Shown: positions 1 through 64,000 of the stretch, in pieces | Numbering within the stretch: the first letter of the stretch is position 1 | Layout of the letters: each line of letters opens with the position of its first letter | DNA from: a virus | IMG/VR virus record: IMGVR_UViG_3300044714_000052 | Span: 1 to 64,000 of that record | DNA: 64,000 nt | Direction: 5' to 3' (one strand) | Program-made: the position numbers and the translations under genes | Notes under the pieces: model-generated | The model's input: only the letters and a program-made list of their open reading frames with translations | Told to the model about the DNA's origin: nothing | Databases searched by the model: none

Positions 1-100
1 AATACACGTTTATGCCTAGAGCGTGGGCAATGGCTCCTACCTGCACCGGGGCCTTTCCCTGATGTTGCCGTATCAGAGCTGTCGTATCAAGGGGGGGCAT
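1..100 (-). CDS. ImmA/IrrE-like metallopeptidase, N-terminal fragment (cut by window edge)
   Basis: The frame is open from the ATG at 100 to the window edge. The product begins MPPLDTTALIRQHQ and continues with PVQVGAIAHALGI. This matches the typical N-terminus of ImmA/IrrE family proteins, where a short helix and a P-V-x-x-x-x-I-A-x-x-L-G-I pattern precede the HExxH zinc site. The HExxH motif would lie outside the window, so catalysis cannot be confirmed. It is the last visible gene of a leftward unit that starts with an XRE repressor. In ICE and phage immunity systems, ImmA-type peptidases cleave the partner repressor; that role here is inferred from position. Confidence 0.55.
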   Translation of the reverse strand, partial: MPPLDTTALIRQHQGKAPVQVGAIAHALGINVY

Positions 101-177
101 CGTCCCTCCATTCATCCTTTGCTGGCGCGTCCCCTGGGCCTTGGAACGGACGCGCTTAATCCCCTTAACGCGGACTA

Positions 178-306
178 TCATCCCCAAACGCGCCTTACCA
201 ACCAAGCGATCTCGGCTCCGATCCCGACCAACATAATCCCGGCGATGATAAGGTAGCTGATTGTGAACCACGCTCCTTGCCCACGGAATAGCTTCCACGG
301 CATCAT
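178..306 (-). CDS. Small single-pass membrane protein (42 aa)
   Basis: Starts with ATGATG, overlapping the TGA of the upstream gene (ATGA). The N-terminus is short and charged (MMPWKLFRGQG). A hydrophobic segment from about residue 13 to 35 (SYLIIAGIMLVGIGAEIAWL) is followed by a basic tail (VRRVWG). No family is recognised. The coupling to its neighbour and clean topology support a real gene. Confidence 0.55.
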   Translation of the reverse strand: MMPWKLFRGQGAWFTISYLIIAGIMLVGIGAEIAWLVRRVWG

Positions 307-545
307 TTTGCCCCAGCCTCTCTAGCCACCACTCTTGGGTTGGGAGAGCGCCGCCGAGCATGGAAGCGCTGGTCAAGCCAACGGCCGATCGCGCGGATAT
401 TCGACCCTGTGGATAGATCGGTTTGACCAAAAGAAAGAGGCCAGGTGTGGCACCCGACCTCGATCTTAACCCCACGAAAAACTGTGATGGGTTCGCTGCG
501 GGGTGGACGGTAAATCCGTGCGTAAGATACGCGTCCATCTCCCAT
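303..545 (-). CDS. Hypothetical protein (80 aa)
   Basis: The start is the ATG four bases after the stop of the upstream 56-aa gene, and the TGA overlaps the next ATG. The product is basic, with an Arg-rich C-terminus (RFHARRRSPNPR). A second frame through the same DNA is also open, so the frame choice rests mainly on the tight coupling at both ends. No function can be assigned. Confidence 0.4.
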   Translation of the reverse strand: MGDGRVSYARIYRPPRSEPITVFRGVKIEVGCHTWPLSFGQTDLSTGSNIRAIGRWLDQRFHARRRSPNPRVVAREAGAK

Positions 546-549
546 CTGG

Positions 550-720
550 TCAAGGCGACTCGTCACACCACGTAGGCGGCTCACTTCCGTCGGCGAGAGT
601 AGCGATAAACATGTCGCCACTCTTCCTGATGGAGATCGAAGGCGGGTCTGGAAGCTCTAATACCCTCCGAACTTCGGAGATAATCCTGTCAGGATCGCCG
701 GTTCGTACTTCGGTAAACAT
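550..720 (-). CDS. Hypothetical protein (56 aa)
   Basis: ATG is preceded by a GAAAGG ribosome-binding site at good spacing. The product starts MFTEVRTGDPDRIISEV, has mixed charge and ends TWCDESP. Codon use and residue balance look like a soluble small phage protein. No family is recognised. Confidence 0.45.
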   Translation of the reverse strand: MFTEVRTGDPDRIISEVRRVLELPDPPSISIRKSGDMFIATLADGSEPPTWCDESP

Positions 721-764
721 ACAAACGCCTTTCGCTCGGTTAGTAGCCCGCCGTCTCAGCCTCT

Positions 765-881
765 TTATTTATGCCGCCGATGCCCTTTGCCAATCGCCTG
801 AGTGCCAAGATTCGGGCGCCGGGTTTTTCGTGCGCGTGTGGTCAGCCCCTTAGGGCAGCGTCGATCATCAGGCGCCAGCAT
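765..881 (-). CDS. Possible very small basic protein (38 aa)
   Basis: An ATG frame encodes a strongly basic peptide (MLAPDDRRCPKG, then Arg/Lys-rich to HRRHK). No clear ribosome-binding site and no coupling to neighbours. Without it, 721-931 holds nothing recognisable. Marginal call. Confidence 0.22.
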   Translation of the reverse strand: MLAPDDRRCPKGLTTRARKTRRPNLGTQAIGKGHRRHK

Positions 882-931
882 TCCCGCGCGCCGCGATCAC
901 CTAGATTTCCGGTCTTCACCGTTGTCTGCAA

Positions 932-1165
932 TCACCTCGGTCGCCATTCGATTTCCTCGTAATCCTGGGACGAAATCACATCCTCCGAATGCAGCACGAA
1001 TCGGTGGCCGGCATCGTGGTCCAGCGTATGCTCGCAAAACCACGCGCTCAATTGCTGCATGCAATCTGGCTCGCCGCTGTAGAAGCTCCACCCTCCCAAG
1101 CCATCCTGCGCGACATGAATGCGCTTCCGGCACTCGTGGCAAACCAGGTAATAATCAACGCTCAT
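932..1165 (-). CDS. Cys/His-rich small protein (77 aa), zinc-ribbon-like
   Basis: A GGAGGTCGGGG stretch precedes the ATG. The N-terminal part reads YLVCHECRKRIHV, with a later Cys in PDCMQQL and a WFCEHTLDHDAGH region, giving several candidate zinc ligands. Proteins with this CxxC-plus-CEH layout occur in proteobacterial phages without assigned function. It lies between the XRE gene and the leftward small genes, probably on the same transcript. Confidence 0.6.
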   Translation of the reverse strand: MSVDYYLVCHECRKRIHVAQDGLGGWSFYSGEPDCMQQLSAWFCEHTLDHDAGHRFVLHSEDVISSQDYEEIEWRPR

Positions 1166-1196
1166 GCCGCCCCGACCTCCGCATACCGCGCCAGCG

Positions 1197-1433
1197 TCAC
1201 CGGATCGCTTTCAACGCGGCAATGATGGCTTGATGGTGCTTGATGGTCTCGCCGACGACAGCGATTCTTATCGGCTGCGGCAGCGCGCCATAGCGTGCCA
1301 TCGGCAGCTCGCGCCGCCCGCGCTCCAGGTCCGCGAGATACTGCGGTGTGATTCCTAGCGCTCGCGCGACATCGACCTGGCTCATCCCGGCCGCCAGGCG
1401 CGCGCTTCGGAGAACATCTGTGATCGCTGACAT
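1197..1433 (-). CDS. XRE-family helix-turn-helix repressor (78 aa)
   Basis: Residues 8-40 form a classic Cro/C1-type HTH: RSARLAAGMSQVDVARALG, then ITPQYLADLERGRREL. A short C-terminal helix follows (KHHQAIIAALKAI). There is no peptidase or oligomerisation domain, so it is about the size of a Cro-like or ImmR-core repressor. The leftward promoter ends only a few bases before ATG, suggesting a leaderless message. An ImmA/IrrE-like gene lies downstream on the same strand. It faces a divergent rightward promoter, so it probably represses across the shared 100-bp control region. Confidence 0.8.
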   Translation of the reverse strand: MSAITDVLRSARLAAGMSQVDVARALGITPQYLADLERGRRELPMARYGALPQPIRIAVVGETIKHHQAIIAALKAIR

Positions 1434-1441
1434 GCCTCACA

Positions 1442-1470
1442 TATATAGGCCGGGGAAAATAATTCGTCAA
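1442..1470 (-). promoter_or_regulatory. Leftward sigma70-type promoter of the XRE gene
   Basis: On the minus strand, TTGACG is followed by a 17-bp spacer and TATATA. The expected start site is 1-3 bases before the repressor ATG, leaving no room for a ribosome-binding site. Confidence 0.7.
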
Positions 1471-1486
1471 TCCGCTAAGTTCCCTG

Positions 1487-1515
1487 TTGACAGCCTACGT
1501 CATCCTGCTTACATT
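1487..1515 (+). promoter_or_regulatory. Rightward sigma70-type promoter
   Basis: TTGACA, 17-bp spacer, TACATT. It is divergent from the XRE promoter, with the two -35 boxes about 17 bp apart, so one repressor dimer could cover both. It drives the gene starting at 1541, which has its own ribosome-binding site (AAGGGAG). Confidence 0.7.
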
Positions 1516-1540
1516 CCGATTGTCAGCAAGGGAGATCGAG

Positions 1541-1777
1541 ATGTTTGATATCCGCGAACCGTCCATCGAAGCGCTTAAATCTGCCCCGGTGAAATTCCGC
1601 TACGGGTCCAACAAGCGCACGGTACTCGTTGATGGGTTTACCGCAAGCGCCGTGCTGGCCTGCTACGGAGCGCTGAGCGGCGAGGAGAACAAAGCCAAGT
1701 TCGAGCGCATGGTCGCCGGAACACCGCAGCAATTCAAGCGGATCGTCGATTTCTGCTGGAAGCACGTAAAGGTCTAA
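1541..1777 (+). CDS. Hypothetical protein (78 aa), first gene under the divergent promoter
   Basis: ATG follows AAGGGAG at ideal spacing. The product (MFDIREPSIEALKSAP...) is soluble and basic at the C-terminus (FCWKHVKV). Its position opposite a repressor resembles cro- or antirepressor-type genes, but no DNA-binding motif is evident. Function unknown. Confidence 0.65.
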   Translation: MFDIREPSIEALKSAPVKFRYGSNKRTVLVDGFTASAVLACYGALSGEENKAKFERMVAGTPQQFKRIVDFCWKHVKV

Positions 1778-1805
1778 CCCGCCAGCCCAGCAATAGGAGC
1801 GCACC

Positions 1806-1868
1806 ATGACCGAGACGATCCACGATCAACTCCGCAAGAGTAGGGCGAGGACCGATGAAAACCGGTGA
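1806..1868 (+). CDS. Possible 20-aa peptide
   Basis: TAGGAGC lies five to six bases before ATG. The frame gives MTETIHDQLRKSRARTDENR and overlaps the next start by 14 bases. It may be a leader that couples translation of the next gene. Confidence 0.3.
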   Translation: MTETIHDQLRKSRARTDENR

Positions 1869-2034
1869 TGCCCTCGTCTTCCTGAACGGCATCCTTACCG
1901 TCGATGTAGATGCCGGCGGCACTTTGGCGGCACGCGACGATGACATGGACTTCGACGAGAAATATCGCGTTCTGAAAATCGAGCGATCGGAATTGATCGC
2001 CATCCGCGAGTTCTTGATCCGGGTTCTAGAATGA
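1855..2034 (+). CDS. Hypothetical acidic protein (59 aa)
   Basis: The product begins MKTGDALVFLNGILTVDVDAGG, has an acidic centre (RDDDMDFDEKY) and ends in an amphipathic helix. No family is recognised. One copy of a 38-bp repeat starts just after its stop. Confidence 0.5.
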   Translation: MKTGDALVFLNGILTVDVDAGGTLAARDDDMDFDEKYRVLKIERSELIAIREFLIRVLE

Positions 2035-2037
2035 TCA

Positions 2038-2075
2038 CCGAGCAGGTCAGAGGAAGCGGGAGGGCTTTCACGCCG
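2038..2075 (+). repeat. 38-bp direct repeat, copy A
   Basis: Matches 2613-2650 at 36 of 38 positions. The shared part begins CCGAGCAGGTCAGAGGAA and ends TTTCACGCCG. Copy A follows a gene end; copy B encodes the C-terminal tail of the 89-aa protein. In frame both encode EQVRG(S/T)GR(A/V)FTP. Confidence 0.85.
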
Positions 2076-2131
2076 CGCCGCGGTTTTGGGCGGAGTTGAC
2101 TGCGCATTTGGGGGTGAGGACCGCTGAGCAG

Positions 2132-2159
2132 ACGGAAGCGCTGTCCGCAGCGCTTCCGT
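2132..2159. other. Perfect 12-bp-stem hairpin
   Basis: ACGGAAGCGCTG, loop TCCG, then CAGCGCTTCCGT. There is no T-tract on either side, so it is not a standard terminator. It may be an attenuator or RNA-processing site inside the short rightward unit. The same DNA is open in one + frame, so it could also be coding. Confidence 0.6.
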
Positions 2160-2172
2160 GTACCCAGAGGAG

Positions 2173-2250
2173 ATGACGATGACAGGGACCTGCGAAGAGC
2201 ACACCGGGCCAGCACGCGCAGCGCTGCCCTACAGCGGGCGATCAAAATGA
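2173..2250 (+). CDS. Possible 25-aa peptide
   Basis: AGAGGAG precedes ATG, and the TGA overlaps the next ATG. Product begins MTMTGTCEEHTGPARAAL. Too short for family assignment; it may be the remains of a longer gene. Confidence 0.28.
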   Translation: MTMTGTCEEHTGPARAALPYSGRSK

Positions 2251-2411
2251 AGGGAACTACGATGACCGCCACAAAACTGCCGTCACCGAAGTTCGTGCGC
2301 GACGGCGAGCGCTACGCGCGACTTCTCGACCCGGCAAATTGCCGCACGCTGGCTCGCCAAGGAACTCGCGGCCGCGATCGAGCGCGGCCGCATGCGGGGA
2401 GGGCGAGATGA
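2247..2411 (+). pseudogene. Frame-disrupted small gene
   Basis: From ATG the frame reads plausibly up to about residue 25 (KFVRDGERYAR). The coding character then passes to the next frame, which reads DFSTRQIAARWLAKELAAA and IERGRMRGGRDD to a stop at the same junction. The switch lies at TACGCGCGACTTC. Two extra bases in the CG run would restore one frame of about 50 residues. The ATGA overlap with the next gene remains. A biological frameshift or a sequencing slip are both possible. Confidence 0.4.
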
Positions 2412-2677
2412 TTGAGCCCGGCGACATTCTCACCCACACTGATGGATTCGGCGTTGTTAGGCGCTGGCGTGTATCTGGCGTCTATCTCGGCGGCGAGAAA
2501 CAGGAGAGCGTTGTCCAGATCATGAGCGTCTCGCACTCAGGGCCGACAGCAGACGGCCTCTCTGTCCCAATGTACGTCCCAGAAATACTTTTACGCGACC
2601 TGAAGAACCAAGCCGAGCAGGTCAGAGGAACCGGGAGGGTTTTCACGCCGTATTCAGTTCGTCAAGAACCGAGTTGA
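2408..2677 (+). CDS. Hypothetical protein (89 aa)
   Basis: ATG overlaps the previous stop and is preceded by GGAGGGCGAG. A beta-rich N-terminus (MIEPGDILTHTDGFGVVRRW) resembles the small SH3-like or KOW-like barrels of phage proteins. The C-terminal 16 residues are encoded by repeat copy B. The stop overlaps the convergent leftward gene by 16 bp. Function unknown. Confidence 0.55.
   Translation: MIEPGDILTHTDGFGVVRRWRVSGVYLGGEKQESVVQIMSVSHSGPTADGLSVPMYVPEILLRDLKNQAEQVRGTGRVFTPYSVRQEPS
2613..2650 (+). repeat. 38-bp direct repeat, copy B
   Basis: Second copy of the element at 2038-2075, with two mismatches. It lies inside the 3' end of the 89-aa gene. Confidence 0.85.
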
Positions 2678-2874
2678 AGTCGAGAGCAGACTGAGCGTGC
2701 GTGGGCAAGCAACTCGTCAGCCTCGGCGCGGCGCACCCGCTCCATCGCGCGGTAGATGGCGACAGCGGCTTCGCCCATCTTCATGCTCCCCATGTTATCC
2801 AGCACGTCGCCCAGCGCCCTCGCGCCCGCTATCATCGCGTCCGCGCTGACGGGGATGTCCTCTTCGGCCATCAT
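2662..2874 (-). CDS. Hypothetical helical protein (70 aa)
   Basis: The start ATGATGGCC overlaps the preceding stop by four bases. The product (MMAEEDIPVSADAMIAGARA...) is alpha-helical and ends AHARSVCSRLQLGS. It is the last gene of a three-gene leftward unit. Confidence 0.5.
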   Translation of the reverse strand: MMAEEDIPVSADAMIAGARALGDVLDNMGSMKMGEAAVAIYRAMERVRRAEADELLAHARSVCSRLQLGS

Positions 2875-3059
2875 CGGCTCCACATGCCAAGCGCACTCAG
2901 TAGGCTTGGCGGCGTAGCAATCTGCCCACAGCACGGGCAAACATATCCAAGCCAAGACGGGACAGCGGTGGCCTGCCGCATCATCTCATACTCGCCTTCA
3001 GCTTTTAGCATGTGCTCGGCATTCCGCCGCTGAAGCTCGGCTATCCACTTCATCAGCAT
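2871..3059 (-). CDS. Hypothetical protein with CPCC motif (62 aa)
   Basis: TGATG overlap with the upstream gene fixes the start (MLMKWIAELQRRNAEHM). A helical N-terminus precedes GYVCPCCGQIATPPS, half of a zinc ribbon with no second pair. No function assigned. Confidence 0.5.
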   Translation of the reverse strand: MLMKWIAELQRRNAEHMLKAEGEYEMMRQATAVPSWLGYVCPCCGQIATPPSLLSALGMWSR

Positions 3060-3382
3060 CACCGGCTCCCCGGCGCCGGCGTGCTCATCGGGTGCCCCAC
3101 GTTGACATTCGGGAGGCAAAACATCTTGGCCGATGTCACGACGATTTCGCCTTTCGGGTCGGTCCCCACCGCCAAATCGCTCTTCTCTGCCCAAGCATCC
3201 CAATTCGCGGCTCGCCTGTGATCATCAGCACCACCCTGCTTCGTGAGCGCTGCCACCTGTTGCGTCAGCGCCGCGTTACAGGTTCCATCTCTAATCGATC
3301 CAGCAACTAACTCAGCAGACTGAGCCGCAGCACAGCCAGCCCAAAGCACGAGCCCTGCGGCGAAGAGGGTGACGCGGTTCAT
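3059..3382 (-). CDS. Exported small protein with Sec signal peptide (107 aa)
   Basis: GGAG precedes ATG at good spacing. Residues 1-20 (MNRVTLFAAGLVLWAGCAAA) form a signal peptide. WAGC is a poor lipobox, so cleavage at AAA-Q is more likely than lipidation. The mature part has two Cys (GTCNAAL, MFCLPN), compatible with a periplasmic disulfide. In an early-type region this could be a host-envelope or exclusion factor, but no family is recognised. Confidence 0.6.
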   Translation of the reverse strand: MNRVTLFAAGLVLWAGCAAAQSAELVAGSIRDGTCNAALTQQVAALTKQGGADDHRRAANWDAWAEKSDLAVGTDPKGEIVVTSAKMFCLPNVNVGHPMSTPAPGSR

Positions 3383-3397
3383 TTTGTCTCCAGAGAG

Positions 3398-3460
3398 TTA
3401 AGTGGTTCTCACGTGCTCGATGGCCCGGTCAAAGTCTACCGGAAGCGTATCGTCTGGCAC
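3398..3460 (-). CDS. Possible 20-aa peptide before the exported-protein gene
   Basis: GTG start behind AGAGGAG at long spacing; encodes MPDDTLPVDFDRAIEHVRTT. The rest of 3383-3604 holds inverted repeats but no convincing gene. Confidence 0.25.
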   Translation of the reverse strand: MPDDTLPVDFDRAIEHVRTT

Positions 3461-3528
3461 GGTTCATGCTCCTCTTCTTTGGTCACGCGTTGATTTGCCA
3501 GCAACCGCAGGGGCTGCGGCAAATGGCA

Positions 3529-3548
3529 ATTTGGCATACTCGCCAAAT
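3529..3548. promoter_or_regulatory. Perfect 7-bp inverted repeat, operator-like
   Basis: ATTTGGC, six bases, GCCAAAT. A second TTTGCC...GGCAAA pair flanks CCGCAGGGGCTGCGG just to the left. It lies upstream of the leftward three-gene unit, so it is a plausible regulator site. The cognate protein is unknown. Confidence 0.4.
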
Positions 3549-3604
3549 GTCCCTACTTATAAAACTGGGAACGGCGGCCAAAATCCCCGCGAAGGATCGC
3601 CTGC

Positions 3605-3847
3605 TTATGGGCGATGCGTCTCCGATGCCCGAAGGGGCGCGTAACGCGCCCCTTCTCGCTGTTTCAGCCCACAACATGAAGGATCAGAGCGGCCTGCCGG
3701 AGCGCGTGACAGACGTTCCCGGCGCAGCTTTGCAACGAATCTAGCGCGGTCTTTTCGCTTCTCCGCCAACTCTCGCACCAGATTCGCGATCTGATTGTCC
3801 AGCGATGCGATACGCACTTCGGTCGGCGGCATCTCGTAGTCACTCAC
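3605..3847 (-). CDS. Small coiled-coil protein (80 aa), end of the early leftward unit
   Basis: GTG start overlaps the upstream TGA (GTGA). Residues 5-45 (PPTEVRIASLDNQIANLVRE, then LAEKRKDRARFVAKLRRE) form a charged coiled coil. The low-complexity tail runs through a strong hairpin, so the useful domain is probably the first 55 residues. No function recognised. Confidence 0.5.
   Translation of the reverse strand: MSDYEMPPTEVRIASLDNQIANLVRELAEKRKDRARFVAKLRRERLSRAPAGRSDPSCCGLKQREGARYAPLRASETHRP
3631..3655. terminator. Strong 11-bp-stem hairpin at the end of the early leftward unit
   Basis: GAAGGGGCGCG, loop TAA, CGCGCCCCTTC. A T-rich run is weak on both strands (CTCGCTGTTT on +). Its position at the end of the long leftward operon fits a terminator or mRNA 3'-end stabiliser. 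Confidence 0.5.
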
Positions 3848-4356
3848 GCGGCATCCTCCGTCCTCGCGCGCCACGGCTGGCCGGCGATCGTGTCGGGGAT
3901 TTCGTCAACCACGTACAGCGGGCTTACTGGTTCTGGGCGGCGCGGAGGCGCCGGCTCATCTAGCCCATGCTCGCGGTGAAGCTCAGCAAGCTCTTCCACG
4001 GTCATGCGCGATTCCCATTTCGGTAGCCGCGATTCGGAAATGCGAAATGTCTCGACAGTCCGCAACCGCCGCTGTACGCCGGCGCGGCGCGCCTGTAGCT
4101 CTTCAGCGCACAATGCCCGTAGCTCGCCAGGCTTCGGGAACCACCGATTCGGCGGAACCGCGTTAATGTAGCGATCGACCGCATCGGCCAGCAAATCGAG
4201 CGGGATGTCGGCAAGCGCGTCGAGCCAAATGCCAGCGGTTATGTCGTCGCCTTCGCCATCAGCGCAGAACCACGATTGCGGATAGCCGAACACGCGCCCG
4301 GCCTTGTCGAGGCAGGCGGCGCACTCCTTGCGGGCCGCGGGGATCAGCGCTTCCAT
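3844..4356 (-). CDS. Putative replication accessory protein (170 aa)
   Basis: The chosen ATG (MEALIPAARKEC) lies inside the end of a 33-aa gene; longer starts would overlap the upstream gene. After a helical segment comes a DAVDRYINAVPPNRWFPKPG block followed by ELRAL. A W-F-P-x-P-G-E-L-R pattern is common in phage proteins encoded beside helicase loaders and DnaT-like proteins. The C-terminus is proline-rich and acidic. It may load or regulate the host helicase; this is inferred from context only. Confidence 0.5.
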   Translation of the reverse strand: MEALIPAARKECAACLDKAGRVFGYPQSWFCADGEGDDITAGIWLDALADIPLDLLADAVDRYINAVPPNRWFPKPGELRALCAEELQARRAGVQRRLRTVETFRISESRLPKWESRMTVEELAELHREHGLDEPAPPRRPEPVSPLYVVDEIPDTIAGQPWRARTEDAA

Positions 4357-4445
4357 CTCACTTGTCCGCAAAGTACCCAATGGAGCGCTACCATCGTCCA
4401 AATCCCGGCCGCCCATCCCCACACGAAACATTCCAGTGCGATCAT
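4344..4445 (-). CDS. Trp-rich membrane micropeptide (33 aa)
   Basis: The previous stop TAA overlaps this ATG (TAATG) behind GGGAGGGG, a strong ribosome-binding site. The peptide starts MIALECFVWGWAAGIWTMVA, continues with LHWVLCGQVRWKR, and forms one membrane span with a basic end. Its stop overlaps the next gene. Coupling on both sides supports it despite its size. Confidence 0.5.
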   Translation of the reverse strand: MIALECFVWGWAAGIWTMVALHWVLCGQVRWKR

Positions 4446-4771
4446 TATCCCCTCCCGAGTGCGGCGCGGGCGAGCGCCCCGCGGGCTGCGGCGATGCGTT
4501 GGTCGCGGACTTCAGGAATTGGCCGATCTGCTTCATCTCCCCACCTTTCCCCGTTTAGCCAGGTAGCCGGATACGCGATAAATCGCGGGTCAATGTCCTT
4601 GGTTTCAATGCCGTATTCGTAATATTTCTGGTGGATCAGCTCCTTCGGAGCCTTTCGGACGGCCCGCCGATACGCCATCCGCGCATGCCCTTTGTCTTTT
4701 TTGCGGGTCGATAGTTCCCAGAAGAGATCGAAATCGCTGTCGAGCGGTGAATAGCTACGAAGCGCGCTCAC
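4445..4771 (-). CDS. DnaT/helicase-loader-like replication protein (108 aa)
   Basis: GTG start overlaps an upstream TGA. Residues 12-45 (DFDLFWELSTRKKDKGHARM) match the FW-x-x-Y-P-x-K-x-x-K-x-x-A pattern seen at the C-terminus of phage replication proteins. Residues near 60-80 (DPRFIAYPATWLNGERW) match the companion hPATWLNxxRWxD motif. In larger homologues this domain follows a DNA-binding N-terminus; here it stands alone. It probably contacts the host primosome. Confidence 0.65.
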   Translation of the reverse strand: MSALRSYSPLDSDFDLFWELSTRKKDKGHARMAYRRAVRKAPKELIHQKYYEYGIETKDIDPRFIAYPATWLNGERWGDEADRPIPEVRDQRIAAARGALARAALGRG

Positions 4772-4879
4772 AGCTCACCCCCTTTCCGCCTTCCATGATA
4801 TGGCCACCCGGCCACCGGAAGAGAGCTTGTCCTTTGCTCTAGCCCCTCTCGGGACCGCGTACTCAGGTTCAGGACCGCG

Positions 4880-4978
4880 TTACCGATCCTCCCACCTTGT
4901 GGGCCGCCTCGGGCTCTTTTTTGAGCGAGCCCACGATGCAGGTTCGGACTCTGGCTGCACCGCCCAATCACTCTCCAT
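4880..4978 (-). CDS. Possible 32-aa protein
   Basis: ATG lies within the end of the 74-aa gene. Product starts MESDWAVQPESEPASWARSK. The interval 4772-4879 beyond it has no convincing gene, only a frame ending GGEL at 4768 that couples to the next GTG. Confidence 0.3.
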   Translation of the reverse strand: MESDWAVQPESEPASWARSKKSPRRPTRWEDR

Positions 4979-5192
4979 CCCTGGCATGGCATGGCCGCTG
5001 GGCGCAGGGGGCGCGGAGCCAGCGATTTGTCGTTGCTGACTTGATTTGCGGAATCAGCGCCGCGGGGGGCGGCACATCCTTGCCAAACGGCTCCGGGGCG
5101 GTTATATGAGCCTCGGAATTCGATTGGGAATGCCGCCGCAAACCAATCGTCATAAGGCCGGGTCGGATTGGCGTCCGCTCGGCCTTTTCCAC
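4968..5192 (-). CDS. Hypothetical protein (74 aa)
   Basis: Starts MEKAERTPIRPGLMTIGLRR and ends HARDGE. An alternative frame beginning at 5202 (MPISGKGRADANPTRPYDDW) is open over the same DNA and runs on to 4768, so the frame is not certain. No family recognised. Confidence 0.4.
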   Translation of the reverse strand: MEKAERTPIRPGLMTIGLRRHSQSNSEAHITAPEPFGKDVPPPAALIPQIKSATTNRWLRAPCAQRPCHARDGE

Positions 5193-5237
5193 TTATTGGC
5201 ACTGGGTTCCTCCGTCAAGTGAATTTCACCGCCCAGG

Positions 5238-5969
5238 TCAGAGTCTGCAAACTCGACAAGCAAGATTGTTGCGAAAAAGATCGCCCTGTAGCTTCGCGCC
5301 CTGCGGTATCTCGCCGGCCTCGAACCTCAGCCTCAGTTCGGCCAAAGACGCCGGCCATGTGTCTCGCCCTGGCGAGCGGAATGTGTGGCCGGTTAACGAT
5401 TCATCTGCTTCTGCGTCAGCATAAATCTCTGGATATTCGCGCCACAGAACCCACCATTCCCCTATGCGCTGCGCCCAGCACCGCGCGCAGTCGGTGCGCT
5501 CCGGTATTTGAATGCCTCGTTGCTCTAGGAAGGCGAACACGTCTGATTCGCACATGGCGGCTTCCCGAAGCGGGAAGCGCATCGTGATCCCCGGCACAGC
5601 CGAATAGTCGCCGCCTTCTCGCTCAGGTTCGTCAGCCCGCAGCCCCACGTATACCATGGCTGGGGCATGCGGAAGCAACCAAGCGGCAAATGTCTCGATC
5701 TTCAGTTCCCGCGTACACCACCGCTGCCGCCAATTCGGCAGTGCCTTATAATGCTCAATCAGCCCCTTCAGGCCGCCAGGGCGCATGACCGGAATGATGT
5801 CGGAACCGAGGATGTCCCGCATGCGGCGCAGATGAGCCCACCACGGCGGCAGCTCATCCCCTGTCGGTGTGCAGACGTACACGTAATCCGCCGGCTCATT
5901 CTCCTTGAGCCAAAGTGCGACGGTCGTGCTGTCCTTTCCGCCAGATATGGGGACAACCAGCATCCTCAT
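5238..5969 (-). CDS. PAPS-reductase-like PP-loop protein (243 aa)
   Basis: Residues 9-15 are SGGKDST, the PP-loop of the adenine-nucleotide alpha-hydrolase superfamily. WCTRELKIE near residue 85 is the usual Cys-Thr-x-x-x-K segment of PAPS reductase and DndC-like proteins. Cys clusters near the C-terminus (DCARCWAQ, ACRVCRL) could hold an iron-sulfur or zinc site. Phages often encode such proteins without sulfate-assimilation partners; roles in nucleic-acid modification have been suggested for relatives. ATGA overlap with the upstream HTH gene. Substrate unknown. Confidence 0.8.
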   Translation of the reverse strand: MRMLVVPISGGKDSTTVALWLKENEPADYVYVCTPTGDELPPWWAHLRRMRDILGSDIIPVMRPGGLKGLIEHYKALPNWRQRWCTRELKIETFAAWLLPHAPAMVYVGLRADEPEREGGDYSAVPGITMRFPLREAAMCESDVFAFLEQRGIQIPERTDCARCWAQRIGEWWVLWREYPEIYADAEADESLTGHTFRSPGRDTWPASLAELRLRFEAGEIPQGAKLQGDLFRNNLACRVCRL

Positions 5970-6217
5970 AGTGCCTTCTGAAGTTGCACATTGAGCAGCG
6001 TTCGCGTAGCCCGCGCCAAATCCTCGATCAGCCAGTACCAGCGCGTGTATGCCGCCAACGTCGGCTTGCGCTCGCCGCCTTCCCAGCTATAGAGCGCCGT
6101 CACAGTGCAGCCGGCGAGGCGCGCGAAGACCTTTGCTGGCATCCGCGTAGCGTGGCGCAGCGCGCGCATCATCGCCCGTTCCTCGGGCGACAGCTCGACC
6201 AGGACGCCCGCGATCAT
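5966..6217 (-). CDS. HTH DNA-binding protein (83 aa)
   Basis: Starts MIAGVLVELSPEERAMMRAL, at an ATG overlapping the upstream stop. An HTH follows in RMPAKVFARLAGCTVTALYS and WEGGERKPTLAAY, resembling phage XRE or YdaS-like domains. It is coupled to the PP-loop gene and may be a local regulator. Confidence 0.6.
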   Translation of the reverse strand: MIAGVLVELSPEERAMMRALRHATRMPAKVFARLAGCTVTALYSWEGGERKPTLAAYTRWYWLIEDLARATRTLLNVQLQKAL

Positions 6218-6402
6218 TCGCACGGCGGAGGCTCCGGGAGTGGCATCCAGTGTGTAGGACGGCGTACATCGCCTGGGAAACTGTTTTGCAATAATTGCCA
6301 ACCAAATCCCGTCTCAATCAGGCCGGTCCCAAAGTTTCCGTAGTAAAACAGCATCCGAGTATCATCTTTTGGCGCCGTCTTAATCGGCTTCCACTCACTC
6401 AT
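6214..6402 (-). CDS. DUF551-type protein (62 aa)
   Basis: Residues 1-20 are MSEWKPIKTAPKDDTRMLFY and the end is PTHWMPLPEPPPCE. These are the two signature blocks of DUF551 (W-x-P-I-x-T-A-P-K-D ... T-H-W-M-P-L-P-E-P-P). The family is common in phages and its function is unknown. A related domain is in the 152-aa protein at 14490. Confidence 0.8.
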   Translation of the reverse strand: MSEWKPIKTAPKDDTRMLFYYGNFGTGLIETGFGWQLLQNSFPGDVRRPTHWMPLPEPPPCE

Positions 6403-6944
6403 CGTCGCCACCTCCACTTGAGCGCGTCGCGCAGTTCCGGGTGCATCTGCCCGGCCTTCTGGTGGCACAGCTTCATGTGTTCGGGGCAGAACGAGGCTCC
6501 GACGACCGCGACCTTCTCATCGCAGTAATGCCAGCCGCCCGCCCGCACGTCGCCATGAATGAACCGGCATCCTTGCGGCACCGGGTACGCGGCTAGGCGC
6601 TCATCCATCGTCGATCTCGCGCCCCTGGAAGGATGCCCTCTGTACGTGGATAGGCGGTTGAGTCTGCCGATCAGCGCATTCCTCGTGCAGCCGATTCGCT
6701 CGGCGGCTTTTCTGAGAGTTTCGCCGGCATGAGCGGACTCCAAAGCCTCCGTGGTGCGCGCAGGGTCATCGAGCCAGAATGGCGAGTTATGCGCTGGCCG
6801 ATGAACGCGAAGCTCGCTAGCCTTTGATGTCACTGCAATAACAGTGCGGCCGACAACGCACGCTATGGCCTCTCTGGAGACTCCCGGTATTGGCCAGAGC
6901 CGCATCAGGTCGTGTTCTTGGCGCTCGGTCCAGGGCATTCCCAT
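6399..6944 (-). CDS. GcrA-family transcription regulator with extra N-terminal HTH (181 aa)
   Basis: The TGATG overlap sets the start (MGMPWTERQEHDLMRLW). GcrA proteins bind sigma70 RNA polymerase and act at CcrM-methylated GANTC promoters in alphaproteobacteria. Here a first GcrA-like HTH occupies residues 4-45. A second follows near 75-105 (AERIGCTRNALIGRLNRLS), which is the canonical form. The C-terminus has the GcrA Cys/His block (CRFIHGDVRAGGWHYC, then FCPEHMKLC). It lies mid-operon, so the phage may steer host cell-cycle promoters or its own. Confidence 0.8.
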   Translation of the reverse strand: MGMPWTERQEHDLMRLWPIPGVSREAIACVVGRTVIAVTSKASELRVHRPAHNSPFWLDDPARTTEALESAHAGETLRKAAERIGCTRNALIGRLNRLSTYRGHPSRGARSTMDERLAAYPVPQGCRFIHGDVRAGGWHYCDEKVAVVGASFCPEHMKLCHQKAGQMHPELRDALKWRWRR

Positions 6945-7198
6945 CACACCGACTCCCGATTCGCATCTGCGGAAAGGGAGCGCATGAATGCCTCGCGCTG
7001 CCCGTAAGCAATCCGCACCGCCCCGCCGCAGGAACAGCAGGCCGGGGTGCCGGTGTTCGCTCCTGGGCAAGCTGCATACGGCTCCTCTACCCAGCACGGC
7101 TGTCCGCGCGTGCACTCGGCCGGCCGATTGGCCTCCCGCAGCGGCCGGAACCGCACGATTGCAGCCTCGTGGTCGTGGCGTTTGCTCTTCAGCATCAT
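6944..7198 (-). CDS. Cys-rich small protein (84 aa)
   Basis: ATGATG start overlaps the upstream stop. Central Cys pattern: ECTRGQPCW, YAACPGANTGTPACCSCGG. This looks like a compact zinc-binding knuckle. Coupled by TGATG to the GcrA-like gene. Function unknown. Confidence 0.55.
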   Translation of the reverse strand: MMLKSKRHDHEAAIVRFRPLREANRPAECTRGQPCWVEEPYAACPGANTGTPACCSCGGAVRIAYGQREAFMRSLSADANRESV

Positions 7199-7449
7199 TG
7201 GTCCTCCGAATCGCCAATAAAGATGCGTCTCCGCATGCTGCCGATGTCGGCTAGGACTGACCCGGTGGTTTTATCGGCAGATACGATCCGATATCCGCAT
7301 TCGACCAACTCGTGGACGACCGGCATCGCCCGCATCTCGCGGAAATACTCGCAGCGCTCGGCACGCAGCCGCCGCGCAAGGTCATCCGCGTCCTCGATGT
7401 CGGCAGTGCAGCCTGCGATCAGCCGTTCGTACTCGTCTCGCGTCCTCAT
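7195..7449 (-). CDS. Hypothetical helical protein (84 aa)
   Basis: GGGAG precedes ATG. N-terminal helices (MRTRDEYERLIAGCTADIED) are followed by a beta-rich tail (ECGYRIVSADKTTGSVLADI). No family recognised. Confidence 0.55.
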   Translation of the reverse strand: MRTRDEYERLIAGCTADIEDADDLARRLRAERCEYFREMRAMPVVHELVECGYRIVSADKTTGSVLADIGSMRRRIFIGDSEDQ

Positions 7450-7461
7450 GGGTGGGGCTCC

Positions 7462-7671
7462 CTACAGCAGTGCGATTTGTTTGGGCTTCTCATAGACAGC
7501 TTGAGTGCCGCCTTTAGCAACGCACGTCATGACCTGCACAATGAGCGCGCCGGATGCGAAGTCACGCTCGCAGTCGAGATCGGCGAATTTCCCGCAAGCC
7601 CGGCAGCGGCAGGGTACCTGCCGGGTCTCTGGATCGGGCTCGCCGCATCCCATGTCCCAAGGACAAGCCAT
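7462..7671 (-). CDS. Zinc-ribbon-like protein (69 aa)
   Basis: TAATG overlap with the DUF1064 gene sets the start. The N-terminal half has six Cys (MACPWDMGC, VPCRCRACGKFADLDC), enough for one or two zinc sites. The C-terminus is hydrophobic and basic. Function unknown. Confidence 0.55.
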   Translation of the reverse strand: MACPWDMGCGEPDPETRQVPCRCRACGKFADLDCERDFASGALIVQVMTCVAKGGTQAVYEKPKQIALL

Positions 7672-8075
7672 TACGCTGGCCTCCCCGCTGAACGCCCGCT
7701 CTTGTTCTTCCGTATCCGCGCCGCGCCAGTGATCTTGACAATTACGCCGCAGCAAGCCTCCACAAGGGCAATGCGCAGCCGGGCGATGTCGGTCTGATAA
7801 GACTTGAAGTCCTCAACCACATCGCGGCCATTCTCGCGATAGACAAAATCGGCGGTGAACTTCACCTCGCGGCCATTCGGGAAACCCTCACTGCGGATCA
7901 GGATCGGCTTGCCACCAACGCACAGCGGAAACTTCACCTGACGCCGCAGCTCGGATATCTCGCCGGCCCGCACCAGCAATTGCAGCTCGTGCCATCGGCG
8001 CAATTCGCCCTTGCTGTCAAACACGATGCCGGTGAACTCGTCAGTTCGATCAGCCACCGAAGCGCGCTTGATCAC
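7671..8075 (-). CDS. DUF1064 PD-(D/E)XK-like nuclease (134 aa)
   Basis: GTG start overlaps the GapR-like gene stop. IVFDSKGELRRWHELQLLV is the conserved FDSKxExxR block of DUF1064. KFTADFVYRENGRDVVEDFK supplies the D...E-x-K nuclease core (TADF, VVEDFK). DUF1064 proteins are endonuclease VII/Holliday-resolvase-like phage proteins; a role in resolving replication intermediates is likely. Confidence 0.75.
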   Translation of the reverse strand: MIKRASVADRTDEFTGIVFDSKGELRRWHELQLLVRAGEISELRRQVKFPLCVGGKPILIRSEGFPNGREVKFTADFVYRENGRDVVEDFKSYQTDIARLRIALVEACCGVIVKITGAARIRKNKSGRSAGRPA

Positions 8076-8377
8076 GCCGCCGCGACCTCTTCGCCGAATT
8101 CCTGCTTGATCGCGGCACGGCCGAGCGGTGTGTCCGCCAGTTGCGTGAGCGCATTGCGGTACGTGTCGAGTATGTCCTGCTCTTCCCGCACATCGTCGGC
8201 ATCACGTTTGCGCTCGGCGATCAGCTTGCGTAGGACTTTGGTGTCCAGCCCTAAGGCCTTGGCCTCCGCAAAAATCTCTTTTACGTCGGCGGAGAGCGCA
8301 GCCTTCTCTTCATTCATACGCTCGATCCGAGCCACAAACTCTTTGAGACGGGCGGCCGGTATCGGTATCGGCATCAT
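8072..8377 (-). CDS. GapR-like DUF2312 nucleoid protein (101 aa)
   Basis: LKEFVARIERMNEEKAALSA, DVKEIFAEAKALGLDTKVLR and LIAERKRDADDVREEQDILD match the DUF2312 core almost throughout. GapR of Caulobacter binds overtwisted, AT-rich DNA and helps replication and chromosome organisation. This copy is slightly longer, with an N-terminal MMPIPIPAAR and an acidic tail. GGGAGG is well spaced from ATGATG. It begins a run of coupled leftward genes, so it is probably expressed early and may assist phage replication or compete with host GapR. Confidence 0.85.
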   Translation of the reverse strand: MMPIPIPAARLKEFVARIERMNEEKAALSADVKEIFAEAKALGLDTKVLRKLIAERKRDADDVREEQDILDTYRNALTQLADTPLGRAAIKQEFGEEVAAA

Positions 8378-8391
8378 GTGGGGAACCTCCC

Positions 8392-8412
8392 GTTAACCAG
8401 TTAACCGTTAAG
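8392..8412. promoter_or_regulatory. GTTAAC direct repeats before the GapR-like gene
   Basis: GTTAAC at 8392 and 8400, then a partial GTTAAG at 8407, give three half-sites 7-8 bp apart, about 15-35 bp before the GapR-like start. They look like an operator array. No good -10/-35 pair was found beside them. Confidence 0.35.
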
Positions 8413-8528
8413 GGTTTGTTACAACTTTACCGATTGACATTCGGTACGAAGTGTGCAGAGTAAAGAGCGTAACTTAATCGTCGGGAACTCAACGGGATGC
8501 GCACAGACGCATGCGGCCGATTCGCTGA

Positions 8529-8696
8529 TCATTGCCTGGCCTCTTTAGCGACCGCGCGGTCGTACATGGCCCACAGGAAGTCGATGTCGGCGTGCAGACG
8601 GTGAATCTCGTCCCACAGCACGACCAACCGGCGCCGCAGCGCGACACTGCCGCCGTTGCGGGCCACGCGGCCTTGATCGGAGGCGATGGTCGTCAC
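8529..8696 (-). CDS. Small helical protein (55 aa)
   Basis: GTG start overlaps the upstream TGA (GTGA). Product: MTTIASDQGRVARNGG, then an amphipathic helix (RRRLVVLWDEIHRLHADIDF). Its stop overlaps another ATG whose 37-aa frame runs into the control region and is not called. Function unknown. Confidence 0.5.
   Translation of the reverse strand: MTTIASDQGRVARNGGSVALRRRLVVLWDEIHRLHADIDFLWAMYDRAVAKEARQ
8693..8696 (-). other. GTGA coupling junction
   Basis: Stop of the long Gly/Pro-rich frame overlaps the GTG of the 55-aa gene. This supports both reading frames at this point. Confidence 0.45.
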
Positions 8697-9256
8697 GGCT
8701 TCCCCGCGCCGCTGCCGGTGTGTGTTTCAGCCGGCGCGTTCAATCGGGCATGCAACGATTGCCGGCGCGCGAGGATGGCAAAGATCACGAGGAGCGCTGC
8801 CATGATGATGCAGCCGTTCGGCTCGCTTACCGCAGCGCCCGGCATGCCCGGCACACTGGACCCGCAGTCGGAGATGCAGCCCGATGTCCCGGTCAGGCTC
8901 GGCGGCGTGTTGAGGAAAGATGGTGAGCCGGCAAACGCGGACGGGATCAGCTCGGCGCCGATGCCCGATGGCAGCCCGGCCCCGTATCCGAGCCCGCTGC
9001 CGCCCGAGTCGAACCCACCGTATCCCCCGATGTCGCTCGGCGGCGCTATCGCGGCGACTGGTCCGGGCGCGATGAATGGGTGCCAGACCCACGCGAGCGG
9101 CGGGATGGCGAGAACCGGCGGGACAGAGCAAGTCCAAACCCAACGTCCAAGATGATGATGTCGAGCCAGAAGGCCGCGGCCATGACGATGAAAATGATGT
9201 CGAGCCAGTGGCGCATGCGAGGTAATCCACTTCCAGCAGTTGCTCAGCGGGGTCAT
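8693..9256 (-). CDS. Putative membrane protein, Gly/Pro-rich (187 aa)
   Basis: The ATG overlaps the HTH gene stop and the TGA overlaps the next GTG. The C-terminal part has a membrane segment (CIIMAALLVIFAILARRQS) after a Gly/Ser-rich stretch (GGYGGFDSGGSGLGYG). The first 40 residues (His/Arg-rich) look unlike the rest, and a better hydrophobic product is encoded in another frame there. The N-terminus may therefore be wrong or frameshifted. Confidence 0.4.
   Translation of the reverse strand: MTPLSNCWKWITSHAPLARHHFHRHGRGLLARHHHLGRWVWTCSVPPVLAIPPLAWVWHPFIAPGPVAAIAPPSDIGGYGGFDSGGSGLGYGAGLPSGIGAELIPSAFAGSPSFLNTPPSLTGTSGCISDCGSSVPGMPGAAVSEPNGCIIMAALLVIFAILARRQSLHARLNAPAETHTGSGAGKP
9046..9216 (-). 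CDS. Alternative-frame membrane peptide (56 aa)
   Basis: ATG frame overlapping the 187-aa gene: MRHWLDIIFIVMAAAFWLDI then IILDVGFGLALSRR, a convincing membrane helix, followed by a low-quality Arg/Ser tail. It is either a nested gene or the true N-terminus of the 187-aa protein before a frameshift near 9130. Confidence 0.3.
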   Translation of the reverse strand: MRHWLDIIFIVMAAAFWLDIIILDVGFGLALSRRFSPSRRSRGSGTHSSRPDQSPR

Positions 9257-9450
9257 TCGGCGGCTCGCTGCTCGGCCGCCTCAACGACCTGGCTAAGCGT
9301 AATAACTTGTGAATGCAGCGGTTCAGTCTCACCGCCAATCCAACGGTAGTAGGTTGACAATCCGATCCCGAGCCGCCGGGCGATATCTCGGGTCGATAAG
9401 CCCGCGAGGCGTGCCCGCTGGTCGAGGTCGAGGAAGGAGGGCAAATCCAT
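9253..9450 (-). CDS. HTH regulator (65 aa), start of the early leftward unit
   Basis: Residues 15-45 (RLAGLSTRDIARRLGIGLST, YYRWIGGETEPL) form an HTH of the XRE/transposase-like type. ATG at 9450 is only a few bases past the inferred -10 region. The gene sits beside a perfect operator and faces the gene at 9539, so it is a candidate Cro- or repressor-type switch protein. Confidence 0.65.
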   Translation of the reverse strand: MDLPSFLDLDQRARLAGLSTRDIARRLGIGLSTYYRWIGGETEPLHSQVITLSQVVEAAEQRAAE

Positions 9451-9456
9451 GCCCTT

Positions 9457-9485
9457 AATTTTTCCCAACGTTGGGAACTTGTCAA
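9457..9485 (-). promoter_or_regulatory. Leftward early promoter containing an operator
   Basis: Minus-strand TTGACA (9485 to 9480), 17-bp spacer, then AT-rich AAAATT as a weak -10. The spacer contains the whole TTCCC-N6-GGGAA palindrome, so a bound repressor would block polymerase. Confidence 0.5.
9462..9477. promoter_or_regulatory. Operator, copy 1: perfect 16-bp palindrome
   Basis: TTCCCAACGTTGGGAA. The arms and spacing (TTCCC-N6-GGGAA) recur exactly at 10299-10314 in a second, oppositely directed promoter. Confidence 0.75.
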
Positions 9486-9502
9486 GCGCCGTCATTCGGG
9501 AT

Positions 9503-9524
9503 GCGGAGGCTTTTGTTCCTCCGC
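9503..9524 (+). other. Leader hairpin upstream of the 149-aa gene
   Basis: GCGGAGG, loop CTTTTGTT, CCTCCGC. The 5' arm contains a GGAGG sequence, but it is about 30 bases before the ATG. It could regulate translation or be incidental. Confidence 0.3.
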
Positions 9525-9538
9525 TAATTTCTCAGCCG

Positions 9539-9988
9539 ATGAGCGAACGCCGACCGAGCGACGACCTTGCTGAATTACAGGGAATGATGAGGCTGACGGG
9601 CCGGACGGTTTCTGGGCTCGGGGAAGTCGCGCTGCCCCGGATTAATCCTTCGACCCTGAACAAGGCATGGAACAGGCTGGTTCAGGGGAAAGGGAAGCGA
9701 CCCATCACCCGCACGATGGAAAGCCTGCGCCGAGGGCTCCGCGACAAGGGTTATAAGGATGCGGACTGGCTCACGTCGGGAATAGATTTGCAGCTTTTAA
9801 CCATCGCCCTATCGGCGGTGGCGAAGGCCGAGGAGACAATCCGTCCTGAGACGGCCCCGGCTGCGGCGGCCATGGTAAAGCGCATCATGGACCGGCTCGC
9901 AAGCCAGCCGGAGCTATCTCACGAAACTGCCGTCGCCGTCGGTGATGCGGTCGCTGAGGAGTTGCGAATCAGTCTCCCCCGCAAGTAA
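9539..9988 (+). CDS. Putative regulatory protein (149 aa)
   Basis: Chosen start MSERRPSDDLAELQGMMRLT; the frame is open back to 9449 but upstream residues look non-coding. An N-terminal segment (RTVSGLGEVALPRINPSTLN) could be an HTH. A helical C-terminus (TAPAAAAMVKRIMDRLAS and beyond) may oligomerise. Divergent from the HTH gene across an operator, so it is a candidate repressor for both TTCCC-N6-GGGAA sites. Not assigned to a family. Confidence 0.55.
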   Translation: MSERRPSDDLAELQGMMRLTGRTVSGLGEVALPRINPSTLNKAWNRLVQGKGKRPITRTMESLRRGLRDKGYKDADWLTSGIDLQLLTIALSAVAKAEETIRPETAPAAAAMVKRIMDRLASQPELSHETAVAVGDAVAEELRISLPRK

Positions 9989-10126
9989 TTTACTCGCCGC
10001 ACCGATCAGCACTAAAGCCATCCAACGGGGCGCATCAATAGTCGCCTCCCCATTCCTTTCTCGAAGCTGAGCGGCGACGTTGTGTAACTCCCTGACTATC
10101 TCGCCATTCCCTTGCCCTGACGGCAT
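9914..10126 (-). CDS. Hypothetical protein (70 aa), convergent with the regulator
   Basis: ATG start MPSGQGNGEIVRELHNVAAQ; a TTG seven codons upstream is possible. A hydrophobic helix (PRWMALVLIGAASKLLAG) lies in the middle. It overlaps the 3' end of the + gene by 75 bp. A well-placed leftward promoter upstream supports expression. Confidence 0.45.
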   Translation of the reverse strand: MPSGQGNGEIVRELHNVAAQLRERNGEATIDAPRWMALVLIGAASKLLAGETDSQLLSDRITDGDGSFVR

Positions 10127-10177
10127 TTTTCGTTGATCCTGATACAAGGTTCAGCACCCCTTTGCCTCTTTGCCCGC

Positions 10178-10205
10178 AATATAGGCGCGTTCGGGCCATT
10201 GTCGA
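10178..10205 (-). promoter_or_regulatory. Leftward promoter for the 70-aa gene
   Basis: Minus-strand TCGACA, 16-bp spacer, TATATT. It points at the convergent small gene ending at 9914. Confidence 0.5.
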
Positions 10206-10288
10206 TAGCAAACTTCTGGACGCAAAAGGGGACGGAAACGCGCATCCAGAGACAGATTTAAAAAATTCCTAGACATACGATTTTACCG

Positions 10289-10317
10289 TTGACGGGAATT
10301 CCCGAAGATGGGAATAT
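10289..10317 (+). promoter_or_regulatory. Rightward early promoter with embedded operator
   Basis: TTGACG, 17 bp, GAATAT. The spacer and -10 are covered by the second TTCCC-N6-GGGAA operator. It should start the rightward early/accessory unit. Confidence 0.6.
10299..10314. promoter_or_regulatory. Operator, copy 2 (TTCCC-N6-GGGAA)
   Basis: TTCCCGAAGATGGGAA. Identical arms and spacing to 9462-9477, extendable to ATTCCC...GGGAAT. A second palindrome, CGGGAATTCCCG (10293-10304), overlaps it. Confidence 0.7.
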
Positions 10318-10348
10318 GTTGCCTGAAACACGATGAGGGAGCCGCCCG

Positions 10349-10414
10349 ATGTCGCAGCCGCCCGACGACACACCCGCCCCGCCGAAACCCAAGCCGTGCC
10401 CCAGGGAGGACTAA
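10349..10414 (+). CDS. Pro-rich micropeptide (21 aa)
   Basis: GGGAG precedes ATG. Encodes MSQPPDDTPAPPKPKPCPR plus two residues, ending one base before the next ATG. Short Pro-rich leader peptides of this kind open several phage operons; function unknown. Confidence 0.4.
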   Translation: MSQPPDDTPAPPKPKPCPRED

Positions 10415-10415
10415 A

Positions 10416-10601
10416 ATGTTGCGCGAGATAGCGGTGTTTATCGTAGGAGTCATTTCGGGCGCGGTGGCTGCCCTGTGGGTGGCCGATCACATGCTCACCC
10501 GCGGATCACATGCTCACCCGCGGAAGAGCTGCCGCCGTCAAAGCGGCAGCAGAACAGGCCGAGTTGCGGGGGCCCAGGCCGTGACAGACGAGATACAATA
10601 A
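10416..10601 (+). CDS. Small membrane protein with C-terminus frameshifted by a tandem duplication
   Basis: AGGGAGGA precedes ATG. Residues 1-24 (MLREIAVFIVGVISGAVAAL) form a membrane anchor. A 19-bp tandem duplication then shifts the frame. Removing one copy gives LTRGRAAAVKAAAEQAELRG before a stop, a much more natural helical tail than the present RGSHAHPRKSCRRQSGS. The protein as read may still fold as a membrane anchor. Confidence 0.6.
   Translation: MLREIAVFIVGVISGAVAALWVADHMLTRGSHAHPRKSCRRQSGSRTGRVAGAQAVTDEIQ
10485..10522 (+). repeat. 19-bp perfect tandem duplication
   Basis: Unit GATCACATGCTCACCCGCG occurs twice in direct succession. Its length is not a multiple of three, so it changes the reading frame of the 61-aa gene. 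Confidence 0.9.
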
Positions 10602-10618
10602 AGGGAGATATTGTTGTC

Positions 10619-11362
10619 ATGAACTCAACGCTGACACCCGAGATCATCGTTGAACGGATCGCGCATTTTGGCCCCTTAAAGGCCGGGGCGCATAAGCCGA
10701 ATGGCGAAGCCTGCATTATGGAAGTCGCCGCCTTTGTGGCCGGCGAGCCATGGTCGGATCATCCTGAATGCGTATGCCCGGTGCTCGGTGCGTTCCTTCG
10801 CGCTTGGAATGATGCGCTGCCGGACGATGACCGCGATCGGCTTCTGCGACCGTTAATTCCGCAGTTGCTCAATACAAAAGGCTCGGTGTCGCTAGAGAGA
10901 CGGCGGTCTTTAATGGCGGCCGACTGGTTTATTCGGACGCACACGCCGGCATGGCTGCGCCTCGCTGGGCTCACAGTGCACGCCGATGCTCTCGCGACAC
11001 TCCCGGAAATCACCGGTATGGCACAGTTCCCGTCCCTTCGCGGCCCCGTTGAAGCCGCGCGGCGAGATGCGAACGCAGCCAGGGCCGCAGCCTGGGACGC
11101 AGCCAGGGCCGCAGCCTGGGACGCAGCCGGGGACGCAACCTGGGACGCAGCCGGGGACGCAGCCAGGGACGCAGCCAGGGCCGCAACCTGGGACGCAGCC
11201 AGGGACGCAGCCAGGGCCGCAACCTGGGACGCAGCCAGGGACGCAGCCAGGGACGCAGCCAGGGCCGCAGCCTGGGACGCACTGGAACCGACTAGGAGCG
11301 AATTACAGCAATCCGCTTTGGCCCTGGTCGAGCGGATGATTGCGGCCAGCGAGCCGCAATGA
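10619..11362 (+). CDS. Two-part protein with Ala-rich tetrapeptide repeats (247 aa)
   Basis: GGGAG lies upstream of ATG. The N-terminal 150 residues form a conserved-looking domain (FGPLKAGAHKPNGEACIMEV, EPWSDHPECVCPVLGAFLRA, RRRSLMAADWFIRTHTPAWL) seen in many phage and bacterial proteins of unknown function. Residues about 155-220 are tetrapeptide repeats such as WDAA, RDAA and RAAT. A charged helix ends the protein. The repeat arm probably forms a long helix whose length can vary. Confidence 0.65.
   Translation: MNSTLTPEIIVERIAHFGPLKAGAHKPNGEACIMEVAAFVAGEPWSDHPECVCPVLGAFLRAWNDALPDDDRDRLLRPLIPQLLNTKGSVSLERRRSLMAADWFIRTHTPAWLRLAGLTVHADALATLPEITGMAQFPSLRGPVEAARRDANAARAAAWDAARAAAWDAAGDATWDAAGDAARDAARAATWDAARDAARAATWDAARDAARDAARAAAWDALEPTRSELQQSALALVERMIAASEPQ
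11073..11280 (+). repeat. 12-bp tandem repeat array inside the Ala-rich protein
   Basis: About 17 imperfect copies of a 12-bp unit (variants of GACGCAGCCAGG and GCCGCAGCCTGG). The unit is a multiple of three, so copy-number change keeps the frame. The repeat leaves other frames open on both strands, producing false long frames. Confidence 0.85.
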
Positions 11363-11559
11363 GCGCCGTAATGGCCGCGCCCGAATGCGACATCGCCGAC
11401 ATCGAGTGCCGCACGATCCTGCTGGCGCGCGACCTCGACGACTGGACGGACAGCAGCATCGGGAATGTGATGCGGCCGCATCTGCCGGAGTTGCGGGCGT
11501 ACAGCGAGCGGCTGGCGGCGATCATCGGCGCGGCTGAGACATTGGTGAAGGAGAGATGA
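11359..11559 (+). CDS. Hypothetical protein (66 aa)
   Basis: ATGA overlap with the upstream gene. Product MSAVMAAPECDIADIECRTI is helical and acidic and ends AAETLVKER. No family recognised; part of a coupled train of small genes. Confidence 0.55.
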   Translation: MSAVMAAPECDIADIECRTILLARDLDDWTDSSIGNVMRPHLPELRAYSERLAAIIGAAETLVKER

Positions 11560-11750
11560 TGATGAACCCGACCATCCGCGCTGTCTCGCACGAAAACCGG
11601 CGCCGGCACGCGTCTGCTTTGCGTCCGATCGCGCTGCCGCAACAGGGCGAGGCTGAGAAGCCTTTCATGGTTCCGGCAGGTTCGGAGCGCTGCGGATTGC
11701 CGGACGCGCTCACTGTACCGCTGTCGGAGATGGCGGAGGTGCGGCTGTGA
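11556..11750 (+). CDS. Hypothetical protein (64 aa)
   Basis: GGAGAG before ATGATG, overlapping the previous stop. Basic N-terminus (SHENRRRHASALRPIALPQQ). No function recognised. Confidence 0.5.
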   Translation: MMMNPTIRAVSHENRRRHASALRPIALPQQGEAEKPFMVPAGSERCGLPDALTVPLSEMAEVRL

Positions 11751-12067
11751 GCGAGAAATGGACGGCCGGTCCGTGGCGCCTACGGAGATCGACCCCATCA
11801 GAGGGGGTGGATGTTTATTGGCTTCTCGCCGGCGACAGTGATCTGGGGTCGATGTGCGGTGGGTATCCGTACCATGAGTGCCGCGCCAACGCGGTCCTGG
11901 CCGCGGCGGCGCCTGAGCTTTACAGAGCACTGGATGATGCTCGGGTGGCCCTGGAGGAAGCGGCCAAGGTTCTCGCGCGGCATTCCCCATCGCTGGCGAA
12001 CAATATCGTCAACCAATGTGCCATACGATGCGCGGATATGCTTGCCAAGGCGCGGGGTGAGCCATGA
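11747..12067 (+). CDS. Phage-type accessory protein (106 aa)
   Basis: GTG start overlapping the previous TGA. The segments KWTAGPWRL and CRANAVLAAAAPELYRALDD match a widespread phage small-protein family (T-x-G-P-W ... A-N-A-x-L-x-A-A-A-P-E-L-Y). Function unknown. Confidence 0.6.
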   Translation: MSEKWTAGPWRLRRSTPSEGVDVYWLLAGDSDLGSMCGGYPYHECRANAVLAAAAPELYRALDDARVALEEAAKVLARHSPSLANNIVNQCAIRCADMLAKARGEP

Positions 12068-12306
12068 CCCGCCTGCTGGATTGCCAAGACGAGCACCGCA
12101 AGCCGGCCGACCTGCTCGATGGGCGCGTCTTGGTCGATCCATTCGATTCGGGCGTGTCATATCGACTCAATGAGTATGGCGAGCCGTGCGCCCTCTATCG
12201 GCCACCGATCGGAGCTTACCTCGCCGGGGCATTCGTCTGGCTCGCGTTTATCGCGCTCGCCGTCAGCTTCTATAGGGTCGGGCGCTGGTACGGATGGTGG
12301 CCGTGA
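12064..12306 (+). CDS. Single-pass membrane protein (80 aa)
   Basis: ATGA overlap with the previous gene. A hydrophilic N-terminal half (MTRLLDCQDEHRKPADLLDG) precedes a membrane segment (AYLAGAFVWLAFIALAVSFY) and a short RVGRWYGWWP tail. No family recognised. Confidence 0.55.
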   Translation: MTRLLDCQDEHRKPADLLDGRVLVDPFDSGVSYRLNEYGEPCALYRPPIGAYLAGAFVWLAFIALAVSFYRVGRWYGWWP

Positions 12307-12953
12307 TGGCAACTTCACCGCGCGGCTACCATGCAGCCGACGGCGAGCGGGTGCCGTCAGTCACGACTATCCTGAGCCGGTTTAAAGAATCCGGCGGCCT
12401 AATTCATTGGGCTTGGCGGTTAGGCACTGAAGGCAAGGACTATCGGGAGGTCCGCGATCAAGCGGCCGATGCGGGAACATTAGCCCATAAAGCCGTTGAT
12501 GCATGGGTGCGCGGAAACATCCCTTCTTTTGAGCATGCCGACGCCATCGTTTCCGAGCGCGCCCAAAGAGCTTTCGAGGCGTTTTGCAAATGGGCTGAAC
12601 AATCGGCTCTCCGAGTGACGCAGAGCGAGGTCAGGATGATCTCGGAAAATCACCGCTTCGGAGGCACCTGTGACGCGATCGTCATCGGCAATCGCCGGGC
12701 CATCTGCGACTGGAAATCGAGCGCCGCGATTTACCCCGAATATCTCGTCCAAGTCAGGGCCTATGGCCATCTTTGGACAGAGACGCGCGACGGCGAGCCG
12801 ATAGATGGCGGCTATCATTTGATCCGCTTCGACAAGGAATATGGAGATTTCCACCATCATTTCTGGTCCGAGCTAGACGATGCATGGGAGGCTTTCCTAG
12901 CGCTTCGTCGACTCTACGACATCGACAAAATCCTCAAGGCGAGGGCCAAATGA
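12306..12953 (+). CDS. PD-(D/E)XK exonuclease, Cas4/RecB-like (215 aa)
   Basis: TGATG overlap fixes the start. GYHAADGERVPSVTTILSRF is the usual N-terminal block of phage PD-(D/E)XK exonucleases. AGTLAHKAVDAWVRG carries the helix with the conserved His. RFGGTCDAIVIGNRRAICDW continuing KSS gives the D...(D/E)xK active site. YLVQVRAYGHLW is the QxxxY-like motif. It probably resects DNA ends for recombination with the neighbouring Gp3-like protein. Confidence 0.8.
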   Translation: MATSPRGYHAADGERVPSVTTILSRFKESGGLIHWAWRLGTEGKDYREVRDQAADAGTLAHKAVDAWVRGNIPSFEHADAIVSERAQRAFEAFCKWAEQSALRVTQSEVRMISENHRFGGTCDAIVIGNRRAICDWKSSAAIYPEYLVQVRAYGHLWTETRDGEPIDGGYHLIRFDKEYGDFHHHFWSELDDAWEAFLALRRLYDIDKILKARAK

Positions 12954-14497
12954 GCGAGCACGAGATCATTGTTCCCGGCAAGCCAACGCGTGCGACCATG
13001 ATTAAGGGTCTCGTGCCAGCGCTCCCGGAGCGCGGCAAGATCAAGATCGGCTACAAGGGGCGCGTTATAAAGTCCCGCCTCGGCAATAAATTTCAGCCGC
13101 CAGAGAAACTTGACCACTTCCTCATCACAACGACCGAGCGCGACTCCACAGACAATTTCAAAAAAGACGCCGAAATCCATAAGCGGCTTGGCGAGAAGCC
13201 AACCGAAATCCCGGTGCGTCTTCTCTACGATGATCCGACGCTAAATTTCCCGACCCGTTACGCTTGCTTCCGAGGCCGCACCTTGTGGTGCTCTGGCGAC
13301 GGAGAGCGGGCGAGCCGCCTAGCGAACGACGGCACCTATCATGACATTCAATGCCCATGCCCGCGTAAAGACCCAGGATATGCCGGCCCCGATAAGTGCA
13401 AAATGAACGGCGCGCTTTCGGTGATGATCGACGGTGCTGGCGGGCTCGGCGGCGTCTGGAAATTTCGCACCACATCTTACAACAGCATCGTCAATATCTT
13501 GTCGGCAATGGCATTGCTGCGGAGTGTTACCGGCGGAGCGCTTGCCAACATCCCGCTCATCCTGCGAGTTGGCCCTAAACAGGGGACCAAGCCGGATGGC
13601 TCACCAGTGACGATATTCATGGTCTCTCTTGAATATCCCGGCGACGCCGACTCACTACAGCAGCGAGCCTTGGCCCGCTCGCAGTCGATGATGAACATCG
13701 CTAGCATTGAGGCCGAGGCGCGCCGGATGCTTTCCTTGTCGCCACCTTCTATCCCGCTTGCTGGCGATACGGTCAGCGATGTGGTGGAAGAGTTCTACCC
13801 AGAGCAGGTATCCCCGGCAGATTACGATGAGACTACCGGGGAAGTCCATCACACACTGGAAGAGCGAGCGCGCCATTCTGCGGCCGCTGGCAAAGATGCC
13901 CTGGCTGTCTTTTGGAAAGCGTTAACTCAGGACGAGCGCCACGAAATCAAAGGCTTGGTACTGCCGCCTAAACCTGGCGAATATGCCGAGCTAACGCATA
14001 TCGCCATCGCAGCGGATGCGGCGCGGGCATTAGCGGAGGCTAATGCGGCGGACGATGCCGCTGCGGCTGCGGCTGAAGAATTGCCGGACGACCCATTCGG
14101 CTTGCCGCCGATCACAGAACAAGCTCAGCCTGACGCCCAGGCCGAGCCGGCCGAGGAAGGTTCCCCTCCCGCCCCTTCCTCGGCCGGTCCAGATCGACCT
14201 TCAGTCGTGGATATGCTCGGAGCCCGATCGGACAAACTTCATACGGACTCTGAGGTTTCGCTGCCGCCACGGCGTGGGGCGCTCATCGTCGATTTCCGCA
14301 CCGACCTCGTGGGCGAGGCCATGCACGAAGCGACGTGCGACGACCTGATCGCGGCGTTCAAGGTGCTGCCCACGCTGGCCGAGATGCACCGGTTTATCAA
14401 GGCCAACTCGCAGACAATCCAGGCGCTGTCGGACGAGGCGGACGAGCGCTGGCGCGAGGCGTCGGCGGAGAGGATGCGGGAGAAGGCCGATGGCTGA
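12950..14497 (+). CDS. Gp3-like / recombination-directionality-factor-like protein (515 aa)
   Basis: ATGA overlap with the exonuclease. The N-terminal half has the pattern of this phage family: MIKGLVPALPERGKIKIGYK, LDHFLITTTERD, then IPVRLLYDDP. A Cys cluster follows (DIQCPCPRKDPGYAGPDKCK), then GGVWKFRTTSYNSIVNILSA and NIPLILRVGP. Relatives are annotated as phiC31 Gp3-like, recombination directionality factor or metal-binding protein. The C-terminal third is an acidic, Ala/Pro-rich linker and a helical end. With the exonuclease it may form a recombination module. Confidence 0.65.
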   Translation: MSEHEIIVPGKPTRATMIKGLVPALPERGKIKIGYKGRVIKSRLGNKFQPPEKLDHFLITTTERDSTDNFKKDAEIHKRLGEKPTEIPVRLLYDDPTLNFPTRYACFRGRTLWCSGDGERASRLANDGTYHDIQCPCPRKDPGYAGPDKCKMNGALSVMIDGAGGLGGVWKFRTTSYNSIVNILSAMALLRSVTGGALANIPLILRVGPKQGTKPDGSPVTIFMVSLEYPGDADSLQQRALARSQSMMNIASIEAEARRMLSLSPPSIPLAGDTVSDVVEEFYPEQVSPADYDETTGEVHHTLEERARHSAAAGKDALAVFWKALTQDERHEIKGLVLPPKPGEYAELTHIAIAADAARALAEANAADDAAAAAAEELPDDPFGLPPITEQAQPDAQAEPAEEGSPPAPSSAGPDRPSVVDMLGARSDKLHTDSEVSLPPRRGALIVDFRTDLVGEAMHEATCDDLIAAFKVLPTLAEMHRFIKANSQTIQALSDEADERWREASAERMREKADG

Positions 14498-14948
14498 CGC
14501 GAACCCGGAGCCGGGCTGGTACCTCATTACGCACACAAGCCGGCTGCCGGAATGCTGGTTTCGTCGGCGTGACGGGCGCTGGTCACCGCATCGCTATCAT
14601 GCGTTCCCGACAGATGAACTCCCCGAAGGTTGGGCCCTCGGCTCGCGCATCGACGACCTGCTGCGCGATGCAACGCGGTATCGGTGGCAACCAATAGGGA
14701 CTGCACCCAAAGACGGGTCGCGTGTTCGTTTGTTCATCCCTTACCTCGCAGAGGCATGGGAATGTGAGGACACCGGAGTCTGGAAACAGGACGAGGGGGA
14801 GTGTGGCTGTTGGCGATTTGAAGGTGACGACGGGCCAGATGACATGCAGCCTACGCACTGGATGCCTCTCTCGGAACCGCCGAGTCTTGCTGAAATCGAT
14901 GCCGAAATTGCGCGTGACGCCGAGGTCGCGCGGGAGAAGCGGCCGTGA
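14490..14948 (+). CDS. DUF551-like two-domain protein (152 aa)
   Basis: Eight-base overlap with the upstream gene. The N-terminal half (PEPGWYLITHTSRLPECWFR) resembles small phage proteins with W-Y motifs. The C-terminal half is DUF551-like (RWQPIGTAPKDGSRVRLFIP, then PTHWMPLSEPP). The function of DUF551 is unknown. Confidence 0.7.
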   Translation: MADANPEPGWYLITHTSRLPECWFRRRDGRWSPHRYHAFPTDELPEGWALGSRIDDLLRDATRYRWQPIGTAPKDGSRVRLFIPYLAEAWECEDTGVWKQDEGECGCWRFEGDDGPDDMQPTHWMPLSEPPSLAEIDAEIARDAEVAREKRP

Positions 14949-15217
14949 GGTGCGTGGTGTGTCAAGGCAGTGGCAAGCAAACAGTTGTCATCGCGGAACG
15001 TGAGAATGGCGAGCCGTACATCATCGGGCGACTTCCCTGCAAGCACTGCAACGGCAGCGGCCACTCCTATTGCTGTGATGATGCTGGCGCCGGAATAGCT
15101 GAAGGCGGCGTCTCCAGCCCGGAGCCCAAGTTTAGCCGCTGTTTTGAATGTGGGCTTGAGCCATACGAATGTCGGTGCCCAACGCCCGGAAGGGCGCAGC
15201 CGGAGGATGCGCCATGA
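14945..15217 (+). CDS. DnaJ-type zinc-finger small protein (90 aa)
   Basis: GTG start overlapping the upstream TGA. Two CxxCxGxG motifs (CVVCQGSGK at residue 3, CKHCNGSGH near 32) and later CFECG/ECRC pairs are typical of stand-alone DnaJ-like zinc fingers. C-terminal tail PEDAP recurs in neighbours. May bind nucleic acid or protein. Confidence 0.7.
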   Translation: MRCVVCQGSGKQTVVIAERENGEPYIIGRLPCKHCNGSGHSYCCDDAGAGIAEGGVSSPEPKFSRCFECGLEPYECRCPTPGRAQPEDAP

Positions 15218-15678
15218 CTCGCGAAGAAGCGCGGGCCATTGCCTGCATTGCCCTTGAGCGAGCGCTAAGAACGACGCGTGGCGGGTCGCAGGCAGAGGAA
15301 GACTGTATCGCGGATGCGATCCTGGCCGCGGTCGCTGGCGAGACGGAGCGGTGCGCTGAAATTGTCCTTGGGATGCGCAACCAGCGGCACGCCTATCGGC
15401 GAATTGTTGGCGATCCCAAGGCGAGATTGCCGAAATATCATCATTGGGCACTCCCGTTCATCGATGATGTAACCTTGGATGAATTGCGCCGTGCGCAGCC
15501 TCTCGATCAGTGGCACGAAGCCGAAGGCGATGTGCTGTGGTGGGAGTTTCCAGTCAGCGAGCCGCCATATGTAGGCTCGCCGCTCGACACGGGATGGCCA
15601 GGCTATCACACCCATTGGACGCGGATCGCGTTGCCAGATGGTCCCGATCGCCAGCCGGAGCCGGAGAAGGCGCCATGA
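15214..15678 (+). CDS. Two-part hypothetical protein (154 aa)
   Basis: ATGA overlap. N-terminal helical region (MTREEARAIACIALERALRT; AILAAVAGETERCAEI) resembles many short phage proteins. The C-terminal part (WHEAEGDVLWWEFPVSEPPY, GYHTHWTRI) is a DUF551-like module. It may be a fusion of two cassettes. Ends PEKAP. Confidence 0.6.
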   Translation: MTREEARAIACIALERALRTTRGGSQAEEDCIADAILAAVAGETERCAEIVLGMRNQRHAYRRIVGDPKARLPKYHHWALPFIDDVTLDELRRAQPLDQWHEAEGDVLWWEFPVSEPPYVGSPLDTGWPGYHTHWTRIALPDGPDRQPEPEKAP

Positions 15679-15896
15679 CGCGCCCTCAAGGTCAAAGGCG
15701 GTGCGAGCAAATGGTGCACGGGGGGCGCTATCACACTGACTTTCGGTGCACGAACAGGGCTCTTTATCAAATCGACGGCATGAGCCTTTGCGGCATTCAC
15801 CTGAAGCGCATCATGAAACTGAAGGCCGATGATGATGCCGCCGCAAAACAATTGGAAGCCGCTGGGATTGAGCGATTGCCGGAGGACGCGCCATGA
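15675..15896 (+). CDS. Small putative zinc-binding protein (73 aa)
   Basis: ATGA overlap. Cys at RRCEQM, FRCTNRA and SLCGIHLKR are spaced for a C...C...CxxH site. Helical acidic C-terminus ending PEDAP. Confidence 0.55.
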   Translation: MTRPQGQRRCEQMVHGGRYHTDFRCTNRALYQIDGMSLCGIHLKRIMKLKADDDAAAKQLEAAGIERLPEDAP

Positions 15897-16093
15897 AAGG
15901 CGCCGTGCCGATCGCCGACTTGGAACTCTACGATGCGGCGCACGCGGTCATCGACAAAATCCGCATGCACGTCGATCACGCTGAGTACGAGGGCGGCATG
16001 AACGCTGTCGAGGACTTCCGCGAGATCGCGACGCATCTCCGGTGGAAACACGCCGACAAGGTGCCAGACCCGTTAGAAGAGGATGCGCCATGA
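15893..16093 (+). CDS. Hypothetical protein (66 aa)
   Basis: ATGA overlap. MKGAVPIADLELYDAAHAVI then a His-containing helical stretch; ends LEEDAP. No family recognised. Confidence 0.5.
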   Translation: MKGAVPIADLELYDAAHAVIDKIRMHVDHAEYEGGMNAVEDFREIATHLRWKHADKVPDPLEEDAP

Positions 16094-16371
16094 CGCGCGC
16101 GGATATCAGGCGACTGATCCGAGATGCGCGGCGGCGGGGATTAGATCGCTGGCTCAATTATTCGGGGGACGACCCTGAGATGATGCTATCGCAAAGCCGA
16201 TGCGAATTCGACGAACTTACCACCGCGATACAGGCAGCGGTCGCTGAGCGCGACAAGGCCTGGCGGGAATGGCTTGATCGCCACATCACGTACTGGGATG
16301 CGATCCCGACCTACGATGTAGACCCGGCGCCCGATCGCGAATCAGGGCCACCGGAGAAGGCTGATGGCTGA
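16090..16371 (+). CDS. Hypothetical protein (93 aa)
   Basis: ATGA overlap. Basic N-terminal helix (MTRADIRRLIRDARRRGLDR), acidic centre, aromatic region (WREWLDRHITYWDAIPTYDV). A similar W-x-x-W...D pattern occurs in the 75-aa protein at 19816. Ends PEKADG. Confidence 0.55.
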   Translation: MTRADIRRLIRDARRRGLDRWLNYSGDDPEMMLSQSRCEFDELTTAIQAAVAERDKAWREWLDRHITYWDAIPTYDVDPAPDRESGPPEKADG

Positions 16372-16522
16372 GTTGACCGAGTCGGAATGGCTGCACGTCT
16401 GGCTCTTCCGCGAGCTGCTGAAGCACAACGAACGCGACGAGAAGTTGCAGGGCAATGCGTGGGAGTTGGGCCGCTGGCTACGGGCGGAAGGGAAGGCCGA
16501 GCCGGAGCATGCGAATGGGTGA
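16364..16522 (+). CDS. Small helical protein (52 aa)
   Basis: ATG behind GGAGAAGG. Product MAELTESEWLHVWLFRELLK is one amphipathic helix with a basic second half. It overlaps both neighbours by 8 bp. Confidence 0.5.
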   Translation: MAELTESEWLHVWLFRELLKHNERDEKLQGNAWELGRWLRAEGKAEPEHANG

Positions 16523-16766
16523 CCCGCTCATCCTTGCTGGCAAAGACAACTTCGGTAAGCCGCGGCAAGCGTTTGCCGACAAAATTGCTGCACTCGACGA
16601 TGCCGGCTTCACCAGTGAGGCCGCAGATTGCATCTGGCTCTCAGCCTACGCCAACAACAATCCGCGCTCCGACTACCACTGGCAGGCGGACGCCTGTTAT
16701 GCGGAAAGCCAGCGACGCGGCAAGCCAGAACTCTACAAGATCGCTTTCAAGAAGGCGACGGCGTGA
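16515..16766 (+). CDS. Hypothetical protein (83 aa)
   Basis: Starts MGDPLILAGKDNFGKPRQAF; a start two codons upstream is possible. Helical, with YANNNPRSDYHWQADACYAE. A tiny GTG frame ending PEKADG separates it from the excisionase gene. No family recognised. Confidence 0.5.
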   Translation: MGDPLILAGKDNFGKPRQAFADKIAALDDAGFTSEAADCIWLSAYANNNPRSDYHWQADACYAESQRRGKPELYKIAFKKATA

Positions 16767-16790
16767 CTAGACGCTGGCCGGAGAAGGCGG

Positions 16791-17078
16791 ATGGGTGAGC
16801 GGCCCTACACCCCGAAGACGGCGGCCGAACATCTCGCTTGCAGCGCGTCGCATATTAGAAAACTCTGCCGCGGGGGAAAATTGCGGCACTTCCGCCTTGG
16901 CGGCGACGAGCGCGGACCGATCCGCATTACCCCCGACGCGTTGGGGGAATTCGTGCGATGCGCCTCGTCTGGTTCCGCGGCAGATGGCATGCCTATGAGC
17001 GAACCCCTGCCGGAGCCCGGCGATACAGCCTTGGCACCAAGAATCGTCAGGTTGCGGAACGTGCTCTCCAAGACCTAG
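16791..17078 (+). CDS. Excisionase-like winged HTH protein (95 aa)
   Basis: YTPKTAAEHLACSASHIRKL and CRGGKLRHFRLGGDERGPIR with ITPDALGEFV form an HTH_17/MerR-like excisionase fold (residues 5-55). The Ser/Glu-rich tail (SSGSAADGMPMSEPLPEPGD) is like that of rhizobial phage excisionases. It overlaps the integrase gene by 121 bp in another frame. Such proteins bend attachment-site DNA and favour excision. Confidence 0.75.
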   Translation: MGERPYTPKTAAEHLACSASHIRKLCRGGKLRHFRLGGDERGPIRITPDALGEFVRCASSGSAADGMPMSEPLPEPGDTALAPRIVRLRNVLSKT

Positions 17079-17914
17079 AAGCAAGCCGGAGGCGCAAGGC
17101 AACCACCGTGACCGAGATGTACGAGGATTATCACGCCGACCGCGGGCACGCTCTTGCCAGCCGGGAGACGCTGGGTTTCGCGTGGAAGCGGTTGAAGCCG
17201 ATCTTCGGGCATCTGAGGCCGGATCAGGTCACCCGCGCTCTCACGCGCGCCTATGCGCTCAAGGAGACGCGTCGCGGTGTCGGGCCATCTTCGATACGCC
17301 GTGACCTCGGCGTGCTGGGTGCGATCGTGCGCTACAACGACAAGCAGTCGCCGGCGGTGATCGAACTGCCGCCCGCACCACCTCCGAAGACGCATCACCT
17401 GACCCGCGAGGAATACAGGTCGCTCAGGGATGCGGCTCAGAAGATTCCTCACCTCTATGTGTTCGTGGTGCTCGCCTACACGACAGCCGGCCGGGCCGGC
17501 GCGATCTTGGAATTGACCTGGGATCGTGTAGATTTCGAGCGCCGCCTGATAGCGCTTGGAAGTGGCGAGCGCCGAGTGAAAGGCCGCGCCACGGTTCCGA
17601 TGACAGGAGGATGTCATGTAGCCCTGACCGAAGCCCGCCGAAGCTCCCTCTCGGATTATGTGGTGGAGTATGCCGGGCGGCGGGTGCGCTCTGTGAAACG
17701 AGCGTTCAAGGCGGCTGTGGAGCGGGCCGGGTTGGACCCAAGCACAAGCCCGCATGTCTTACGCCATAGCGCCGCCGTCCACATGGCCGAGAGCGGCGTC
17801 CCTATGGCGGAGATCGCACAATACCTGGGTCACAGCAGCGAGAGCGTGACCTACCGGGTGTATGCTCGGTTCAGCCCCGATCATCTCAGGAAAGCCGCGG
17901 GAGCATTAGAATGA
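16958..17914 (+). CDS. int: Tyrosine recombinase, phage integrase (318 aa)
   Basis: N-terminal arm-binding region (RGRWHAYERTPAGARRYSLG), SAM-like core-binding helices (residues 50-130), catalytic domain from about 148. Active-site residues visible: Arg179 in TAGRAG, His266 and Arg269 in HVLRH, His292 in GHSS, nucleophile Tyr302 in RVYARF; Lys208 may be the beta-hairpin Lys. Length is typical. It starts inside the excisionase gene. The tRNA-Val gene 750 bp downstream might mark the attachment region, but no att core repeat was found. Confidence 0.92.
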   Translation: MRLVWFRGRWHAYERTPAGARRYSLGTKNRQVAERALQDLEASRRRKATTVTEMYEDYHADRGHALASRETLGFAWKRLKPIFGHLRPDQVTRALTRAYALKETRRGVGPSSIRRDLGVLGAIVRYNDKQSPAVIELPPAPPPKTHHLTREEYRSLRDAAQKIPHLYVFVVLAYTTAGRAGAILELTWDRVDFERRLIALGSGERRVKGRATVPMTGGCHVALTEARRSSLSDYVVEYAGRRVRSVKRAFKAAVERAGLDPSTSPHVLRHSAAVHMAESGVPMAEIAQYLGHSSESVTYRVYARFSPDHLRKAAGALE

Positions 17915-18171
17915 GTAGCTGGCCGAAATTCATTTCTCACAAGGTCGTTCAGGCCGCCCCGATCGTTTCGATTGGTGAGTCCACGAGCCCTGACACCTTA
18001 CGCGTGATCATGGTAGAGCCGCTTGGAGATGGCGTTTGGGAGCCATTCGCACCGACAGAGCCGGGGATGGGCGCCCGCGCGAGGGTTGGCGATTATGCCG
18101 TGGTCTATGACGACGGCTTCAAATCAATCAGCCCGAAGAAGGCATTTGAGGAGGGATACCTTCGCCAATGA
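17911..18171 (+). CDS. Phage hypothetical protein (86 aa)
   Basis: ATGA overlap with int. KFISHKVVQAAPIVSIGEST begins a small beta-rich fold common in phage early regions; YAVVYDDGFKSISPKKAFEE follows. Function unknown. Confidence 0.6.
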   Translation: MSSWPKFISHKVVQAAPIVSIGESTSPDTLRVIMVEPLGDGVWEPFAPTEPGMGARARVGDYAVVYDDGFKSISPKKAFEEGYLRQ

Positions 18172-18416
18172 TCAAGGCAACGATGACCGACGAGAACGGC
18201 CGCACGGTTCTGATGGTCGGCCTATCATTCGGCAACCTCGCAAAGTTCAAGGCGATGCCGATGGACACATTCATCAAGATCGACGGTAAGGCAATGGGCC
18301 TCCCGATCGACGTGCTGCTGTTCTCGGGTGAGACGGAAGGCGAGATGGGCAGGTTCTTCGCCGGCAGGATTGGCCCTGAGACGAGGGTTCATATAGACCC
18401 AAAGCTTGCCACGTAA
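18168..18416 (+). CDS. Phage hypothetical protein (82 aa)
   Basis: ATGA overlap. MIKATMTDENGRTVLMVGLS, then FAGRIGPETRVHIDPKLAT; beta-rich, likely a partner of the upstream gene. Function unknown. Confidence 0.6.
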   Translation: MIKATMTDENGRTVLMVGLSFGNLAKFKAMPMDTFIKIDGKAMGLPIDVLLFSGETEGEMGRFFAGRIGPETRVHIDPKLAT

Positions 18417-18481
18417 GCAGCCGCGCCCAAGGATGTTCCCTCTTGTGCATCCGATCACACGCCCAACAACGCATCGGGAAC

Positions 18482-18592
18482 ATGACGCCGGTTCCTGCCG
18501 CGGATTTGCTGGAGGATGCAAGGGAATGCGCTTGGGACCGAGCCGAGAAGGCCCTTCACACTGGCGCGCTCGGTTGTTCTGTGTTAAGGTGA
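18482..18592 (+). CDS. Small protein (36 aa)
   Basis: ATG frame: MTPVPAADLLEDARECAWDR then AEKALHTGALGCSVLR. A clean amphipathic helix. It sits alone between the coupled genes and the tRNA. Confidence 0.4.
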   Translation: MTPVPAADLLEDARECAWDRAEKALHTGALGCSVLR

Positions 18593-18669
18593 CGGTCATT
18601 GATTCCATAGGGGATTTTTGGCTGTGAATGCAGAAGATGGGATGTGCTCTACCTTATCAGATGATCACG

Positions 18670-18744
18670 GGGAGGTTAGCTCAGAGGTAGAGCGGTCCGT
18701 TCACATCGGACAGGGCGTTGGTTCGACCCCAACACCTCCCACCA
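18670..18744 (+). tRNA. tRNA-Val(CAC) with encoded CCA
   Basis: Full cloverleaf: acceptor GGGAGGT/ACCTCCC, D-arm GCTC/GAGC, anticodon stem GTCCG/CGGAC with loop TTCACAT (anticodon CAC, decodes GUG), T-arm GTTGG-TTCGACC-CCAAC, discriminator A, then CCA. All stems pair perfectly, so it should be functional. Confidence 0.96.
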
Positions 18745-18746
18745 CC

Positions 18747-19178
18747 TTGGCGCAGTTCTGGAGCCGCGTTTGCGTAGGGACAGCGCGGGCTTGCTGGCCG
18801 TGGCACGGCAATCGAACCACGAGTGGATACGGAAGGTTTCAGCTACCAGGCGGGGCGATTGTTGCGGCGCATCGGTTCGCATGGGAAATCGTAAAGGGTC
18901 CGATCCCAAGCGGGGCAATGATAATTCATTCCTGCGACAACCCGCCTTGTTGTAACCCGGCACATCTCCGGCCCGGCTCCGCGCAGGACAATGCAACCGA
19001 TCGCGAGGCCCACGGTCGCGGCGTCAAATCCTTTGGCGCGCGCAATGGCAACGGCAAGCTGACCGACGAACAGGTAGCCAGCATTCGCGCTGATACTCGA
19101 CGTGGCGCAACTATCGCCCGCGAATATGGCGTCTCGCAAGCGCTGATATCGATGATCCGCAAAGGTGACCGGCGATGA
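18747..19178 (+). CDS. HNH endonuclease next to tRNA-Val (about 143 aa)
   Basis: TTG start three bases after the tRNA CCA; no ATG lies between. Motifs: CWPWHGNRTTSGYGRFQL, AAHRFAWEIVKGPIPSG, HSCDNPPCCNPAHL (the H-N-H site), then NGNGKLTDEQVASIRADTRR and an HTH-like REYGVSQALISMIRKG. This is the usual layout of freestanding phage HNH homing nucleases with a C-terminal DNA-binding helix. The same frame stays open through the tRNA to 18618. Confidence 0.8.
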   Translation: MAQFWSRVCVGTARACWPWHGNRTTSGYGRFQLPGGAIVAAHRFAWEIVKGPIPSGAMIIHSCDNPPCCNPAHLRPGSAQDNATDREAHGRGVKSFGARNGNGKLTDEQVASIRADTRRGATIAREYGVSQALISMIRKGDRR

Positions 19179-19276
19179 CTGGTTCGATCACAGCATCGCC
19201 CACACCCATCATCGCGGGCAGAGTCTCGGTACCGCAGCCGACGGGCGGCACACGACTCCCGCTTGGCTCTGACTAA
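19175..19276 (+). CDS. Possible 33-aa peptide
   Basis: ATGA overlap with the HNH gene; MTGSITASPTPIIAGRVSVP then Thr/Pro-rich. Low complexity and weak support. The remaining bases to 19340 hold no clear gene. Confidence 0.25.
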   Translation: MTGSITASPTPIIAGRVSVPQPTGGTRLPLGSD

Positions 19277-19340
19277 AATGTCCCCGGCGACCCCGCGATG
19301 ACCCCGTATCAATGGGTTATGTCCTGAGAGGAAATCCACG

Positions 19341-19577
19341 ATGGAGCACGAGAAGCTGTACCGGCACATAGCCTTTAACCCGACAATGCGGTCGCTAGAG
19401 CAGGTAATCACAAATTTCGGCGCCACCGACACGCCGTGGCGGCTCGTGCATGTGGTGCCTTACACGGCATACGAGGCGATTGCGGTGTTCGAGCGATTAT
19501 CAGCCGCCATGGTGGAGCGAGAGCCGTGTGGGTCGGGTGAGGCGACGATGGCACCGAGCGTCACAGCCTCCGCATAA
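19341..19577 (+). CDS. Hypothetical protein (78 aa)
   Basis: GAGAGGA precedes ATG. MEHEKLYRHIAFNPTMRSLE, then YTAYEAIAVFERLSAAMV. No family recognised. Confidence 0.5.
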   Translation: MEHEKLYRHIAFNPTMRSLEQVITNFGATDTPWRLVHVVPYTAYEAIAVFERLSAAMVEREPCGSGEATMAPSVTASA

Positions 19578-19606
19578 GCCGGGCGCGATTTGAGAGGAGA
19601 GAGGAA

Positions 19607-19819
19607 ATGAGCGAGAACCCCCCTGTTAGCTTCTGGAGACGCATTAGAGCGCTGCCGCCGCTAACCGAGGAAGTACTAAACCGCGCAGCTCTAAGGGCGA
19701 AGCTTGATGAGATTTATGAGCGGCGACACGTAAGTATGCGTGATCGCTATTCGGTCGTGGTTAGCTGGCTGTCCGACGAACGCCTGGCCGAGCTTGTGAA
19801 GGCTGAGGAGGGGGAATGA
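19607..19819 (+). CDS. Hypothetical charged protein (70 aa)
   Basis: GAGAGGA before ATG. Helical, highly charged (LRAKLDEIYERRHVSMRDRY). First gene of a second coupled cluster. Confidence 0.5.
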   Translation: MSENPPVSFWRRIRALPPLTEEVLNRAALRAKLDEIYERRHVSMRDRYSVVVSWLSDERLAELVKAEEGE

Positions 19820-20043
19820 GCGAGCCGACAGAAGCCGACAGGCAGGCTGGTTTGCACTTAGTGGGAAATTGCGGTGATCTGCGGCTTCTTGCTGCGGGGA
19901 TAGCACATACCATCGCCACTGCCCGTGCTGAGGGTTGGCAGGCCGCGCATCACGCGTGGCAAGACTGGCTTGAAGCGAACATCCCCGATTGGGATGCGAT
20001 GGCGGGGATTGATCTAACGACGCTGCCCAAGGAGCCGAAATGA
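19816..20043 (+). CDS. Hypothetical protein (75 aa)
   Basis: ATGA overlap. C-terminal HHAWQDWLEANIPDWDAMAG resembles the Trp-rich end of the 93-aa protein at 16090. Function unknown. Confidence 0.5.
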   Translation: MSEPTEADRQAGLHLVGNCGDLRLLAAGIAHTIATARAEGWQAAHHAWQDWLEANIPDWDAMAGIDLTTLPKEPK

Positions 20044-20240
20044 CCGAGCGGACAGATCGCCATCGCGAGATTGCGACAAAGATTGCGATCAGGGCTGGGC
20101 GAGGAGCAGACGAACAGTATGTCGGGTATGTCGCCGCGTGGCTCGCAACCGCATGCGCTGAGGAGCGTGAGCGGTGCGCCGCCGAGCTTGTGCGCCAACA
20201 CCTTCCTTGCCTCGCCACCAAAATCAGGAGCGGTGCATGA
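20040..20240 (+). CDS. Hypothetical protein (66 aa)
   Basis: ATGA overlap. Helical: MTERTDRHREIATKIAIRAG, WLATACAEERERCAAELVRQ. The E-E-R-x-R-C-A helix recurs in the 154-aa protein as ETERCAEI. Confidence 0.5.
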   Translation: MTERTDRHREIATKIAIRAGRGADEQYVGYVAAWLATACAEERERCAAELVRQHLPCLATKIRSGA

Positions 20241-20509
20241 GCGAGGTGATCGAACGGGACCGTGAGATGGCGGCGGCCTTTTGCGGGCGCCATAGGCGCA
20301 TTCAATACGCCTTTGACGATCTCAGCCAGATGTTCGCCGCCGCCCGTTCGGAAGAACGCGCCGAGTTTGCGCGGCTGGCGCAGAGCGAGGAGATGATCGA
20401 GCGAATAACCAGACGAGCCAGTTATGTGCCGAGCGACATTTCCCGAGGGATCGTAAGAGACATCCTCGCCGCACTCTTCCACGAAACCGTGGTTCAGTGC
20501 GGCGGCTGA
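20237..20509 (+). CDS. Hypothetical protein (90 aa), last gene of the rightward region
   Basis: ATGA overlap. MSEVIERDREMAAAFCGRHR, RSEERAEFARLAQSEEMIER. Helical and charged. Its stop lies at the base of a hairpin before the convergent late unit. Confidence 0.5.
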   Translation: MSEVIERDREMAAAFCGRHRRIQYAFDDLSQMFAAARSEERAEFARLAQSEEMIERITRRASYVPSDISRGIVRDILAALFHETVVQCGG

Positions 20510-20531
20510 GCGCGACTAACCGATCGCGCTC
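20508..20531. terminator. Hairpin between convergent units
   Basis: GAGCGCGA, eight-base loop, TCGCGCTC. It overlaps the last rightward stop codon and lies 20 bp from the end of the leftward late unit. No T-tract, so it is a weak or bidirectional terminator candidate. Confidence 0.4.
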
Positions 20532-20549
20532 GCCTGCCGGGCCGGCGCA

Positions 20550-21179
20550 TTATGCCCCGGCGGTCAACTCAAACTGCATCGGCGGAACGAAAACCTCGGG
20601 CGGCGCGGCAACGAGATTGACGGTCAGGGTGCCGGCAAATGACGGCTGGGCGTTGCCCATCGGCGGGTTCCAAGTCGCAGTCGCAGTGGCCGATTCGGTC
20701 GGCGTGGTGCTGGACGGCGTAAAGGTGAATGTTTCGCCGTCCGGGCCGAGCGTCATGGTGACATCGCTCTGGCTCGCGAGGCCGGTCAGAACCCATGAAA
20801 TTTGCGAGCCGGGGATGTTCTGCGGCGGGGTCGATGAGTCCTGGCAGATTACCGAGGATGGGACGGCGACAGTGGGGTTGATTGCAGTCACGAAAGCCAT
20901 AGCGGCGGGACTCCAAAATTGCAGTGGGGGGAAGAGGGGGAGTTGCGGATTTACGTCAGCCTCGATCGCCGCCAGCCCATCCGCAAGCTGCTGGCTCAAT
21001 GTGCTGAAGGCAGCCTGTATCTGATTCTCAAGCGCCGTTTGGCCGGCGACCAGCGCATTGACGGAGGTCTGTAGCGTGGCGAGTTCGAGGCGAAGGTTCG
21101 TCGTGTCGGAGGTAAGATTTGCCAAAATTAGCTGAACATCCTCAAGGATGGTCAGGATGTCGGCTTGTGAGGTTGCCAT
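20550..21179 (-). CDS. Coiled-coil plus beta-domain protein with its own promoter (209 aa)
   Basis: Residues 1-70 (MATSQADILTILEDVQLILA... ATLQTSVNALVAGQTALENQ) form a long coiled coil. The C-terminal half is an Ig-like beta region (SWVLTGLASQSDVTMTLGPD, ESATATATWNPPMGNAQ). It may be a fibre-like or decoration protein. It is last in the late array but has its own promoter touching the ATG, so it may also be made in lysogens. Confidence 0.55.
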   Translation of the reverse strand: MATSQADILTILEDVQLILANLTSDTTNLRLELATLQTSVNALVAGQTALENQIQAAFSTLSQQLADGLAAIEADVNPQLPLFPPLQFWSPAAMAFVTAINPTVAVPSSVICQDSSTPPQNIPGSQISWVLTGLASQSDVTMTLGPDGETFTFTPSSTTPTESATATATWNPPMGNAQPSFAGTLTVNLVAAPPEVFVPPMQFELTAGA

Positions 21180-21185
21180 GCGTCC

Positions 21186-21214
21186 CTTATACGCCTTGAC
21201 ATATTACAAATCAA
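21186..21214 (-). promoter_or_regulatory. Leftward promoter of the 209-aa gene, likely leaderless
   Basis: Minus-strand TTGATT, 17-bp spacer, TATAAG. The -10 ends seven bases before the ATG at 21179, so transcription should begin at or next to the start codon. Confidence 0.6.
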
Positions 21215-21258
21215 CGGATGGTGTCGGGGTGCGAGGTGCGGGCCATAGCAGTTGATGG

Positions 21259-21480
21259 TCAAGGCCCGCTCTCAATCGTCTTCCGGCGATCCCTGACGGC
21301 CGCGTCGAGTTTGTCTACAGCGCGGGCGATAGCGGCGCGTGGCGTGCTGTGACTGCGGTGGAAGTGATGCGCTGGCGGCGGGAGAAAGACTGCGGCGGTG
21401 GGGGGTGCGGCTACCGGCTGCGCTGTCGGGTGAGCCGAGCACGCCGTCACAAGCAGCGCCAGCGCCGGCCAGAACCTCAT
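21259..21480 (-). CDS. Small lipoprotein, o-spanin-like (73 aa)
   Basis: MRFWPALALLVTACSAHPTA has a lipoprotein signal with Cys14. Proline-rich linker (PPTAAVFLPPPAH) and a helical C-terminus. Overlaps the upstream membrane coiled-coil gene by ATGA. This is the Rz/Rz1 arrangement of two-component spanins; identity is inferred from topology and position. Confidence 0.6.
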   Translation of the reverse strand: MRFWPALALLVTACSAHPTAQPVAAPPTAAVFLPPPAHHFHRSHSTPRAAIARAVDKLDAAVRDRRKTIESGP

Positions 21481-21923
21481 CGCTCCCGGATGTTGGCCTT
21501 GAGCGCGAGCTGCACCTTGAGATCGGCCAACGCCTGCAAGATCGTGTCAGTCTGGCCGCCCACCTTATTCTGCCACGCGAGTGACGCGGCATAGTGCTCG
21601 GCCTCGTCTTTCTCGACGTAAGTCAGCCTCTCTTCGTCGGTCGCCAGCTTGGCTTCATCTGAAGACAGCCGGTCAAGTACCAACGCAATGGCTGCTTGAT
21701 TCGCGTGCTGAGCCGAGTCGATGGCCGTCTGATTCGCATGCTGGGATGCGTCGATGGCGGCATGCAGGTTCCACCCCAATGCCGCGAACATCGCCGTAAC
21801 TGAGATGAACGCCACGACGGGAATGCGAAAATCGAGGGCATCTTTCAGAATGGCCAATGCACGCCAGCCCCACGCACCAAGAGAACGATCACCACCGTAG
21901 GTATATGTAGCGTTAACGATCAT
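21477..21923 (-). CDS. Membrane coiled-coil protein, i-spanin-like (148 aa)
   Basis: ATG after a TTG alternative. A membrane segment near residues 35-55 (RIPVVAFISVTAMFAALGWN) precedes a long periplasmic-type coiled coil (SSDEAKLATDEERLTYVEKD). Coupled to a lipoprotein gene, as in i-spanin/o-spanin pairs. The N-terminal cytoplasmic part is longer than in Rz. Confidence 0.55.
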   Translation of the reverse strand: MIVNATYTYGGDRSLGAWGWRALAILKDALDFRIPVVAFISVTAMFAALGWNLHAAIDASQHANQTAIDSAQHANQAAIALVLDRLSSDEAKLATDEERLTYVEKDEAEHYAASLAWQNKVGGQTDTILQALADLKVQLALKANIRER

Positions 21924-21970
21924 CAGCCGCGCGTCCAAAAGCCGTCAAATCGTTCATAGGTTAACGATTT

Positions 21971-22126
21971 TCAGAAGCGTCCGTGCCCGACCAGCAGATA
22001 AATCACCAGCACGATCAGCAGAATGCCGCCGATCCCGATTCCGCCCCCGTAACCGTATCTGCTGAAACCCCACCCACCCCCTCCGAGCAATAAGACCACG
22101 AGGATGATGAGGATGAGAAAATCCAT
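21971..22126 (-). CDS. DUF3309-like small membrane protein (51 aa)
   Basis: MDFLILIILVVLLLGGGGWG and GGGIGIGGILLIVLVIYLLV: two hydrophobic segments joined by a Gly/Tyr-rich turn, as in DUF3309. Function unknown; lies in the lysis region. Confidence 0.65.
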   Translation of the reverse strand: MDFLILIILVVLLLGGGGWGFSRYGYGGGIGIGGILLIVLVIYLLVGHGRF

Positions 22127-22137
22127 AACCGGGTCTC

Positions 22138-22374
22138 CTACTTGCCGAGCGACCACGCGATTCCAAGCGCGATCAAGATCAGCACGACCAGTATAACATA
22201 TTCCCGCAAGCCCCACCGGGTCGGCGTCTTCACGACAGGCCGTGGGAGCCGAAAGGGAAACGCCTTGCCGGAAGTGCGCCGTCGCCGCAGCCAGCCCTTC
22301 CGCGCCGCGACTACCCGCGTGTGGACCTTGCGGATGGCTTCCATCGAGAAGGGCGGCTTTGCCTTATCGGGCAT
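22138..22374 (-). CDS. C-tail-anchored basic protein (78 aa)
   Basis: ATG overlaps the upstream gene by 11 bp. Basic N-terminal part (RVVAARKGWLRRRRTSGK) and a C-terminal membrane anchor (YVILVVLILIALGIAWSLGK). Possibly a holin partner or antiholin; not assigned. Confidence 0.5.
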   Translation of the reverse strand: MPDKAKPPFSMEAIRKVHTRVVAARKGWLRRRRTSGKAFPFRLPRPVVKTPTRWGLREYVILVVLILIALGIAWSLGK

Positions 22375-22867
22375 CTCGCAACTCTGCGTCCGCAAGCGTC
22401 TGCTGCTTTGCCCGCTGCGCCAAGTCCGCCTGCAATTCGCTGATCTTCTCTTTGCCGGCCTCAATGATGCCAATTATCTCAGCCGATGGCTCCGTTCCGC
22501 GTTCACGGCTGACCGCAACTGCCTCTTCGGCGAGCTTCAATTGGCCCGTCACTGCGTCTAGCTGCCCCTGGATGGCTTTCGTGAGATCGCTGTTGACAAG
22601 GGTGTGGATCACCGCCGCCGTTGCCGCGATGCCGTCGAGCTTGTCGAATGTGGTCGCCGCAGTCTCGACAACCTGCCTGTTGGACTTAATGAGCCGCAGG
22701 GCAACCTCGTCCTGCCGGGCGTAATCGCGGCGTTCTTTATCAGCGGCGGCGCGCGCATTCATCTTCGACAGGATAACCGCGCCGACAAAGGCGATCGTAC
22801 CCGCACCGCAGGCGGCCATGACGGCCGAGCCGCCCGCGATCCACTCGATCTGGACGAGAGGGTCCAT
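22364..22867 (-). CDS. Membrane-anchored coiled-coil protein (167 aa)
   Basis: TGATG overlap. Membrane segment near residues 12-35 (GSAVMAACGAGTIAFVGAVI), then a long coiled coil (ARAAADKERRDYARQDEVAL ... EAGKEKISELQADLAQRAKQ). It could be a second i-spanin candidate or a lysis regulator. Confidence 0.5.
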   Translation of the reverse strand: MDPLVQIEWIAGGSAVMAACGAGTIAFVGAVILSKMNARAAADKERRDYARQDEVALRLIKSNRQVVETAATTFDKLDGIAATAAVIHTLVNSDLTKAIQGQLDAVTGQLKLAEEAVAVSRERGTEPSAEIIGIIEAGKEKISELQADLAQRAKQQTLADAELRDAR

Positions 22868-23271
22868 CAGTTGATCGAGAGATGCCGCTGGTGCGGGCCG
22901 CTGTCGCCGGGGCTCATGCCGAGCCCAGACCACGTGTGGTCGCCGACATGGCATGCAGCATCCATGTGCTGCGGCACGTTGAGGGCGCTCTGGTAGTTGG
23001 CGACGGCTCCGCGCGTCTGCGGCCCGCAGAGACCATCGATCCGCCCGTGGTAGTAGCCCTTGGCCCTCAGCGCAGTTTGCAGGCTGACAACGTAGGCATT
23101 CGAGTTCGCCGCCGCGGCCGTCTCTTGCGGTGCAAGCATGACCGGAGGAGGCGCTTCGTAAGCGGTGGGCGGCGCCGGAGCCGACTCGGGTACAGGGGCT
23201 GGCGCTGGCTCGAACCACGAGCATGCGGCCAGGGAGAGCGTGAGGAGTGCGATCGAGATGATCTTGATCAT
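22867..23271 (-). CDS. Lipoprotein with peptidoglycan-binding domain (134 aa)
   Basis: MIKIISIALLTLSLAACSWF is a lipoprotein signal (LAAC, Cys17). Pro/Ala-rich linker, then a PG_binding_1 domain: VVSLQTALRAKGYYHGRIDG LCGPQT is the standard L-Q-x-x-L-x-x-x-G-x-x-x-G-x-x-D-G pattern. It probably ties the outer membrane to murein during lysis. Confidence 0.75.
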   Translation of the reverse strand: MIKIISIALLTLSLAACSWFEPAPAPVPESAPAPPTAYEAPPPVMLAPQETAAAANSNAYVVSLQTALRAKGYYHGRIDGLCGPQTRGAVANYQSALNVPQHMDAACHVGDHTWSGLGMSPGDSGPHQRHLSIN

Positions 23272-23281
23272 GTGGCTTCTC

Positions 23282-23566
23282 CTAAGCTGCCTTGACCGGG
23301 AGGCCCATCTGATTCGCCGTGGCGGACTTTACCGCGCCAGCATGCGCCATCTGGGCTGCCCGGAATTTCTGCCATAGCGACCATGCGGCGGTCCCGAGCC
23401 CGACGGCGATGCTCGCATAAAGGGTCAATGTGCTGTCGGGGATGTTGGTCGCCGAGCCGGCGACGATGCCCGCTCCCGACAGCAGAGCGAGCACGCTGCG
23501 GATGACCGAGGCTACGAGTGTCACGGTCTGTGGGTTTGGCGTTGAAGGGACGAATGTGGGGTCCAT
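23282..23566 (-). CDS. Holin-like membrane protein (94 aa)
   Basis: Two membrane segments (TLVASVIRSVLALLSGAGIV and LTLYASIAVGLGTAAWSLWQ) with a short turn and a charged C-terminus, typical of class II phage holins. The start overlaps the preceding small gene. It would form the pore that triggers release of the muramidase. Confidence 0.7.
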   Translation of the reverse strand: MDPTFVPSTPNPQTVTLVASVIRSVLALLSGAGIVAGSATNIPDSTLTLYASIAVGLGTAAWSLWQKFRAAQMAHAGAVKSATANQMGLPVKAA

Positions 23567-23697
23567 CAGAATTTCCTCTTTTTGCGCGCTTGGTCAGCTT
23601 CCTCGGCTATCCGCGCGATCAGCAATGCGGCGATTAATAACGCCAAGCCCACGCAGACGATCGCCATAAGGACGTGCGGGTCGATTTGCTCGCTCAC
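23566..23697 (-). CDS. Membrane micropeptide (43 aa)
   Basis: GTG start overlaps the upstream stop and TGATG links to the holin-like gene. MSEQIDPHVLMAIVCVGLAL then LIAALLIARIAEEADQARKK: one span with a charged tail. May modulate the holin. Confidence 0.55.
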   Translation of the reverse strand: MSEQIDPHVLMAIVCVGLALLIAALLIARIAEEADQARKKRKF

Positions 23698-23897
23698 GGC
23701 GGCATGCCCAGCTTCCGCCGCGCCTCGCCAAGATGCGGCCGGTAGTATTCGGACGGCGGAACATGCCGCTCGGGCTGATGGCAGTAGTGGTACAGGAACA
23801 GGTGCGCGGTCCAGGCCGCCATGTCAGCGTGATCCTCAAGATGCCACAGTGCGGCCTCGTGCCAGGACTGGCGGCACTCGCGCTCGGTCTCGGTCAT
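23694..23897 (-). CDS. Hypothetical His-rich protein (67 aa)
   Basis: ATGA overlap. MTETERECRQSWHEAALWHL, YHYCHQPERHVPPSEYYRPH. No family recognised; in the lysis cassette. Confidence 0.5.
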   Translation of the reverse strand: MTETERECRQSWHEAALWHLEDHADMAAWTAHLFLYHYCHQPERHVPPSEYYRPHLGEARRKLGMPP

Positions 23898-23998
23898 CGG
23901 CGCTCGCGGCAATCTATCTGCCACGACGCCGTCCCGCCGTAGAGCATGTTTTCGTGCTCCCAGAGGTAGAGCCACCACTTCGGATCGGCGCAGGTCAT
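23894..23998 (-). CDS. Micropeptide (34 aa)
   Basis: ATGA overlaps at both ends. MTCADPKWWLYLWEHENMLY; aromatic-rich. Translational coupling is the main support. Confidence 0.45.
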   Translation of the reverse strand: MTCADPKWWLYLWEHENMLYGGTASWQIDCRERR

Positions 23999-24528
23999 GC
24001 GTATGGTCCCTGCGCGGCGAATCCGTAAATCCAACCGTCATCTGCAAATGACGTATTCCATTGCGATGCTTGCCCATACTCGCGGAGCAGCCAAAGATTG
24101 ACGACATCTTGGCTCGCGGGCGAGAAGTCGGGAACGCCAGTTGCCACTTGTGCTGCCGCCCACGTCGCCGGCTCGTCTTGCCCCGCCCCGGCTGCGTGCG
24201 TCGGCGAACCGTTCACCGTCACTCCGGCCCAATCAGGAAAGGTGGCGAACTCCGTGAAGCGTGTGAAGCCGTAGAGGACATTGTAGAGCCCCTCGCTCTG
24301 CTCGCGGTAGATTTGGCCGAGGATGGATTGCTCCTCTTGGGTGGGGTCGAATTGAAAGAGGGGCGTCGTCACTAGCGCTGCTTTCGGCTTCAGCATAAAC
24401 GGCCGGAATGGCGGCGCTGGCCCTTTCGTAATCGGCGCTACCTGGATGAACGGGCGCGACCTGAGCGGGGGCGACGGTCGGTTTGGACCGTCGTAGGGCG
24501 GCGGCGAAGGATACGGAGACGGCTTCAC
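23995..24528 (-). CDS. Muramidase-like endolysin, GH104-type (177 aa)
   Basis: After a Pro-rich N-terminus (residues 1-50), EQSEGLYNVLYGFTRFTEFA matches the E-S-x-G-x-Y-N-V-L-Y-G active-site block of GH104-like phage muramidases (candidate Glu within EQSEG). THAAGAGQDEPATWAAAQ and TGVPDFSPASQD match the AAGxYQF-x-P-x-T-W and L-x-D-F-S-P-x-S-Q-D blocks. The usual GGG and YQF are altered (FTR, GQD). It lies next to the holin-like gene, so it is the best endolysin candidate. No signal peptide. Confidence 0.65.
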   Translation of the reverse strand: MKPSPYPSPPPYDGPNRPSPPLRSRPFIQVAPITKGPAPPFRPFMLKPKAALVTTPLFQFDPTQEEQSILGQIYREQSEGLYNVLYGFTRFTEFATFPDWAGVTVNGSPTHAAGAGQDEPATWAAAQVATGVPDFSPASQDVVNLWLLREYGQASQWNTSFADDGWIYGFAAQGPYA

Positions 24529-24926
24529 TGGATCACCGGGGTTGGGGGAATGGCGGTCGTCGTGGGCGCAGTCGCGGGAGGCGTCACCGAGCCCGTCGGC
24601 GTGACCACAGGCCCAGTCGTTATCGTGCCAGTAGGCGTTCCTGGCGGCACGATCGGCACCGCCGTAGTCGTCCCTCCCGCCATCGTCGGTAGGGTCGGCA
24701 TCGGCGTGCCGTCAAGCTGCGCCTTCAGCATTTGAAGCTGAGCGGTGATGCTGGCAATCTGCCCGATCTCGGCCCCGACCTGCGTCGCAACCGTGGCCGC
24801 CGGAATGCCGAACAGGCCTGCGGCCTCGCCGCCAATGCCGCTCGCGCCGCCCGCTGCGCTCAGGGCGCCCTGCGCCGCGCACCCCGCCAGAGCAAGCGGC
24901 AATGCCGCCCAAAGAATTTTCCTCAT
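24525..24926 (-). CDS. Thr/Pro-rich lipoprotein (133 aa)
   Basis: MRKILWAALPLALAGCAAQG is a lipoprotein signal (LAGC, Cys16). A helical Ala/Gly region is followed by a repetitive Thr/Pro/Gly tail (GTPTGTITTGPVVTPTGSVT). Probably outer-membrane anchored; may act in lysis or cell-surface change. Confidence 0.65.
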   Translation of the reverse strand: MRKILWAALPLALAGCAAQGALSAAGGASGIGGEAAGLFGIPAATVATQVGAEIGQIASITAQLQMLKAQLDGTPMPTLPTMAGGTTTAVPIVPPGTPTGTITTGPVVTPTGSVTPPATAPTTTAIPPTPVIQ

Positions 24927-25021
24927 TTCAGCCTTCCAATCCAGTATGGGGGCCAGCATCCCCAAAGGGCAACGCCGCCAATACACAGCCAAAACACAAA
25001 GCCGAGCCAATGAGCAATCAT
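24923..25021 (-). CDS. Membrane micropeptide (32 aa)
   Basis: ATG six bases after the upstream stop. MIAHWLGFVFWLCIGGVALW then GCWPPYWIGRLK: a single hydrophobic helix. ATGA link to the lipoprotein gene. Confidence 0.45.
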   Translation of the reverse strand: MIAHWLGFVFWLCIGGVALWGCWPPYWIGRLK

Positions 25022-25026
25022 TTCGC

Positions 25027-25233
25027 TTACCTGACGACAATCCAGAGCCCGTCCGGCCCGAAGTTGAATTCCTGGCGTTCGCCCTTGGCGTCGCATAGCA
25101 AGCAAAGCCCATTCTCGACGTTGGCACACAGGATCAGCCCCGGCACGTCGGCCATCGTGTCGCGGCGCACGAGCTTGTAGCGGCTCCGCAGGGCTTCGCT
25201 ATCGGCTGCGCTCAGGCTGCGTGGCAGCATCAT
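25027..25233 (-). CDS. Hypothetical protein (68 aa)
   Basis: ATGATG start overlapping the upstream gene. Basic N-terminus (MMLPRSLSAADSEALRSRYK) and a beta-rich C-terminus with CANVENGLCLLCD. No family recognised. Confidence 0.5.
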   Translation of the reverse strand: MMLPRSLSAADSEALRSRYKLVRRDTMADVPGLILCANVENGLCLLCDAKGERQEFNFGPDGLWIVVR

Positions 25234-25463
25234 TTTATCTCGTATCTACCCCTACCGCACCAACGGCAGTGATCCAGAGCCCATCTGGGACCAGTCTTCG
25301 TCCAGTCATGATAGTCGAACCAACGACAAGCCCCGCGGGGCGAAATAGAACCTGCAATTTCCTGTATGCACAGCATAATGAAGCCCAATATTTCACGGCG
25401 ATGGCCAATCAGGTCGCGGTTGTCGAACCAGCGCCAGACCGGGTTTATGCGGATGTCGCTCAC
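25230..25463 (-). CDS. Hypothetical Trp/Arg-rich protein (77 aa)
   Basis: GTG start in a GTGA overlap. MSDIRINPVWRWFDNRDLIG; a hydrophobic stretch (REILGFIMLCIQEIAG) may touch the membrane. Ends with HCRWCGRGR. Function unknown. Confidence 0.5.
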   Translation of the reverse strand: MSDIRINPVWRWFDNRDLIGHRREILGFIMLCIQEIAGSISPRGACRWFDYHDWTKTGPRWALDHCRWCGRGRYEIK

Positions 25464-25579
25464 TTCCCTTCCTTGTCATAATGCGCCGGGGTGCCGAACA
25501 ACTCGCGCCGCCGATCGCCTATCGCACCGAGATCGGCGAAGACCGAGACCGGAACCGGCCGCGGTACTTCCTTCGGCAT
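25460..25579 (-). CDS. Small protein (39 aa)
   Basis: ATG frame: MPKEVPRPVPVSVFADLGAI, then GDRRRELFGTPAHYDKEGK; stop overlaps the next GTG. Looks like a soluble phage peptide. Confidence 0.45.
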   Translation of the reverse strand: MPKEVPRPVPVSVFADLGAIGDRRRELFGTPAHYDKEGK

Positions 25580-25585
25580 GCAAGC

Positions 25586-25681
25586 TCATTGCTCCCGCTC
25601 GGCATACGACACGCCGCAGCCGGGCACCGTGCATTTGTCGCTCGCCGGGGTGTTGTTGAAGACGTGCTCGCGGATGATCAT
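25586..25681 (-). CDS. Small Cys-containing protein (31 aa)
   Basis: GAGGAG precedes ATG. MIIREHVFNNTPASDKCTVP then GCGVSYAEREQ. The CxxxxC pair is a possible metal site. Confidence 0.45.
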   Translation of the reverse strand: MIIREHVFNNTPASDKCTVPGCGVSYAEREQ

Positions 25682-25691
25682 GGTCGGCTCC

Positions 25692-28600
25692 TCACGACGG
25701 CGGGCTGTCCGGCGTCGCCGGGTAGAAGGTGTCCTGGTACGCATAACGGCAGTCATTCGGCGTGTAGTTGCCCCCCGCGGCCTGACCAGTAACCAGCGGA
25801 AGCGGACCGCCTACAGCGTTGAGAATGCGGTAGTCCACATCGGCCACGACCGTCGTGGCCGGCGACACCGGGCCTCCCGTAAAACCAGAGATGCCAAGAG
25901 AATTTGCCCAGCATCCGAGAGACCGCATCTGATATGGGTAGCCCGCTTCGACGCCGTAGCCGGCAGCATCCAGCAGGTTGGGCGTGCCGGGCCAATTGAG
26001 CTTACCAGCAGTGCTCATAAAACCACTGAGAGCGTTGGGGTTGCCTCCCCACGTCGCGGTGAAAGTCGCCCCCGTCCCGGTCCCGCCGGTCACCGATAGC
26101 GTCCCGGTCGGCACGGCGCTATACATCCCCGGATTGGTCACGGTGAAGGTCTGAATGACGCCGCCGCTCACGGTATTGACGGTTATCTGCGCCGCCGACC
26201 CGCCAATCCCGGAATTAGCGACAGTGCCGCCTGTTATCGTCAGCACATCGTTTACCGAGTAAGACCCACCGCCGCTGACTTTTGTGGCTCCTGTGCAAGA
26301 CCCCGAGACGATAGCGATCGCCGCATTCGTCGGACTGCCTTCCGCAAGGTTGAAGGTCGCGCCGACCCCGCTGCCGCTCAGATCGCGAACGTAGTACGTC
26401 TTGGTGTAATCAAGCTGGACAGGGTATGTGAGTGGCTGATAGCTGGGATTGGGAATGTAGATGTCGCCGTTATTGATCCCCGTCCAATTGTATGCCGAGC
26501 CTAGAGTGCTCACGGTGAAATACGGTGAGCCGGCCGTTGACCAAGTAGTAGAGCCATTGCGCCAGTTCTGATCGCCCCATCCATATCGGGCGTCGCTCGA
26601 TACTGGGGTGCCGGGAGGATTCGCCCCGCTAGGGAGGGCCGTAAACGGAGTGGATGGGTAATACTCGCCCTGCCTCGTCAAATAGGCATAGTTGAAGAAC
26701 CACCCGAAGTTATTCCCCATGTAGTTCCAATACTTGGCAATGATGTTTTGTAGAAATGATCGCGCATCGAGGTTGCCGCGAGCGGCAGCGACGCACATCA
26801 CCCAGGCGACATAGGTAAGCTCGTAGGTCGCCCCCGTCTGAAAAACGACATTGACCCCGGAGCCGTTGTTGTTCAGCGTCAACCAAATCCCGGCATTAAA
26901 ACAATAGGCATAGGCAGAGGGATCGCTGACATTGTAAATCGCCTGGGCTTCCGCAAGGTACTGAGTGCTGTCCGCGCACACCAGCCCGAACTGCGCCACC
27001 GGGAACTTGCAACTCGCGTCGCCAAGATCATTAAGATACTGTCCCATCTGCGACCCGGAGACTTCTGTGTAGACGGGATTAGCTCCGGTCGGATCAAACG
27101 AGTACAGAAGTGCCGCATACTCCACGGCTCTCATGGTCCAAGAGATTGCGCGATACTGCGTGTTGACATACGTCGTTACGCCAATCGCATTGTAGGGGCT
27201 ATCGCCGTTGGCGACGGTCGGGTTGCGCACGCTAATGGGCCACGTGGAAATGGCCCTTTGTGCATTATTCACCATGTGGTCGAGATACTGAAGCTCGCCC
27301 GTCCGATAATATGCCCACGTAGACATATTCGGTTCATGGGCAACATCGTCGTACATCCCCCAGGAACAGACATTCGAGCCGGGATTTGTAAACCCGGCAT
27401 AGTTTCCCCGAGGACTCCAATAGACCGTCGAATAGACCGGGCCAGATGGCCCCGTTCCCGCGACCCCGGTGTAGCTTGCCGAGAGAAAGTTTAGATTCGT
27501 GTCGGTTGTCTTGTCGTGCAGGTCTTGTGCCCACAGGCCGCCCCCATGCCCGTAAAAGCGGATGGCGCGGTCGGAGTTTACGCTGGGCGTGAAGAAGTCA
27601 TTGGCAGCCATGCCGGGGATAATCCCCAGCCACGCCAAGTCACCACCCGTTCCGTTGCCGGTGTCGTCCGACACATCGCATCGGTTGTAGGGATTCCAGG
27701 CAAATGTGTAGGTGGTGTCAGCTACCGAGCCGATTGAGCCGAGATCAAATGCCGGGATGACGCCGCTCGATTGCCAATATTGCTGATTCTGCACCACTCG
27801 CAGCGTGGTCTCGGCGGAAATCCCGCTCGTTCCGCTGCCGACGAAAAAATTATAATGCCCAGTCGTCGTCGCATTTTGCAGCACCGTAAAGGGTGTCTGG
27901 GCCGCGACCAATGTTGCCGTAAATGTCCCTGCGGCAAGGGTTTGGCCGCTATCGCTCTCCATGTTGGACAGGTTCCATATGCGGAGCGTCCCAGCGGTCG
28001 GCGGATAGGTGTTCCACGACATCCACAGGAAACCGACGCCGCCCGATATGACGACCGGCAGCAGCGTCCCGTCCCCACCAGCGCCATCGTACCAACCGGG
28101 GATCGAAGTCCACGCGTAGTTCCCCGCGCCGTCAGATGTGAATGTCGCCGACGCAGGCGAGGGGAACCAGGTCCAGGCGTGCGAATTGCTGTTCTCAACC
28201 CAATTCAGTCCGCTCGCTGGCGAACCCGAGTTCGGCGCGACCCAGGCGACGGGGTTCTGCTTCCCGAGGCCGCCATCGTAGTTGTAGAACGGCTGGCGGA
28301 TGTGATGCAGGACACGAAAGGCGCCAGCCCCGCCGGAGGCGTTGTTGAGCGCTTGGACGTAGTAGTTCGTGGCCAGCTGCCCGTCCGCCGATCCGCCGAC
28401 TGTCGAGGCCATGTTGCAAGAAATCTTCCAACCCGTCCCAGCCCCGCCATCGAGCCACTTGCTGATCTTGTACGTATTGGCGTCGCCATTGCACCACGAC
28501 GAGATCGTCCCGCTCCGGCCGCCGATCGTGGGCGAGAGCGGCGGGCAGACGATCTCCATCCCTTGCGGGTAAACGTCGGTGCTCAGACTCCGGCCCGATG

Positions 28601-29045
28601 CGCTGGGCCATGGGCCGGCCCCGCCATCGGTGATCGTGACGGCCTGTGAGCCGCTGCCCGCGATGGTGAATGTCGGCAGAAGCTGGAAAGTGGCAAACAT
28701 CAGCGCGCCGGACTTGTAGTACCGCTGCAACCCGGCCGAGAACGGCTGCGTCACCCCTCCGACTTTGAACTGCGGGACGTGTCCGCTCGGAATATCACCG
28801 TCCTTGAAGACCTGACCAAAGGTCTGAGTCGGCACGCCCGATGTCTGCGACGAGCCGCTATCGTTTACGAGCGTGACCGTCGTGGAAAACGCGGATGGCC
28901 CGCCCCCGCCACCGCCGCCACCAAAGAGATGCGGCCGAAATGCCTCAACCGCCTGCGGCAGCACCCCGAGCGTGAGCGCTGCGAGCAGCGCCTGCCCGAT
29001 CGAGCGCCGGGTGAACCGCAGAACGGCTTTGCGGATTTCGCTCAT
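25692..29045 (-). CDS. Large surface/tail protein with export-type N-terminus and toroid-like region (1117 aa)
   Basis: Residues 1-36 carry RFTRRSIGQALLAALTLGVL, a twin-arginine-like signal, then AFRPHLFGGGGGGGG. The middle (about 380-900) holds long beta stretches and helical segments such as WAYYRTGELQYLDHMVNNAQ that resemble (alpha/alpha)6-toroid glycosidases or lyases. The C-terminus has GGGSYSVNDVLTITGG-type fibre repeats. Probably a polysaccharide-acting tail or surface protein. No catalytic residue can be named. Coupled by ATGA to the upstream gene. Confidence 0.6.
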   Translation of the reverse strand: MSEIRKAVLRFTRRSIGQALLAALTLGVLPQAVEAFRPHLFGGGGGGGGPSAFSTTVTLVNDSGSSQTSGVPTQTFGQVFKDGDIPSGHVPQFKVGGVTQPFSAGLQRYYKSGALMFATFQLLPTFTIAGSGSQAVTITDGGAGPWPSASGRSLSTDVYPQGMEIVCPPLSPTIGGRSGTISSWCNGDANTYKISKWLDGGAGTGWKISCNMASTVGGSADGQLATNYYVQALNNASGGAGAFRVLHHIRQPFYNYDGGLGKQNPVAWVAPNSGSPASGLNWVENSNSHAWTWFPSPASATFTSDGAGNYAWTSIPGWYDGAGGDGTLLPVVISGGVGFLWMSWNTYPPTAGTLRIWNLSNMESDSGQTLAAGTFTATLVAAQTPFTVLQNATTTGHYNFFVGSGTSGISAETTLRVVQNQQYWQSSGVIPAFDLGSIGSVADTTYTFAWNPYNRCDVSDDTGNGTGGDLAWLGIIPGMAANDFFTPSVNSDRAIRFYGHGGGLWAQDLHDKTTDTNLNFLSASYTGVAGTGPSGPVYSTVYWSPRGNYAGFTNPGSNVCSWGMYDDVAHEPNMSTWAYYRTGELQYLDHMVNNAQRAISTWPISVRNPTVANGDSPYNAIGVTTYVNTQYRAISWTMRAVEYAALLYSFDPTGANPVYTEVSGSQMGQYLNDLGDASCKFPVAQFGLVCADSTQYLAEAQAIYNVSDPSAYAYCFNAGIWLTLNNNGSGVNVVFQTGATYELTYVAWVMCVAAARGNLDARSFLQNIIAKYWNYMGNNFGWFFNYAYLTRQGEYYPSTPFTALPSGANPPGTPVSSDARYGWGDQNWRNGSTTWSTAGSPYFTVSTLGSAYNWTGINNGDIYIPNPSYQPLTYPVQLDYTKTYYVRDLSGSGVGATFNLAEGSPTNAAIAIVSGSCTGATKVSGGGSYSVNDVLTITGGTVANSGIGGSAAQITVNTVSGGVIQTFTVTNPGMYSAVPTGTLSVTGGTGTGATFTATWGGNPNALSGFMSTAGKLNWPGTPNLLDAAGYGVEAGYPYQMRSLGCWANSLGISGFTGGPVSPATTVVADVDYRILNAVGGPLPLVTGQAAGGNYTPNDCRYAYQDTFYPATPDSPPS

Positions 29046-30133
29046 GGGAATGTCAGCCCGGAGAAGAATGCCTCCGTGTTCGCCTGGTAGGCCGCCTGAT
29101 CGCCTGAAGCGTTCGCGTTATTCGTGAAGGCGACATCAAACATGATGCTCGGAGCAGGCTGGCTCAGATCGCCGCCACCGCCGAAGTGAACGTGTGTGCT
29201 GGGGTTCATAGAAGACTGCGGAATCTGCGGCGTCCAGGACAGATGTCCGTTCACTTCGCCCGACACAATGTTCGCGGGCTCATTCCAGCTAGCAAATCCT
29301 ATAACATTCAAAACCGATGAGCCAAGACTATTGCCGGCCGGCAGGGTATTGCTTTCGATATCGAGGAGTTGACAAAAAACATTCGCAGAGACGCAGTTTC
29401 CGAAGCTACCAGTATTGGTGTACTGGAATCCCATACCGAAGTCAGTGCCCGGTGTGTCGGCTCCATTATAGGCGTGGGAGATGAGGACGGTCGCGCAGCA
29501 CTGAGCCGCGACTTGGACCGCTGTCCCAGTAAAGAACTCGCTAACACTTGATGAATTCCCCCCGGTAATCCCGGTTGCCGTTCCATCGCTGGCGAGCGTG
29601 TACTCACAGTTTAAGCCTGAAAATGTTGTGCTATCCAGCGGCACCTGGGGCAGACCCGTCGTCCCGTTCACCTGGAGAGGACATGCGCAATTCAACCCGC
29701 CACCTGAACAATTTGGACCGAATGGGTTGGCGTTGAAAACTGAAGGAACCGAATTGTTGCCGGTGCCTTGGATTTGAGCGTAGATGATGGAAATCGCGCA
29801 GTTGGAATAAGTGCCGCCACAGAACGACAGTACCCCGCTCATGTTCGCTGCGTGAGCGCCCGTTTGTGTAATGTTAGTCGTCATCGATGGTGACGAGAAC
29901 AGCGCGATTTGCAGAAGCGGCCCAGAATATGCCGAGGTCATCGCCCGATCGACCGACCACGCCTCGGCGCAGCCGCCTGTGATCACGTCGCACGGACCGC
30001 TATATGAGCCTTCCCCGCCGCCACCTCCGAAACCATGCCCGAGTGGCCGAAACGCCTCGGCCGATACCGGAGATAAGTAGAGCGCAAGGGCGACGAGCAA
30101 CAACCCTGCGGCGGCTTTGACGACTTCGCTCAT
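29042..30133 (-). CDS. Exported GH54 (ArabFuran-catal)-like protein (363 aa)
   Basis: Signal peptide MSEVVKAAAGLLLVALALYL (cut near SAEA), then AFRPLGHGFGGGGG. GPCDVITGGCAEAWSVDRAM and TSAYSGPLLQIAL match the N-terminus of the alpha-L-arabinofuranosidase B catalytic fold (PCD...AA/W...SR...YSGPLYQ). Many Cys pairs fit an exported protein. It ends with HVHFGGGGDLSQPAPSIMFD. A paralogue lies at 30795. May bind or cut arabinose-like sugars; activity unproven. Confidence 0.65.
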   Translation of the reverse strand: MSEVVKAAAGLLLVALALYLSPVSAEAFRPLGHGFGGGGGEGSYSGPCDVITGGCAEAWSVDRAMTSAYSGPLLQIALFSSPSMTTNITQTGAHAANMSGVLSFCGGTYSNCAISIIYAQIQGTGNNSVPSVFNANPFGPNCSGGGLNCACPLQVNGTTGLPQVPLDSTTFSGLNCEYTLASDGTATGITGGNSSSVSEFFTGTAVQVAAQCCATVLISHAYNGADTPGTDFGMGFQYTNTGSFGNCVSANVFCQLLDIESNTLPAGNSLGSSVLNVIGFASWNEPANIVSGEVNGHLSWTPQIPQSSMNPSTHVHFGGGGDLSQPAPSIMFDVAFTNNANASGDQAAYQANTEAFFSGLTFP

Positions 30134-30801
30134 GACGCGGGGGGAGCGCCCCCAAAGGAGATATGACAGTTCGTCCCGTCGCTCGAAACCCAAGCGGTTG
30201 CGCTGGGGCCATAGACCCACAACCCGACTGTCTGAGCGCCGGGTGGCTGGTCGGCCCACGATCCTGACGATAGCTGTAGCACCAGCGGACCCACCCCGGT
30301 TGTATCAAAGTAGCTAGGGGCAGAGATGGTGGAACAGGGCGGCAGTATGGCGGTCGCAACAGAAGACGAGTTCATCTGATACCAGTTCGCGAGCGGCGCT
30401 GTCAGGGTGATGCTTCCCGTCAACAGCGTAGGACCGCTGCCGCTCGGCTGCGTTGGCGCGCTGCCGCCAGACGAGCCGCCGGTCGTGGTCCCGCCCCCGG
30501 CCGAAGGCGCGCTTGCCTCTTGGGTCCAGCCGGAGCCGTTCCACAGGAACCACACGCCCGGAGAGACCGAGGTGTTCTCGGCGTACAGCGCGCCACCGGA
30601 GACTTCCATGACCGCGGCCTCGCCGCCGTCGGCGGACACGCCGTTGCGCAGGACGTAGTATTGCCCGGCCTGCGGTGCGGTCCCGCCCCAACTCCACGAA
30701 GCCCCATCCGAGGTCGTGACGGTTCCGGTCGGGGCATTGATGGTCTGGGCCAGTACCGCTGCGGGCAGCATCATCGCCATGAACGCGAATATTTTCAGCA
30801 T
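30130..30801 (-). CDS. Exported beta-rich virion-region protein (223 aa)
   Basis: Signal peptide MLKIFAFMAMMLPAAVLAQT. The N-terminal domain (SWSWGGTAPQAGQYYVLRNG ... GVWFLWNGSGWTQE) looks like a W-x-x-G carbohydrate-binding fold. Gly/Ser/Thr linker, then a beta domain (TLTAPLANWYQMNSSSVATA). ATG is preferred to a GTG three codons upstream. ATGA coupling downstream. Confidence 0.55.
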   Translation of the reverse strand: MLKIFAFMAMMLPAAVLAQTINAPTGTVTTSDGASWSWGGTAPQAGQYYVLRNGVSADGGEAAVMEVSGGALYAENTSVSPGVWFLWNGSGWTQEASAPSAGGGTTTGGSSGGSAPTQPSGSGPTLLTGSITLTAPLANWYQMNSSSVATAILPPCSTISAPSYFDTTGVGPLVLQLSSGSWADQPPGAQTVGLWVYGPSATAWVSSDGTNCHISFGGAPPAS

Positions 30802-31898
30802 GATCCACACGGAGGAGGGAAGGTCAGCGTCGAGAAGAAGGATTGGATGTTGTTCTGCGCATCTGTCGCATCAGCCTGGCTCATCGTCCCGTTGGTGATA
30901 ATCATCTCTCGGCAGAAGCATGGAGCAGGCTGGCTCAGATCGCCGCCGCCCCCGAGATGGATCGCCAGATCGGTGTTAACGTGATCGCTGAAATCGGCGA
31001 GAAAGGCGCCATTAACATAGCTGTGGATGGGCATGCCGCCGGACACTGTGTCCCACGCACCGATGGTGACCCTGTTCCCCTGTGAGGTAGCATAGTCGCC
31101 GAGCGGGAGCGCCGGATTGCCGCCGCCCTCCATCCGCAGGCAGTAGGTCGTGCTCGATCCGCATTGGTTGCCTGAGATGAGCCCGTTTCCATACCAGACC
31201 CCCGGCCCCAGATCGTAACCGTCGTTGGGGTTGTCGGGGAGGCTGTTCAGGTGTGCGAGTTCAAAGTGTCCGCAGCAGACGGCGATCGGCTGATCCTGTT
31301 CGTTTATCAGCACACTCGACGGGGAAGAACCGCCGGTCACTCCGGTCGAATTGGCATCCCCGGAGATGTAGTAATCGCCGTAAAAACCGTTCGTATTGGC
31401 CACTCGGGTATCGACGATCGGCAACCCGGTGGCGACCTCGATCTCGAACGGCGCGGCGCAGAGGTAGGGACCGCCACCAGTGCAGTTCGGGCCGTACTGA
31501 GTATTGATCGTGATCGGGACCAGCGTGTTGGGCGAGCCTTGGATGGCGTCGTAAAATGCCGCGTAATAGCACGTCGTTGACACTAGGACCGCAGTGCCGT
31601 AGTGGGTCGTCGAGGTCATGCTGCCGCCGCAGAACGCCGCGTAGGTTGAAAGATCGACGGTATGATTTGCGGTCTGCCCGACATTCAGTGTCGATGAGCC
31701 GTTCCATAACTGGAACAGGGGCCCACTGTAAGCACTGGTCGGCGACCGATCGACATCGTAGGCGACGGCGCACCCGCCGACGATGACATCGCACACCCCC
31801 TGATAGGTGGGGGACGCCCCCCCTACAAACCCCGCGAACCTATGTGGGCTGAAGGCGCACAGCGCCAAGAGCAGCGCGAGGAAGGCAAGACGCCTCAT
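30795..31898 (-). CDS. Exported GH54-like protein, paralogue (367 aa)
   Basis: Signal peptide MRRLAFLALLLALCAFSPHR. GVCDVIVGGCAVAYDVDRSP and TSAYSGPLFQLWNGSS match the same ArabFuran-catal start as the protein at 29042; AIHLGGGGDLSQPAPCFCRE near the end is also shared. The two proteins flank a beta-rich exported protein, so they probably arose by duplication and may sit together on the virion or cell surface. Confidence 0.65.
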   Translation of the reverse strand: MRRLAFLALLLALCAFSPHRFAGFVGGASPTYQGVCDVIVGGCAVAYDVDRSPTSAYSGPLFQLWNGSSTLNVGQTANHTVDLSTYAAFCGGSMTSTTHYGTAVLVSTTCYYAAFYDAIQGSPNTLVPITINTQYGPNCTGGGPYLCAAPFEIEVATGLPIVDTRVANTNGFYGDYYISGDANSTGVTGGSSPSSVLINEQDQPIAVCCGHFELAHLNSLPDNPNDGYDLGPGVWYGNGLISGNQCGSSTTYCLRMEGGGNPALPLGDYATSQGNRVTIGAWDTVSGGMPIHSYVNGAFLADFSDHVNTDLAIHLGGGGDLSQPAPCFCREMIITNGTMSQADATDAQNNIQSFFSTLTFPPPCGSC

Positions 31899-32662
31899 GG
31901 CTTTAGCGCCAGTTCCGCATACGCGGATTGCGTGCCGCCGACAACCGTCAGATTTCCACCATACGTACCTGTGCCAGTCCCCTGCTGCGTCAGAGCGAGA
32001 CCACTGACACCCGTCGTCCAAGTGCCGCCGGTCGCCGTCAGCGAACTCGATCCCGAGTTGCCCCAGCCCGCCAGAAAGATGAGGTCATTAGAAAACGATG
32101 TGGTGGCGGAAAGAGAGAAGGCGACTACATTTGATCCAGTATTCCCCGCGCCATTTCCTCCTTCATAGATGGTCCCTGACGTGGCTACGTTTTTTGCTTG
32201 ATAAATCTCCCCTGCAAATGGCTGGGTATTGTTGGATGTGATTGCTACCGATGTGCGCCCTGATGCTACATTTGGGCAAACTATCCACGTAATGTATGAG
32301 GGAGCTACGCCAGCATTCCCGCTATTTTGAGCAACGGCACAAGTATCGCCGCCGTCATTGATCGTGTAGGTCTGTAGAGAGGAGTTCGTTAAATTGCCGA
32401 GCGGGATTACGAGAGCATATCCCGCTACCGTCGCGGGAATCGTAAAACTGCAACCGGACGTGCAGCCAGACGATTGAAATGGAACATTCGTGTCTTGGGC
32501 GACGGCGGGATTGCTGCCGCCACCACTCGATGTCGGCGCCATCGCGAGGTTGGCGACCCTGAAGCTGAGCGCGGGCTGTTGCGCTTGCGCGCCAACGGCA
32601 ACGAGCGCCCACAGCAGCGCTGCGGCGGTCAGGCTGAGACGGCGGATCATTGCTAGGCTCAC
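31895..32662 (-). CDS. Exported beta-rich protein (255 aa)
   Basis: GTG start in a GTGA overlap; an ATG four codons later (MIRRLSLTAAALLWALVAVG) is equally good. Signal peptide ends at AQAQQ. The mature part (FTIPATVAGYALVIPLGNLT, AAT-type beta strands, TGGTWTTGVSGLALTQQGTG) is like phage fibre head domains. Function unknown. Confidence 0.55.
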   Translation of the reverse strand: MSLAMIRRLSLTAAALLWALVAVGAQAQQPALSFRVANLAMAPTSSGGGSNPAVAQDTNVPFQSSGCTSGCSFTIPATVAGYALVIPLGNLTNSSLQTYTINDGGDTCAVAQNSGNAGVAPSYITWIVCPNVASGRTSVAITSNNTQPFAGEIYQAKNVATSGTIYEGGNGAGNTGSNVVAFSLSATTSFSNDLIFLAGWGNSGSSSLTATGGTWTTGVSGLALTQQGTGTGTYGGNLTVVGGTQSAYAELALKP

Positions 32663-34392
32663 TGGAGGGTCAGGGTGATCGCGCCGGCTGCCGATCCTGA
32701 GGAGCCAAAGCCGGTCCCGGTGAATACAACGCCCACGTCATCACCGGCCGGGATCGTGGCGCTCGCGACGCCCATGTTTTGATCTTCCAACGCGGTGCCG
32801 TTGCCGTTGCACGGCGTTGTCGCGATCGCCGTACCGCTGCCGTAAGCCGTACCAGCGCCGCTGAAATTGGGCGTAACATAATAGACCTGAGCGCTCGCCG
32901 TCGCGCCCGCCGCCGCGTCAATCCGGCATTTGACAGCTACGACGGTCCATGCAGCCTCGTTACCGGGCAGAACCATCGTGAGGCCATTGCTGATCGCGGT
33001 GAGGTTCTGCCCAGGAGCCCAGGACAGAGTCGGGTTGGCCTTCCGACTGCCACCCGTTACCGACAGGGACGCTGTCTGTGCCGCCTCGCAAGTGCTACCC
33101 GATTGGAGGCATGCGACTTGGTAGTTGCCTGGGCCAAAGACGATACTAGTGCTGACCGTGTTCCCGTTGACGCCATCACCCGTCCCTGGCGTCACTGTGA
33201 AGCTCTGTCCCTGTGAATTGATGAAGATGCCGCCATTCGCTGGCAGCCCCGAGACGATCGGGAAGACAAAGGTTTGCCCGCTCGCCGTCACCGTGCAGGT
33301 TAGGCCAGCGCTCCACTGTGCGGCGCTGAAGGTCTGCCCCGCGCATGGGGTCTGGACCGGCGAACCGACCTGGTTCGTAAGCACCCAATCGGTCGAGGCG
33401 ACGTTATAGGTGACGATGCGCTCCGTGTTCAGCGCGATCTCGCCAGAAACCAGCGCGACAAACCCGGTGGGTATCTGCTGAACGATAGGCACAGTGGTGC
33501 CGCCGCAGCCTGTCAGGGTCGCGGCGCCCGTATTCGTCGCGTTGAACACGATGTGGATCGTCGGCGCATTCGCCAGCGCGCAGCCTGAAGACGGGAACAG
33601 CCCAGAGAGCGTGTAGGCGTTAGTCGAATTGGTCGTCGTGGCGCTGAAGGCGGCGGGCGTGCCCCCGCAAGCGGAGCCATTATCCTGGACGCCAGGCCCC
33701 CACTTCAGACAATTCCCCGTCGTGATCGCCCCGTCTTGCGTCGGGAATGAGCCCGTCGTACCGGGCGCAATCGCGAGCGCGGTCGTGACGCCGGTGCCCG
33801 GAACAACGGTGCCCGCAAGTCCGGTTCCTGAGGCCCATATGCCGAATGCGCCCGTCGAGATCGAACCCGAGGTCGAGACATTCCCGCTGCCGCTCGGCGT
33901 CACGCACGTGCCATCGCCTCGGACGAAGTTGGTCGTGCTGGCGCTGCACAGTGTCGATACGGCCGCGCCAAGGTTGGTTGACATCTGCGCGGCCGAAGCC
34001 GAGCCGGCCAGGTTAGAGAAAGCTGGCTGCGAAAGCGTTGCGACGCCCGCAGCAGAGATCGAGCTAACCCACTCATTCGAGGAAGCGCCTCCGCCAGTGA
34101 TATTGAGGGAAGCCGTCCCTGTGCCCGTAAGGGGGGTTGGTGAGAAGACGATCCCGGCATTCCCCGCCGTGATGCTGACCGAGCCGCCGCCGCCTGGGCA
34201 ACTCCCCGTTCTCACGTTGCCGCCGGAATCCAGGACAAGCCCGCTCGCGCAGGTCCCGCTCGCCAAACCTGACATCAGCGGGGTTCCGAGAACCGTGAGA
34301 TTCTGTACGGTTGGCGAGGGATAGGTCTGCGCCCGCGCTGTGCCGATACCGGCCAGAGCCACAAACGCCAGAAGAGCCAGGAGCTTTTTCAT
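32659..34392 (-). CDS. Exported tail-fibre-like protein (577 aa)
   Basis: Signal peptide MKKLLALLAFVALAGIGTAR then AQT. Repeated phage-fibre phrases: TYPSPTVQNLTVLGTPLMSG, GGSVSITAGNAGIVFSPTPL, NTNAYTLSGLFP-type beta repeats, VNGNTVSTSIVFGPGNYQVA. The domain style is that of trimeric tail fibres. The signal sequence is unusual for a fibre. Start set by the ATGA overlap. Confidence 0.7.
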   Translation of the reverse strand: MKKLLALLAFVALAGIGTARAQTYPSPTVQNLTVLGTPLMSGLASGTCASGLVLDSGGNVRTGSCPGGGGSVSITAGNAGIVFSPTPLTGTGTASLNITGGGASSNEWVSSISAAGVATLSQPAFSNLAGSASAAQMSTNLGAAVSTLCSASTTNFVRGDGTCVTPSGSGNVSTSGSISTGAFGIWASGTGLAGTVVPGTGVTTALAIAPGTTGSFPTQDGAITTGNCLKWGPGVQDNGSACGGTPAAFSATTTNSTNAYTLSGLFPSSGCALANAPTIHIVFNATNTGAATLTGCGGTTVPIVQQIPTGFVALVSGEIALNTERIVTYNVASTDWVLTNQVGSPVQTPCAGQTFSAAQWSAGLTCTVTASGQTFVFPIVSGLPANGGIFINSQGQSFTVTPGTGDGVNGNTVSTSIVFGPGNYQVACLQSGSTCEAAQTASLSVTGGSRKANPTLSWAPGQNLTAISNGLTMVLPGNEAAWTVVAVKCRIDAAAGATASAQVYYVTPNFSGAGTAYGSGTAIATTPCNGNGTALEDQNMGVASATIPAGDDVGVVFTGTGFGSSGSAAGAITLTLQ

Positions 34393-35078
34393 GCTATCGC
34401 GATAACTCCCCCTTGATTGTAAAGCTGCCCTGAGCCTGGGCCGGGATTGGTCAGAGGAAGATTGCCGCCGCCGAGCGCCAGCAATGCCGCAGCGGTTATG
34501 TTGCCGAAGAAAACCGGGGGCGCGGATGGATTTGGCGTCACGCCAGGCACGACGGTAGCAAGCGCGCCATTGCTCCATAGCGAGCCGGCCGGCAGGGAAA
34601 CCGAACTGGTGGGCCAAGCCGCCGCAGTCGCGACAATCAGCCAGCCCCCGTCATTCGAGAGCAGGGTCGTGATCGGCGCCGAGCCGGAGCCGGCAAAGCC
34701 CACAGACCCCGAGATGCCGCCAACAAAGAATTCAAGCACCGTGAACGGCGTATTCGGAGCGGTCGCGCTGCCGTTCCATGCCGACCAGGTACCCTCTATC
34801 GGCAGCCCACCGCCGGGCGGGATCGGGATGCTGCCGGGGCCACCAGCCGCCAGGGGATTGTTGTTGCCGTCCTGCGCCGGGCAGATTAAAGCTGTCGCCG
34901 TGGCTGAAAGATTCGCGAAGTAGACTAGGTTCCTTGCCCTTGCCGCAACAACTAGCTGCGAGCCCGTACCAAGCAGTATCGGCCAGCTAACAGGCGATAC
35001 TGCCTGCCGTCTGGTATTTGTTACCGCAATAACAGGTGGCCCGAAGCTCTCAAAAAAAGGCGCCGTCTGGGCTGCCAA
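34389..35078 (-). CDS. Virion-region beta protein (229 aa), TTG start
   Basis: AAGGAG lies upstream of a TTG start (MAAQTAPFFESFGPPVIAVT). Beta-rich with GGISGSVGFAGSGSAPITTL. No signal peptide, unlike its downstream neighbours. First gene after a 100-bp gap containing the repeated 15-bp element, so it probably begins a transcript. Confidence 0.6.
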   Translation of the reverse strand: MAAQTAPFFESFGPPVIAVTNTRRQAVSPVSWPILLGTGSQLVVAARARNLVYFANLSATATALICPAQDGNNNPLAAGGPGSIPIPPGGGLPIEGTWSAWNGSATAPNTPFTVLEFFVGGISGSVGFAGSGSAPITTLLSNDGGWLIVATAAAWPTSSVSLPAGSLWSNGALATVVPGVTPNPSAPPVFFGNITAAALLALGGGNLPLTNPGPGSGQLYNQGGVIAIA

Positions 35079-35160
35079 TGGCTCGCGCTCCTTGGCGAGC
35101 CGAAGCGGCCGCCTTAGAGCGCGGCTAATGCATCATGCGTAAACAATCAAGGAAGGGCAG

Positions 35161-35175
35161 GGCTATTGGCGGGAA
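35161..35175. promoter_or_regulatory. 15-bp element GGCTATTGGCGGGAA, copy 1
   Basis: Identical to two tandem copies before the capsid gene. It lies 83 bp ahead of the TTG-start virion gene, in one of the two widest gaps of the structural region. The 35079-35160 interval otherwise holds only the leader. Confidence 0.65.
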
Positions 35176-35179
35176 CGCC

Positions 35180-38100
35180 TTACTGCGCGGCTACTCCGGC
35201 CCTCTTGGTGACGACGGCTTTCTGAATGATTGTGGGATCGCGCATCATAATCAGAGATCGCGCCTGTTCTCGCGCAGCAGAGATTGTCTTGCTGATGATC
35301 TCTTTCTGCGCCGTCTCGGGGATTTGAGCGAACCCAGGCGATGGCACGATTTGATCTAATCGGCCTTTTGCCAGCCGGCCGGCGATGCGCGAGTAATCGT
35401 CATATTGCTGATCCGTCAGGGCGACGCCGCGTATCTTGCGCTCCGGTAGGGCCGGCCCCATGCCGAGTGCCACCATTCGCTGGTTGACCGGGTCGTTGTT
35501 GATTTTGCTCTCGTAAATCGCCGTCAGGCCGGGCAGCGGGGATTCGCGGTTCGGCATCTTCTCGCCCCAAACGTCCCGCATCGGAAATAGAGCCTCCGAT
35601 TCGATCGGAATTTTGCGCCGCATCGCGTCGGTGATCGTGCGTGCCTGCCGGGTGTAGGGGTCAATTGTCCGGGCGATCTGTGCCGCGCCGACGCTGAAAG
35701 GCACAAAGGATGAAAGGAAGGTGCGGACAAAGGATGGCCCGTAACGCTCATGGTCGGTCAATGCCCTGATCAGATCGGACGGTCCGCGCATGAATGACTC
35801 GTCAAGGATGTTCTGCGAAAATGCGTGGACAGCGGCCCAAGCCGCTGTTGAAAAATCTTCCGTGGTGGCCTGATGAGCGACATCATAGAGGTCTGCGGCA
35901 ATCCCAAGCTGCATCCCAAGGACACCCAGGCGATTTATCTGATAGTAAATATCGCCGATCTTGACGCTGTGTGCCTGCCAGCCGGTCATACGCTTCATCA
36001 TCGCTTTCCGGTAATCGTCTGGCCCAGAATTAGTGAGCAAAGCTTCTGCGGCGAGGCCGCCCCCCATAATAAAAAATGAAGTTCCAGCCAACATTTTGCC
36101 AGCGGTTCTATCGAATGCGAGAGTCCCATTTTCCCCAGAAATATCCGCACGAAATTCAGGAGACAAAATCCCGGCTGGCGTGCGGCTGAGATTTGTCTTT
36201 ATGACATTTGAACTGATAGTAACAAATGGGTCGATGTATTTGAGCGGCCGGAGCGTGCCCATCGGTACGCCTGCGACATCTGGAATGTGCACTCCCCAAT
36301 TCGTAACCCGTTGAACTGCGGCCGTGAACGATCCATAGGGTGCCCGCTGCATCAGTGCATTCTCGTTCGCCTCCTTGACCGCCGCCGCCATCATGTCTTC
36401 GGTCGGATTGGTGCTCAGTATATTGATTCGCGCGGCAAGTCGATCATCTGAGAGGCGCTCGTTATGGGCGATCCGGTAAGCTTGAGCCGCGATGGAGGTC
36501 TCGTAGCTGGTTGTCCGCGACCAACTGTGGATCGCGGCAATGACGCGCGAAGGGGACTCGATGACGCGCCCAGCGACACCAGGGATCACATGCTGGCGCC
36601 CCATAGCGTAGTTCGGCCCCAGGGTCTCTCCAGGCAACGAGACGGTCTGGTCGGTGCGGAGTGCGTCCCAGGCCGCACGCCATCCCTGACGCACGCCCTG
36701 ACCCATAAAGCTGTAAAGCTGAGCGCCGATCTCTCCGGCGTGTACTCTCTCAGTTCCGGTCTCGCCAGTTACGGCTTCACGGACAATTCCCACCAGGGCC
36801 TGCACGCCAGTTTCGTAAGTCGCTTTGTAGAGATGAAACAGCGTGTTGGCGATCGCATAAGTGCCATGCGTCGCCGGTCCCGAAATTAGAGCATTTACAA
36901 AATAGGACTGTAACCAGTCAAAAAACCCCGTTTTCTCGCTATCGGTAACAAATTTTGAGACTTGAGATGGGATAGGAAGTGCTGCACCCCTTGCGGCCTC
37001 GCGGCGAAGCTGGTTCAACGTGCGGCCTGTTGCTTCCTCGATAAACGAGCCGATCTGCGCAGCCTGTTCCGTTCCGGCTACCCGCTGATTGAATGCCCGC
37101 AGTGCCCGCCCCGCTTCAGCCGTCACACCTGAAACTTGAGATTGAATTAGGCGATGACGGTCCTTCGCTGCTGCGTAGGCCATGACATCTTCGTCAGTGC
37201 CCGCCGCCGCTTTCGCCATCGCGTCATGAACAGCGTTCGCCGACTGCACGAGAAGTTTGCGAGCCGCCGTCACCTCCTCGGCATTGAAGGCTTGACCGAG
37301 CTTGCGCCGATCAAGCTGGCTGGCATCCATGCCGAGCGCATCAGCAAGGCGTAGGACTTCCGCATCCGAGATGACCCCACGCCGCGCCCCCAGGAATTCG
37401 TTATTCTCGGCCGCTGCGGTGCGGATGACCTCGTTTACATTTTCGGGAGTTCCGAGGAGGTCAAGCCGGATATTCCCGGCGCGGTCGATGAAGGGAGATT
37501 CGTCGGGGCGGACAAAGGCGACATTGGCGTCAACTGGTCCTCTGGCTGCTGCTGGCTCAGCCAATCTAGGCTTTTCCGCCGTAGCTGTGCCTCCGCTCGT
37601 GCGCTCCGCTCCAACTGGCTCAGAAGCCGGAGCCTGTCTGGGTCTTGGGCCGGCCGCAGGCCCATTACGATCAGGTCCGCGATCCTCTGGCGCGTTTCCG
37701 CCAGTTTCTCCGCTTGTTCCTGCTGATCTTGAGCCAAGCTCATCGTAAATCTCCGGCGCTTTCTCAAGGGCGACGCGATCGGCCTCGGCGCGCACCCGAT
37801 CGGCAGCCCCACCGGCGACTTCCGGTGCTGTCCGCTCAGCCAGCGCTTCGTGCTCGGCCGCAAAATCTTCCGGGATTGCCATGTCTTCGGCGATGACCGG
37901 CTCGCGGTTCGGCAGCGCGATCAGTCGATCGAACACGTCGCGGATATCGTCGGTGATCGGAGCCCGGAGGCGGCCGACCGTCTGGTAAATCTGCGTCAGC
38001 CATTGCTTGAACTGGTCGAAGACGCGCGCGAGATTGCCGCTCGGCGCGCGGCCCTCCATCATGTAGCGCTCAAATCCGCGGGCGAATTTCTCATGCGCGC

Positions 38101-39814
38101 GCGTCGGGATCGCCTCATCTTCGCCGACGCCAAGCCAATTCCGCACCGTCCCGGCATCGTTCCGGAGATCGTCGGGAGCGCGATCGTCGGTGGCGTCCCG
38201 CATCATCTCTTCAAGCCACGCATGCCCGGTTTCGTGGATGAAGGTTGATGCGTCGGCTTTTCCCATCAGCCGGATCGTCGCCTGCCCGTCGCGGAGCACG
38301 GTTTGCCCCGCGATAGCACCCTTGCCGGCTCCGGCCTCTACCGATGGCGCTTCGCGCGCATAAAGCTCTTCGGGCGATCCGAGCGCACCATCGAAGCGCG
38401 CAGCGCGGGCGTCATAGTGCGCAGCCACCAGAGCAGCCGCAGCGTTCGCCTCGTCAGGCAAACGCCCGGCGGCAACGAGTCGCTGATAGGCATCGTCGTG
38501 GATGCTTGGTACAGTACGGAATTCGAGTGGAGGCGCAACGGATGGGACGGCAGCGGGCGGCTCAATGCCAGCAGGCTCGGCGGGAGTTGGAGCGGCTTCG
38601 GGCGATGGTTGAATTTGCTCTGACGGAGGTTGCGGAGGTTCCGCGAGAAGCCTGGAGCGCGCTTCTCGATATGCCGCCGACACCGGCTCAGCCAAATCCC
38701 GCATCCGATAGTCGTTCTGCTGAAGGTCTTGGCGAACCCGTGCCATGTCCGGGGTATCGCGACTGACCTGATCGGCCACGAAGGCATCACGCTCGGCGAT
38801 CAACGGATCAAGCCGATCCTGATAAATCTTCGTCATCCGCTGGTTGGCGGTCTGTAGCCTAGTCTGCAAATCCTCGATCTGCGCCGCATTCGGCGCCGTC
38901 GCCTCTGCCGTCTGTTGACGTGTCTCTGCGAGATCATCAAGCCATCGCCGATATGTGTCGCGTCGCGTCGTCAGTGCGTCATACTGGCTGAAGGTATCAG
39001 GGTCGATCTGGCGCGCGATCTGGTGAACATCGGAGGCAGCCGGGATTTCGGGTTCGGACGGAGCCGCGGCCGTTGGGGTTCCTGGACCGCCCGGCTGCTC
39101 CTCGGCGGCTTCTCGTACTTGTTTGATCGCAGTGGCCCGCGCGGCATCGGATTCAGGCGCAAGCGGTTCTGGCAGACCCTTCCATCCAGCCTCGCCTTCG
39201 CCGATGACACCGAGGCTACGCGCCTCAGCGAGATCGGGAGGGGCTAGGGCTTGAATGGCCGACGCAGTTGCACCGGGAGTGATTGGGCGCTCTGCCGGCG
39301 CTGGCGGGATTGGCTCCCCCAACTCCGCAGCACCGCGTGGGAAAGCTTCCGGCAACGCCGCGATATCGCGCGCCAGCCCCGCGGCGCCCGGAAGGCCCCC
39401 TTGTTCGGCCCGCTCGCCGATCGCCTCGATACCTGCCTGAGCGCCACGCAGCAGCGCCGTGCCGCCCCGCAGGACGGTGTCGAGCGCCACGGCGGCCGGC
39501 CGGATCATCGCCTCATTGAAGGTGCGCAACCAGGATTGATGGCCCTCTTGGGCATCGTTGAAAATGCCGGCATTTTTGTAGAAATCCTCAGTCTCGGGCG
39601 ATAGACCAAGCGGCTCGGCTCCCCACCCCTGTTCGACCCCCTGCCCGAAGGCGCTCATGATGTTAGCGCGCGGGCCTTGCTGAAACATGAAGTCCGGCAT
39701 CGCCGATCCGGTTGCGGCTTGCGGCGCGCCGAAAAACTGGTCAGCCGTAGGTAATTGCCCGACGGCAGGCGGGGCGCCAAAAAAATCATCAGCGGTTGGA
39801 AGCTCTGCTGCCAT
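35180..39814 (-). CDS. Polyvalent internal virion protein with zincin-like domain (1544 aa)
   Basis: N-terminal repeats PTADDFFGAP and PTADQFFGAP. Helical, Ala/Glu-rich linkers. Zincin metallopeptidase motif HETGH at residues 527-531 in DASTFIHETGHAWLEEMMRD, with EKFARGFERYMMEG as the downstream block typical of phage polyvalent (LPD-type) proteins. A long helical C-terminal half includes a possible membrane-active part (FFIMGGGLAAEALL). Size and position after the muramidase-like protein match gp16-type ejection proteins of podoviruses. Confidence 0.75.
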   Translation of the reverse strand: MAAELPTADDFFGAPPAVGQLPTADQFFGAPQAATGSAMPDFMFQQGPRANIMSAFGQGVEQGWGAEPLGLSPETEDFYKNAGIFNDAQEGHQSWLRTFNEAMIRPAAVALDTVLRGGTALLRGAQAGIEAIGERAEQGGLPGAAGLARDIAALPEAFPRGAAELGEPIPPAPAERPITPGATASAIQALAPPDLAEARSLGVIGEGEAGWKGLPEPLAPESDAARATAIKQVREAAEEQPGGPGTPTAAAPSEPEIPAASDVHQIARQIDPDTFSQYDALTTRRDTYRRWLDDLAETRQQTAEATAPNAAQIEDLQTRLQTANQRMTKIYQDRLDPLIAERDAFVADQVSRDTPDMARVRQDLQQNDYRMRDLAEPVSAAYREARSRLLAEPPQPPSEQIQPSPEAAPTPAEPAGIEPPAAVPSVAPPLEFRTVPSIHDDAYQRLVAAGRLPDEANAAAALVAAHYDARAARFDGALGSPEELYAREAPSVEAGAGKGAIAGQTVLRDGQATIRLMGKADASTFIHETGHAWLEEMMRDATDDRAPDDLRNDAGTVRNWLGVGEDEAIPTRAHEKFARGFERYMMEGRAPSGNLARVFDQFKQWLTQIYQTVGRLRAPITDDIRDVFDRLIALPNREPVIAEDMAIPEDFAAEHEALAERTAPEVAGGAADRVRAEADRVALEKAPEIYDELGSRSAGTSGETGGNAPEDRGPDRNGPAAGPRPRQAPASEPVGAERTSGGTATAEKPRLAEPAAARGPVDANVAFVRPDESPFIDRAGNIRLDLLGTPENVNEVIRTAAAENNEFLGARRGVISDAEVLRLADALGMDASQLDRRKLGQAFNAEEVTAARKLLVQSANAVHDAMAKAAAGTDEDVMAYAAAKDRHRLIQSQVSGVTAEAGRALRAFNQRVAGTEQAAQIGSFIEEATGRTLNQLRREAARGAALPIPSQVSKFVTDSEKTGFFDWLQSYFVNALISGPATHGTYAIANTLFHLYKATYETGVQALVGIVREAVTGETGTERVHAGEIGAQLYSFMGQGVRQGWRAAWDALRTDQTVSLPGETLGPNYAMGRQHVIPGVAGRVIESPSRVIAAIHSWSRTTSYETSIAAQAYRIAHNERLSDDRLAARINILSTNPTEDMMAAAVKEANENALMQRAPYGSFTAAVQRVTNWGVHIPDVAGVPMGTLRPLKYIDPFVTISSNVIKTNLSRTPAGILSPEFRADISGENGTLAFDRTAGKMLAGTSFFIMGGGLAAEALLTNSGPDDYRKAMMKRMTGWQAHSVKIGDIYYQINRLGVLGMQLGIAADLYDVAHQATTEDFSTAAWAAVHAFSQNILDESFMRGPSDLIRALTDHERYGPSFVRTFLSSFVPFSVGAAQIARTIDPYTRQARTITDAMRRKIPIESEALFPMRDVWGEKMPNRESPLPGLTAIYESKINNDPVNQRMVALGMGPALPERKIRGVALTDQQYDDYSRIAGRLAKGRLDQIVPSPGFAQIPETAQKEIISKTISAAREQARSLIMMRDPTIIQKAVVTKRAGVAAQ

Positions 39815-41991
39815 CAGGGCGGCGTCGTAGCGGGAGCAACGATCGGTGGCGCAGGATTAGCCTGTATCCAGCCATTCCGCAGCGCGATGCCCTCGGCTTG
39901 TGCGCGTAGCGCTGGATTCGCTCGCACGGCAGCGACGAGTTGCTGCGGATTCATCTTGCCGAGATCGGATGGTGCAGCAGCGTTGCCGGTGACTTCCTCG
40001 CCAGCCCCAAGCTGATCTTTCATCAGCTCTGCTGGTGTGCGCTTAAACGGCGTGACGAGCCGGTCAATCTGGTCCTTCGCGACAAGATCGGCCGGCGTCT
40101 TCCCGGCGGCGATGCCATCCTGCCAATATTTGAAGAATGCGGGGGTGAAGCCGATGTTGAAGGCGTCCTCGCCCTTGGGATCGCGGATTTTGAACGTCCC
40201 GTAATCGGCCTCGAAACTGAGTTGGTGCTTGGCGTAGGCAAGCGCCCCGGCTTGCATCTTCGTGTCGCCGGCCTGCTCCGGCCGCCGCACTTGTGCCATC
40301 GTTTTCGTTAGTTCCTGCGCCCCCGCAAGCGTCAGATCGCCGCCCGGACCCGCATGCCGCATGATCTCGGACTGGTCGGTCAGGGGCGGCAACTGGCCGC
40401 CTGGCCCCGCCGTAACTCTCTGATAGAGCGACCAAAAGCCTGGGCCATAAGCAGCCAGCGCTTGCTCGTTTGGGTTCGCCGCCTTACCGCGAATTACCCC
40501 CATCATGCGTAGCTTAGCATCGGGCGTCAGCGCCGTATTGTTGGCAATCTGCTGTGCCGTGATGGTTGGCTTGTCGCTGGCCGCATCCTGAATGATCGAG
40601 TTCTCTGCGTCATCCGACGCTTGTTTCTGCGCCCGCTCATGCTCCTCATATTGGCGCGTCTGGTCGGTCCAGGACGCCGTGTAATTCATCCGTGTCAGCT
40701 CGGCCGCTTTAGTCTTGGCCTCCGGCGATAGGTCGGAATGCTCGATCCTGTCCAGCGCAGCACTCAGACCTGGCGCGCCACCTCCTGGGCCGCCTCCCGT
40801 GCTGCCGTGTCCGGTGTATGTCGAGATGAAGCTGCCCACAGTTGGTGCTGGCCCATAGGCCGGGCTTTGTCCTTGCGCAGCATGCACGATTAAGCTGTCT
40901 ATCGCCGACCGACCAGCAGCCGGCGTGGGGTAAGAGGCGAACGTACCCCCATCGGTAGCGCGAACGCCGCTGTCGGCCTGTTCCGGTGCACCGGTGAACT
41001 TGATATTCCCCGGATTGTTCGTCACTCCCCGCGGGGAGCCGCCTTCATTGTGAATGATGCCGTCAACCAATGGGCCGATCTGACCGCTGGAAACCACCTC
41101 CGCAAGCGGTCGGCCGGGCGGCGCATTCGGCACCCTAACCGCCGGCGGCGGGGCGATTCCGTTCACATAAGATTGCGCCGCTTGATCGGCCGCCGGCACC
41201 TTTAGGCGATTCGCCAGTTCCTCATACTGCTCGGCAGATAGAACGCCACGATTGCGCTCAAGAGCCGCCTGCGCGCCGTTCGCATCAGTCGGTGCGCGCG
41301 CCATGATTTCCGTCACAGCAGCGTCACGCCGCCCGCGCAGCATGGCGTCGCTGATCAGATCGGCACCACCACCGAGGCGTTGCGCTTGCTTGACATAAGA
41401 GCCGACCAGATCGGATGTAGCGTGCTGCAATCCTATGTCGTCGCCACGGCTCACCGAATTGACGATATTCGACTTCGCCACATCGGAACTGGCCTTCTCG
41501 ACTTCGCCGTACCACTGCTGAGCCTGCTCATCAGCGTGCCGGCTGACCTCGGTTCCCATATAGTATTGAAATCGCCGAGTATATTGGTCGAACTGAAGCT
41601 GTTCCTCGGGCGTTCCCAAGCCGCCTCGGAGTTGCGTGCGAATTTGATCGATCTGCTGAAGCGCCGCGGCGCGCTGATCAAGCGCCGACCGCCCGCGTGT
41701 ACCGAAATATCCGAGGTCTTGTTGCGGCGTTCCGTCCGGCCCCGTCACGGTCTTTGTCGGGTCGCCGTAAAGCGCCGTATTCGCGGCGGTCATGAACTTG
41801 TTGGTCGCGTCATCGGCGGCAACCTCGCCGAAGAACTGCCCCGCCTTTGAAAGCCCTTCGCCTAGCCGTTCAGCCCCAGCCCCTATCTGCGCGCCGAACT
41901 CACGCGGATTGGTTTGAATAGTCTGGTAATCGCTCGGGGGTGCTTCCCGCGGCTGGACAGTCGGCGCTGGCGAGAAATCAATGTGGGCCAT
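39814..41991 (-). CDS. Internal virion protein with murein-hydrolase-like domain (725 aa)
   Basis: A helical N-terminus (FGAQIGAGAERLGEGLSKAG; QLQFDQYTRRFQYYMGTEVS) precedes a lysozyme-like block near residues 320-400: IIHNEGGSPRGVTNNPGNIK, TFASYPTPAAGRSAIDSLIV, TVGSFISTYTGHG. NNPGNI is the usual signature of virion muramidases. The C-terminal part is a helical ruler. It probably opens the cell wall during DNA ejection. Overlaps its neighbours by single bases. Confidence 0.7.
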   Translation of the reverse strand: MAHIDFSPAPTVQPREAPPSDYQTIQTNPREFGAQIGAGAERLGEGLSKAGQFFGEVAADDATNKFMTAANTALYGDPTKTVTGPDGTPQQDLGYFGTRGRSALDQRAAALQQIDQIRTQLRGGLGTPEEQLQFDQYTRRFQYYMGTEVSRHADEQAQQWYGEVEKASSDVAKSNIVNSVSRGDDIGLQHATSDLVGSYVKQAQRLGGGADLISDAMLRGRRDAAVTEIMARAPTDANGAQAALERNRGVLSAEQYEELANRLKVPAADQAAQSYVNGIAPPPAVRVPNAPPGRPLAEVVSSGQIGPLVDGIIHNEGGSPRGVTNNPGNIKFTGAPEQADSGVRATDGGTFASYPTPAAGRSAIDSLIVHAAQGQSPAYGPAPTVGSFISTYTGHGSTGGGPGGGAPGLSAALDRIEHSDLSPEAKTKAAELTRMNYTASWTDQTRQYEEHERAQKQASDDAENSIIQDAASDKPTITAQQIANNTALTPDAKLRMMGVIRGKAANPNEQALAAYGPGFWSLYQRVTAGPGGQLPPLTDQSEIMRHAGPGGDLTLAGAQELTKTMAQVRRPEQAGDTKMQAGALAYAKHQLSFEADYGTFKIRDPKGEDAFNIGFTPAFFKYWQDGIAAGKTPADLVAKDQIDRLVTPFKRTPAELMKDQLGAGEEVTGNAAAPSDLGKMNPQQLVAAVRANPALRAQAEGIALRNGWIQANPAPPIVAPATTPP

Positions 41992-42552
41992 CTAGTATAG
42001 CCCTCCAGTCCCTGCCCCCGGAGATGGCAACGCAGCCGAGGTGCCAAGCCCCGCCCATTTGAAAGAAAGATTGGATGCGCCTGAAGCAAGCGTCCCGAGT
42101 CCCGTCAGCGCCCCGCCCAGCACATCGCGCGGCGCTTCAGCCGCCTCAAGTTGACTCTCGGCAGTGAAGCTGGTGGCCTGTGTCCGATATCCATAGGCGG
42201 TAAGCCCGGCGTTCGCGAGCGTCTGCTGCACATTCTCGGTCCCGATTTCGGCTTGGCTCTCCCGCACCGCCTTCGCCGACCCCGTGTTCACGTCGATGTT
42301 ATTCGCCGCGATGCCGCTGGTGATCTGGCCGCCCTGTGCACGCTGCTGAAGCCCGACATTGGTTGCCTGTGTCTGCCCGGCGGCGAGTGCATAGTTGGCG
42401 TTCTGCTGGGCTATTTTTGCATTGTTGGCGGCTACCTGAGATTGATAATTGGCCTCCGCCGCAGCCGATTCGCCCTGGCCGATCGCGCCCACAGCCGAAG
42501 TGACCGAGCCGACCGCACCAAGGATGGGGGCTGCGGCTAATGCGAAGCCCAT
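41992..42552 (-). CDS. Internal core protein, gp14-like (186 aa)
   Basis: A hydrophobic start (MGFALAAAPILGAVGSVTSA) and a long Ala/Gln coiled coil (AAEANYQSQVAANNAKIAQQ; RAQGGQITSGIAANNIDVNT) match T7 gp14-like core proteins, which enter the host outer membrane at ejection. ATG shares a base with the upstream TGA. Confidence 0.75.
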   Translation of the reverse strand: MGFALAAAPILGAVGSVTSAVGAIGQGESAAAEANYQSQVAANNAKIAQQNANYALAAGQTQATNVGLQQRAQGGQITSGIAANNIDVNTGSAKAVRESQAEIGTENVQQTLANAGLTAYGYRTQATSFTAESQLEAAEAPRDVLGGALTGLGTLASGASNLSFKWAGLGTSAALPSPGAGTGGLY

Positions 42553-42998
42553 CAGGCTGCTCGCGAAATCTGGATTTCGACAAATCCCTCGCGCACCGTT
42601 CCCTCGATCGCGCGGAAGCCAAGGAGATCATAGAACCGTAGCGCGCGCGTGCAGGACTTGTGGACCGATGATCGGATGGTTTGCCTGGCCTCAAGAATGC
42701 GGCCGATCTCCTGCCGAGCGATTCGCACAAGCGTCATCGGCATGCGGTCAAGCGCATCGCTCGTAAAAAACCAGATGAGTCCCTCGGGCGCCAGCGGGGG
42801 AGCCACATCGCCCCACACGGCGACAACCTCACCGCTCGTGATCGCCGCGCGCGGGCCGACAGTCTCTCGCCATAAGCCAAACAGCACATGCCGCGCCTTG
42901 CCGTCGATCGCCGCTAGTTCAATCTGCTCCTCGCGGCGCAAGCGCGGCACGATCGCCCGGATATGGGCCAGCTTGCACGGCACAATCTCGATGCTCAT
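42552..42998 (-). CDS. gp13-like / DUF2833 acetyltransferase-fold protein (148 aa)
   Basis: ATGA overlap sets the start MSIEIVPCKLAHIRAIVPRL. GNAT-like strands (VVAVWGDVAPPLAPEGLIWF, RFYDLLGFRAIEGTVREGFV) match phage DUF2833 proteins such as T7 gp13, needed for head-core maturation. Position between the nozzle and gp14-like genes agrees. Confidence 0.7.
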   Translation of the reverse strand: MSIEIVPCKLAHIRAIVPRLRREEQIELAAIDGKARHVLFGLWRETVGPRAAITSGEVVAVWGDVAPPLAPEGLIWFFTSDALDRMPMTLVRIARQEIGRILEARQTIRSSVHKSCTRALRFYDLLGFRAIEGTVREGFVEIQISRAA

Positions 42999-45900
42999 GC
43001 AGCGCGACCTTGCTGCTGCTGGCGCGGCGGCAACGCATCCTCGGGCTGATCGCCAGTCTGAAGATCGGGGATGAAGCTCAGGACATTCAGAGGTACGGGC
43101 AATGTCTGCTGCACCGCGACCTGACCGGGCTTGCGCGGCTTCGCAGGCACTTTGACGTACACGTCGCCCGTAAAGACTGGCTGTACGGTAGCGCCGCCGG
43201 GTGATGTGTACGTCGCGGGCGGCGTCGGATCGACAAAAGCGAGTTGCGGTGTCACCATGCCATTTGTCCAAGGGACGGCGATGACGGGCGGGATCGTCGA
43301 GGCATCAGTCTGGTTCGTCCCGACTTGCGGCAAGAGCGAGCCCTGTACCCGCACGGTGACGTTGTATATCAGCTTTCGCCGCCCTTGGATTGTCGGTTGG
43401 CCGCCATTTAGATAGACGCTCTGAATCTGCGGCGTAAAGGCGAGCCCGATCACCACGTTGCTCGCGGCGAAGGGCAGCGTCACTTGGCCCAGCGCATTGA
43501 CGACAAATGGCCCGACCGGGACGCCATCAGCCGTGCCGACGACCTGACGGCCGATCAGGTGGCCGAGGCCGCCGAATACTGTGTTGTTGGCTTCGATGTT
43601 CCACGATCCTGACGGCTGCGGCAAGGGTGCATTGTTCGGGTCGGTAGGATAGGTTTCCTGGCATGGCAAGTTCCAAGTCCCGGCGAGCTGTGTCGGCCCA
43701 AGGTATGCGGTGATAATCGCAATGCCGCCACCCATTCGGAGGGTTTGCCCAACATATCCGGCGCCGATAGCGGAAAAGACGCTTGCCGTCGCGGTGAAAG
43801 TCACATTGCCGACAGCGCTGCTGGCATAAAGGGTTGCATTGTAATCGCTGGGGAATTCAAGCGGCCCAGCTGACACCGCCGCATCCACGCACCACGAATC
43901 TTCGATTGTCTGCCACAATCTGTTGTTCATCCGCTCTATAAAGAATCTGGTGCCACCTGCTGAAACTGGGCGCTCTGTGGCAAAATAAACGGCGTTGACC
44001 GGCGGCACTTCGACGGAGCTAATCGGGGATTCGATTACCGATGTAACGGAGCGGAACTGGCCTTGCGTGTCGTGACGCGCCCAACCAGCTAGTTCCTGCT
44101 CTTTCACATAGCTAAGGCTGAGCAGTACCCCGTCATTTCGGACTGCCCACACGAGCCGATAGGGTTGGCGAGCATAGCTCCACTGAAGAATTTGGTAGTT
44201 CTGTAGAAGGTGCGTCGAGGGCCAAGAGATGTCCGTGCCGGCGTAGATGTTGAAGAAAATCTGATATGCGAGATCGAGGACCGTGTTGTTGGCTATCTCG
44301 GCATACAACACGTCCCAATTGATGCGCAGCGGCGGGACTGTCGGCGAGCAGCCGATCGACGATTGCGGGAAGGCGATGATATTTGTCGGCGTGACGGCTG
44401 CCGGAGAGGAAGCAAAGCTGCCGGGTGCGCCGATCTGCCATACACCGGCCCCGGTAAACGACAGCAACCCAAGCGGCATCGAAAGCATCCATTGGATGCC
44501 GTCCACGGTTTCGGCCGTCACGGTGCCGGTAATCGCGTCCGAATCGATGACCGGAATTGAGGCATCGAAATCAGTGAACAAGCCCGGCTGGCTCATGAAG
44601 AACGTGTCGGGCGCGTTCAGGGTCTGGGAATAGACGCGGCGCTCTTGGAAGTAGGAGACGACGCCGGGGTAGGTTCCCGTGAGCTGGCCGACGTTGACCG
44701 TCCCGGATGCTGATGTGCCGGTTCCCGCGAAGACCGGCGTGTCCGTGCTCCGATAATTTATCCCCGGATTAACGACGATGACCGCAACAACCGAGCCGGT
44801 CGGCGTCGGCGATATCACGACTTGGCCGACAAATCCGCTTCCGGTGCTCGTCGTAATGCTGACGGCGGCGGCCGTCCAATCCGCAGATGAGGCCGAGATG
44901 GGAATGCCGAGTACTTGTCCAGGGGCGAAGGGGTCGAAGTGCTGCGGGGGCACTTGATCGAAATCTTGAGTAATGTTCGAATCAACGAACTGTGTCCCAT
45001 AGGCCGCGCCGACAAGGTAGAAGTTGGCTCCCACAGGAACCGGAAGGGCTACGGTGGTGCTGCCGGGATCGGTGTTGTAGGAAGTCGGTGCGCGATAGAT
45101 GTTGTAGTAATACCCGTTGCCGGCGACCGCATTCCAATTGACGATGTTCGAGCCAGCGGTCTCCGCCATATCGACGCCGTTCGTCACATTGACGGGACCG
45201 GCAGACTGGCTTTCTTCTCCGGTCGCGGCATTAACGGATGTGACCTCATAGGCATAGGCGGCCGGCAACGTCGGCGGTGATGTGCTGGAATTTGGCTGTG
45301 TCGTGGCCGTGACGGAGATTCCAGTCACCTCCGGGGATGTCGTCCCGAAGGCTGTCGCCGTCAGCGTCCAGTCAAGCGGACCGAGCCGCGCTAGGTCGTA
45401 AGGTGCGTATGACCCGCCGTTCGGGTTGACGCAACAGAGCGACATCACGTCGGCAGATTGCGTGTACTTCAGGTAGGCCAGATCGGACGCCGCATATGGG
45501 CTCGCAACGGTGTAAATGCGCGAGACAGTGCCGCCGCCGGTAAATGCTGGGAAAAGCGCGGTGTTGACCGGCAGGTTGTTGATTGAGTCGGCGATCGAGA
45601 ATGTCGTCGTGGTCAGAACGGTGATGATGTATGCGTTGTCGTCGAGATTGACCATTCCGCCGATATTCTGCGGGATCACCCAATCCCCGGTGTTGTAGCC
45701 ATGCGCCGTGGGCGCCGTGCTGATAACGCCAGGGGTCGCTTGAGATATGGCGGTAACAGCAATCCCGTTCTCGACAACGACGGAGCCTTCAAAATAGAAG
45801 CGGACGTAGTTGTCGCCGAACTCCAGGACGTAGCCCTGCTGGACGTTGAATTGCCAGTTGATCAGCCGCGGCGGTGAGTTTCCGAGGTCCGGCCTCTGTT

Positions 45901-46075
45901 TGGATGCCAGAATGAATGACGTGCCAGCGCGGGATTTGGCACCTCCCCGGTAATCGACGAAGCAATTTCTCATCGTCGTCGCGGAGGTCTCGACGCGCGC
46001 TAAGTCCGCGTGCCCCCACAATTCTGGTGCGATCTCGCCACCGGCAAAAGAGGTTTTCTGAAACGGAACGGCCAC
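42995..46075 (-). CDS. Tail nozzle protein, gp12-like (1026 aa)
   Basis: GTG start directly after the upstream stop. FQKTSFAGGEIAPELWGHAD and MRNCFVDYRGGAKSRAGTSF form the typical start of tail tubular protein B. Long beta-rich body with fibre-like inserts (GTGTSASGTVNVGQLTGTYP). Larger than T7 gp12 (about 790 aa). It would form the hexameric distal nozzle that docks spikes. Confidence 0.85.
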   Translation of the reverse strand: MAVPFQKTSFAGGEIAPELWGHADLARVETSATTMRNCFVDYRGGAKSRAGTSFILASKQRPDLGNSPPRLINWQFNVQQGYVLEFGDNYVRFYFEGSVVVENGIAVTAISQATPGVISTAPTAHGYNTGDWVIPQNIGGMVNLDDNAYIITVLTTTTFSIADSINNLPVNTALFPAFTGGGTVSRIYTVASPYAASDLAYLKYTQSADVMSLCCVNPNGGSYAPYDLARLGPLDWTLTATAFGTTSPEVTGISVTATTQPNSSTSPPTLPAAYAYEVTSVNAATGEESQSAGPVNVTNGVDMAETAGSNIVNWNAVAGNGYYYNIYRAPTSYNTDPGSTTVALPVPVGANFYLVGAAYGTQFVDSNITQDFDQVPPQHFDPFAPGQVLGIPISASSADWTAAAVSITTSTGSGFVGQVVISPTPTGSVVAVIVVNPGINYRSTDTPVFAGTGTSASGTVNVGQLTGTYPGVVSYFQERRVYSQTLNAPDTFFMSQPGLFTDFDASIPVIDSDAITGTVTAETVDGIQWMLSMPLGLLSFTGAGVWQIGAPGSFASSPAAVTPTNIIAFPQSSIGCSPTVPPLRINWDVLYAEIANNTVLDLAYQIFFNIYAGTDISWPSTHLLQNYQILQWSYARQPYRLVWAVRNDGVLLSLSYVKEQELAGWARHDTQGQFRSVTSVIESPISSVEVPPVNAVYFATERPVSAGGTRFFIERMNNRLWQTIEDSWCVDAAVSAGPLEFPSDYNATLYASSAVGNVTFTATASVFSAIGAGYVGQTLRMGGGIAIITAYLGPTQLAGTWNLPCQETYPTDPNNAPLPQPSGSWNIEANNTVFGGLGHLIGRQVVGTADGVPVGPFVVNALGQVTLPFAASNVVIGLAFTPQIQSVYLNGGQPTIQGRRKLIYNVTVRVQGSLLPQVGTNQTDASTIPPVIAVPWTNGMVTPQLAFVDPTPPATYTSPGGATVQPVFTGDVYVKVPAKPRKPGQVAVQQTLPVPLNVLSFIPDLQTGDQPEDALPPRQQQQGRAA

Positions 46076-47014
46076 TTAGTAGACACTTCCATCCGCGAAG
46101 CTGAAGCTTTCCCAGCCGTAGCCGTAGACACCCGGCCCTCCGCCGCCACCGAAGCCGTCAAAGCCGCCCGCGCCCCATCGGCCAAAGCCGCCGAGCCGGC
46201 GCACGCGCAGCCAGTCAGGCTGATGGTCGGTCGATTGCCGGAAGCCGGCCTCATTATCCGACGACACCCGCGCCTGCCGAATCGCATCCTTGGCGATGGC
46301 GATGTGCGCATTGCGCTCGGCGATGGCGAGCTTGGGGTCGCGCAGCACCTTCATGGCAAGCTGCGACGCCAGTACCGAGACCATCGCTTGGTCGAACAGC
46401 GAGTCCCAAACCTCGATCTCGGCCGCCAAGTACGTGTAGACGAACTGTGCCTGCGGGACGTTTGTCAGTATGATTCGGCGGCTGACCGGCCCAACGCCCT
46501 GGGTCGCGTCGAAGTCTGGCGCATAGGGACCAATCTGCGACGGGTACTGATCTGTGTTGCTCAGCAGGAAGCGGGCTGGCCGCTCATAGGGGTAGAGCGG
46601 GATCGACGGCACGTTCAGGTTCGGTGTGATCGGAACCGCCGGGTTCGGCGGCTGAATGTTGCCCGGTATCGGTGGGCCGCCAGCAATCGCCAGGGCCGAG
46701 GGCGGTAGCCCGCTCCACGGGAGCCAACGGGCACAAACCGCATCATTCGGCCATGCGTAGCAATATATCCAAGGAGCCTCCACGATTGTCCCGACGTTCG
46801 GGGTTTGCCCGGTGGAATCGCCCAGCAGGGTCAGCGGCCCCCGCTTGCGGGCAAAGGACCAGAATGACGCTCTCAATAATTGCATTAGTGCTGTCGTATA
46901 GATGCGGCGCGCAGCCTCGCTCTCGGTCGTACCATCGAAGATGCTGCCGATCGTGACTGGCGAACCAATTGCATCCAGGGAGCGGTTGACGATGTGCGCG
47001 GGCTCGGTCGTCAT
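46076..47014 (-). CDS. gp11-like tail adaptor, paralogue 1 (312 aa)
   Basis: IVNRSLDAIGSPVTIGSIFD, RASFWSFARKRGPL and VVYT-type C-terminal helices match the gp11/tail tubular A adaptor fold. A Pro-rich insert (PNPAVPITPNLNVPSIPLYP) and a Gly-rich C-terminus (GRWGAGGFDGFGGGGGPGVY) are extra. Next to the nozzle gene, so probably the member that contacts it. Confidence 0.75.
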   Translation of the reverse strand: MTTEPAHIVNRSLDAIGSPVTIGSIFDGTTESEAARRIYTTALMQLLRASFWSFARKRGPLTLLGDSTGQTPNVGTIVEAPWIYCYAWPNDAVCARWLPWSGLPPSALAIAGGPPIPGNIQPPNPAVPITPNLNVPSIPLYPYERPARFLLSNTDQYPSQIGPYAPDFDATQGVGPVSRRIILTNVPQAQFVYTYLAAEIEVWDSLFDQAMVSVLASQLAMKVLRDPKLAIAERNAHIAIAKDAIRQARVSSDNEAGFRQSTDHQPDWLRVRRLGGFGRWGAGGFDGFGGGGGPGVYGYGWESFSFADGSVY

Positions 47015-47640
47015 CCCCGCCGCCTCTCCGCGGCTGCGCCGACGGCAACCGCCGTCTGCTGCTCAGCCTGCTTGAGTTGCAGATTGCCGGCGAGATGCGG
47101 CACCAGTGCCTCGGCAAGCGCATCCACGAACGTCTCGACGAAGTCTGCCGTCCAGAGAGCGGGATTCGTGACGCGCGCCCGATAGACGCACAGAGCCGAC
47201 GGCATATTGGCGAGGATCACCTTGTAAGGCTGGACCGCCGCTCCGGTTGCGCTGAAGCTGTCGTCATCCACCCGCCAGTTCGCCGCACGCGGCACAAGGA
47301 TCGGATAGAGCGTCGGCGGCGGGACGATCGCCGCGAATTGCAGGCAATCGGACGGATAGGCGTATTCAAAGCCCCATCCCGGTGGCGGATAGGCTGGCGT
47401 CCAAGGTTGCCAGGGTCCGTAGCCGCCGATCGGCGGTGGGCCTTTGAGAAGCGTCAGGGCGACATTAGCCCGGCGCGCGAAGTCCCAATCGGCCTCGCGG
47501 ATCAGATAATCGCGGGTTTGGCCGAAAACATCGAGAGCAGCCCTCGCAGCTAGAGTGCCTTCATAGATGTTGCCGATCCGCCGCGTGTAGCCGATCCTGA
47601 CTAGAGCCTGATTGCAGAGCTGTTCAACGCTGGGTGCCAC
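47011..47640 (-). CDS. gp11-like tail adaptor, paralogue 2 (209 aa)
   Basis: GTG start with 17-bp overlap. QLCNQALVRIGYTRRIGNIY, READWDFARRANVAL and WGFEYAYPSDCLQF are the family blocks. Shares the plan of its three neighbours. Would sit in the adaptor ring below the portal. Confidence 0.75.
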   Translation of the reverse strand: MAPSVEQLCNQALVRIGYTRRIGNIYEGTLAARAALDVFGQTRDYLIREADWDFARRANVALTLLKGPPPIGGYGPWQPWTPAYPPPGWGFEYAYPSDCLQFAAIVPPPTLYPILVPRAANWRVDDDSFSATGAAVQPYKVILANMPSALCVYRARVTNPALWTADFVETFVDALAEALVPHLAGNLQLKQAEQQTAVAVGAAAERRRG

Positions 47641-48241
47641 CGCCAGCTCCGATCATCTCCATGCGCGGGGGTGCTGCCGTATCATCTACGACCGCAGCCG
47701 TATCGCGAGAGGCTTCCGAAATCCCGGCCTCTTGCTGCAATAGATTCGTCGCTGCCTGCGAGAGAGTTAGATGCGCCGCTAGCGAGGCGACGAAGGCGCG
47801 CGTGAAGCCCGGCTCCCAGGTATTCGGGTTCGTCACCTGTCCTACGTAGACAAGCGTTGCGGGCGAGATGCTGGCTAGGATCGCGCGGATCGGCGGCGAC
47901 GGCCGCTGATCATTCCAAGGCTCAAACAGCACTGGCTGCGGATCATAGGGATCAAGCGCGGCAAAGCTCCCCGGCTGCACATAGCGAATGCGCAGGCAGT
48001 CGCTCGGATAATTGAATTCGTAGGGCCAAGGAGCTGGTGCCAATTGCCCAGCCACAGCCGTCAAGCCGGCCTCGCGCATCGCGAAAGGCCACTCCTCGCG
48101 TTGCAGCAATTCATCGCGGACCTGCGAGAAAAGCTCAAGACATGCTTTGGCAACCTCAGAGCCCTCATAGGCAGAGCCGATGCGTTTTTTGACGCCGAGC
48201 TGGCGAAGCGCCTCATTACAAAGCCCCTCCCACGTTGCCAT
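47624..48241 (-). CDS. gp11-like tail adaptor, paralogue 3 (205 aa)
   Basis: TGATG overlap. LCNEALRQLGVKKRIGSAYE, REEWPFAMREAGLTA and YEFNYPSDCLRIRYVQPG align block by block with paralogue 2. Confidence 0.75.
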   Translation of the reverse strand: MATWEGLCNEALRQLGVKKRIGSAYEGSEVAKACLELFSQVRDELLQREEWPFAMREAGLTAVAGQLAPAPWPYEFNYPSDCLRIRYVQPGSFAALDPYDPQPVLFEPWNDQRPSPPIRAILASISPATLVYVGQVTNPNTWEPGFTRAFVASLAAHLTLSQAATNLLQQEAGISEASRDTAAVVDDTAAPPRMEMIGAGGGTQR

Positions 48242-48846
48242 CACGCACCCGTCGCACTTTCGTCCGAAAGCTCGGCCATCTGCTCATATTGAAGTGCCTG
48301 GCTCAGAAGCTCGCGGGCATAGTCGGGGCGTCCCTCAAGAGCCATAGAGAGCGGGTTGGCGAGTTGGCGCACGACCGCCATCGTAAACATCGGGTCCCAA
48401 TCGTTCTCGGTGAGCTTCGACGATGTGTAGACAGCGAGCGCATTCACTTGGTTGCTGAAGATGACCTTTGTCGGTGTGCTGGCGATCTCGTCGAGCGCGA
48501 CATTGCCAAGGATCAACTGAGGATCGTAGATGTCATAAGAGCCAGCCGGAGGGGCGAGGCATCGCAGCCGCAGGCAGTCGCTCGGGTATGCGTACTCGAA
48601 TGCCCAGCCGGGCGGCAGGTTGCCGTTCGTGATCGGCGTCAGGGCCGCCGTCAAACGAGCAAAGTCGGGGTCAAGCTGCCGCGCCACCATCTGCCATGTC
48701 GGCTGATAAAGCACGGGGGCCGCGAGTGCCGATGTCCCGTCACCCGCCCAAGTGCCGCCACCGCCGGCTGGCCCCGTGTAGGTGACAAAGGCTTGGTTGC
48801 CGCTGAATTCCAGGGCTTGGTTGAATATGTCGGCAGGCGAGGTCAT
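48241..48846 (-). CDS. gp11-like tail adaptor, paralogue 4 (201 aa)
   Basis: ATGA overlap with the spike gene (MTSPADIFNQALEFSGNQAF). The N-terminal part is the most diverged, but PPGWAFEYAYPSDCLRLRCL and VYTSSKLTENDWDPMFTMAV fit the family. Confidence 0.7.
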   Translation of the reverse strand: MTSPADIFNQALEFSGNQAFVTYTGPAGGGGTWAGDGTSALAAPVLYQPTWQMVARQLDPDFARLTAALTPITNGNLPPGWAFEYAYPSDCLRLRCLAPPAGSYDIYDPQLILGNVALDEIASTPTKVIFSNQVNALAVYTSSKLTENDWDPMFTMAVVRQLANPLSMALEGRPDYARELLSQALQYEQMAELSDESATGA

Positions 48847-50921
48847 TGCGCCGAGTTGCAATGGACGTTGATAAATATCAAGGTGCCGACCTGGATATTC
48901 GTGTCATTCAATTGCCCGATGATGCCAGAGAGGGGTTGTGCGGTCAGGCTGATCGGCGAGGCCACACCGGGCGTGCCCTCCAACACCAACTGCCCACCCA
49001 ACACTCCTGGACTTCCAAGGATATTTGTGGCGTTCGTCACCGGGTTGGTCACGTTGCCACCCTGACACGAGTAGGCACCCCCGATGATTTGCGCGGCCCC
49101 CGATGTCGTGCCGCTTTTGCCGGACACGACAATCTGTGCGTACTCCGTAAAGCCGCCATCTGCCGTGCGATACTCGAAGCCAGAGGTGCCGCCGCCCAGC
49201 GTCCATCCGGTACTCGAACCGCCGGTGATCAGAACCGGCGTAAATCCCGTGCGGTTCGGCGACTTCATTGTCACGGAGCCCGTGGCGGCCGTGTCCGCGA
49301 CGACGCCAGCAAGCGGGTCGTCGATTGCCAGCCGTTCCCACGGCCCTGTCACCGTGAGGCTAGACATAGAATTGTCGTCATCCCATAAGACATTGGCGGT
49401 GCTGGCGTTATTAGCCGTGTAACTGACCGGCCCGCACATCTGGTTGTGGTCGAAATTGTCGTTCTCAAACGCGGGGCCGCTCGCGGGGGCCGGGACTAAT
49501 GCCGTGCTGGAGCACGAGAACGCGTTGTGGTCAAGATTCCAATTCTCTAATGCCGTAAAGGAGTTAAGATTATACATGGCCGGCACAGTTGCGCCGCCGA
49601 CAGCGCCCATCGTCCATGTCGTGTGGTGCAATGAGAAACTGGCAATGACCGGGACGGTGTTGTCCGAGCAAATATTGGCCGGGGTCGAGCCGGTATAGTC
49701 ATGATATTCAAAGTGACTGTCGCTAAAGGTGATGTCGGCACCCCAATTGGGGTTGGGAGTCCCGGCATTGAAATTCGCAAACCGGATTGAGCACTGCTCG
49801 CCGCCGGATGAGATAAAGTCGTATCCAGAAAACGTAATGGTGTTAGGCCCACATCCGCCGGTATTGCATGCCGTGTTCTCAAACAGCACATCATCCGCCG
49901 ATGTCGTGGGGTCGCCGCTTCCATTGCGACCAGCGTACCCACCGAACACATGCGCGTCAACGTAACCGTCGAATACCCACTTGTGGTTGCATATTGCCGG
50001 CTTCATATCGTACATATTCGTCGTTATGCCAGCATTGCTAACCCCCTGGAAATCGAGACAGGTATCGAAGTTCTGGACCCCCATATTCGATAGATGCGCA
50101 CCGTTGCCGCCCTGAAGCATAAATCCGACGCCACCCACGGCGCGCGTCGAACCAATCCCGACGATGTTAAGATTGCTGATCTGGGCAGGCTGAAGACTGC
50201 CGCTGCCGCCGGTGAACTTTAGGCATGGGGCTGCAATGCTGTTTGGGCAGGCGAGCGTGGAGCCTTGAATGTAGTCGCCGGCGCCCGCGAAACTCCCTAT
50301 GATGCTTGCGGGAGCGGCTCCAGTTACCCCAGACTGGCTAAAGCAGGTCGTTCCGGGCCAGCCGATCGCAATATGAGTGGCGACGGATGCCGCTAGAGCA
50401 TTGTCGATTGCGCTGGTATCGTCCGTAACCCCATCGCACTTTGCGCCAAAAGCCGTCACCGAGACGACGCCGGCCTGTCCGGTTGGGTTGACGACAAACG
50501 GGAACTGATAAAGTTGACCATCGACCTTAAAGTGCAATGGTTGTCCGGTCGGCGAATTGAAATCAATCAGTCCGCCACCGAGAGCGTCCGCATCCACGCA
50601 AATGTAAGGAGGTGGCGTCGGGTTGCCGAGGACATAAGCGCCCCAATCGCAATCGTGCGTGCCGTCCGGCCCGGTCCCTGGCCCCTTCGCTTGCAACAAC
50701 TTCTCGGATAGGCCGGTTCCGATTGGGCCTCCGCTAGCCGGGCCAGAGTCCATAACCTGCGCAGCACCTTGCGGGCTCGCCGGCATGTAGACGGGCGCGT
50801 GGCCGCCCCCATTCAGGATCGGCCCGGACTGGATCACCGCCTGGGCGAATGCTGAGGGCGCAATCAAAAACGCGGCCACGAGGGCCGCGGCGACGCGCAA
50901 TGTCAGGCGAAGATGCGCCAT
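48843..50921 (-). CDS. Tail spike, pectate-lyase-like beta-helix, with Sec signal (692 aa)
   Basis: MAHLRLTLRVAAALVAAFLI then APSAFAQ is a clear signal peptide. VVSVTAFGAKCDGVTDDTSA IDNAL near residue 150 is the standard entry to a right-handed beta-helix (GAKGDGxTDDTxA). Long parallel-beta region to about 560, then a beta cap. It probably recognises or cuts a surface polysaccharide. Coupled to the adaptor genes. Confidence 0.8.
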   Translation of the reverse strand: MAHLRLTLRVAAALVAAFLIAPSAFAQAVIQSGPILNGGGHAPVYMPASPQGAAQVMDSGPASGGPIGTGLSEKLLQAKGPGTGPDGTHDCDWGAYVLGNPTPPPYICVDADALGGGLIDFNSPTGQPLHFKVDGQLYQFPFVVNPTGQAGVVSVTAFGAKCDGVTDDTSAIDNALAASVATHIAIGWPGTTCFSQSGVTGAAPASIIGSFAGAGDYIQGSTLACPNSIAAPCLKFTGGSGSLQPAQISNLNIVGIGSTRAVGGVGFMLQGGNGAHLSNMGVQNFDTCLDFQGVSNAGITTNMYDMKPAICNHKWVFDGYVDAHVFGGYAGRNGSGDPTTSADDVLFENTACNTGGCGPNTITFSGYDFISSGGEQCSIRFANFNAGTPNPNWGADITFSDSHFEYHDYTGSTPANICSDNTVPVIASFSLHHTTWTMGAVGGATVPAMYNLNSFTALENWNLDHNAFSCSSTALVPAPASGPAFENDNFDHNQMCGPVSYTANNASTANVLWDDDNSMSSLTVTGPWERLAIDDPLAGVVADTAATGSVTMKSPNRTGFTPVLITGGSSTGWTLGGGTSGFEYRTADGGFTEYAQIVVSGKSGTTSGAAQIIGGAYSCQGGNVTNPVTNATNILGSPGVLGGQLVLEGTPGVASPISLTAQPLSGIIGQLNDTNIQVGTLIFINVHCNSAQ

Positions 50922-51482
50922 TTAGTAATCGCCGTCTTTCTTGGCGGGGACCGATCCGAATACGACGGTAGTGCCGCCCGCAGGCGCGCTGGGTGCCGGC
51001 GGTGCTACGGCTTCCTTCTCTTGATCCGGCTGATAGACCGTCTTCGGCGCGCTCAGCGCGTTGCGCCAGGTCTCCAACTCGGCGATGCGGCGTTCGAGGC
51101 CCTGGCAGTAGACCAGCATTTGCCGATCATCATCGGACATGCGCGCCACTGCCCCCGAGCCGGGCGGCAACGGCTCCGGCAGGTCGGGGTACTCGTGGCC
51201 CTCGATCTTGGCATGCTGCGCGCCGCGCTTTGACGGCTCGATGGCGACCACCTCGCCAGCATTGCGCATGGCGCCGTCATGGTAGGAACGGTGCAGCAGC
51301 CGGTAGAGCAACTTCGGCTCGGGATAACCCTTATCGTCAGGCATCGGCTTGTCCTTTCGGCAGCCCTCGACCCACGAGTCGCTGCCTGTCCAGTCGTTAA
51401 TCCGGCTAATGTGCGAAAGGCTGTCGATTGGCAGTAGCGGCCCACGCAGGTCGTCTCGGAGCAGATGAGAATGGCTACTCAT
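50922..51482 (-). CDS. Virion-associated hypothetical protein (186 aa)
   Basis: GAGGA precedes ATG (MSSHSHLLRDDLRGPLLPID); an internal ATG at 51344 is a possible shorter start. The helical segment DDDRQMLVYCQGLERRIAEL and a Pro/Ala linker precede TTVVFGSVPAKKDGDY. No family recognised. Confidence 0.5.
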   Translation of the reverse strand: MSSHSHLLRDDLRGPLLPIDSLSHISRINDWTGSDSWVEGCRKDKPMPDDKGYPEPKLLYRLLHRSYHDGAMRNAGEVVAIEPSKRGAQHAKIEGHEYPDLPEPLPPGSGAVARMSDDDRQMLVYCQGLERRIAELETWRNALSAPKTVYQPDQEKEAVAPPAPSAPAGGTTVVFGSVPAKKDGDY

Positions 51483-51774
51483 CCATGTCCTCATCGTTCT
51501 CGTCTTCGCAGGCGAGCTGTTCGATTTGCAGCTCTACCCTGCGGTTGCCGTTGCCGCTGTCAGAAACGCTCATCACGCGGGCAAAGGCGCGTAGGTCGAT
51601 TACGTCCCCGACATCCGGCATTTCATCGAGATCGAGCTTGTCAAGCTCGGGGCCGCAGAGACAAATCCGCAGTCCGTAAGGATACTCCGGCATATCGGCC
51701 GGAATCGGCATGACGGTATCCAATTTCTCGTCATCCGTGAGACTCATGTTCACGAACTTGGACCACCCGGCCAT
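51475..51774 (-). CDS. Capsid staple protein-like (99 aa)
   Basis: KFVNMSLTDDEKLDTVMPIP, DMPEYPYGLRICLCGPELDK and LPDVGD-type MPDVGDVIDLRAFARVMSVS match phage capsid staple proteins. RRVELQIEQLACEDENDEDM is the usual acidic end. Stabilises the capsid by pinning neighbouring subunits. Confidence 0.8.
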   Translation of the reverse strand: MAGWSKFVNMSLTDDEKLDTVMPIPADMPEYPYGLRICLCGPELDKLDLDEMPDVGDVIDLRAFARVMSVSDSGNGNRRVELQIEQLACEDENDEDMDE

Positions 51775-51776
51775 TG

Positions 51777-52235
51777 TCAGGCAGCCTTCCGTTCCGGCTT
51801 CTCTTCTTCGCCGCCCGCTCCCATTTCGTGCCGCTGGTGGAGGTCGTGGATTGCCGTCAGATGGCGGTGCAGCATCTCCGCATGCTCGTGCAGATGCTTG
51901 TGCCGCATGGCCCGGTGTTCGTGCTCGTGCTTCCGATGGACTTTCATCATCGCCTCACGGTCATCGCCGGCCTCGGCGCGCTCTTCCTTGTGCCGGTTTT
52001 CCATGTCACGGTGTTCTGTCCGGTGGCGCCCGTGCATGTCGCGGCGCTCGCCTTCCTGAGACTTGAACAGCGCCTCGTGCTCGGCCTCATGGCCACCCGT
52101 ACCCTCGGGCCGCACATTCCGCATCGGGGTCGGCTCTTCGCCCTTCTCGGTCGGGCCGCTCGGGCCACTCTCTTTCGGCTCTTCTTCGTCTTCGTCGCCG
52201 CCGCGGCGTTTGTCGTAAAGCCGGCTCTTCGCCAT
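51777..52235 (-). CDS. His/Glu-rich coiled-coil protein (152 aa)
   Basis: Charged N-terminus (KRRGGDEDEEEPKESG), then dense His/Glu/Arg repeats (HRKHEHEHRAMRHKHLHEHA). Potential metal- or nucleic-acid-binding coiled coil. It sits among capsid-accessory genes; function unknown. Confidence 0.55.
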   Translation of the reverse strand: MAKSRLYDKRRGGDEDEEEPKESGPSGPTEKGEEPTPMRNVRPEGTGGHEAEHEALFKSQEGERRDMHGRHRTEHRDMENRHKEERAEAGDDREAMMKVHRKHEHEHRAMRHKHLHEHAEMLHRHLTAIHDLHQRHEMGAGGEEEKPERKAA

Positions 52236-52244
52236 TGCGATCTC

Positions 52245-52514
52245 CTAGCTCCGCCCATGCGTGTAGGGCATGCGCTTCTTGCTGCCATCCCTGTGCTCGC
52301 CAAGGCCGGGCTCGCCGAGTTCCTTGGCGCGCTTGTTGATCCAGCGCCGGGCGGCAGCCGGGTCTTTAGCGCGGCCGACGTCGTGCTTGGCATTCGACAG
52401 GTCAGATGCGTTGCGGATCGGAAATGAGCCGCCGGCCATCGTCTGGCCTTTGCCCTCGGCTTCACGCCGCGCTCCCGCGCTGACGCTCCCGCTCGCTGTC
52501 CTAAATTTCGCCAC
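52245..52514 (-). CDS. DUF6582-like small virion protein (89 aa)
   Basis: GTG start (MAKFRTASGSVSAGARREAE) with GAGGAG upstream at long spacing; ATG starts at 52439 or 52562 are alternatives. GGSFPIRNASDLSNAKHDVG and RAKDPAAARRWINKRAKELG match a phage family of small basic proteins. Confidence 0.55.
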   Translation of the reverse strand: MAKFRTASGSVSAGARREAEGKGQTMAGGSFPIRNASDLSNAKHDVGRAKDPAAARRWINKRAKELGEPGLGEHRDGSKKRMPYTHGRS

Positions 52515-52565
52515 GGTCGGCAAACTCCTCGATGCCAGGTCGGCTATGGTGAGATGAGGCATCGG

Positions 52566-52596
52566 TTGAACGGCCCAACCGAGAGCGCCATATACG
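52566..52596 (+). promoter_or_regulatory. Possible rightward promoter of the inserted + gene
   Basis: TTGAAC, 19-bp spacer, TATACG. Modest match. It is the only visible source for the + strand gene inside the leftward late array. Confidence 0.35.
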
Positions 52597-52624
52597 CGCC
52601 GCGACTTTTCGCTAGGGGTAAAAG

Positions 52625-52888
52625 ATGATGATCCGATACGCGGCGTTCGCCGTGGCGATGCTGACCGCCGGGGCCGCGTCCGCTCAGTGCGTCAACGCTG
52701 GGGCCTACGACTTCTGCCAGCCGGGCTACAGCCAGCCGCAGACCGACAACTACGATGCGGCTGCCGCACAGGAGCGCGAGCAGATGATCCAGGATCAGCA
52801 GGACACGCAGCGGCGCTTCGACGACCAGCAGCAGAGCCAGGATTTCTACGCGGCCACGCATCCGAGTTGGGGACAGGACGATCGCTAA
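52625..52888 (+). CDS. Exported Gln/Asp-rich protein on the opposite strand, moron-like (87 aa)
   Basis: GCTAGGGG precedes ATGATG. Signal peptide MMIRYAAFAVAMLTAGAASA, then CVNAGAYDFCQPGYSQP and a charged Gln-rich tail (EREQMIQDQQDTQRRFDDQQ). It is the only + gene between 20.5 and 64 kb and ends two bases before a convergent gene. This is typical of a moron expressed from the prophage. Its periplasmic role is unknown. Confidence 0.7.
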   Translation: MMIRYAAFAVAMLTAGAASAQCVNAGAYDFCQPGYSQPQTDNYDAAAAQEREQMIQDQQDTQRRFDDQQQSQDFYAATHPSWGQDDR

Positions 52889-52890
52889 GC

Positions 52891-53088
52891 TCATTCGCGA
52901 CTCTTCCGCGAGTGCGAGTAGGCGCCGCGCATCATCTTGTTGCCGGTCTTGTTCGCGGTTGCGATAGCTTCGCCTTCCGGGACACCCGCCTTAACCATGG
53001 CAGTCGCTTGCTCAGCAGCCTTGCTGGCGGCCGGGCCACGGAGCTTGCTATTGTGCCGCTCCTTGAATTGCTGCGGGGTCCAGGGCAT
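52891..53088 (-). CDS. Small basic virion-type protein (65 aa)
   Basis: MPWTPQQFKERHNSKLRGPA and ASKAAEQATAMVKAGVPEGE AIATANK match a widespread phage family (W-x-x-x-x-F-K-x-x-H-N-K-x-L). Function unknown. Confidence 0.65.
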   Translation of the reverse strand: MPWTPQQFKERHNSKLRGPAASKAAEQATAMVKAGVPEGEAIATANKTGNKMMRGAYSHSRKSRE

Positions 53089-53091
53089 GGA

Positions 53092-53592
53092 TCACAGGTA
53101 GCGATACCAAGTCGCGGTCGCGTTAATGTAGCGCCAGCAATACTCGGTCCCGGCCACGCCCGCCGTCACAGCGGTTCCCACGACCGACTGCCCGGTGTTC
53201 GCCGTCATCGTCACCGCGGTCTGCGTCTGCGTGCTCATCCAGCAGAAAGCTTGGGCTGAGCCGGGCGATGCCGGGAAGGTGATTGTCCCGGTTGCCAGCG
53301 TGCCGGCCGGATTCAGGAACAGCAGGGTCGTGTTGTTGTTCGGCGTGATCGTGAAGGCAGTCAGCGGCACGACATCCTGCTCGTGCAGCATGCCGCCGAC
53401 GAGTCCCGCATCCGCGAATGGCGTCGGGACCCCGCCAACCCCGCCAGCCGCGTAAGGCACGAGGTCGCCTTGGTTCATGTGCTGGACGCCAACCGCGCCA
53501 GCCGTCGGCACGGTGAACTGCGCCGCGAAAGCGCCAGCCGTGCCAAATGACAGCGCGAGGCCGCAAACAGTGGCGAGGAGAAAACGCTTCAT
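53092..53592 (-). CDS. Exported beta-sandwich protein (166 aa)
   Basis: Signal peptide MKRFLLATVCGLALSFGTAG AFA. Beta-rich mature part with FCWMSTQTQTAVTMTANTGQ and a TEYCWRYINATATWYRYL end. The C-terminal 70 residues resemble those of the next gene's product, so the two are probably paralogues. Confidence 0.6.
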   Translation of the reverse strand: MKRFLLATVCGLALSFGTAGAFAAQFTVPTAGAVGVQHMNQGDLVPYAAGGVGGVPTPFADAGLVGGMLHEQDVVPLTAFTITPNNNTTLLFLNPAGTLATGTITFPASPGSAQAFCWMSTQTQTAVTMTANTGQSVVGTAVTAGVAGTEYCWRYINATATWYRYL

Positions 53593-53996
53593 TGGACACG
53601 ATCCCAGCTAGTATTGCTTGCGCTGTAGAGGTAGCAGTACTGTGTAGTCGCGGATGCCGATGTAATGGCGTCATTGAGTGTCTGCCCCGACGCCGCAGTC
53701 AGTGTCAGGGTCGTGATCGCCGGCTTCGTGTAGAAGCAATTGATCTGCCCATCGTCGGGGGAAATCCGCAGGTCGATTGTCAGCGCCGTGATCGTCGTGC
53801 CGCCACCAATCTGCATGATTTGCTGATGTCTGTTGAACACCAGCGTCCCGGAGGTCGGCGATTGCTTCGTGTAGTTCTGCACGGCGAGCGGCGGGATCAG
53901 ATAGGTCGATCCCTGGAACGTGATCGTGCCGGCGGCCCACGCCGCGACAGCGCTGAGTAGCGTCGCGAGACCGGCGGCAATTATTGGCTTACGCAT
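53589..53996 (-). CDS. Exported beta-sandwich protein, paralogue (135 aa)
   Basis: Signal peptide MRKPIIAAGLATLLSAVAAW AAG. INCFYTKPAITTLTLTAASG QTLNDAITSASATTQYCYLY continues to NTSWDRVQ, like the product at 53092. ATGA coupling downstream, 16-bp overlap upstream. Confidence 0.6.
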   Translation of the reverse strand: MRKPIIAAGLATLLSAVAAWAAGTITFQGSTYLIPPLAVQNYTKQSPTSGTLVFNRHQQIMQIGGGTTITALTIDLRISPDDGQINCFYTKPAITTLTLTAASGQTLNDAITSASATTQYCYLYSASNTSWDRVQ

Positions 53997-54208
53997 ATCT
54001 CGCCTACGGGGTTCATGGTCAGCGGCGCGACATTTCCGTTCGAGTAGGCCCAGCCGGTCGATGCCGGCACGGTCGGAGCGGTCCCGCATGTCGTCACCAC
54101 GTAGGCGAGCGTCAGCGGAATGGTCGTAGCTTGAGACCAAGCCGTCCGCGCCAGGATGGCTGCGGCGATCAATGCAGCCCCGATGACGAAGGCGTGCGGC
54201 GCCCTCAT
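53981..54208 (-). CDS. Small exported protein (75 aa)
   Basis: Signal peptide MRAPHAFVIGAALIAAAILA then RTAWSQA. Mature part is short with two Cys (TTCGTAP, EICVSQ). ATGA overlap with the upstream gene. Function unknown. Confidence 0.55.
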   Translation of the reverse strand: MRAPHAFVIGAALIAAAILARTAWSQATTIPLTLAYVVTTCGTAPTVPASTGWAYSNGNVAPLTMNPVGEICVSQ

Positions 54209-55107
54209 CCGTTCTGCACCGCCGGGGGCGCGATCGTGCCGAGCACGCGCACCTGAATGGTGGGCGGCCCGTTGCCTTGGCGCATCGGGTCTTGCCCATG
54301 AATCGAAGCGCCCCCACGCGCGGCCGGAGCGATACTCGGCTGACCTCCGGTGGCGTTGTGGAGCGCCATCGTCGCCGTGCCCGTCGTCACGTTGTGACCC
54401 TGATTGGTGACGAAGAACCGATCCTCGCCGCTGGCGAAGACAGGCTCCGCCGCAGCGCCTTTGCCTCTAATGCCGGAAACGCGGACACTCGCCTGGTTGC
54501 CGATCGACTCCTTGAAGAGCGCAAAGATTTCTTTTGCCGGTCCGTTGAGCGGCACCATCGCGAGATTTGGCGGCAGCGGCCAATTGAGCTCGGTCGGGAC
54601 AACCAGATTGTCGGCCCCGCGGCGCATCGGCTCGATCAGTTCGTCGCCGTTGAGCAGTGGCGCTTGAATCTTTGACACAAGCCGGTAACGCGGCATCGCG
54701 TCTTCGTCGCCGCGCTCTACTTCGGCAACCGCACGCTCGATGCGCTCACGCATGTCCCGATCGGCCTTGCGGCGGTCGGCGAGCACTTCCGGGGAAACGA
54801 GCTTCTGACCCGAATTCTGGTTCGTCAGGTCGCCGATGGTCAGCGCCAGCTTTTCCATCGTGATCTGGAGACTGTCGCCCGCCGGAGCCGGAGCAGCGGC
54901 GACGACTTGGCGCGCGACAGCGGCAAGAACCTCTTGCTTGACAGCTTCGACGGCAGCCTTGAATTCGGGCGTGTCGGCGATGTCAACGGTCGCTGCGGCA
55001 GTCTTCACTTTCTTCGGTGGCACATGCTCGGGGCAAAAGCGCGCCCAATGATGGGTCGCGACAAAATCAGCCCCGCAGTTGGCGCACTGGCGATTCATGC
55101 CCACCAT
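54205..55107 (-). CDS. Zinc-finger-headed virion protein (300 aa)
   Basis: TAATG overlap sets the start (MVGMNRQCANCGADF). An N-terminal CxxC...C..H knuckle (CANCG, FCPEH) is followed by a helical middle (FKAAVEAVKQEVLAAVARQV) and a beta-rich C-terminus (RFFVTNQGHNVTTGTATMAL). It follows the cement gene, so it is probably a head-associated protein. Confidence 0.5.
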   Translation of the reverse strand: MVGMNRQCANCGADFVATHHWARFCPEHVPPKKVKTAAATVDIADTPEFKAAVEAVKQEVLAAVARQVVAAAPAPAGDSLQITMEKLALTIGDLTNQNSGQKLVSPEVLADRRKADRDMRERIERAVAEVERGDEDAMPRYRLVSKIQAPLLNGDELIEPMRRGADNLVVPTELNWPLPPNLAMVPLNGPAKEIFALFKESIGNQASVRVSGIRGKGAAAEPVFASGEDRFFVTNQGHNVTTGTATMALHNATGGQPSIAPAARGGASIHGQDPMRQGNGPPTIQVRVLGTIAPPAVQNG

Positions 55108-55688
55108 TAAGCGACCACGTAGTTCGACGCTGCTTGCTGCGCCGAGAAGAAGTCGTCGCGGCCCTGGACCATGAATGCCGCCGTAATCGTGCCTGCCGTG
55201 AAGATGCCAGAGGCCGACGGCGCCACTCGCATGATCATGCGGTAAAAGCGCGGGGTCAGCGTCGCGGGGGGCGCCGGCGGCATCGCCATACGGAAGACGC
55301 CCTTGCCGAGCGTCGTCGCGGCCACAAGCTCGCTCGCGGCCTTCGCCCCCGTCGTCGCGAAGTCTTCCCAGGTGCCGGGCTGGTAGTTGCCGGACGATCC
55401 GGTGTCGGGCGCGCCCTGAATGCAGAATTCGCCGGTCGCCGAAGTGCTGGTCGTGAAAGCGACGCCGACGTTGATCTGGATGTCGAGTTTCCAGACGCCG
55501 AGACCCATGTCGGTCCCGAAGAAGCCGGATGCCGGATTCCCGATGATGTTCGGTGGCGCGAAACCGGGGCCAACACCCATCACGTCGATGATGCCAGGGA
55601 AGATGATGGACGCCCCGGCGGCACCGATTACGGAAACCGGGGGGCCGTTCGGCGGGACGAATGAGGGAAGTGCCGCATCGAGCATCAT
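55107..55688 (-). CDS. Capsid cement protein, Bbp16-like (193 aa)
   Basis: Starts MMLDAALPSFVPPNGPPVSV and contains LDIQINVGVAFTTSTSATGE, TLTPRFYRMIMRVAPSASGI and FTAGTITAAFMVQGRDDF ending NYVVA. This is the pattern of Bbp16-family cement proteins (RYLRLxYxVxGxxTAGxxTA). Directly after the capsid gene. Confidence 0.75.
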   Translation of the reverse strand: MMLDAALPSFVPPNGPPVSVIGAAGASIIFPGIIDVMGVGPGFAPPNIIGNPASGFFGTDMGLGVWKLDIQINVGVAFTTSTSATGEFCIQGAPDTGSSGNYQPGTWEDFATTGAKAASELVAATTLGKGVFRMAMPPAPPATLTPRFYRMIMRVAPSASGIFTAGTITAAFMVQGRDDFFSAQQAASNYVVA

Positions 55689-55691
55689 GGC

Positions 55692-56750
55692 TCAAGTCAC
55701 CTCGGTTTCTGTATTGATGAGTTGATCCACAGTCCTGATTGGCACGCCATCCCAAGAGGTTACGGGGCGGCCGGCATAATCGTCGATCGACTGCAAGACG
55801 TTGCGGTTGCGCATCGACTGGATGTGCATCCAGTGGCGCCCGGTACGGTTCGTGTACCAGACCGGGCGCACGCTGGGACCGGGGTCCCGCGGGTCGTCGG
55901 TCTTGCTGATGCCGCTGAGTTTGCCGAGGGCCGGCGGCAGATAGACGGCCTCGGCCATGAGGGCAAAGAGGTCTGCGGCGTTCGGGCCGGCAAGACCGGC
56001 GTTGGTCGTGTCAATGTTGGCGATCCGCACGCCATAGCGCCAATCCTCGGGGCAAAAGCCGAGGCGCTGCCGGAACCAGACGGTGTATGCCTCAAAGCGG
56101 TTGCCGAGACTGTCGAAGGCGGGGACGGTGTTGCCCTTGTCCTCCATCGCGAGGCCCGCTTTGGAGCGCTCGGGGAAGACGCCGTAGAGGGTACGCGGCC
56201 CCCAGCCGAGCAGAAGTATCGACAGATTGGACGACCCAGTGCCGCCGCCGTTGATGACGTTGGTCGCGTTCGCGGCGTTGGCGGTGTTGAGCGTGTTGTA
56301 GAAGCTCATCACCCCCATGATCGCGCTTGGGTTCGCAACTGAGTTTCCGTAGAGCATGTATTCAGTGGCGGTCTGCGACATGCCTTCCAGGAAGGCCATG
56401 TCCTCGCTTTCGCAGAACGCTTCGGGGTCGCCGCTGTCTTCGGCTAGTTCCTGATCAACCTGGCTGTAATCCTGCAAGCTCGCGACAGAGATCGACGCTT
56501 TGCCGGTCGTCGATTTGCTGTACGGGACGCCCTGATTGTAGGAGCGGAAATAGCCGCCTGGCATCGACGTGCGGAAGGCGAATTCATGGCGCGTCTTGCC
56601 ATTGGCCATCTTCCAGGGAACATCGTCGTAAAACTCGTTTGCCTGGCTTAGAAGCTCGGCGATCATGGGAACTTTGCCGCCCGGATCAAGCCGATTGGCT
56701 ACATCAAGAATGGTCGGCCACTGACCTGTCGCCAAAGCGGGCGCTCCCAT
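55692..56750 (-). CDS. Major capsid protein, BPP-1 Bbp17-like (352 aa)
   Basis: MGAPALATGQWPTILDVANR LDPGGKVPMIAELLSQ-type start, VPYSKSTTGKASISVASLQD, QELAEDSGDPEAFCESEDMA and FLEGMSQTATEYMLYGN match BPP-1-type capsid proteins in order; the E-loop/P-domain plan is that of an HK97-fold protein. Preceded by a 100-bp leader with repeats and a start-proximal hairpin, as expected for the most expressed gene. Confidence 0.9.
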   Translation of the reverse strand: MGAPALATGQWPTILDVANRLDPGGKVPMIAELLSQANEFYDDVPWKMANGKTRHEFAFRTSMPGGYFRSYNQGVPYSKSTTGKASISVASLQDYSQVDQELAEDSGDPEAFCESEDMAFLEGMSQTATEYMLYGNSVANPSAIMGVMSFYNTLNTANAANATNVINGGGTGSSNLSILLLGWGPRTLYGVFPERSKAGLAMEDKGNTVPAFDSLGNRFEAYTVWFRQRLGFCPEDWRYGVRIANIDTTNAGLAGPNAADLFALMAEAVYLPPALGKLSGISKTDDPRDPGPSVRPVWYTNRTGRHWMHIQSMRNRNVLQSIDDYAGRPVTSWDGVPIRTVDQLINTETEVT

Positions 56751-56751
56751 A

Positions 56752-56768
56752 GGGTAGACGAACTACCC
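56752..56768 (-). promoter_or_regulatory. Start-proximal hairpin of the capsid mRNA
   Basis: In the mRNA, GGGTAG-TTCGT-CTACCC ends one base before the capsid ATG. No Shine-Dalgarno sequence is otherwise visible, so initiation may depend on opening this stem. Confidence 0.45.
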
Positions 56769-56781
56769 GCGCCCTTACTCA

Positions 56782-56810
56782 TGCTTACAATTAATGGTCC
56801 ATAATGTCAG
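56782..56810 (-). promoter_or_regulatory. Possible capsid promoter
   Basis: Minus-strand CTGACA, 17-bp spacer, TAAGCA; a weak -10. It begins two bases downstream of the repeated 15-bp element, so activator help is plausible. Confidence 0.35.
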
Positions 56811-56811
56811 A

Positions 56812-56847
56812 GGCTATTGGCGGGAATGTGTAGGCTATTGGCGGGAA
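56812..56847. repeat. Two tandem copies of GGCTATTGGCGGGAA (21-bp period)
   Basis: Copies at 56812-56826 and 56833-56847, identical to 35161-35175. On the transcribed (minus) strand the core is TTCCCGCCAATAGCC. They lie in the gap between the capsid gene and the 84-aa gene. Confidence 0.8.
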
Positions 56848-56854
56848 TGCGCCA

Positions 56855-57109
56855 TCAATTGTCGTTATCGGCCTGCTTCGCCATCCTATAGAGCAGCCTA
56901 AGCCTCTCCTTGCTATACCCATAACGATGGCGGAGTATTTTCCACATGATTTTGTCTATGTCGCGCGCCTTAACGATCTCGCGGCCAAGCTCTAGTGGCG
57001 AAACGCCGGGGTGCCGAACTAGCGTTCCTTTCTGCGGATAAACAGGTTTATTGCCAGGCATAAACCATGAGGCCCCGGCCGTGTTGTCCGCATTCTGACC
57101 CTTCGGCAT
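56855..57109 (-). CDS. Hypothetical protein (84 aa)
   Basis: ATG one base after the scaffold stop. MPKGQNADNTAGASWFMPGN and a basic helical end (ILRHRYGYSKERLRLLYRMA). Between scaffold and capsid genes; may be a head accessory. Confidence 0.55.
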   Translation of the reverse strand: MPKGQNADNTAGASWFMPGNKPVYPQKGTLVRHPGVSPLELGREIVKARDIDKIMWKILRHRYGYSKERLRLLYRMAKQADNDN

Positions 57110-57110
57110 G

Positions 57111-57941
57111 TCAATTACGCGCGCCGCCGCGGGAATGTGTATAAGCGATCCGCGATCCACCGCCGGGCGGCCGCCCTTGCTGCTCACGGGCCGATGGCGG
57201 CCTGGGCTGTGGCGGCGGGCCGCCTTGGGATTCATCGAGCATGTGCGATAGACGCACAAGCGCCTTAAACAAGGCATAGCTGTCGGTGGCTCCCGACACG
57301 CTAAGCCACTCGTTCATCTCGGCGTGATTGGTCGCGGTTTTCGCGGCGTCACCGCCTGGATCGCGGGCTATCAGATTGAGCATCCGAATTGCCGTGGCTT
57401 TGCTGGTCTCGAACCCGGCCCCGCCAACTTCCGGGTCGGCTGCGATCTTAAGCCGTTCGCCGCGACGGTATTCGGCAAAAGCGTCATGCTGAGCTTGCAA
57501 TGTGCGGTTGGCGAATTCTTCCATCGCCGCGGTGTGCATGCCCCACAGCTTCTCAGCCTGTTCCTTGGGAACATTGGCCTCCGTCATGATGGCTCGCACT
57601 TCGTCGAGCCGTTCGGCCGGGACTTCAAAGTTCTCCGGTATCGTGAATTCGTAGGCCGTCGCTTCGGGCGCGGCCGGCTCGGCTGCCTTCGCCTCACCCT
57701 CTGGTGCGGGCTTCGCCTCTTCGGGCGGTGTCGCCTGCAACAGCCCCGCTTCGTCGGTGTGCGGCTTGATCTGCGGCTCGGCCAGCGTGGGAGTGGCTGG
57801 CTCTGCGACAGGGGCTTCTGCTGGTGGCGCAGTTTCTACGGGCGCTGCAACTGGCTCTGGAACCGCAGTCGCACCAGCGGCGGCCTCAGGTGCCGCGACG
57901 GCGGGGGTCTCCGTCGGAATGGCCGGATGCTCTTCACTCAT
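57111..57941 (-). CDS. Capsid scaffolding protein (276 aa)
   Basis: GGAAAG precedes ATG. An Ala/Pro/Glu-rich N-terminal half (disordered) is followed by TAYEFTIPENFEVPAERLDE and ANVPKEQAEKLWGMHTAAME, the usual core of phage scaffolds (Y-x-F-x-x-P-E ... Q-A-E-K-L). The C-terminus is basic and Pro-rich and probably binds the capsid protein. Upstream of the capsid gene as expected. Confidence 0.75.
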   Translation of the reverse strand: MSEEHPAIPTETPAVAAPEAAAGATAVPEPVAAPVETAPPAEAPVAEPATPTLAEPQIKPHTDEAGLLQATPPEEAKPAPEGEAKAAEPAAPEATAYEFTIPENFEVPAERLDEVRAIMTEANVPKEQAEKLWGMHTAAMEEFANRTLQAQHDAFAEYRRGERLKIAADPEVGGAGFETSKATAIRMLNLIARDPGGDAAKTATNHAEMNEWLSVSGATDSYALFKALVRLSHMLDESQGGPPPQPRPPSAREQQGRPPGGGSRIAYTHSRGGARN

Positions 57942-58186
57942 AAACGATCTTTCCAATTATAGTCAGTCTCAACCGATGCCCAGCCGTTCGGCTTGCGCTC
58001 GCCGGCCCCCGCCAACCAACCCTCTCCCCACGCCTTCGCGCACACGGCAAATGTTGCTGGCGGGATCGGTGGCCGGCCGAGAAGCCCGGCCGTGTGGCCG
58101 GCCGATCGTGCCCAGGTGAGCGCTTCGGTAGATGCGCCGGCGGGTTTGGGCGCGGGCTCCGGGAAGACTTCCTTGTCAAAATTCAC
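57938..58186 (-). CDS. Hypothetical protein (82 aa)
   Basis: GTG start with 11-bp overlap. MNFDKEVFPEPAPKPAGAST, then CAKAWGEGWLAGAGERKPNG. The stop overlaps the scaffold ATG. No family recognised. Confidence 0.5.
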   Translation of the reverse strand: MNFDKEVFPEPAPKPAGASTEALTWARSAGHTAGLLGRPPIPPATFAVCAKAWGEGWLAGAGERKPNGWASVETDYNWKDRL

Positions 58187-58595
58187 GGTAGCGCCTTGGC
58201 GGTTTTGGCGGCGGCCGCAGATCGGGGTGATGCTCAGCCAGCATCTTTACGACGCCCTCTTGGCATAGCCGCATCCATTCGATGAACATTCGCTTCCCGA
58301 CGCGCTGCTCTCCGGTGAGAGCGTAAGTCGCCAAGGGGTCCGGGAATCCTGTCGGCGAGGCCACCGCATAGCGCTCGGCGAAGAACCCGGTCAGCTCCAG
58401 CGTCTTCCATGCCTCGCGGCGCCCGATCTCGCTGGCAAATACTTCGGTCCAGAAGGCTTTCGCCTCAGCAGCCTCACGTTTGCCGGCGTCCCGGATGCGG
58501 CGATGATGCGTCGGGTCCGCCAGGTTCGGAATTTGAGGAGCGTCTTCCTCAGCATCCTCGTCGGCGAAAGGCTCCTCACCGCGCTCATTGCTCAT
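58176..58595 (-). CDS. Bbp19-like head protein (139 aa)
   Basis: EVFASEIGRREAWKTLELTG, DPLATYALTGEQRVGKRMFI and EWMRLCQEGVVKMLAEHHPD follow the Bbp19 domain (GRxxLxxLLxxxG ... EGxRxxGxxLL). N-terminus acidic. Part of the BPP-1-like head cluster. Confidence 0.7.
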   Translation of the reverse strand: MSNERGEEPFADEDAEEDAPQIPNLADPTHHRRIRDAGKREAAEAKAFWTEVFASEIGRREAWKTLELTGFFAERYAVASPTGFPDPLATYALTGEQRVGKRMFIEWMRLCQEGVVKMLAEHHPDLRPPPKPPRRYREF

Positions 58596-58804
58596 GCCGG
58601 GATAACGAATTTCGTCCCGCACCAGGGGCAGAATCTGATCGGAGGCAAGTCATGCCCGATCTCATAATGCGCTGGGTACTCCTCTGGAGGATATCCGGGT
58701 TCTGTCACAGTTATTTCTTCTCCGTATCCCTCGGCATCAGTGCCCCGCTCGCGCGCTTTGGCAAAGACTTCGCAGCAATATTTGCTGGCTAGCTTCTCGC
58801 TCAT
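58592..58804 (-). CDS. Small zinc-ribbon protein (70 aa)
   Basis: ATGA overlaps at both ends. MSEKLASKYCCEVFAKARER and a C-terminal IRFCPWCGTKFVIP half-ribbon. Two Cys near the N-terminus could complete a zinc site. Confidence 0.6.
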   Translation of the reverse strand: MSEKLASKYCCEVFAKARERGTDAEGYGEEITVTEPGYPPEEYPAHYEIGHDLPPIRFCPWCGTKFVIPA

Positions 58805-58983
58805 CCTCCAAACCAACGCTTAAACGCGGAATTATCTACGTAGGTCAACTCTCCGGGCTTCATGCCTTCCATGCCCTTCGGGAGGGGCGGACGCTCCCCG
58901 ATGAACTTTGGTTCTTCCACGAGTCTGGACAGCTTCTGGTCGATCGAGGCGAGCAACGCGATAATCTGTTCTGCTTGAGTCAA
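58801..58983 (-). CDS. Small helical protein (60 aa), TTG start
   Basis: TTGA overlap gives the start MTQAEQIIALLASIDQKLSR. Pro/Gly-rich middle, aromatic end (SAFKRWFGG). Function unknown. Confidence 0.5.
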   Translation of the reverse strand: MTQAEQIIALLASIDQKLSRLVEEPKFIGERPPLPKGMEGMKPGELTYVDNSAFKRWFGG

Positions 58984-59453
58984 TGTATTACACTCCCCTC
59001 GGGAATTATGATGCCGCCCGGCGTCACGACCTGGACCGGCCGCGTGTCGCGATGCGGCCCCGGCATCGGCTCGGGTAGAATCATCCCGAGCTTGCCGGTC
59101 GCCTTCGTCCGCATCTCCTCGGCCTCGCGGGCAAACATGCGCAGATTCTCCGCGAGCTTCTTAAACCTGACATCTGCTTCCTTGCGCTCGTCCTTCGTCT
59201 TCGACCCGCGTATCCAAGCCCCGGCGCGGCGGTGGACCTCGCCCATCATGATCCCGATGTTGAGCCAACGGTAATCCTCGCGCCATGTGCAGGCTTGCTG
59301 GCACGCGCCCTCAATCAGTCGGATTTCCGACAGGAATGCGAAATATTCAAAGCCCCGGCGCGGATGCCACGCCAATTTCTCGCATCTTTCAGCAGCGAGC
59401 GCGAAGTTCTCCGAAAGGCACGAAAAGATTTCGATCTCGGTTAAGGCGCTCAT
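58980..59453 (-). CDS. Virion-region helical protein (157 aa)
   Basis: ATGA overlap. MSALTEIEIFSCLSENFALA, helices with RGSKTKDERKEADVRFKKLA and a beta-turn end (VVTPGGIIIPEGSVIH). No family recognised; between portal and scaffold. Confidence 0.5.
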   Translation of the reverse strand: MSALTEIEIFSCLSENFALAAERCEKLAWHPRRGFEYFAFLSEIRLIEGACQQACTWREDYRWLNIGIMMGEVHRRAGAWIRGSKTKDERKEADVRFKKLAENLRMFAREAEEMRTKATGKLGMILPEPMPGPHRDTRPVQVVTPGGIIIPEGSVIH

Positions 59454-59920
59454 GACTTGCGCGCGCTCTCGCGGATCGCGGCGAGCATATCCGCCTCCGG
59501 CCCCGGCAAAACTGGCGCGGGGCCAGCAGCCAGGGCCGGGAGGACGGTCGGGGCCAGCGCCGAAGCACCGGCTTGCCGCCGTAGCTCGCGAGCGCGGAAC
59601 CGATTGGCGGCCCGGCGCTTGTTCTTCGCTTTGCGGGATGCCCTCTGCTCGGCGGTGAGCGGGAAGGAGGCATAGACGGCGCGCGGCCCACAGAAGATAT
59701 TGAGCGACCCAGGCGTCACCGTCATACCTTCGAGAAAGGCATCGTCAGCGACGATGGGAGGCGCGACTACTTGCTGGTAATGCCAACCAATCGCCGCCAT
59801 CGGGTCAGGCTCGCCCTCCACCTTGCGGATTTCGGCAAGTTCTTCTTCGGTCGGCTCGGCATGCGGATCGTCCACAATCCAATGGCTCGCGCGAAGGCCG
59901 CGAATTTTGTGCTCGTTCAT
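59450..59920 (-). CDS. Virion-region protein with basic helix (156 aa)
   Basis: ATGA overlap. An acidic N-terminus (DPHAEPTEEELAEIRKVEGE) is followed by TVTPGSLNIFCGPRAVYASF, then a basic helix (ASRKAKNKRRAANRFRAREL) and an Ala/Pro tail. Function unknown. Confidence 0.5.
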   Translation of the reverse strand: MNEHKIRGLRASHWIVDDPHAEPTEEELAEIRKVEGEPDPMAAIGWHYQQVVAPPIVADDAFLEGMTVTPGSLNIFCGPRAVYASFPLTAEQRASRKAKNKRRAANRFRARELRRQAGASALAPTVLPALAAGPAPVLPGPEADMLAAIRESARKS

Positions 59921-61761
59921 CCTTGCCCCGCTTGCTGGCCACCACCGACCAATTGCCCGAGCGCCGAGTTGCCCCCGTCGGGCGGTATCGCCGCGAGGCC
60001 CTGCGCCGCCTGCACTGCCGGCTGTGCGAGTTGGGCCGCCTGCGCCAGCGCCGCGTGCTGCGCCTTCATTTGATCCATCTGCTCAACCTGCTGCGGCGTG
60101 TACGTGTCCTTAGCGGGGAAGCCGCTCAAATCGCAATAGTCCCGCATCGTCTCGTCAAGGTTGATGACCCGGATCGGCTGCGGCACGCCGGCGACCTGCG
60201 CGGCTTCGGCGAGTTTCCCGGCCAGCGCCAGCGTGCGTTCCATCGAGCCAATCTGCGCCTGGCGCTGCGCCTGCTTCATCATGCTCGTGTAGGTCAGCTT
60301 GATCGGGGTACCGCGCAGGGATTCGGGCATTGGCTTGACCAACCCGCGCCGCTGCATGATCGACACGACGCGCTGAATGCCGGAGGCGACCTCTTGCTCG
60401 AACAACTCGATGACCGGGCCGAGGAGTTGGATTTTCTCGGCGACCCGCTGGGACAGCTCGAACTCGTTTTTTGGCTGGATGCCCTCCATATTCGTGATCG
60501 CCATGAAGACATCGACGTTGAACGCCTTTTCGATCCGGGCCTCGACGCGCTCGATATCCTGGACGAGCGGGGCCATGCCCTGCCCGTTGACCTCGAAAGC
60601 CGGGTAAAACTGGGTCTTTCCGTCCTTGGCGTTCACATAGGTAATTTCGCCGGGCAAGATGCTGGCCGGCTTGCGCTCCAATTCGACATCCCCGACCATC
60701 GGCGGCCGGACCATCTTGTCGATGTACTCACCCTTGCGGCTCTCTTCCTGCTGAAGCTGCCGCGTGCCCGGCAGCGCGTCCATGCCCCAGCCGCGTCCAT
60801 AGGCATCGTTCGAGGTTTTCGACGCCCGCACTGCCATGAAGGGCCGCTCGGTGAACCCACGCCGCGACAGGGGACGCTCGCGTGCCCCACCACGCAGCCA
60901 GTAAAGCTCGCGGAAGGTGAAGTGGTCCGGCACCACCTTTATCTGCTTGCCGCCACGCCGCGAGGCGATCGGGTAGTTCGGCTCGATCGCATGGACGACG
61001 ATGAATTCCTTATCGACAGAAGCGCCGCCTCCTTCCCACGCTTTCCGTATTTCCAGCGGGCAGTTCTCGACCCTGAAGAACTCGACGATCTGTCCGACCG
61101 TGTAGGTGAACTCGCGGTAGAGCACGTCCACCGATAGCCGCGACCCGACTTGCAGGAAATACTCCCCGGCGCACGGGTTGTAGACCCGGATCACGTCCTC
61201 GTAGTCTTCGTAGATTATCAGCGGCGACGTGCCGAAAGTCGCCACGTCCTGAAACATCTGTGCGGATTCGAGATACCAGTTCGACCCGGCCATCACGGCG
61301 AGGATGCGCTCCGCCGTGTCGTCGAGCCACATGCGACCCGCTGCGTCCGGCTCGATCGACGATAGCGCCGGGTCCAGCCGGAACCACGGCCGGGACGGCG
61401 ACATTAGCCCAGACAGCATCCCCGCTGCGGCGATCCGCATCGCCAAGGTCGCCGTCTCGTTGACGATCGATTCGTTTACCGGAAAGCCGCGGTTGAAGGT
61501 GTTGGCGCTGATCCACCAATGCCAGCGATACGGCAAAATATACTGCGCGAGTATCGCCCAATGTTGCCACCAAGAGTAGCGCCACGATCGCAGCATGTTG
61601 AGCCGCGCTTCGACGCTCTGGTAGACGGTTGGCCAGTCTTCCCAGATCGGGCGCGGCTCGTAGTCGTTGTCGTTGACCGGCTGGAGCGCCAGGATGCCAG
61701 GGCCGGCCTGCTCGTAGGGAGCCGATCCGAAATCCTGAATGGCGGCGGCTGACTGGGCCAT
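59917..61761 (-). CDS. Portal protein, head-tail connector family (614 aa)
   Basis: YQSVEARLNMLRSWRYSWWQ HWA, IAAAGMLSGLMSPSRPWFRL, FQDVATFGTSPLIIYEDYED and GWGMDALPGTRQLQQEESRK are hallmark blocks of podoviral head-tail connector portals. Length fits the family. The C-terminal Gln/Ala-rich barrel helix (QMDQMKAQHAALAQAAQLAQ) points into the capsid. Ends in ATGA coupling. Confidence 0.92.
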   Translation of the reverse strand: MAQSAAAIQDFGSAPYEQAGPGILALQPVNDNDYEPRPIWEDWPTVYQSVEARLNMLRSWRYSWWQHWAILAQYILPYRWHWWISANTFNRGFPVNESIVNETATLAMRIAAAGMLSGLMSPSRPWFRLDPALSSIEPDAAGRMWLDDTAERILAVMAGSNWYLESAQMFQDVATFGTSPLIIYEDYEDVIRVYNPCAGEYFLQVGSRLSVDVLYREFTYTVGQIVEFFRVENCPLEIRKAWEGGGASVDKEFIVVHAIEPNYPIASRRGGKQIKVVPDHFTFRELYWLRGGARERPLSRRGFTERPFMAVRASKTSNDAYGRGWGMDALPGTRQLQQEESRKGEYIDKMVRPPMVGDVELERKPASILPGEITYVNAKDGKTQFYPAFEVNGQGMAPLVQDIERVEARIEKAFNVDVFMAITNMEGIQPKNEFELSQRVAEKIQLLGPVIELFEQEVASGIQRVVSIMQRRGLVKPMPESLRGTPIKLTYTSMMKQAQRQAQIGSMERTLALAGKLAEAAQVAGVPQPIRVINLDETMRDYCDLSGFPAKDTYTPQQVEQMDQMKAQHAALAQAAQLAQPAVQAAQGLAAIPPDGGNSALGQLVGGGQQAGQG

Positions 61762-61970
61762 CAGGGCTTGTCGTCAAGCAGCCGCTGGTTGATGCGGTTG
61801 ATCGGCAGCATGTGCGCCACCTTCGCTGAGATGAACGTCTCGATCGCCGAAGTCAGCCGCTCGGCATAGGGGCCCGACGGGATTTCGACGACAGCGATGA
61901 TCTGCCGGATAAGCGCGTGCCGGGCCACGAGAAGGTCATCGGCCGCAGTCATCAGGTCAGGCTCGCTCAC
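61761..61970 (-). CDS. Small helical protein (69 aa), GTG start
   Basis: GTGA overlap with the Pro/Ala-rich gene. MSEPDLMTAADDLLVARHAL, then helices ending PINRINQRLLDDKP. Precedes the portal; may be a connector accessory. Confidence 0.55.
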   Translation of the reverse strand: MSEPDLMTAADDLLVARHALIRQIIAVVEIPSGPYAERLTSAIETFISAKVAHMLPINRINQRLLDDKP

Positions 61971-62182
61971 TGGCCGGTCAAAGTTTTCTGCGCGGTCGGC
62001 GGTGTCGCGGCACCCTGGCCCGTCGTCAGGATCGTCCCCGACAACCCTCCGCCGGCAGCAGCGGCAGCCGCATTCGCCGCAGCAGCACCCGACGTTGAGA
62101 CGGCCGGCGTCGCTGCCGATGGTGGTGTTGGCGGGGGAGGAGGTGGGGGAGGAGCCGGTATCTTCGGCGCGAGGAAGCCCGT
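61967..62182 (-). CDS. Pro/Ala-rich protein with apparent ACG start (about 71 aa)
   Basis: AAGGAG lies seven bases before ACG-GGC-TTC. Translated from there: M/T-GFLAPKIPAPPPPPPPP, then an Ala-rich helix and GGLSGTILTTGQGAA. Similar phage proteins begin M-(x)-F-L-x-P-K-x-P-x-P-P-P between terminase and portal, so the start has probably changed from ATG to ACG. The only upstream in-frame ATG (62257) would overlap the HNH gene by 64 bp and has no such site. Confidence 0.6.
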   Translation of the reverse strand, partial: TGFLAPKIPAPPPPPPPPTPPSAATPAVSTSGAAAANAAAAAAGGGLSGTILTTGQGAATPPTAQKTLTGQ

Positions 62183-62193
62183 TTTCGTTCTCC

Positions 62194-62727
62194 TTACAGT
62201 AGCAACGCCTGCCCCGTGAAGGGGTTTTCCGAGCGCGCATGTTTTCTTAGATTGCACAAACCATGTGCAGCCGCAAGGTTTGTGACATCGTGCGTCCCGC
62301 CTTTGGCTAAAGGGATGACATGGTCAAGTGTGGCTGGGTTGCTTTTGGTGAACCGTTTGCGGCAAACGTGGCAGCTCGCTGCCCTCAGTACACGCTCCAC
62401 TTCGTCAGATGTCGCGGTCGCAGATGACTGGAGCTTTAGGGCGCGGCGCTTGGCTTCATGCGCTACCGCCCTGCGTTTGCCAATGGCGGTTTGCTTGTAT
62501 GCCGCCCTTACCGCGGCGCTCACATGCTTCCTGTCGGCGCAATATTTTAGCCGATCCTCGCGATTCGCCCAATAGTAAGCTATTGCGTAGGTCCGGCGAT
62601 AATCTTGGTGCCGCTGATATTCTGCCGGCCAGTCACGCTGCGGCCTGTTTGCCTCATACTCCGCAAGCTTCTCGGGGTGCGCCGCGCGCCAAGTCTTCAT
62701 GTACTCGCGCTTTTCGGCCGCATCCAT
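62194..62727 (-). CDS. HNH homing-type endonuclease (177 aa)
   Basis: TGATG overlap. An N-terminal basic region with Y-rich repeats (REYMKTWRAAHPEKLAEYEA) binds DNA in relatives. HNH domain: CHVCRKRFTKSNPATLDHVI PLAKGG and a final LCNLRKHAR. A freestanding HNH gene between terminase and portal is typical of packaging-associated or homing nucleases. Confidence 0.85.
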   Translation of the reverse strand: MDAAEKREYMKTWRAAHPEKLAEYEANRPQRDWPAEYQRHQDYRRTYAIAYYWANREDRLKYCADRKHVSAAVRAAYKQTAIGKRRAVAHEAKRRALKLQSSATATSDEVERVLRAASCHVCRKRFTKSNPATLDHVIPLAKGGTHDVTNLAAAHGLCNLRKHARSENPFTGQALLL

Positions 62728-62960
62728 CACCCAGCCTCTCCCATCTCGCGCGCGGCCTCGCACACCAATTCCGGGTCAATCGCCGTCGCCAATGCCTCGC
62801 GCACGACCAGCGCGCACTCCGGGTGCCCGTCGGCAATCGCCCGCACGCCCTGCGCCAGCGCTTCAGCATGCGTCTCGCACAGCACAAAGCACAGATGCAC
62901 GCTGACCGAATTGTGATTCGCGCACTCCGCTCGCGTCTCGACGACCCAGGCCGATTTCAT
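62727..62960 (-). CDS. Hypothetical protein (77 aa)
   Basis: ATGA overlap with the terminase stop. MKSAWVVETRAECANHNSVS, ADGHPECALVVREALATAID. No family recognised. Confidence 0.5.
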   Translation of the reverse strand: MKSAWVVETRAECANHNSVSVHLCFVLCETHAEALAQGVRAIADGHPECALVVREALATAIDPELVCEAAREMGEAG

Positions 62961-64000
62961 CGCAGTATCTCGCTATCCTGAATCTTGTACGGGTTGTACT
63001 CCGAACGGAAATACCCCCGGTTCCGGCCCATCCCGCGATCCGGGCGCCGAGAGCCGACCGGCTGTGCAAAGGTCATCGCCAGCGCGTCCGCGTGATCCGG
63101 CGACATCCCAATCCGCGCTTTCAACTGCTCCTTGTCCTCCAACTGAAGACGATCCCGATTATATGTATACATCGTCTGCGTCAATGCCTGCGTCAACTCC
63201 GGGCAGTCCGGCGGCAACTGGCCGCCCTGCTTTATCCACTCAACCAGCTCCCAATAAATCTCGGCCCGCTTGTTCAAATATCGCGGGTCGTTAGGTGCCC
63301 CGGCAAACTGCACGGCGACCGGCCGATGCCCCAGCAGCCGCAAATTGTCGATCCAGCTTGCCCCGTACCCGCCCGTGTTGTCCACGAAGCACGCATCCGC
63401 ATCCCAGTCCTGCCACTTCCGCGACACGTGCCCGGCGCCCTGGATGCCATCTATGTTCCGCCACATCGAGGGCCGAAAGGCCACCAGCCCCTGCCGCGGG
63501 AACAGCACCGACGCGTCGTCGCCCTCGCGTGCCACGTCCACCCCCATCAGCCGCGACGAGTACGCAATGTCGTGCTCGCGGTACGACCGCTTCCCGGCCG
63601 CCTCCATCTCCTCCGGCCCGATCAGCACATTCAAGTCCGAGTCCGGGAACTCCGCGAATACGTTGACCTTGACGAAGGCATTATTCCGTCCCCACCGCGC
63701 GATTTCCTGCTTGGCCCACTCAAGGGGTATCCGCGGGCTCCGCTCCGGGTCGTCCGGGTCGCCGGTGATGCGCACCCACTCCCAAAGCCCCCGCTCGCTT
63801 GTGGACGCCCGGTAGAGCGGTCCCGACCGCTTCGACGTGTTCCCGGCCTGCGCCATCCGCGCCTCGTGGTTGTCGTCAATGCCGGCCGTCATCGCGGCCT
63901 CCGCCGACGCCATCACGGCTTCCGGCATCCCGCCGGTCTCATCCAGCAAATACAAAATCCGATCCGCGTGGAACCCCGCCAGGGTGTTTGCCTGCTCCTC
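62957..64000 (-). CDS. terL: Terminase large subunit, C-terminal part (cut by window edge)
   Basis: The frame is open past the right edge. LYLLDETGGMPEAVMASAEA is the Walker-B/coupling region of the ATPase. The nuclease domain shows MGVDVAREGDDASVLFPRQG, DNTGGYGASWIDNLRLLGHR and SPDHADALAMTFAQP, the three acidic clusters of RNase H-like terminase nucleases. It powers DNA packaging through the portal. The ATP-binding half lies outside the window. Confidence 0.9.
   Translation of the reverse strand, partial: EEQANTLAGFHADRILYLLDETGGMPEAVMASAEAAMTAGIDDNHEARMAQAGNTSKRSGPLYRASTSERGLWEWVRITGDPDDPERSPRIPLEWAKQEIARWGRNNAFVKVNVFAEFPDSDLNVLIGPEEMEAAGKRSYREHDIAYSSRLMGVDVAREGDDASVLFPRQGLVAFRPSMWRNIDGIQGAGHVSRKWQDWDADACFVDNTGGYGASWIDNLRLLGHRPVAVQFAGAPNDPRYLNKRAEIYWELVEWIKQGGQLPPDCPELTQALTQTMYTYNRDRLQLEDKEQLKARIGMSPDHADALAMTFAQPVGSRRPDRGMGRNRGYFRSEYNPYKIQDSEILR

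Follow-up and report, generated by a model that had tools for sequence, protein, structure and literature searches.

Ordered arrays of gp11-like tail adaptor paralogues in an epsilon15-type podovirus lineage, and a proposed barrel of stacked rings

Gene content of the locus

The window, that is, the whole stretch of DNA that was analysed, comprises 64,000 nucleotides and corresponds to positions 1 to 64,000 of the IMG/VR virus record IMGVR_UViG_3300044714_000052. Between positions 46076 and 48846 it carries four consecutive minus-strand genes (Table 1), whose neighbouring ends overlap or abut and whose GC content across codon positions is of the coding type. Each of the four products matches the 'tail protein' profile PHROG_394 over most of its length (E 1e-18 to 2e-27), and a six-frame search of the whole 67,579 b record returned exactly four matches to this profile. 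The four genes had been predicted from the sequence to be consecutive paralogues resembling the T7 adaptor gp11; the exact ORF coordinates, PHROG_394, BLASTP and the class profiles described below all agree with this.

Table 1. Features of the window that bear on the adaptor array.
Feature	Position	Strand	Evidence
Tail nozzle, 1026 aa; start adjoins the stop of class C	42995..46075	-	PHROG_376, E 1.9e-133; synteny with epsilon15 gp12 and Carin-1 nozzle
P0001, adaptor class C, 312 aa; adjoins nozzle gene; with C-terminal arm/tail	46076..47014	-	PHROG_394, E 7.7e-21; clade C 100/100
P0002, adaptor class B, conserved penultimate copy, 209 aa; GTG start	47011..47640	-	PHROG_394, E 1.2e-25
P0003, adaptor class B, extra copy, 205 aa	47624..48241	-	PHROG_394, E 1.9e-27; clade B 100/97
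P0004, adaptor class A, 201 aa; opens the array	48241..48846	-	PHROG_394, E 1.2e-18; clade A 100/100
Probable pectate-lyase-like tail spike, 692 aa; immediately upstream of class A	48843..50921	-	Sub-threshold Pfam Pect-lyase_RHGA_epim, E 1.5e-4 (weak)
Portal, 614 aa	59917..61761	-	PHROG_332, E 1.8e-114 (family of epsilon15 gp4-type head-tail adaptor/portal); synteny
Integrase gene	16958..17914		
tRNA-Val gene	18670..18744		

Besides the portal and nozzle, the phage encodes a capsid protein (PHROG_212), a protease (PHROG_458) and internal virion proteins (PHROG_308 and PHROG_418). Because the portal, capsid, protease and internal virion protein families match, the phage is placed with epsilon15, BPP-1 and Carin-1. 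The likeness to T7 drawn at the outset did not hold for the phage type: this is an epsilon15/BPP-1-type podovirus, T7-like in the fold of its adaptors only. It is probably temperate, since the integrase gene ends about 750 b before the tRNA-Val gene; this region possibly contains an attachment site, in which case some of the window may derive from the host.

It should be noted that residues 115-185 of the nozzle match Pfam E1_FCCH (E 1.5e-7). Some Vibrio phage nozzles with the same match are annotated as 'FCCH domain ubiquitin-activating enzyme E1', and the segment is probably a structural domain misnamed by such annotations.

Homology and predicted fold of the four products

Pairwise alignment, proposed as a check of the paralogy, bore it out: in BLASTP all four products match each other (E 5e-27 to 1e-4), and the profiles built for the three classes into which they fall (A, B and C, see below) match one another in hhalign with E values from 4e-30 to 2e-39. 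These matches point to homology and not to the chance sharing of motifs. The three sequence blocks originally described as common to all four products are in part less general: L-x3-G is present in 4/4, while W-x-F-A-x-R and EYAYPSDCL occur in 2/4 each. Variants of these blocks are found, such as WSFARK and YCYAWPNDAV in P0001 and DFARL in P0004. A Pfam search of the four adaptor products gave no match for any of them.

The gp11-type adaptor fold, likewise predicted, is supported by structure prediction for classes A and C and by sequence and profile for class B. All class profiles match the connector of Carin-1 (8ck1_E; E 9e-20, 3e-22 and 8e-15) and also LME-1 orf17. The AlphaFold2 model of P0004 (class A; pLDDT 87.8) retrieved 8ck1_E in Foldseek with an E value of 7e-11. 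The model of P0001 (class C), with a pLDDT of 72.0 and low values for the loop 111-137 and the tail 256-312, retrieved 8ck1_E (8e-12), the KP32 TTPA structure 5mu4 (1e-4), PhiM1, and T7 gp11 (7box/6r21; about 1e-3, probability 1.0). Models of both classes also match the LME-1, cyanophage and crAss001 tail-barrel rings, the crAss001 chains 7qoj_E, 7qoj_F and 7qoj_D being among the matches of the class A model and 7qoj_E also among those of the class C model. In the models, classes A and C are predicted to share the helix bundle and beta domain of the solved adaptors, and class B presumably has the same fold, considering its profile match to Carin-1 and to classes A and C.

Distribution, copy number and gene order

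The array is not peculiar to the window; it is conserved across a whole lineage and is carried by about 100 uncultured loci. A first search, in which an alignment of the four paralogues was compared with viral contigs, yielded 80 contigs, and a second search added more; single-sequence pattern searches with P0003 or the nozzle found no relatives among the viral contigs. In the first search two to four copies were present in 24 of the 50 contigs counted and one copy in 26, two of the low counts being due to contig fragments.

Arrays were then counted with the class profiles, using 53 non-redundant arrays that start inside their contig, most of these contigs being fragments from uncultured sources. 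Three genes are present in 45 arrays, four in five, and five, eight and two genes in one array each. The order is A–B(n)–C, with the nozzle gene next; A is first, B in the middle and C last in all 53 arrays but one (ABABC, locus L144), with the qualification that for a few opening or closing genes the single-copy profile gives a marginally higher score than the class profiles. The number of B copies is usually one; it is two in the window and reaches six on one contig, and B is the only class that is amplified, save for one A-like exception.

That exception, L144 (6731-10903), reads A B A B C and is the sole case with an extra A-like middle copy; a stop may interrupt the first of its A copies. 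In two further loci (L148:298-1804 and L149:1694-3200) A is followed directly by C, without B, and these two-gene arrays are possibly an intermediate or the result of loss. The most extreme array found is L147:1540-10872 (IMGVR_UViG_3300049214_000068); one A, six B and one C gene make it up, and a spike gene encoding 1373 aa separates A from the first B. Its copies are intact and distinct: the five extra B products show 53-67% identity among themselves, the sixth 36-46%. An independent PHROG_394 search likewise found eight genes in L147 and two in L148/L149.

In contrast to these arrays, the single-copy relatives hold one gene in all 50 non-redundant loci with at least 3 kb of upstream sequence. 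The same is true of the ten named phages checked (10/10), and in the phage collection every query found one adaptor place per record.

Other genes occasionally lie between B and C, namely HNH endonuclease genes (L011:1362-1847 and L121:9395-9982) and a DNA methylase-like ORF (L006:1635-2102). They were considered as ring-associated hub proteins and rejected, since they have the appearance of mobile insertions; likely, they are mobile genes that landed in the array. Inspection by eye of the genes between array members revealed no hub genes of the crAss type. Open frames of 502-522 aa with two PHROG_394 copies were similarly discarded as didomain fusions, because a stop (TAA or TGA) separates the in-frame genes. 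A fusion of another kind is seen in L087:4726-6684 (MW202478), where a single-copy adaptor is joined to the C-terminal end of a 420-aa repeat protein (GTAKTTTFTK... units).

As for the host, two array loci lie in metagenome-assembled genomes (MAGs) labelled Hyphomicrobiales and Rhizobiales and one in a MAG labelled Patescibacteria; four proteobacterial assemblies gave relatives with one copy in the same search. When the whole family around the MAG of locus L097 was searched, the array was found in that genome only, along with one weak partial match. A Rhizobiales/Hyphomicrobiales host is suggested.

Phylogeny and selection

In a 78-row tree the classes form separate clades (A, 100/100; B, 100/97; C, 100/100), and the single-copy adaptors group with C with weak support (85/82). 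On this tree A, B and C are three ancient classes. In a second tree, built from 127 rows of A and B genes and with many weak forks, the gene adjoining C emerges as the conserved B copy. The extra B genes branch at roughly four to five distinct positions (L018/L026, L152/L155, window/L007/L147, L160 and L144), so that the middle class has been amplified repeatedly. P0002 pairs with the penultimate B gene of L005 (100/99) within a set of seven penultimate B genes. P0003 lies on a long branch and clusters, with weak support (83-86), with the additional B genes from the middle of the L007 and L147 arrays.

Over all pairs the dN/dS medians are 0.43-0.50, but those pairs are near saturation, and close pairs alone were used. 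Among pairs more than 85% identical, which are few and do not include P0003, as it has no close relative, dN/dS is 0.04-0.10 for A, 0-0.07 for B and 0.007-0.18 for C. These values indicate purifying selection on all three classes in closely related pairs.

The C-terminal arm and the tail spike

Similarity to the single-copy adaptors was compared segment by segment, and it separates the classes in the C-terminal arm only; the N-terminal helices do not separate them (B 32-33%, C 29-34%, A 24-25%). The C-terminal motif NE...[WF]x..R is present in 47/62 single-copy adaptors, being absent in 15/62, and in 48/61 class C products, and it is found in 0/53 of class A and 0/73 of class B, which appear to have lost the arm. 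In solved tails this part of the adaptor contacts the portal: the T7 adaptor ends in an embracing helix that extends to the portal stem (PMC6702177), the adaptors of P22 and DEV push their C-terminal arm in between the portal subunits (PMC10925440), and in Peru-2 the arm helices touch the portal (PMC13320782). Because the arm is kept in C alone and grips the portal in these four phages, class C is the best candidate for a portal-docking ring.

The N-terminal domain family of the spike is found in 58 loci, comprising the window and multi-ring loci, and none of the single-copy loci has it; shared ancestry and limited flank length confound this co-occurrence. The spike gene immediately precedes A in 30 loci as well as in the window, and in two loci it separates A from B. 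In T7 and Peru-2, spikes sit at the seam between adaptor and nozzle. Taken together with the position of the spike gene beside A, this suggests by analogy that class A is at the nozzle and spike end. The original proposal that portal, spike and nozzle are served by different paralogues is plausible from these sequence features.

Several spikes (the window spike, L147:2124-6242, L157:861-2723 and L095:2929-8574) begin with an N-terminus resembling a secretion signal (e.g. ...APSAFAQA), followed by a conserved segment of the QxGPxxPGH type, which is odd for a virion protein. In L095 two spike genes with such a start lie in tandem.

A proposed tail barrel

The original prediction envisaged a hetero-oligomeric or a stacked adaptor. 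A multi-part adaptor is likely, because the paralogues are of the gp11 type and all belong to classes under purifying selection. Of its two forms, stacking is the best supported, considering the A-B(n)-C order, the almost exclusive amplification of the middle, and the five-ring barrel of crAss001; the mixed ring has found no positive evidence.

We consider it probable that classes A, B, B and C form separate stacked rings, probably 12-mers, in the order portal-C-B-B-A-nozzle, an order drawn from one C-terminal motif and from gene neighbours. The rings would sit between the portal and a hexameric nozzle, giving a longer barrel than that of single-ring podoviruses. The C ring would dock to the portal by its C-terminal arm, the B rings would act as spacers whose number grows by gene duplication, and the A ring would face the nozzle and the tail spikes.

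The gene order itself can equally be read as portal-A-B-C-nozzle. In such a reverse stack, which we regard as rather unlikely, C would dock the nozzle instead. In favour of this, the nozzle gene directly adjoins C: in 60/71 loci the start of an ORF of 450 aa or more lies no further than 300 b from C, and a recognised nozzle lies within 150 b of C in 53/82. Gene neighbourhood, however, predicts ring order poorly. In the outgroup of crAss001 the single ring gene corresponds to the muzzle-end rings (PMC10172136), which would fit C as the class nearest to the single-copy adaptors. Against this, the arm by which the adaptors of T7, P22, DEV and Peru-2 hold the portal is kept by C alone, and for this reason we prefer the order with C at the portal.

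The same arm could be taken to mean that C, or one class, is the sole working adaptor, having alone the full single-ring architecture, and that A and B are alternative or regulatory copies, such as variants for host range or assembly, or decaying ones, as the long branch of P0003 might indicate. This appears improbable, given that A and B are kept in fixed order across a diverse clade, that their dN/dS is 0-0.10 in close pairs, and that the ORFs are intact even in the eight-gene array. A single ring of mixed classes, for instance with alternating subunits and without stacking, would suit homologous, co-transcribed, overlapping genes with the same predicted fold, but is quite improbable, as B varies from 0 or 1 to 6 copies while A and C stay single, which is unsuited to a fixed 12-subunit ring, and the known solved case with several paralogues stacks homomeric rings.

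The proposed stack of separate rings may be taken further: with slightly less than even odds, its height is adjustable, with A and C as end caps and tails lengthened stepwise by tandem amplification of B, to as many as six B rings in one lineage, independently of crassviruses.

If the stacked barrel is confirmed, a short-tailed lineage would have lengthened its tail barrel by duplication of the adaptor and specialization of the copies, separately from crassviruses. The variation of B from one to six among related phages would then allow a direct test of whether the number of ring genes sets tail length, a question that bears on the passage of podovirus tails through the cell envelope and on the possible origin of tubular tails.

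Comparison with known systems

The adaptors of epsilon15 (gp11), BPP-1 (Bbp14), phiV10, BcepC6B and HTVC010P also belong to PHROG_394, and the window phage shares with these phages a gene plan of portal, protease, major capsid protein, adaptor, nozzle and GNAT-like internal virion protein. However, those checked each have one adaptor gene, whereas four genes in three classes are present here. The closest solved structure is the Carin-1 connector gp37 (8ck1 chain E), reached by all classes in profile searches and by A and C in fold; unlike the window phage, Carin-1 has a single connector gene. T7 gp11 and KP32 TTPA match class C in fold, no sequence-level match to either was found, and T7 has one gene and one 12-mer ring.

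The one solved parallel found comes from the gut crassviruses, which are unrelated to the window phage. In crAss001, five stacked dodecameric rings built from four paralogous proteins, R1-R4, lie between portal and muzzle (Bayfield et al. 2023, PMC10172136), and multi-ring genes have been termed a defining feature of crassviruses (PMC10172136). The window phage resembles crAss001 in that several paralogous adaptor-fold proteins are encoded together. It belongs to another phage lineage and is not a crassvirus: its portal, capsid and nozzle fall in epsilon15-type PHROGs, and searches with the class profiles reached no crAss001 ring sequence at E up to 1. In addition, its relatives have two to eight genes whose order is A-B(n)-C and whose middle class can expand, set in an epsilon15-type gene plan. 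The simplest reading of these sequence data would be a separate origin of the crassvirus-like multi-ring solution, the middle ring here being open to multiplication.

Our literature searches found no report of such adaptor arrays outside crassviruses. According to a line in a review, the number of dodecameric adaptors in podophages ranges from one to three, with crAss001 and phage GP4 given as references. The stacking of adaptors is therefore not new in itself; what is new is their ordered and expandable gene array in this lineage.
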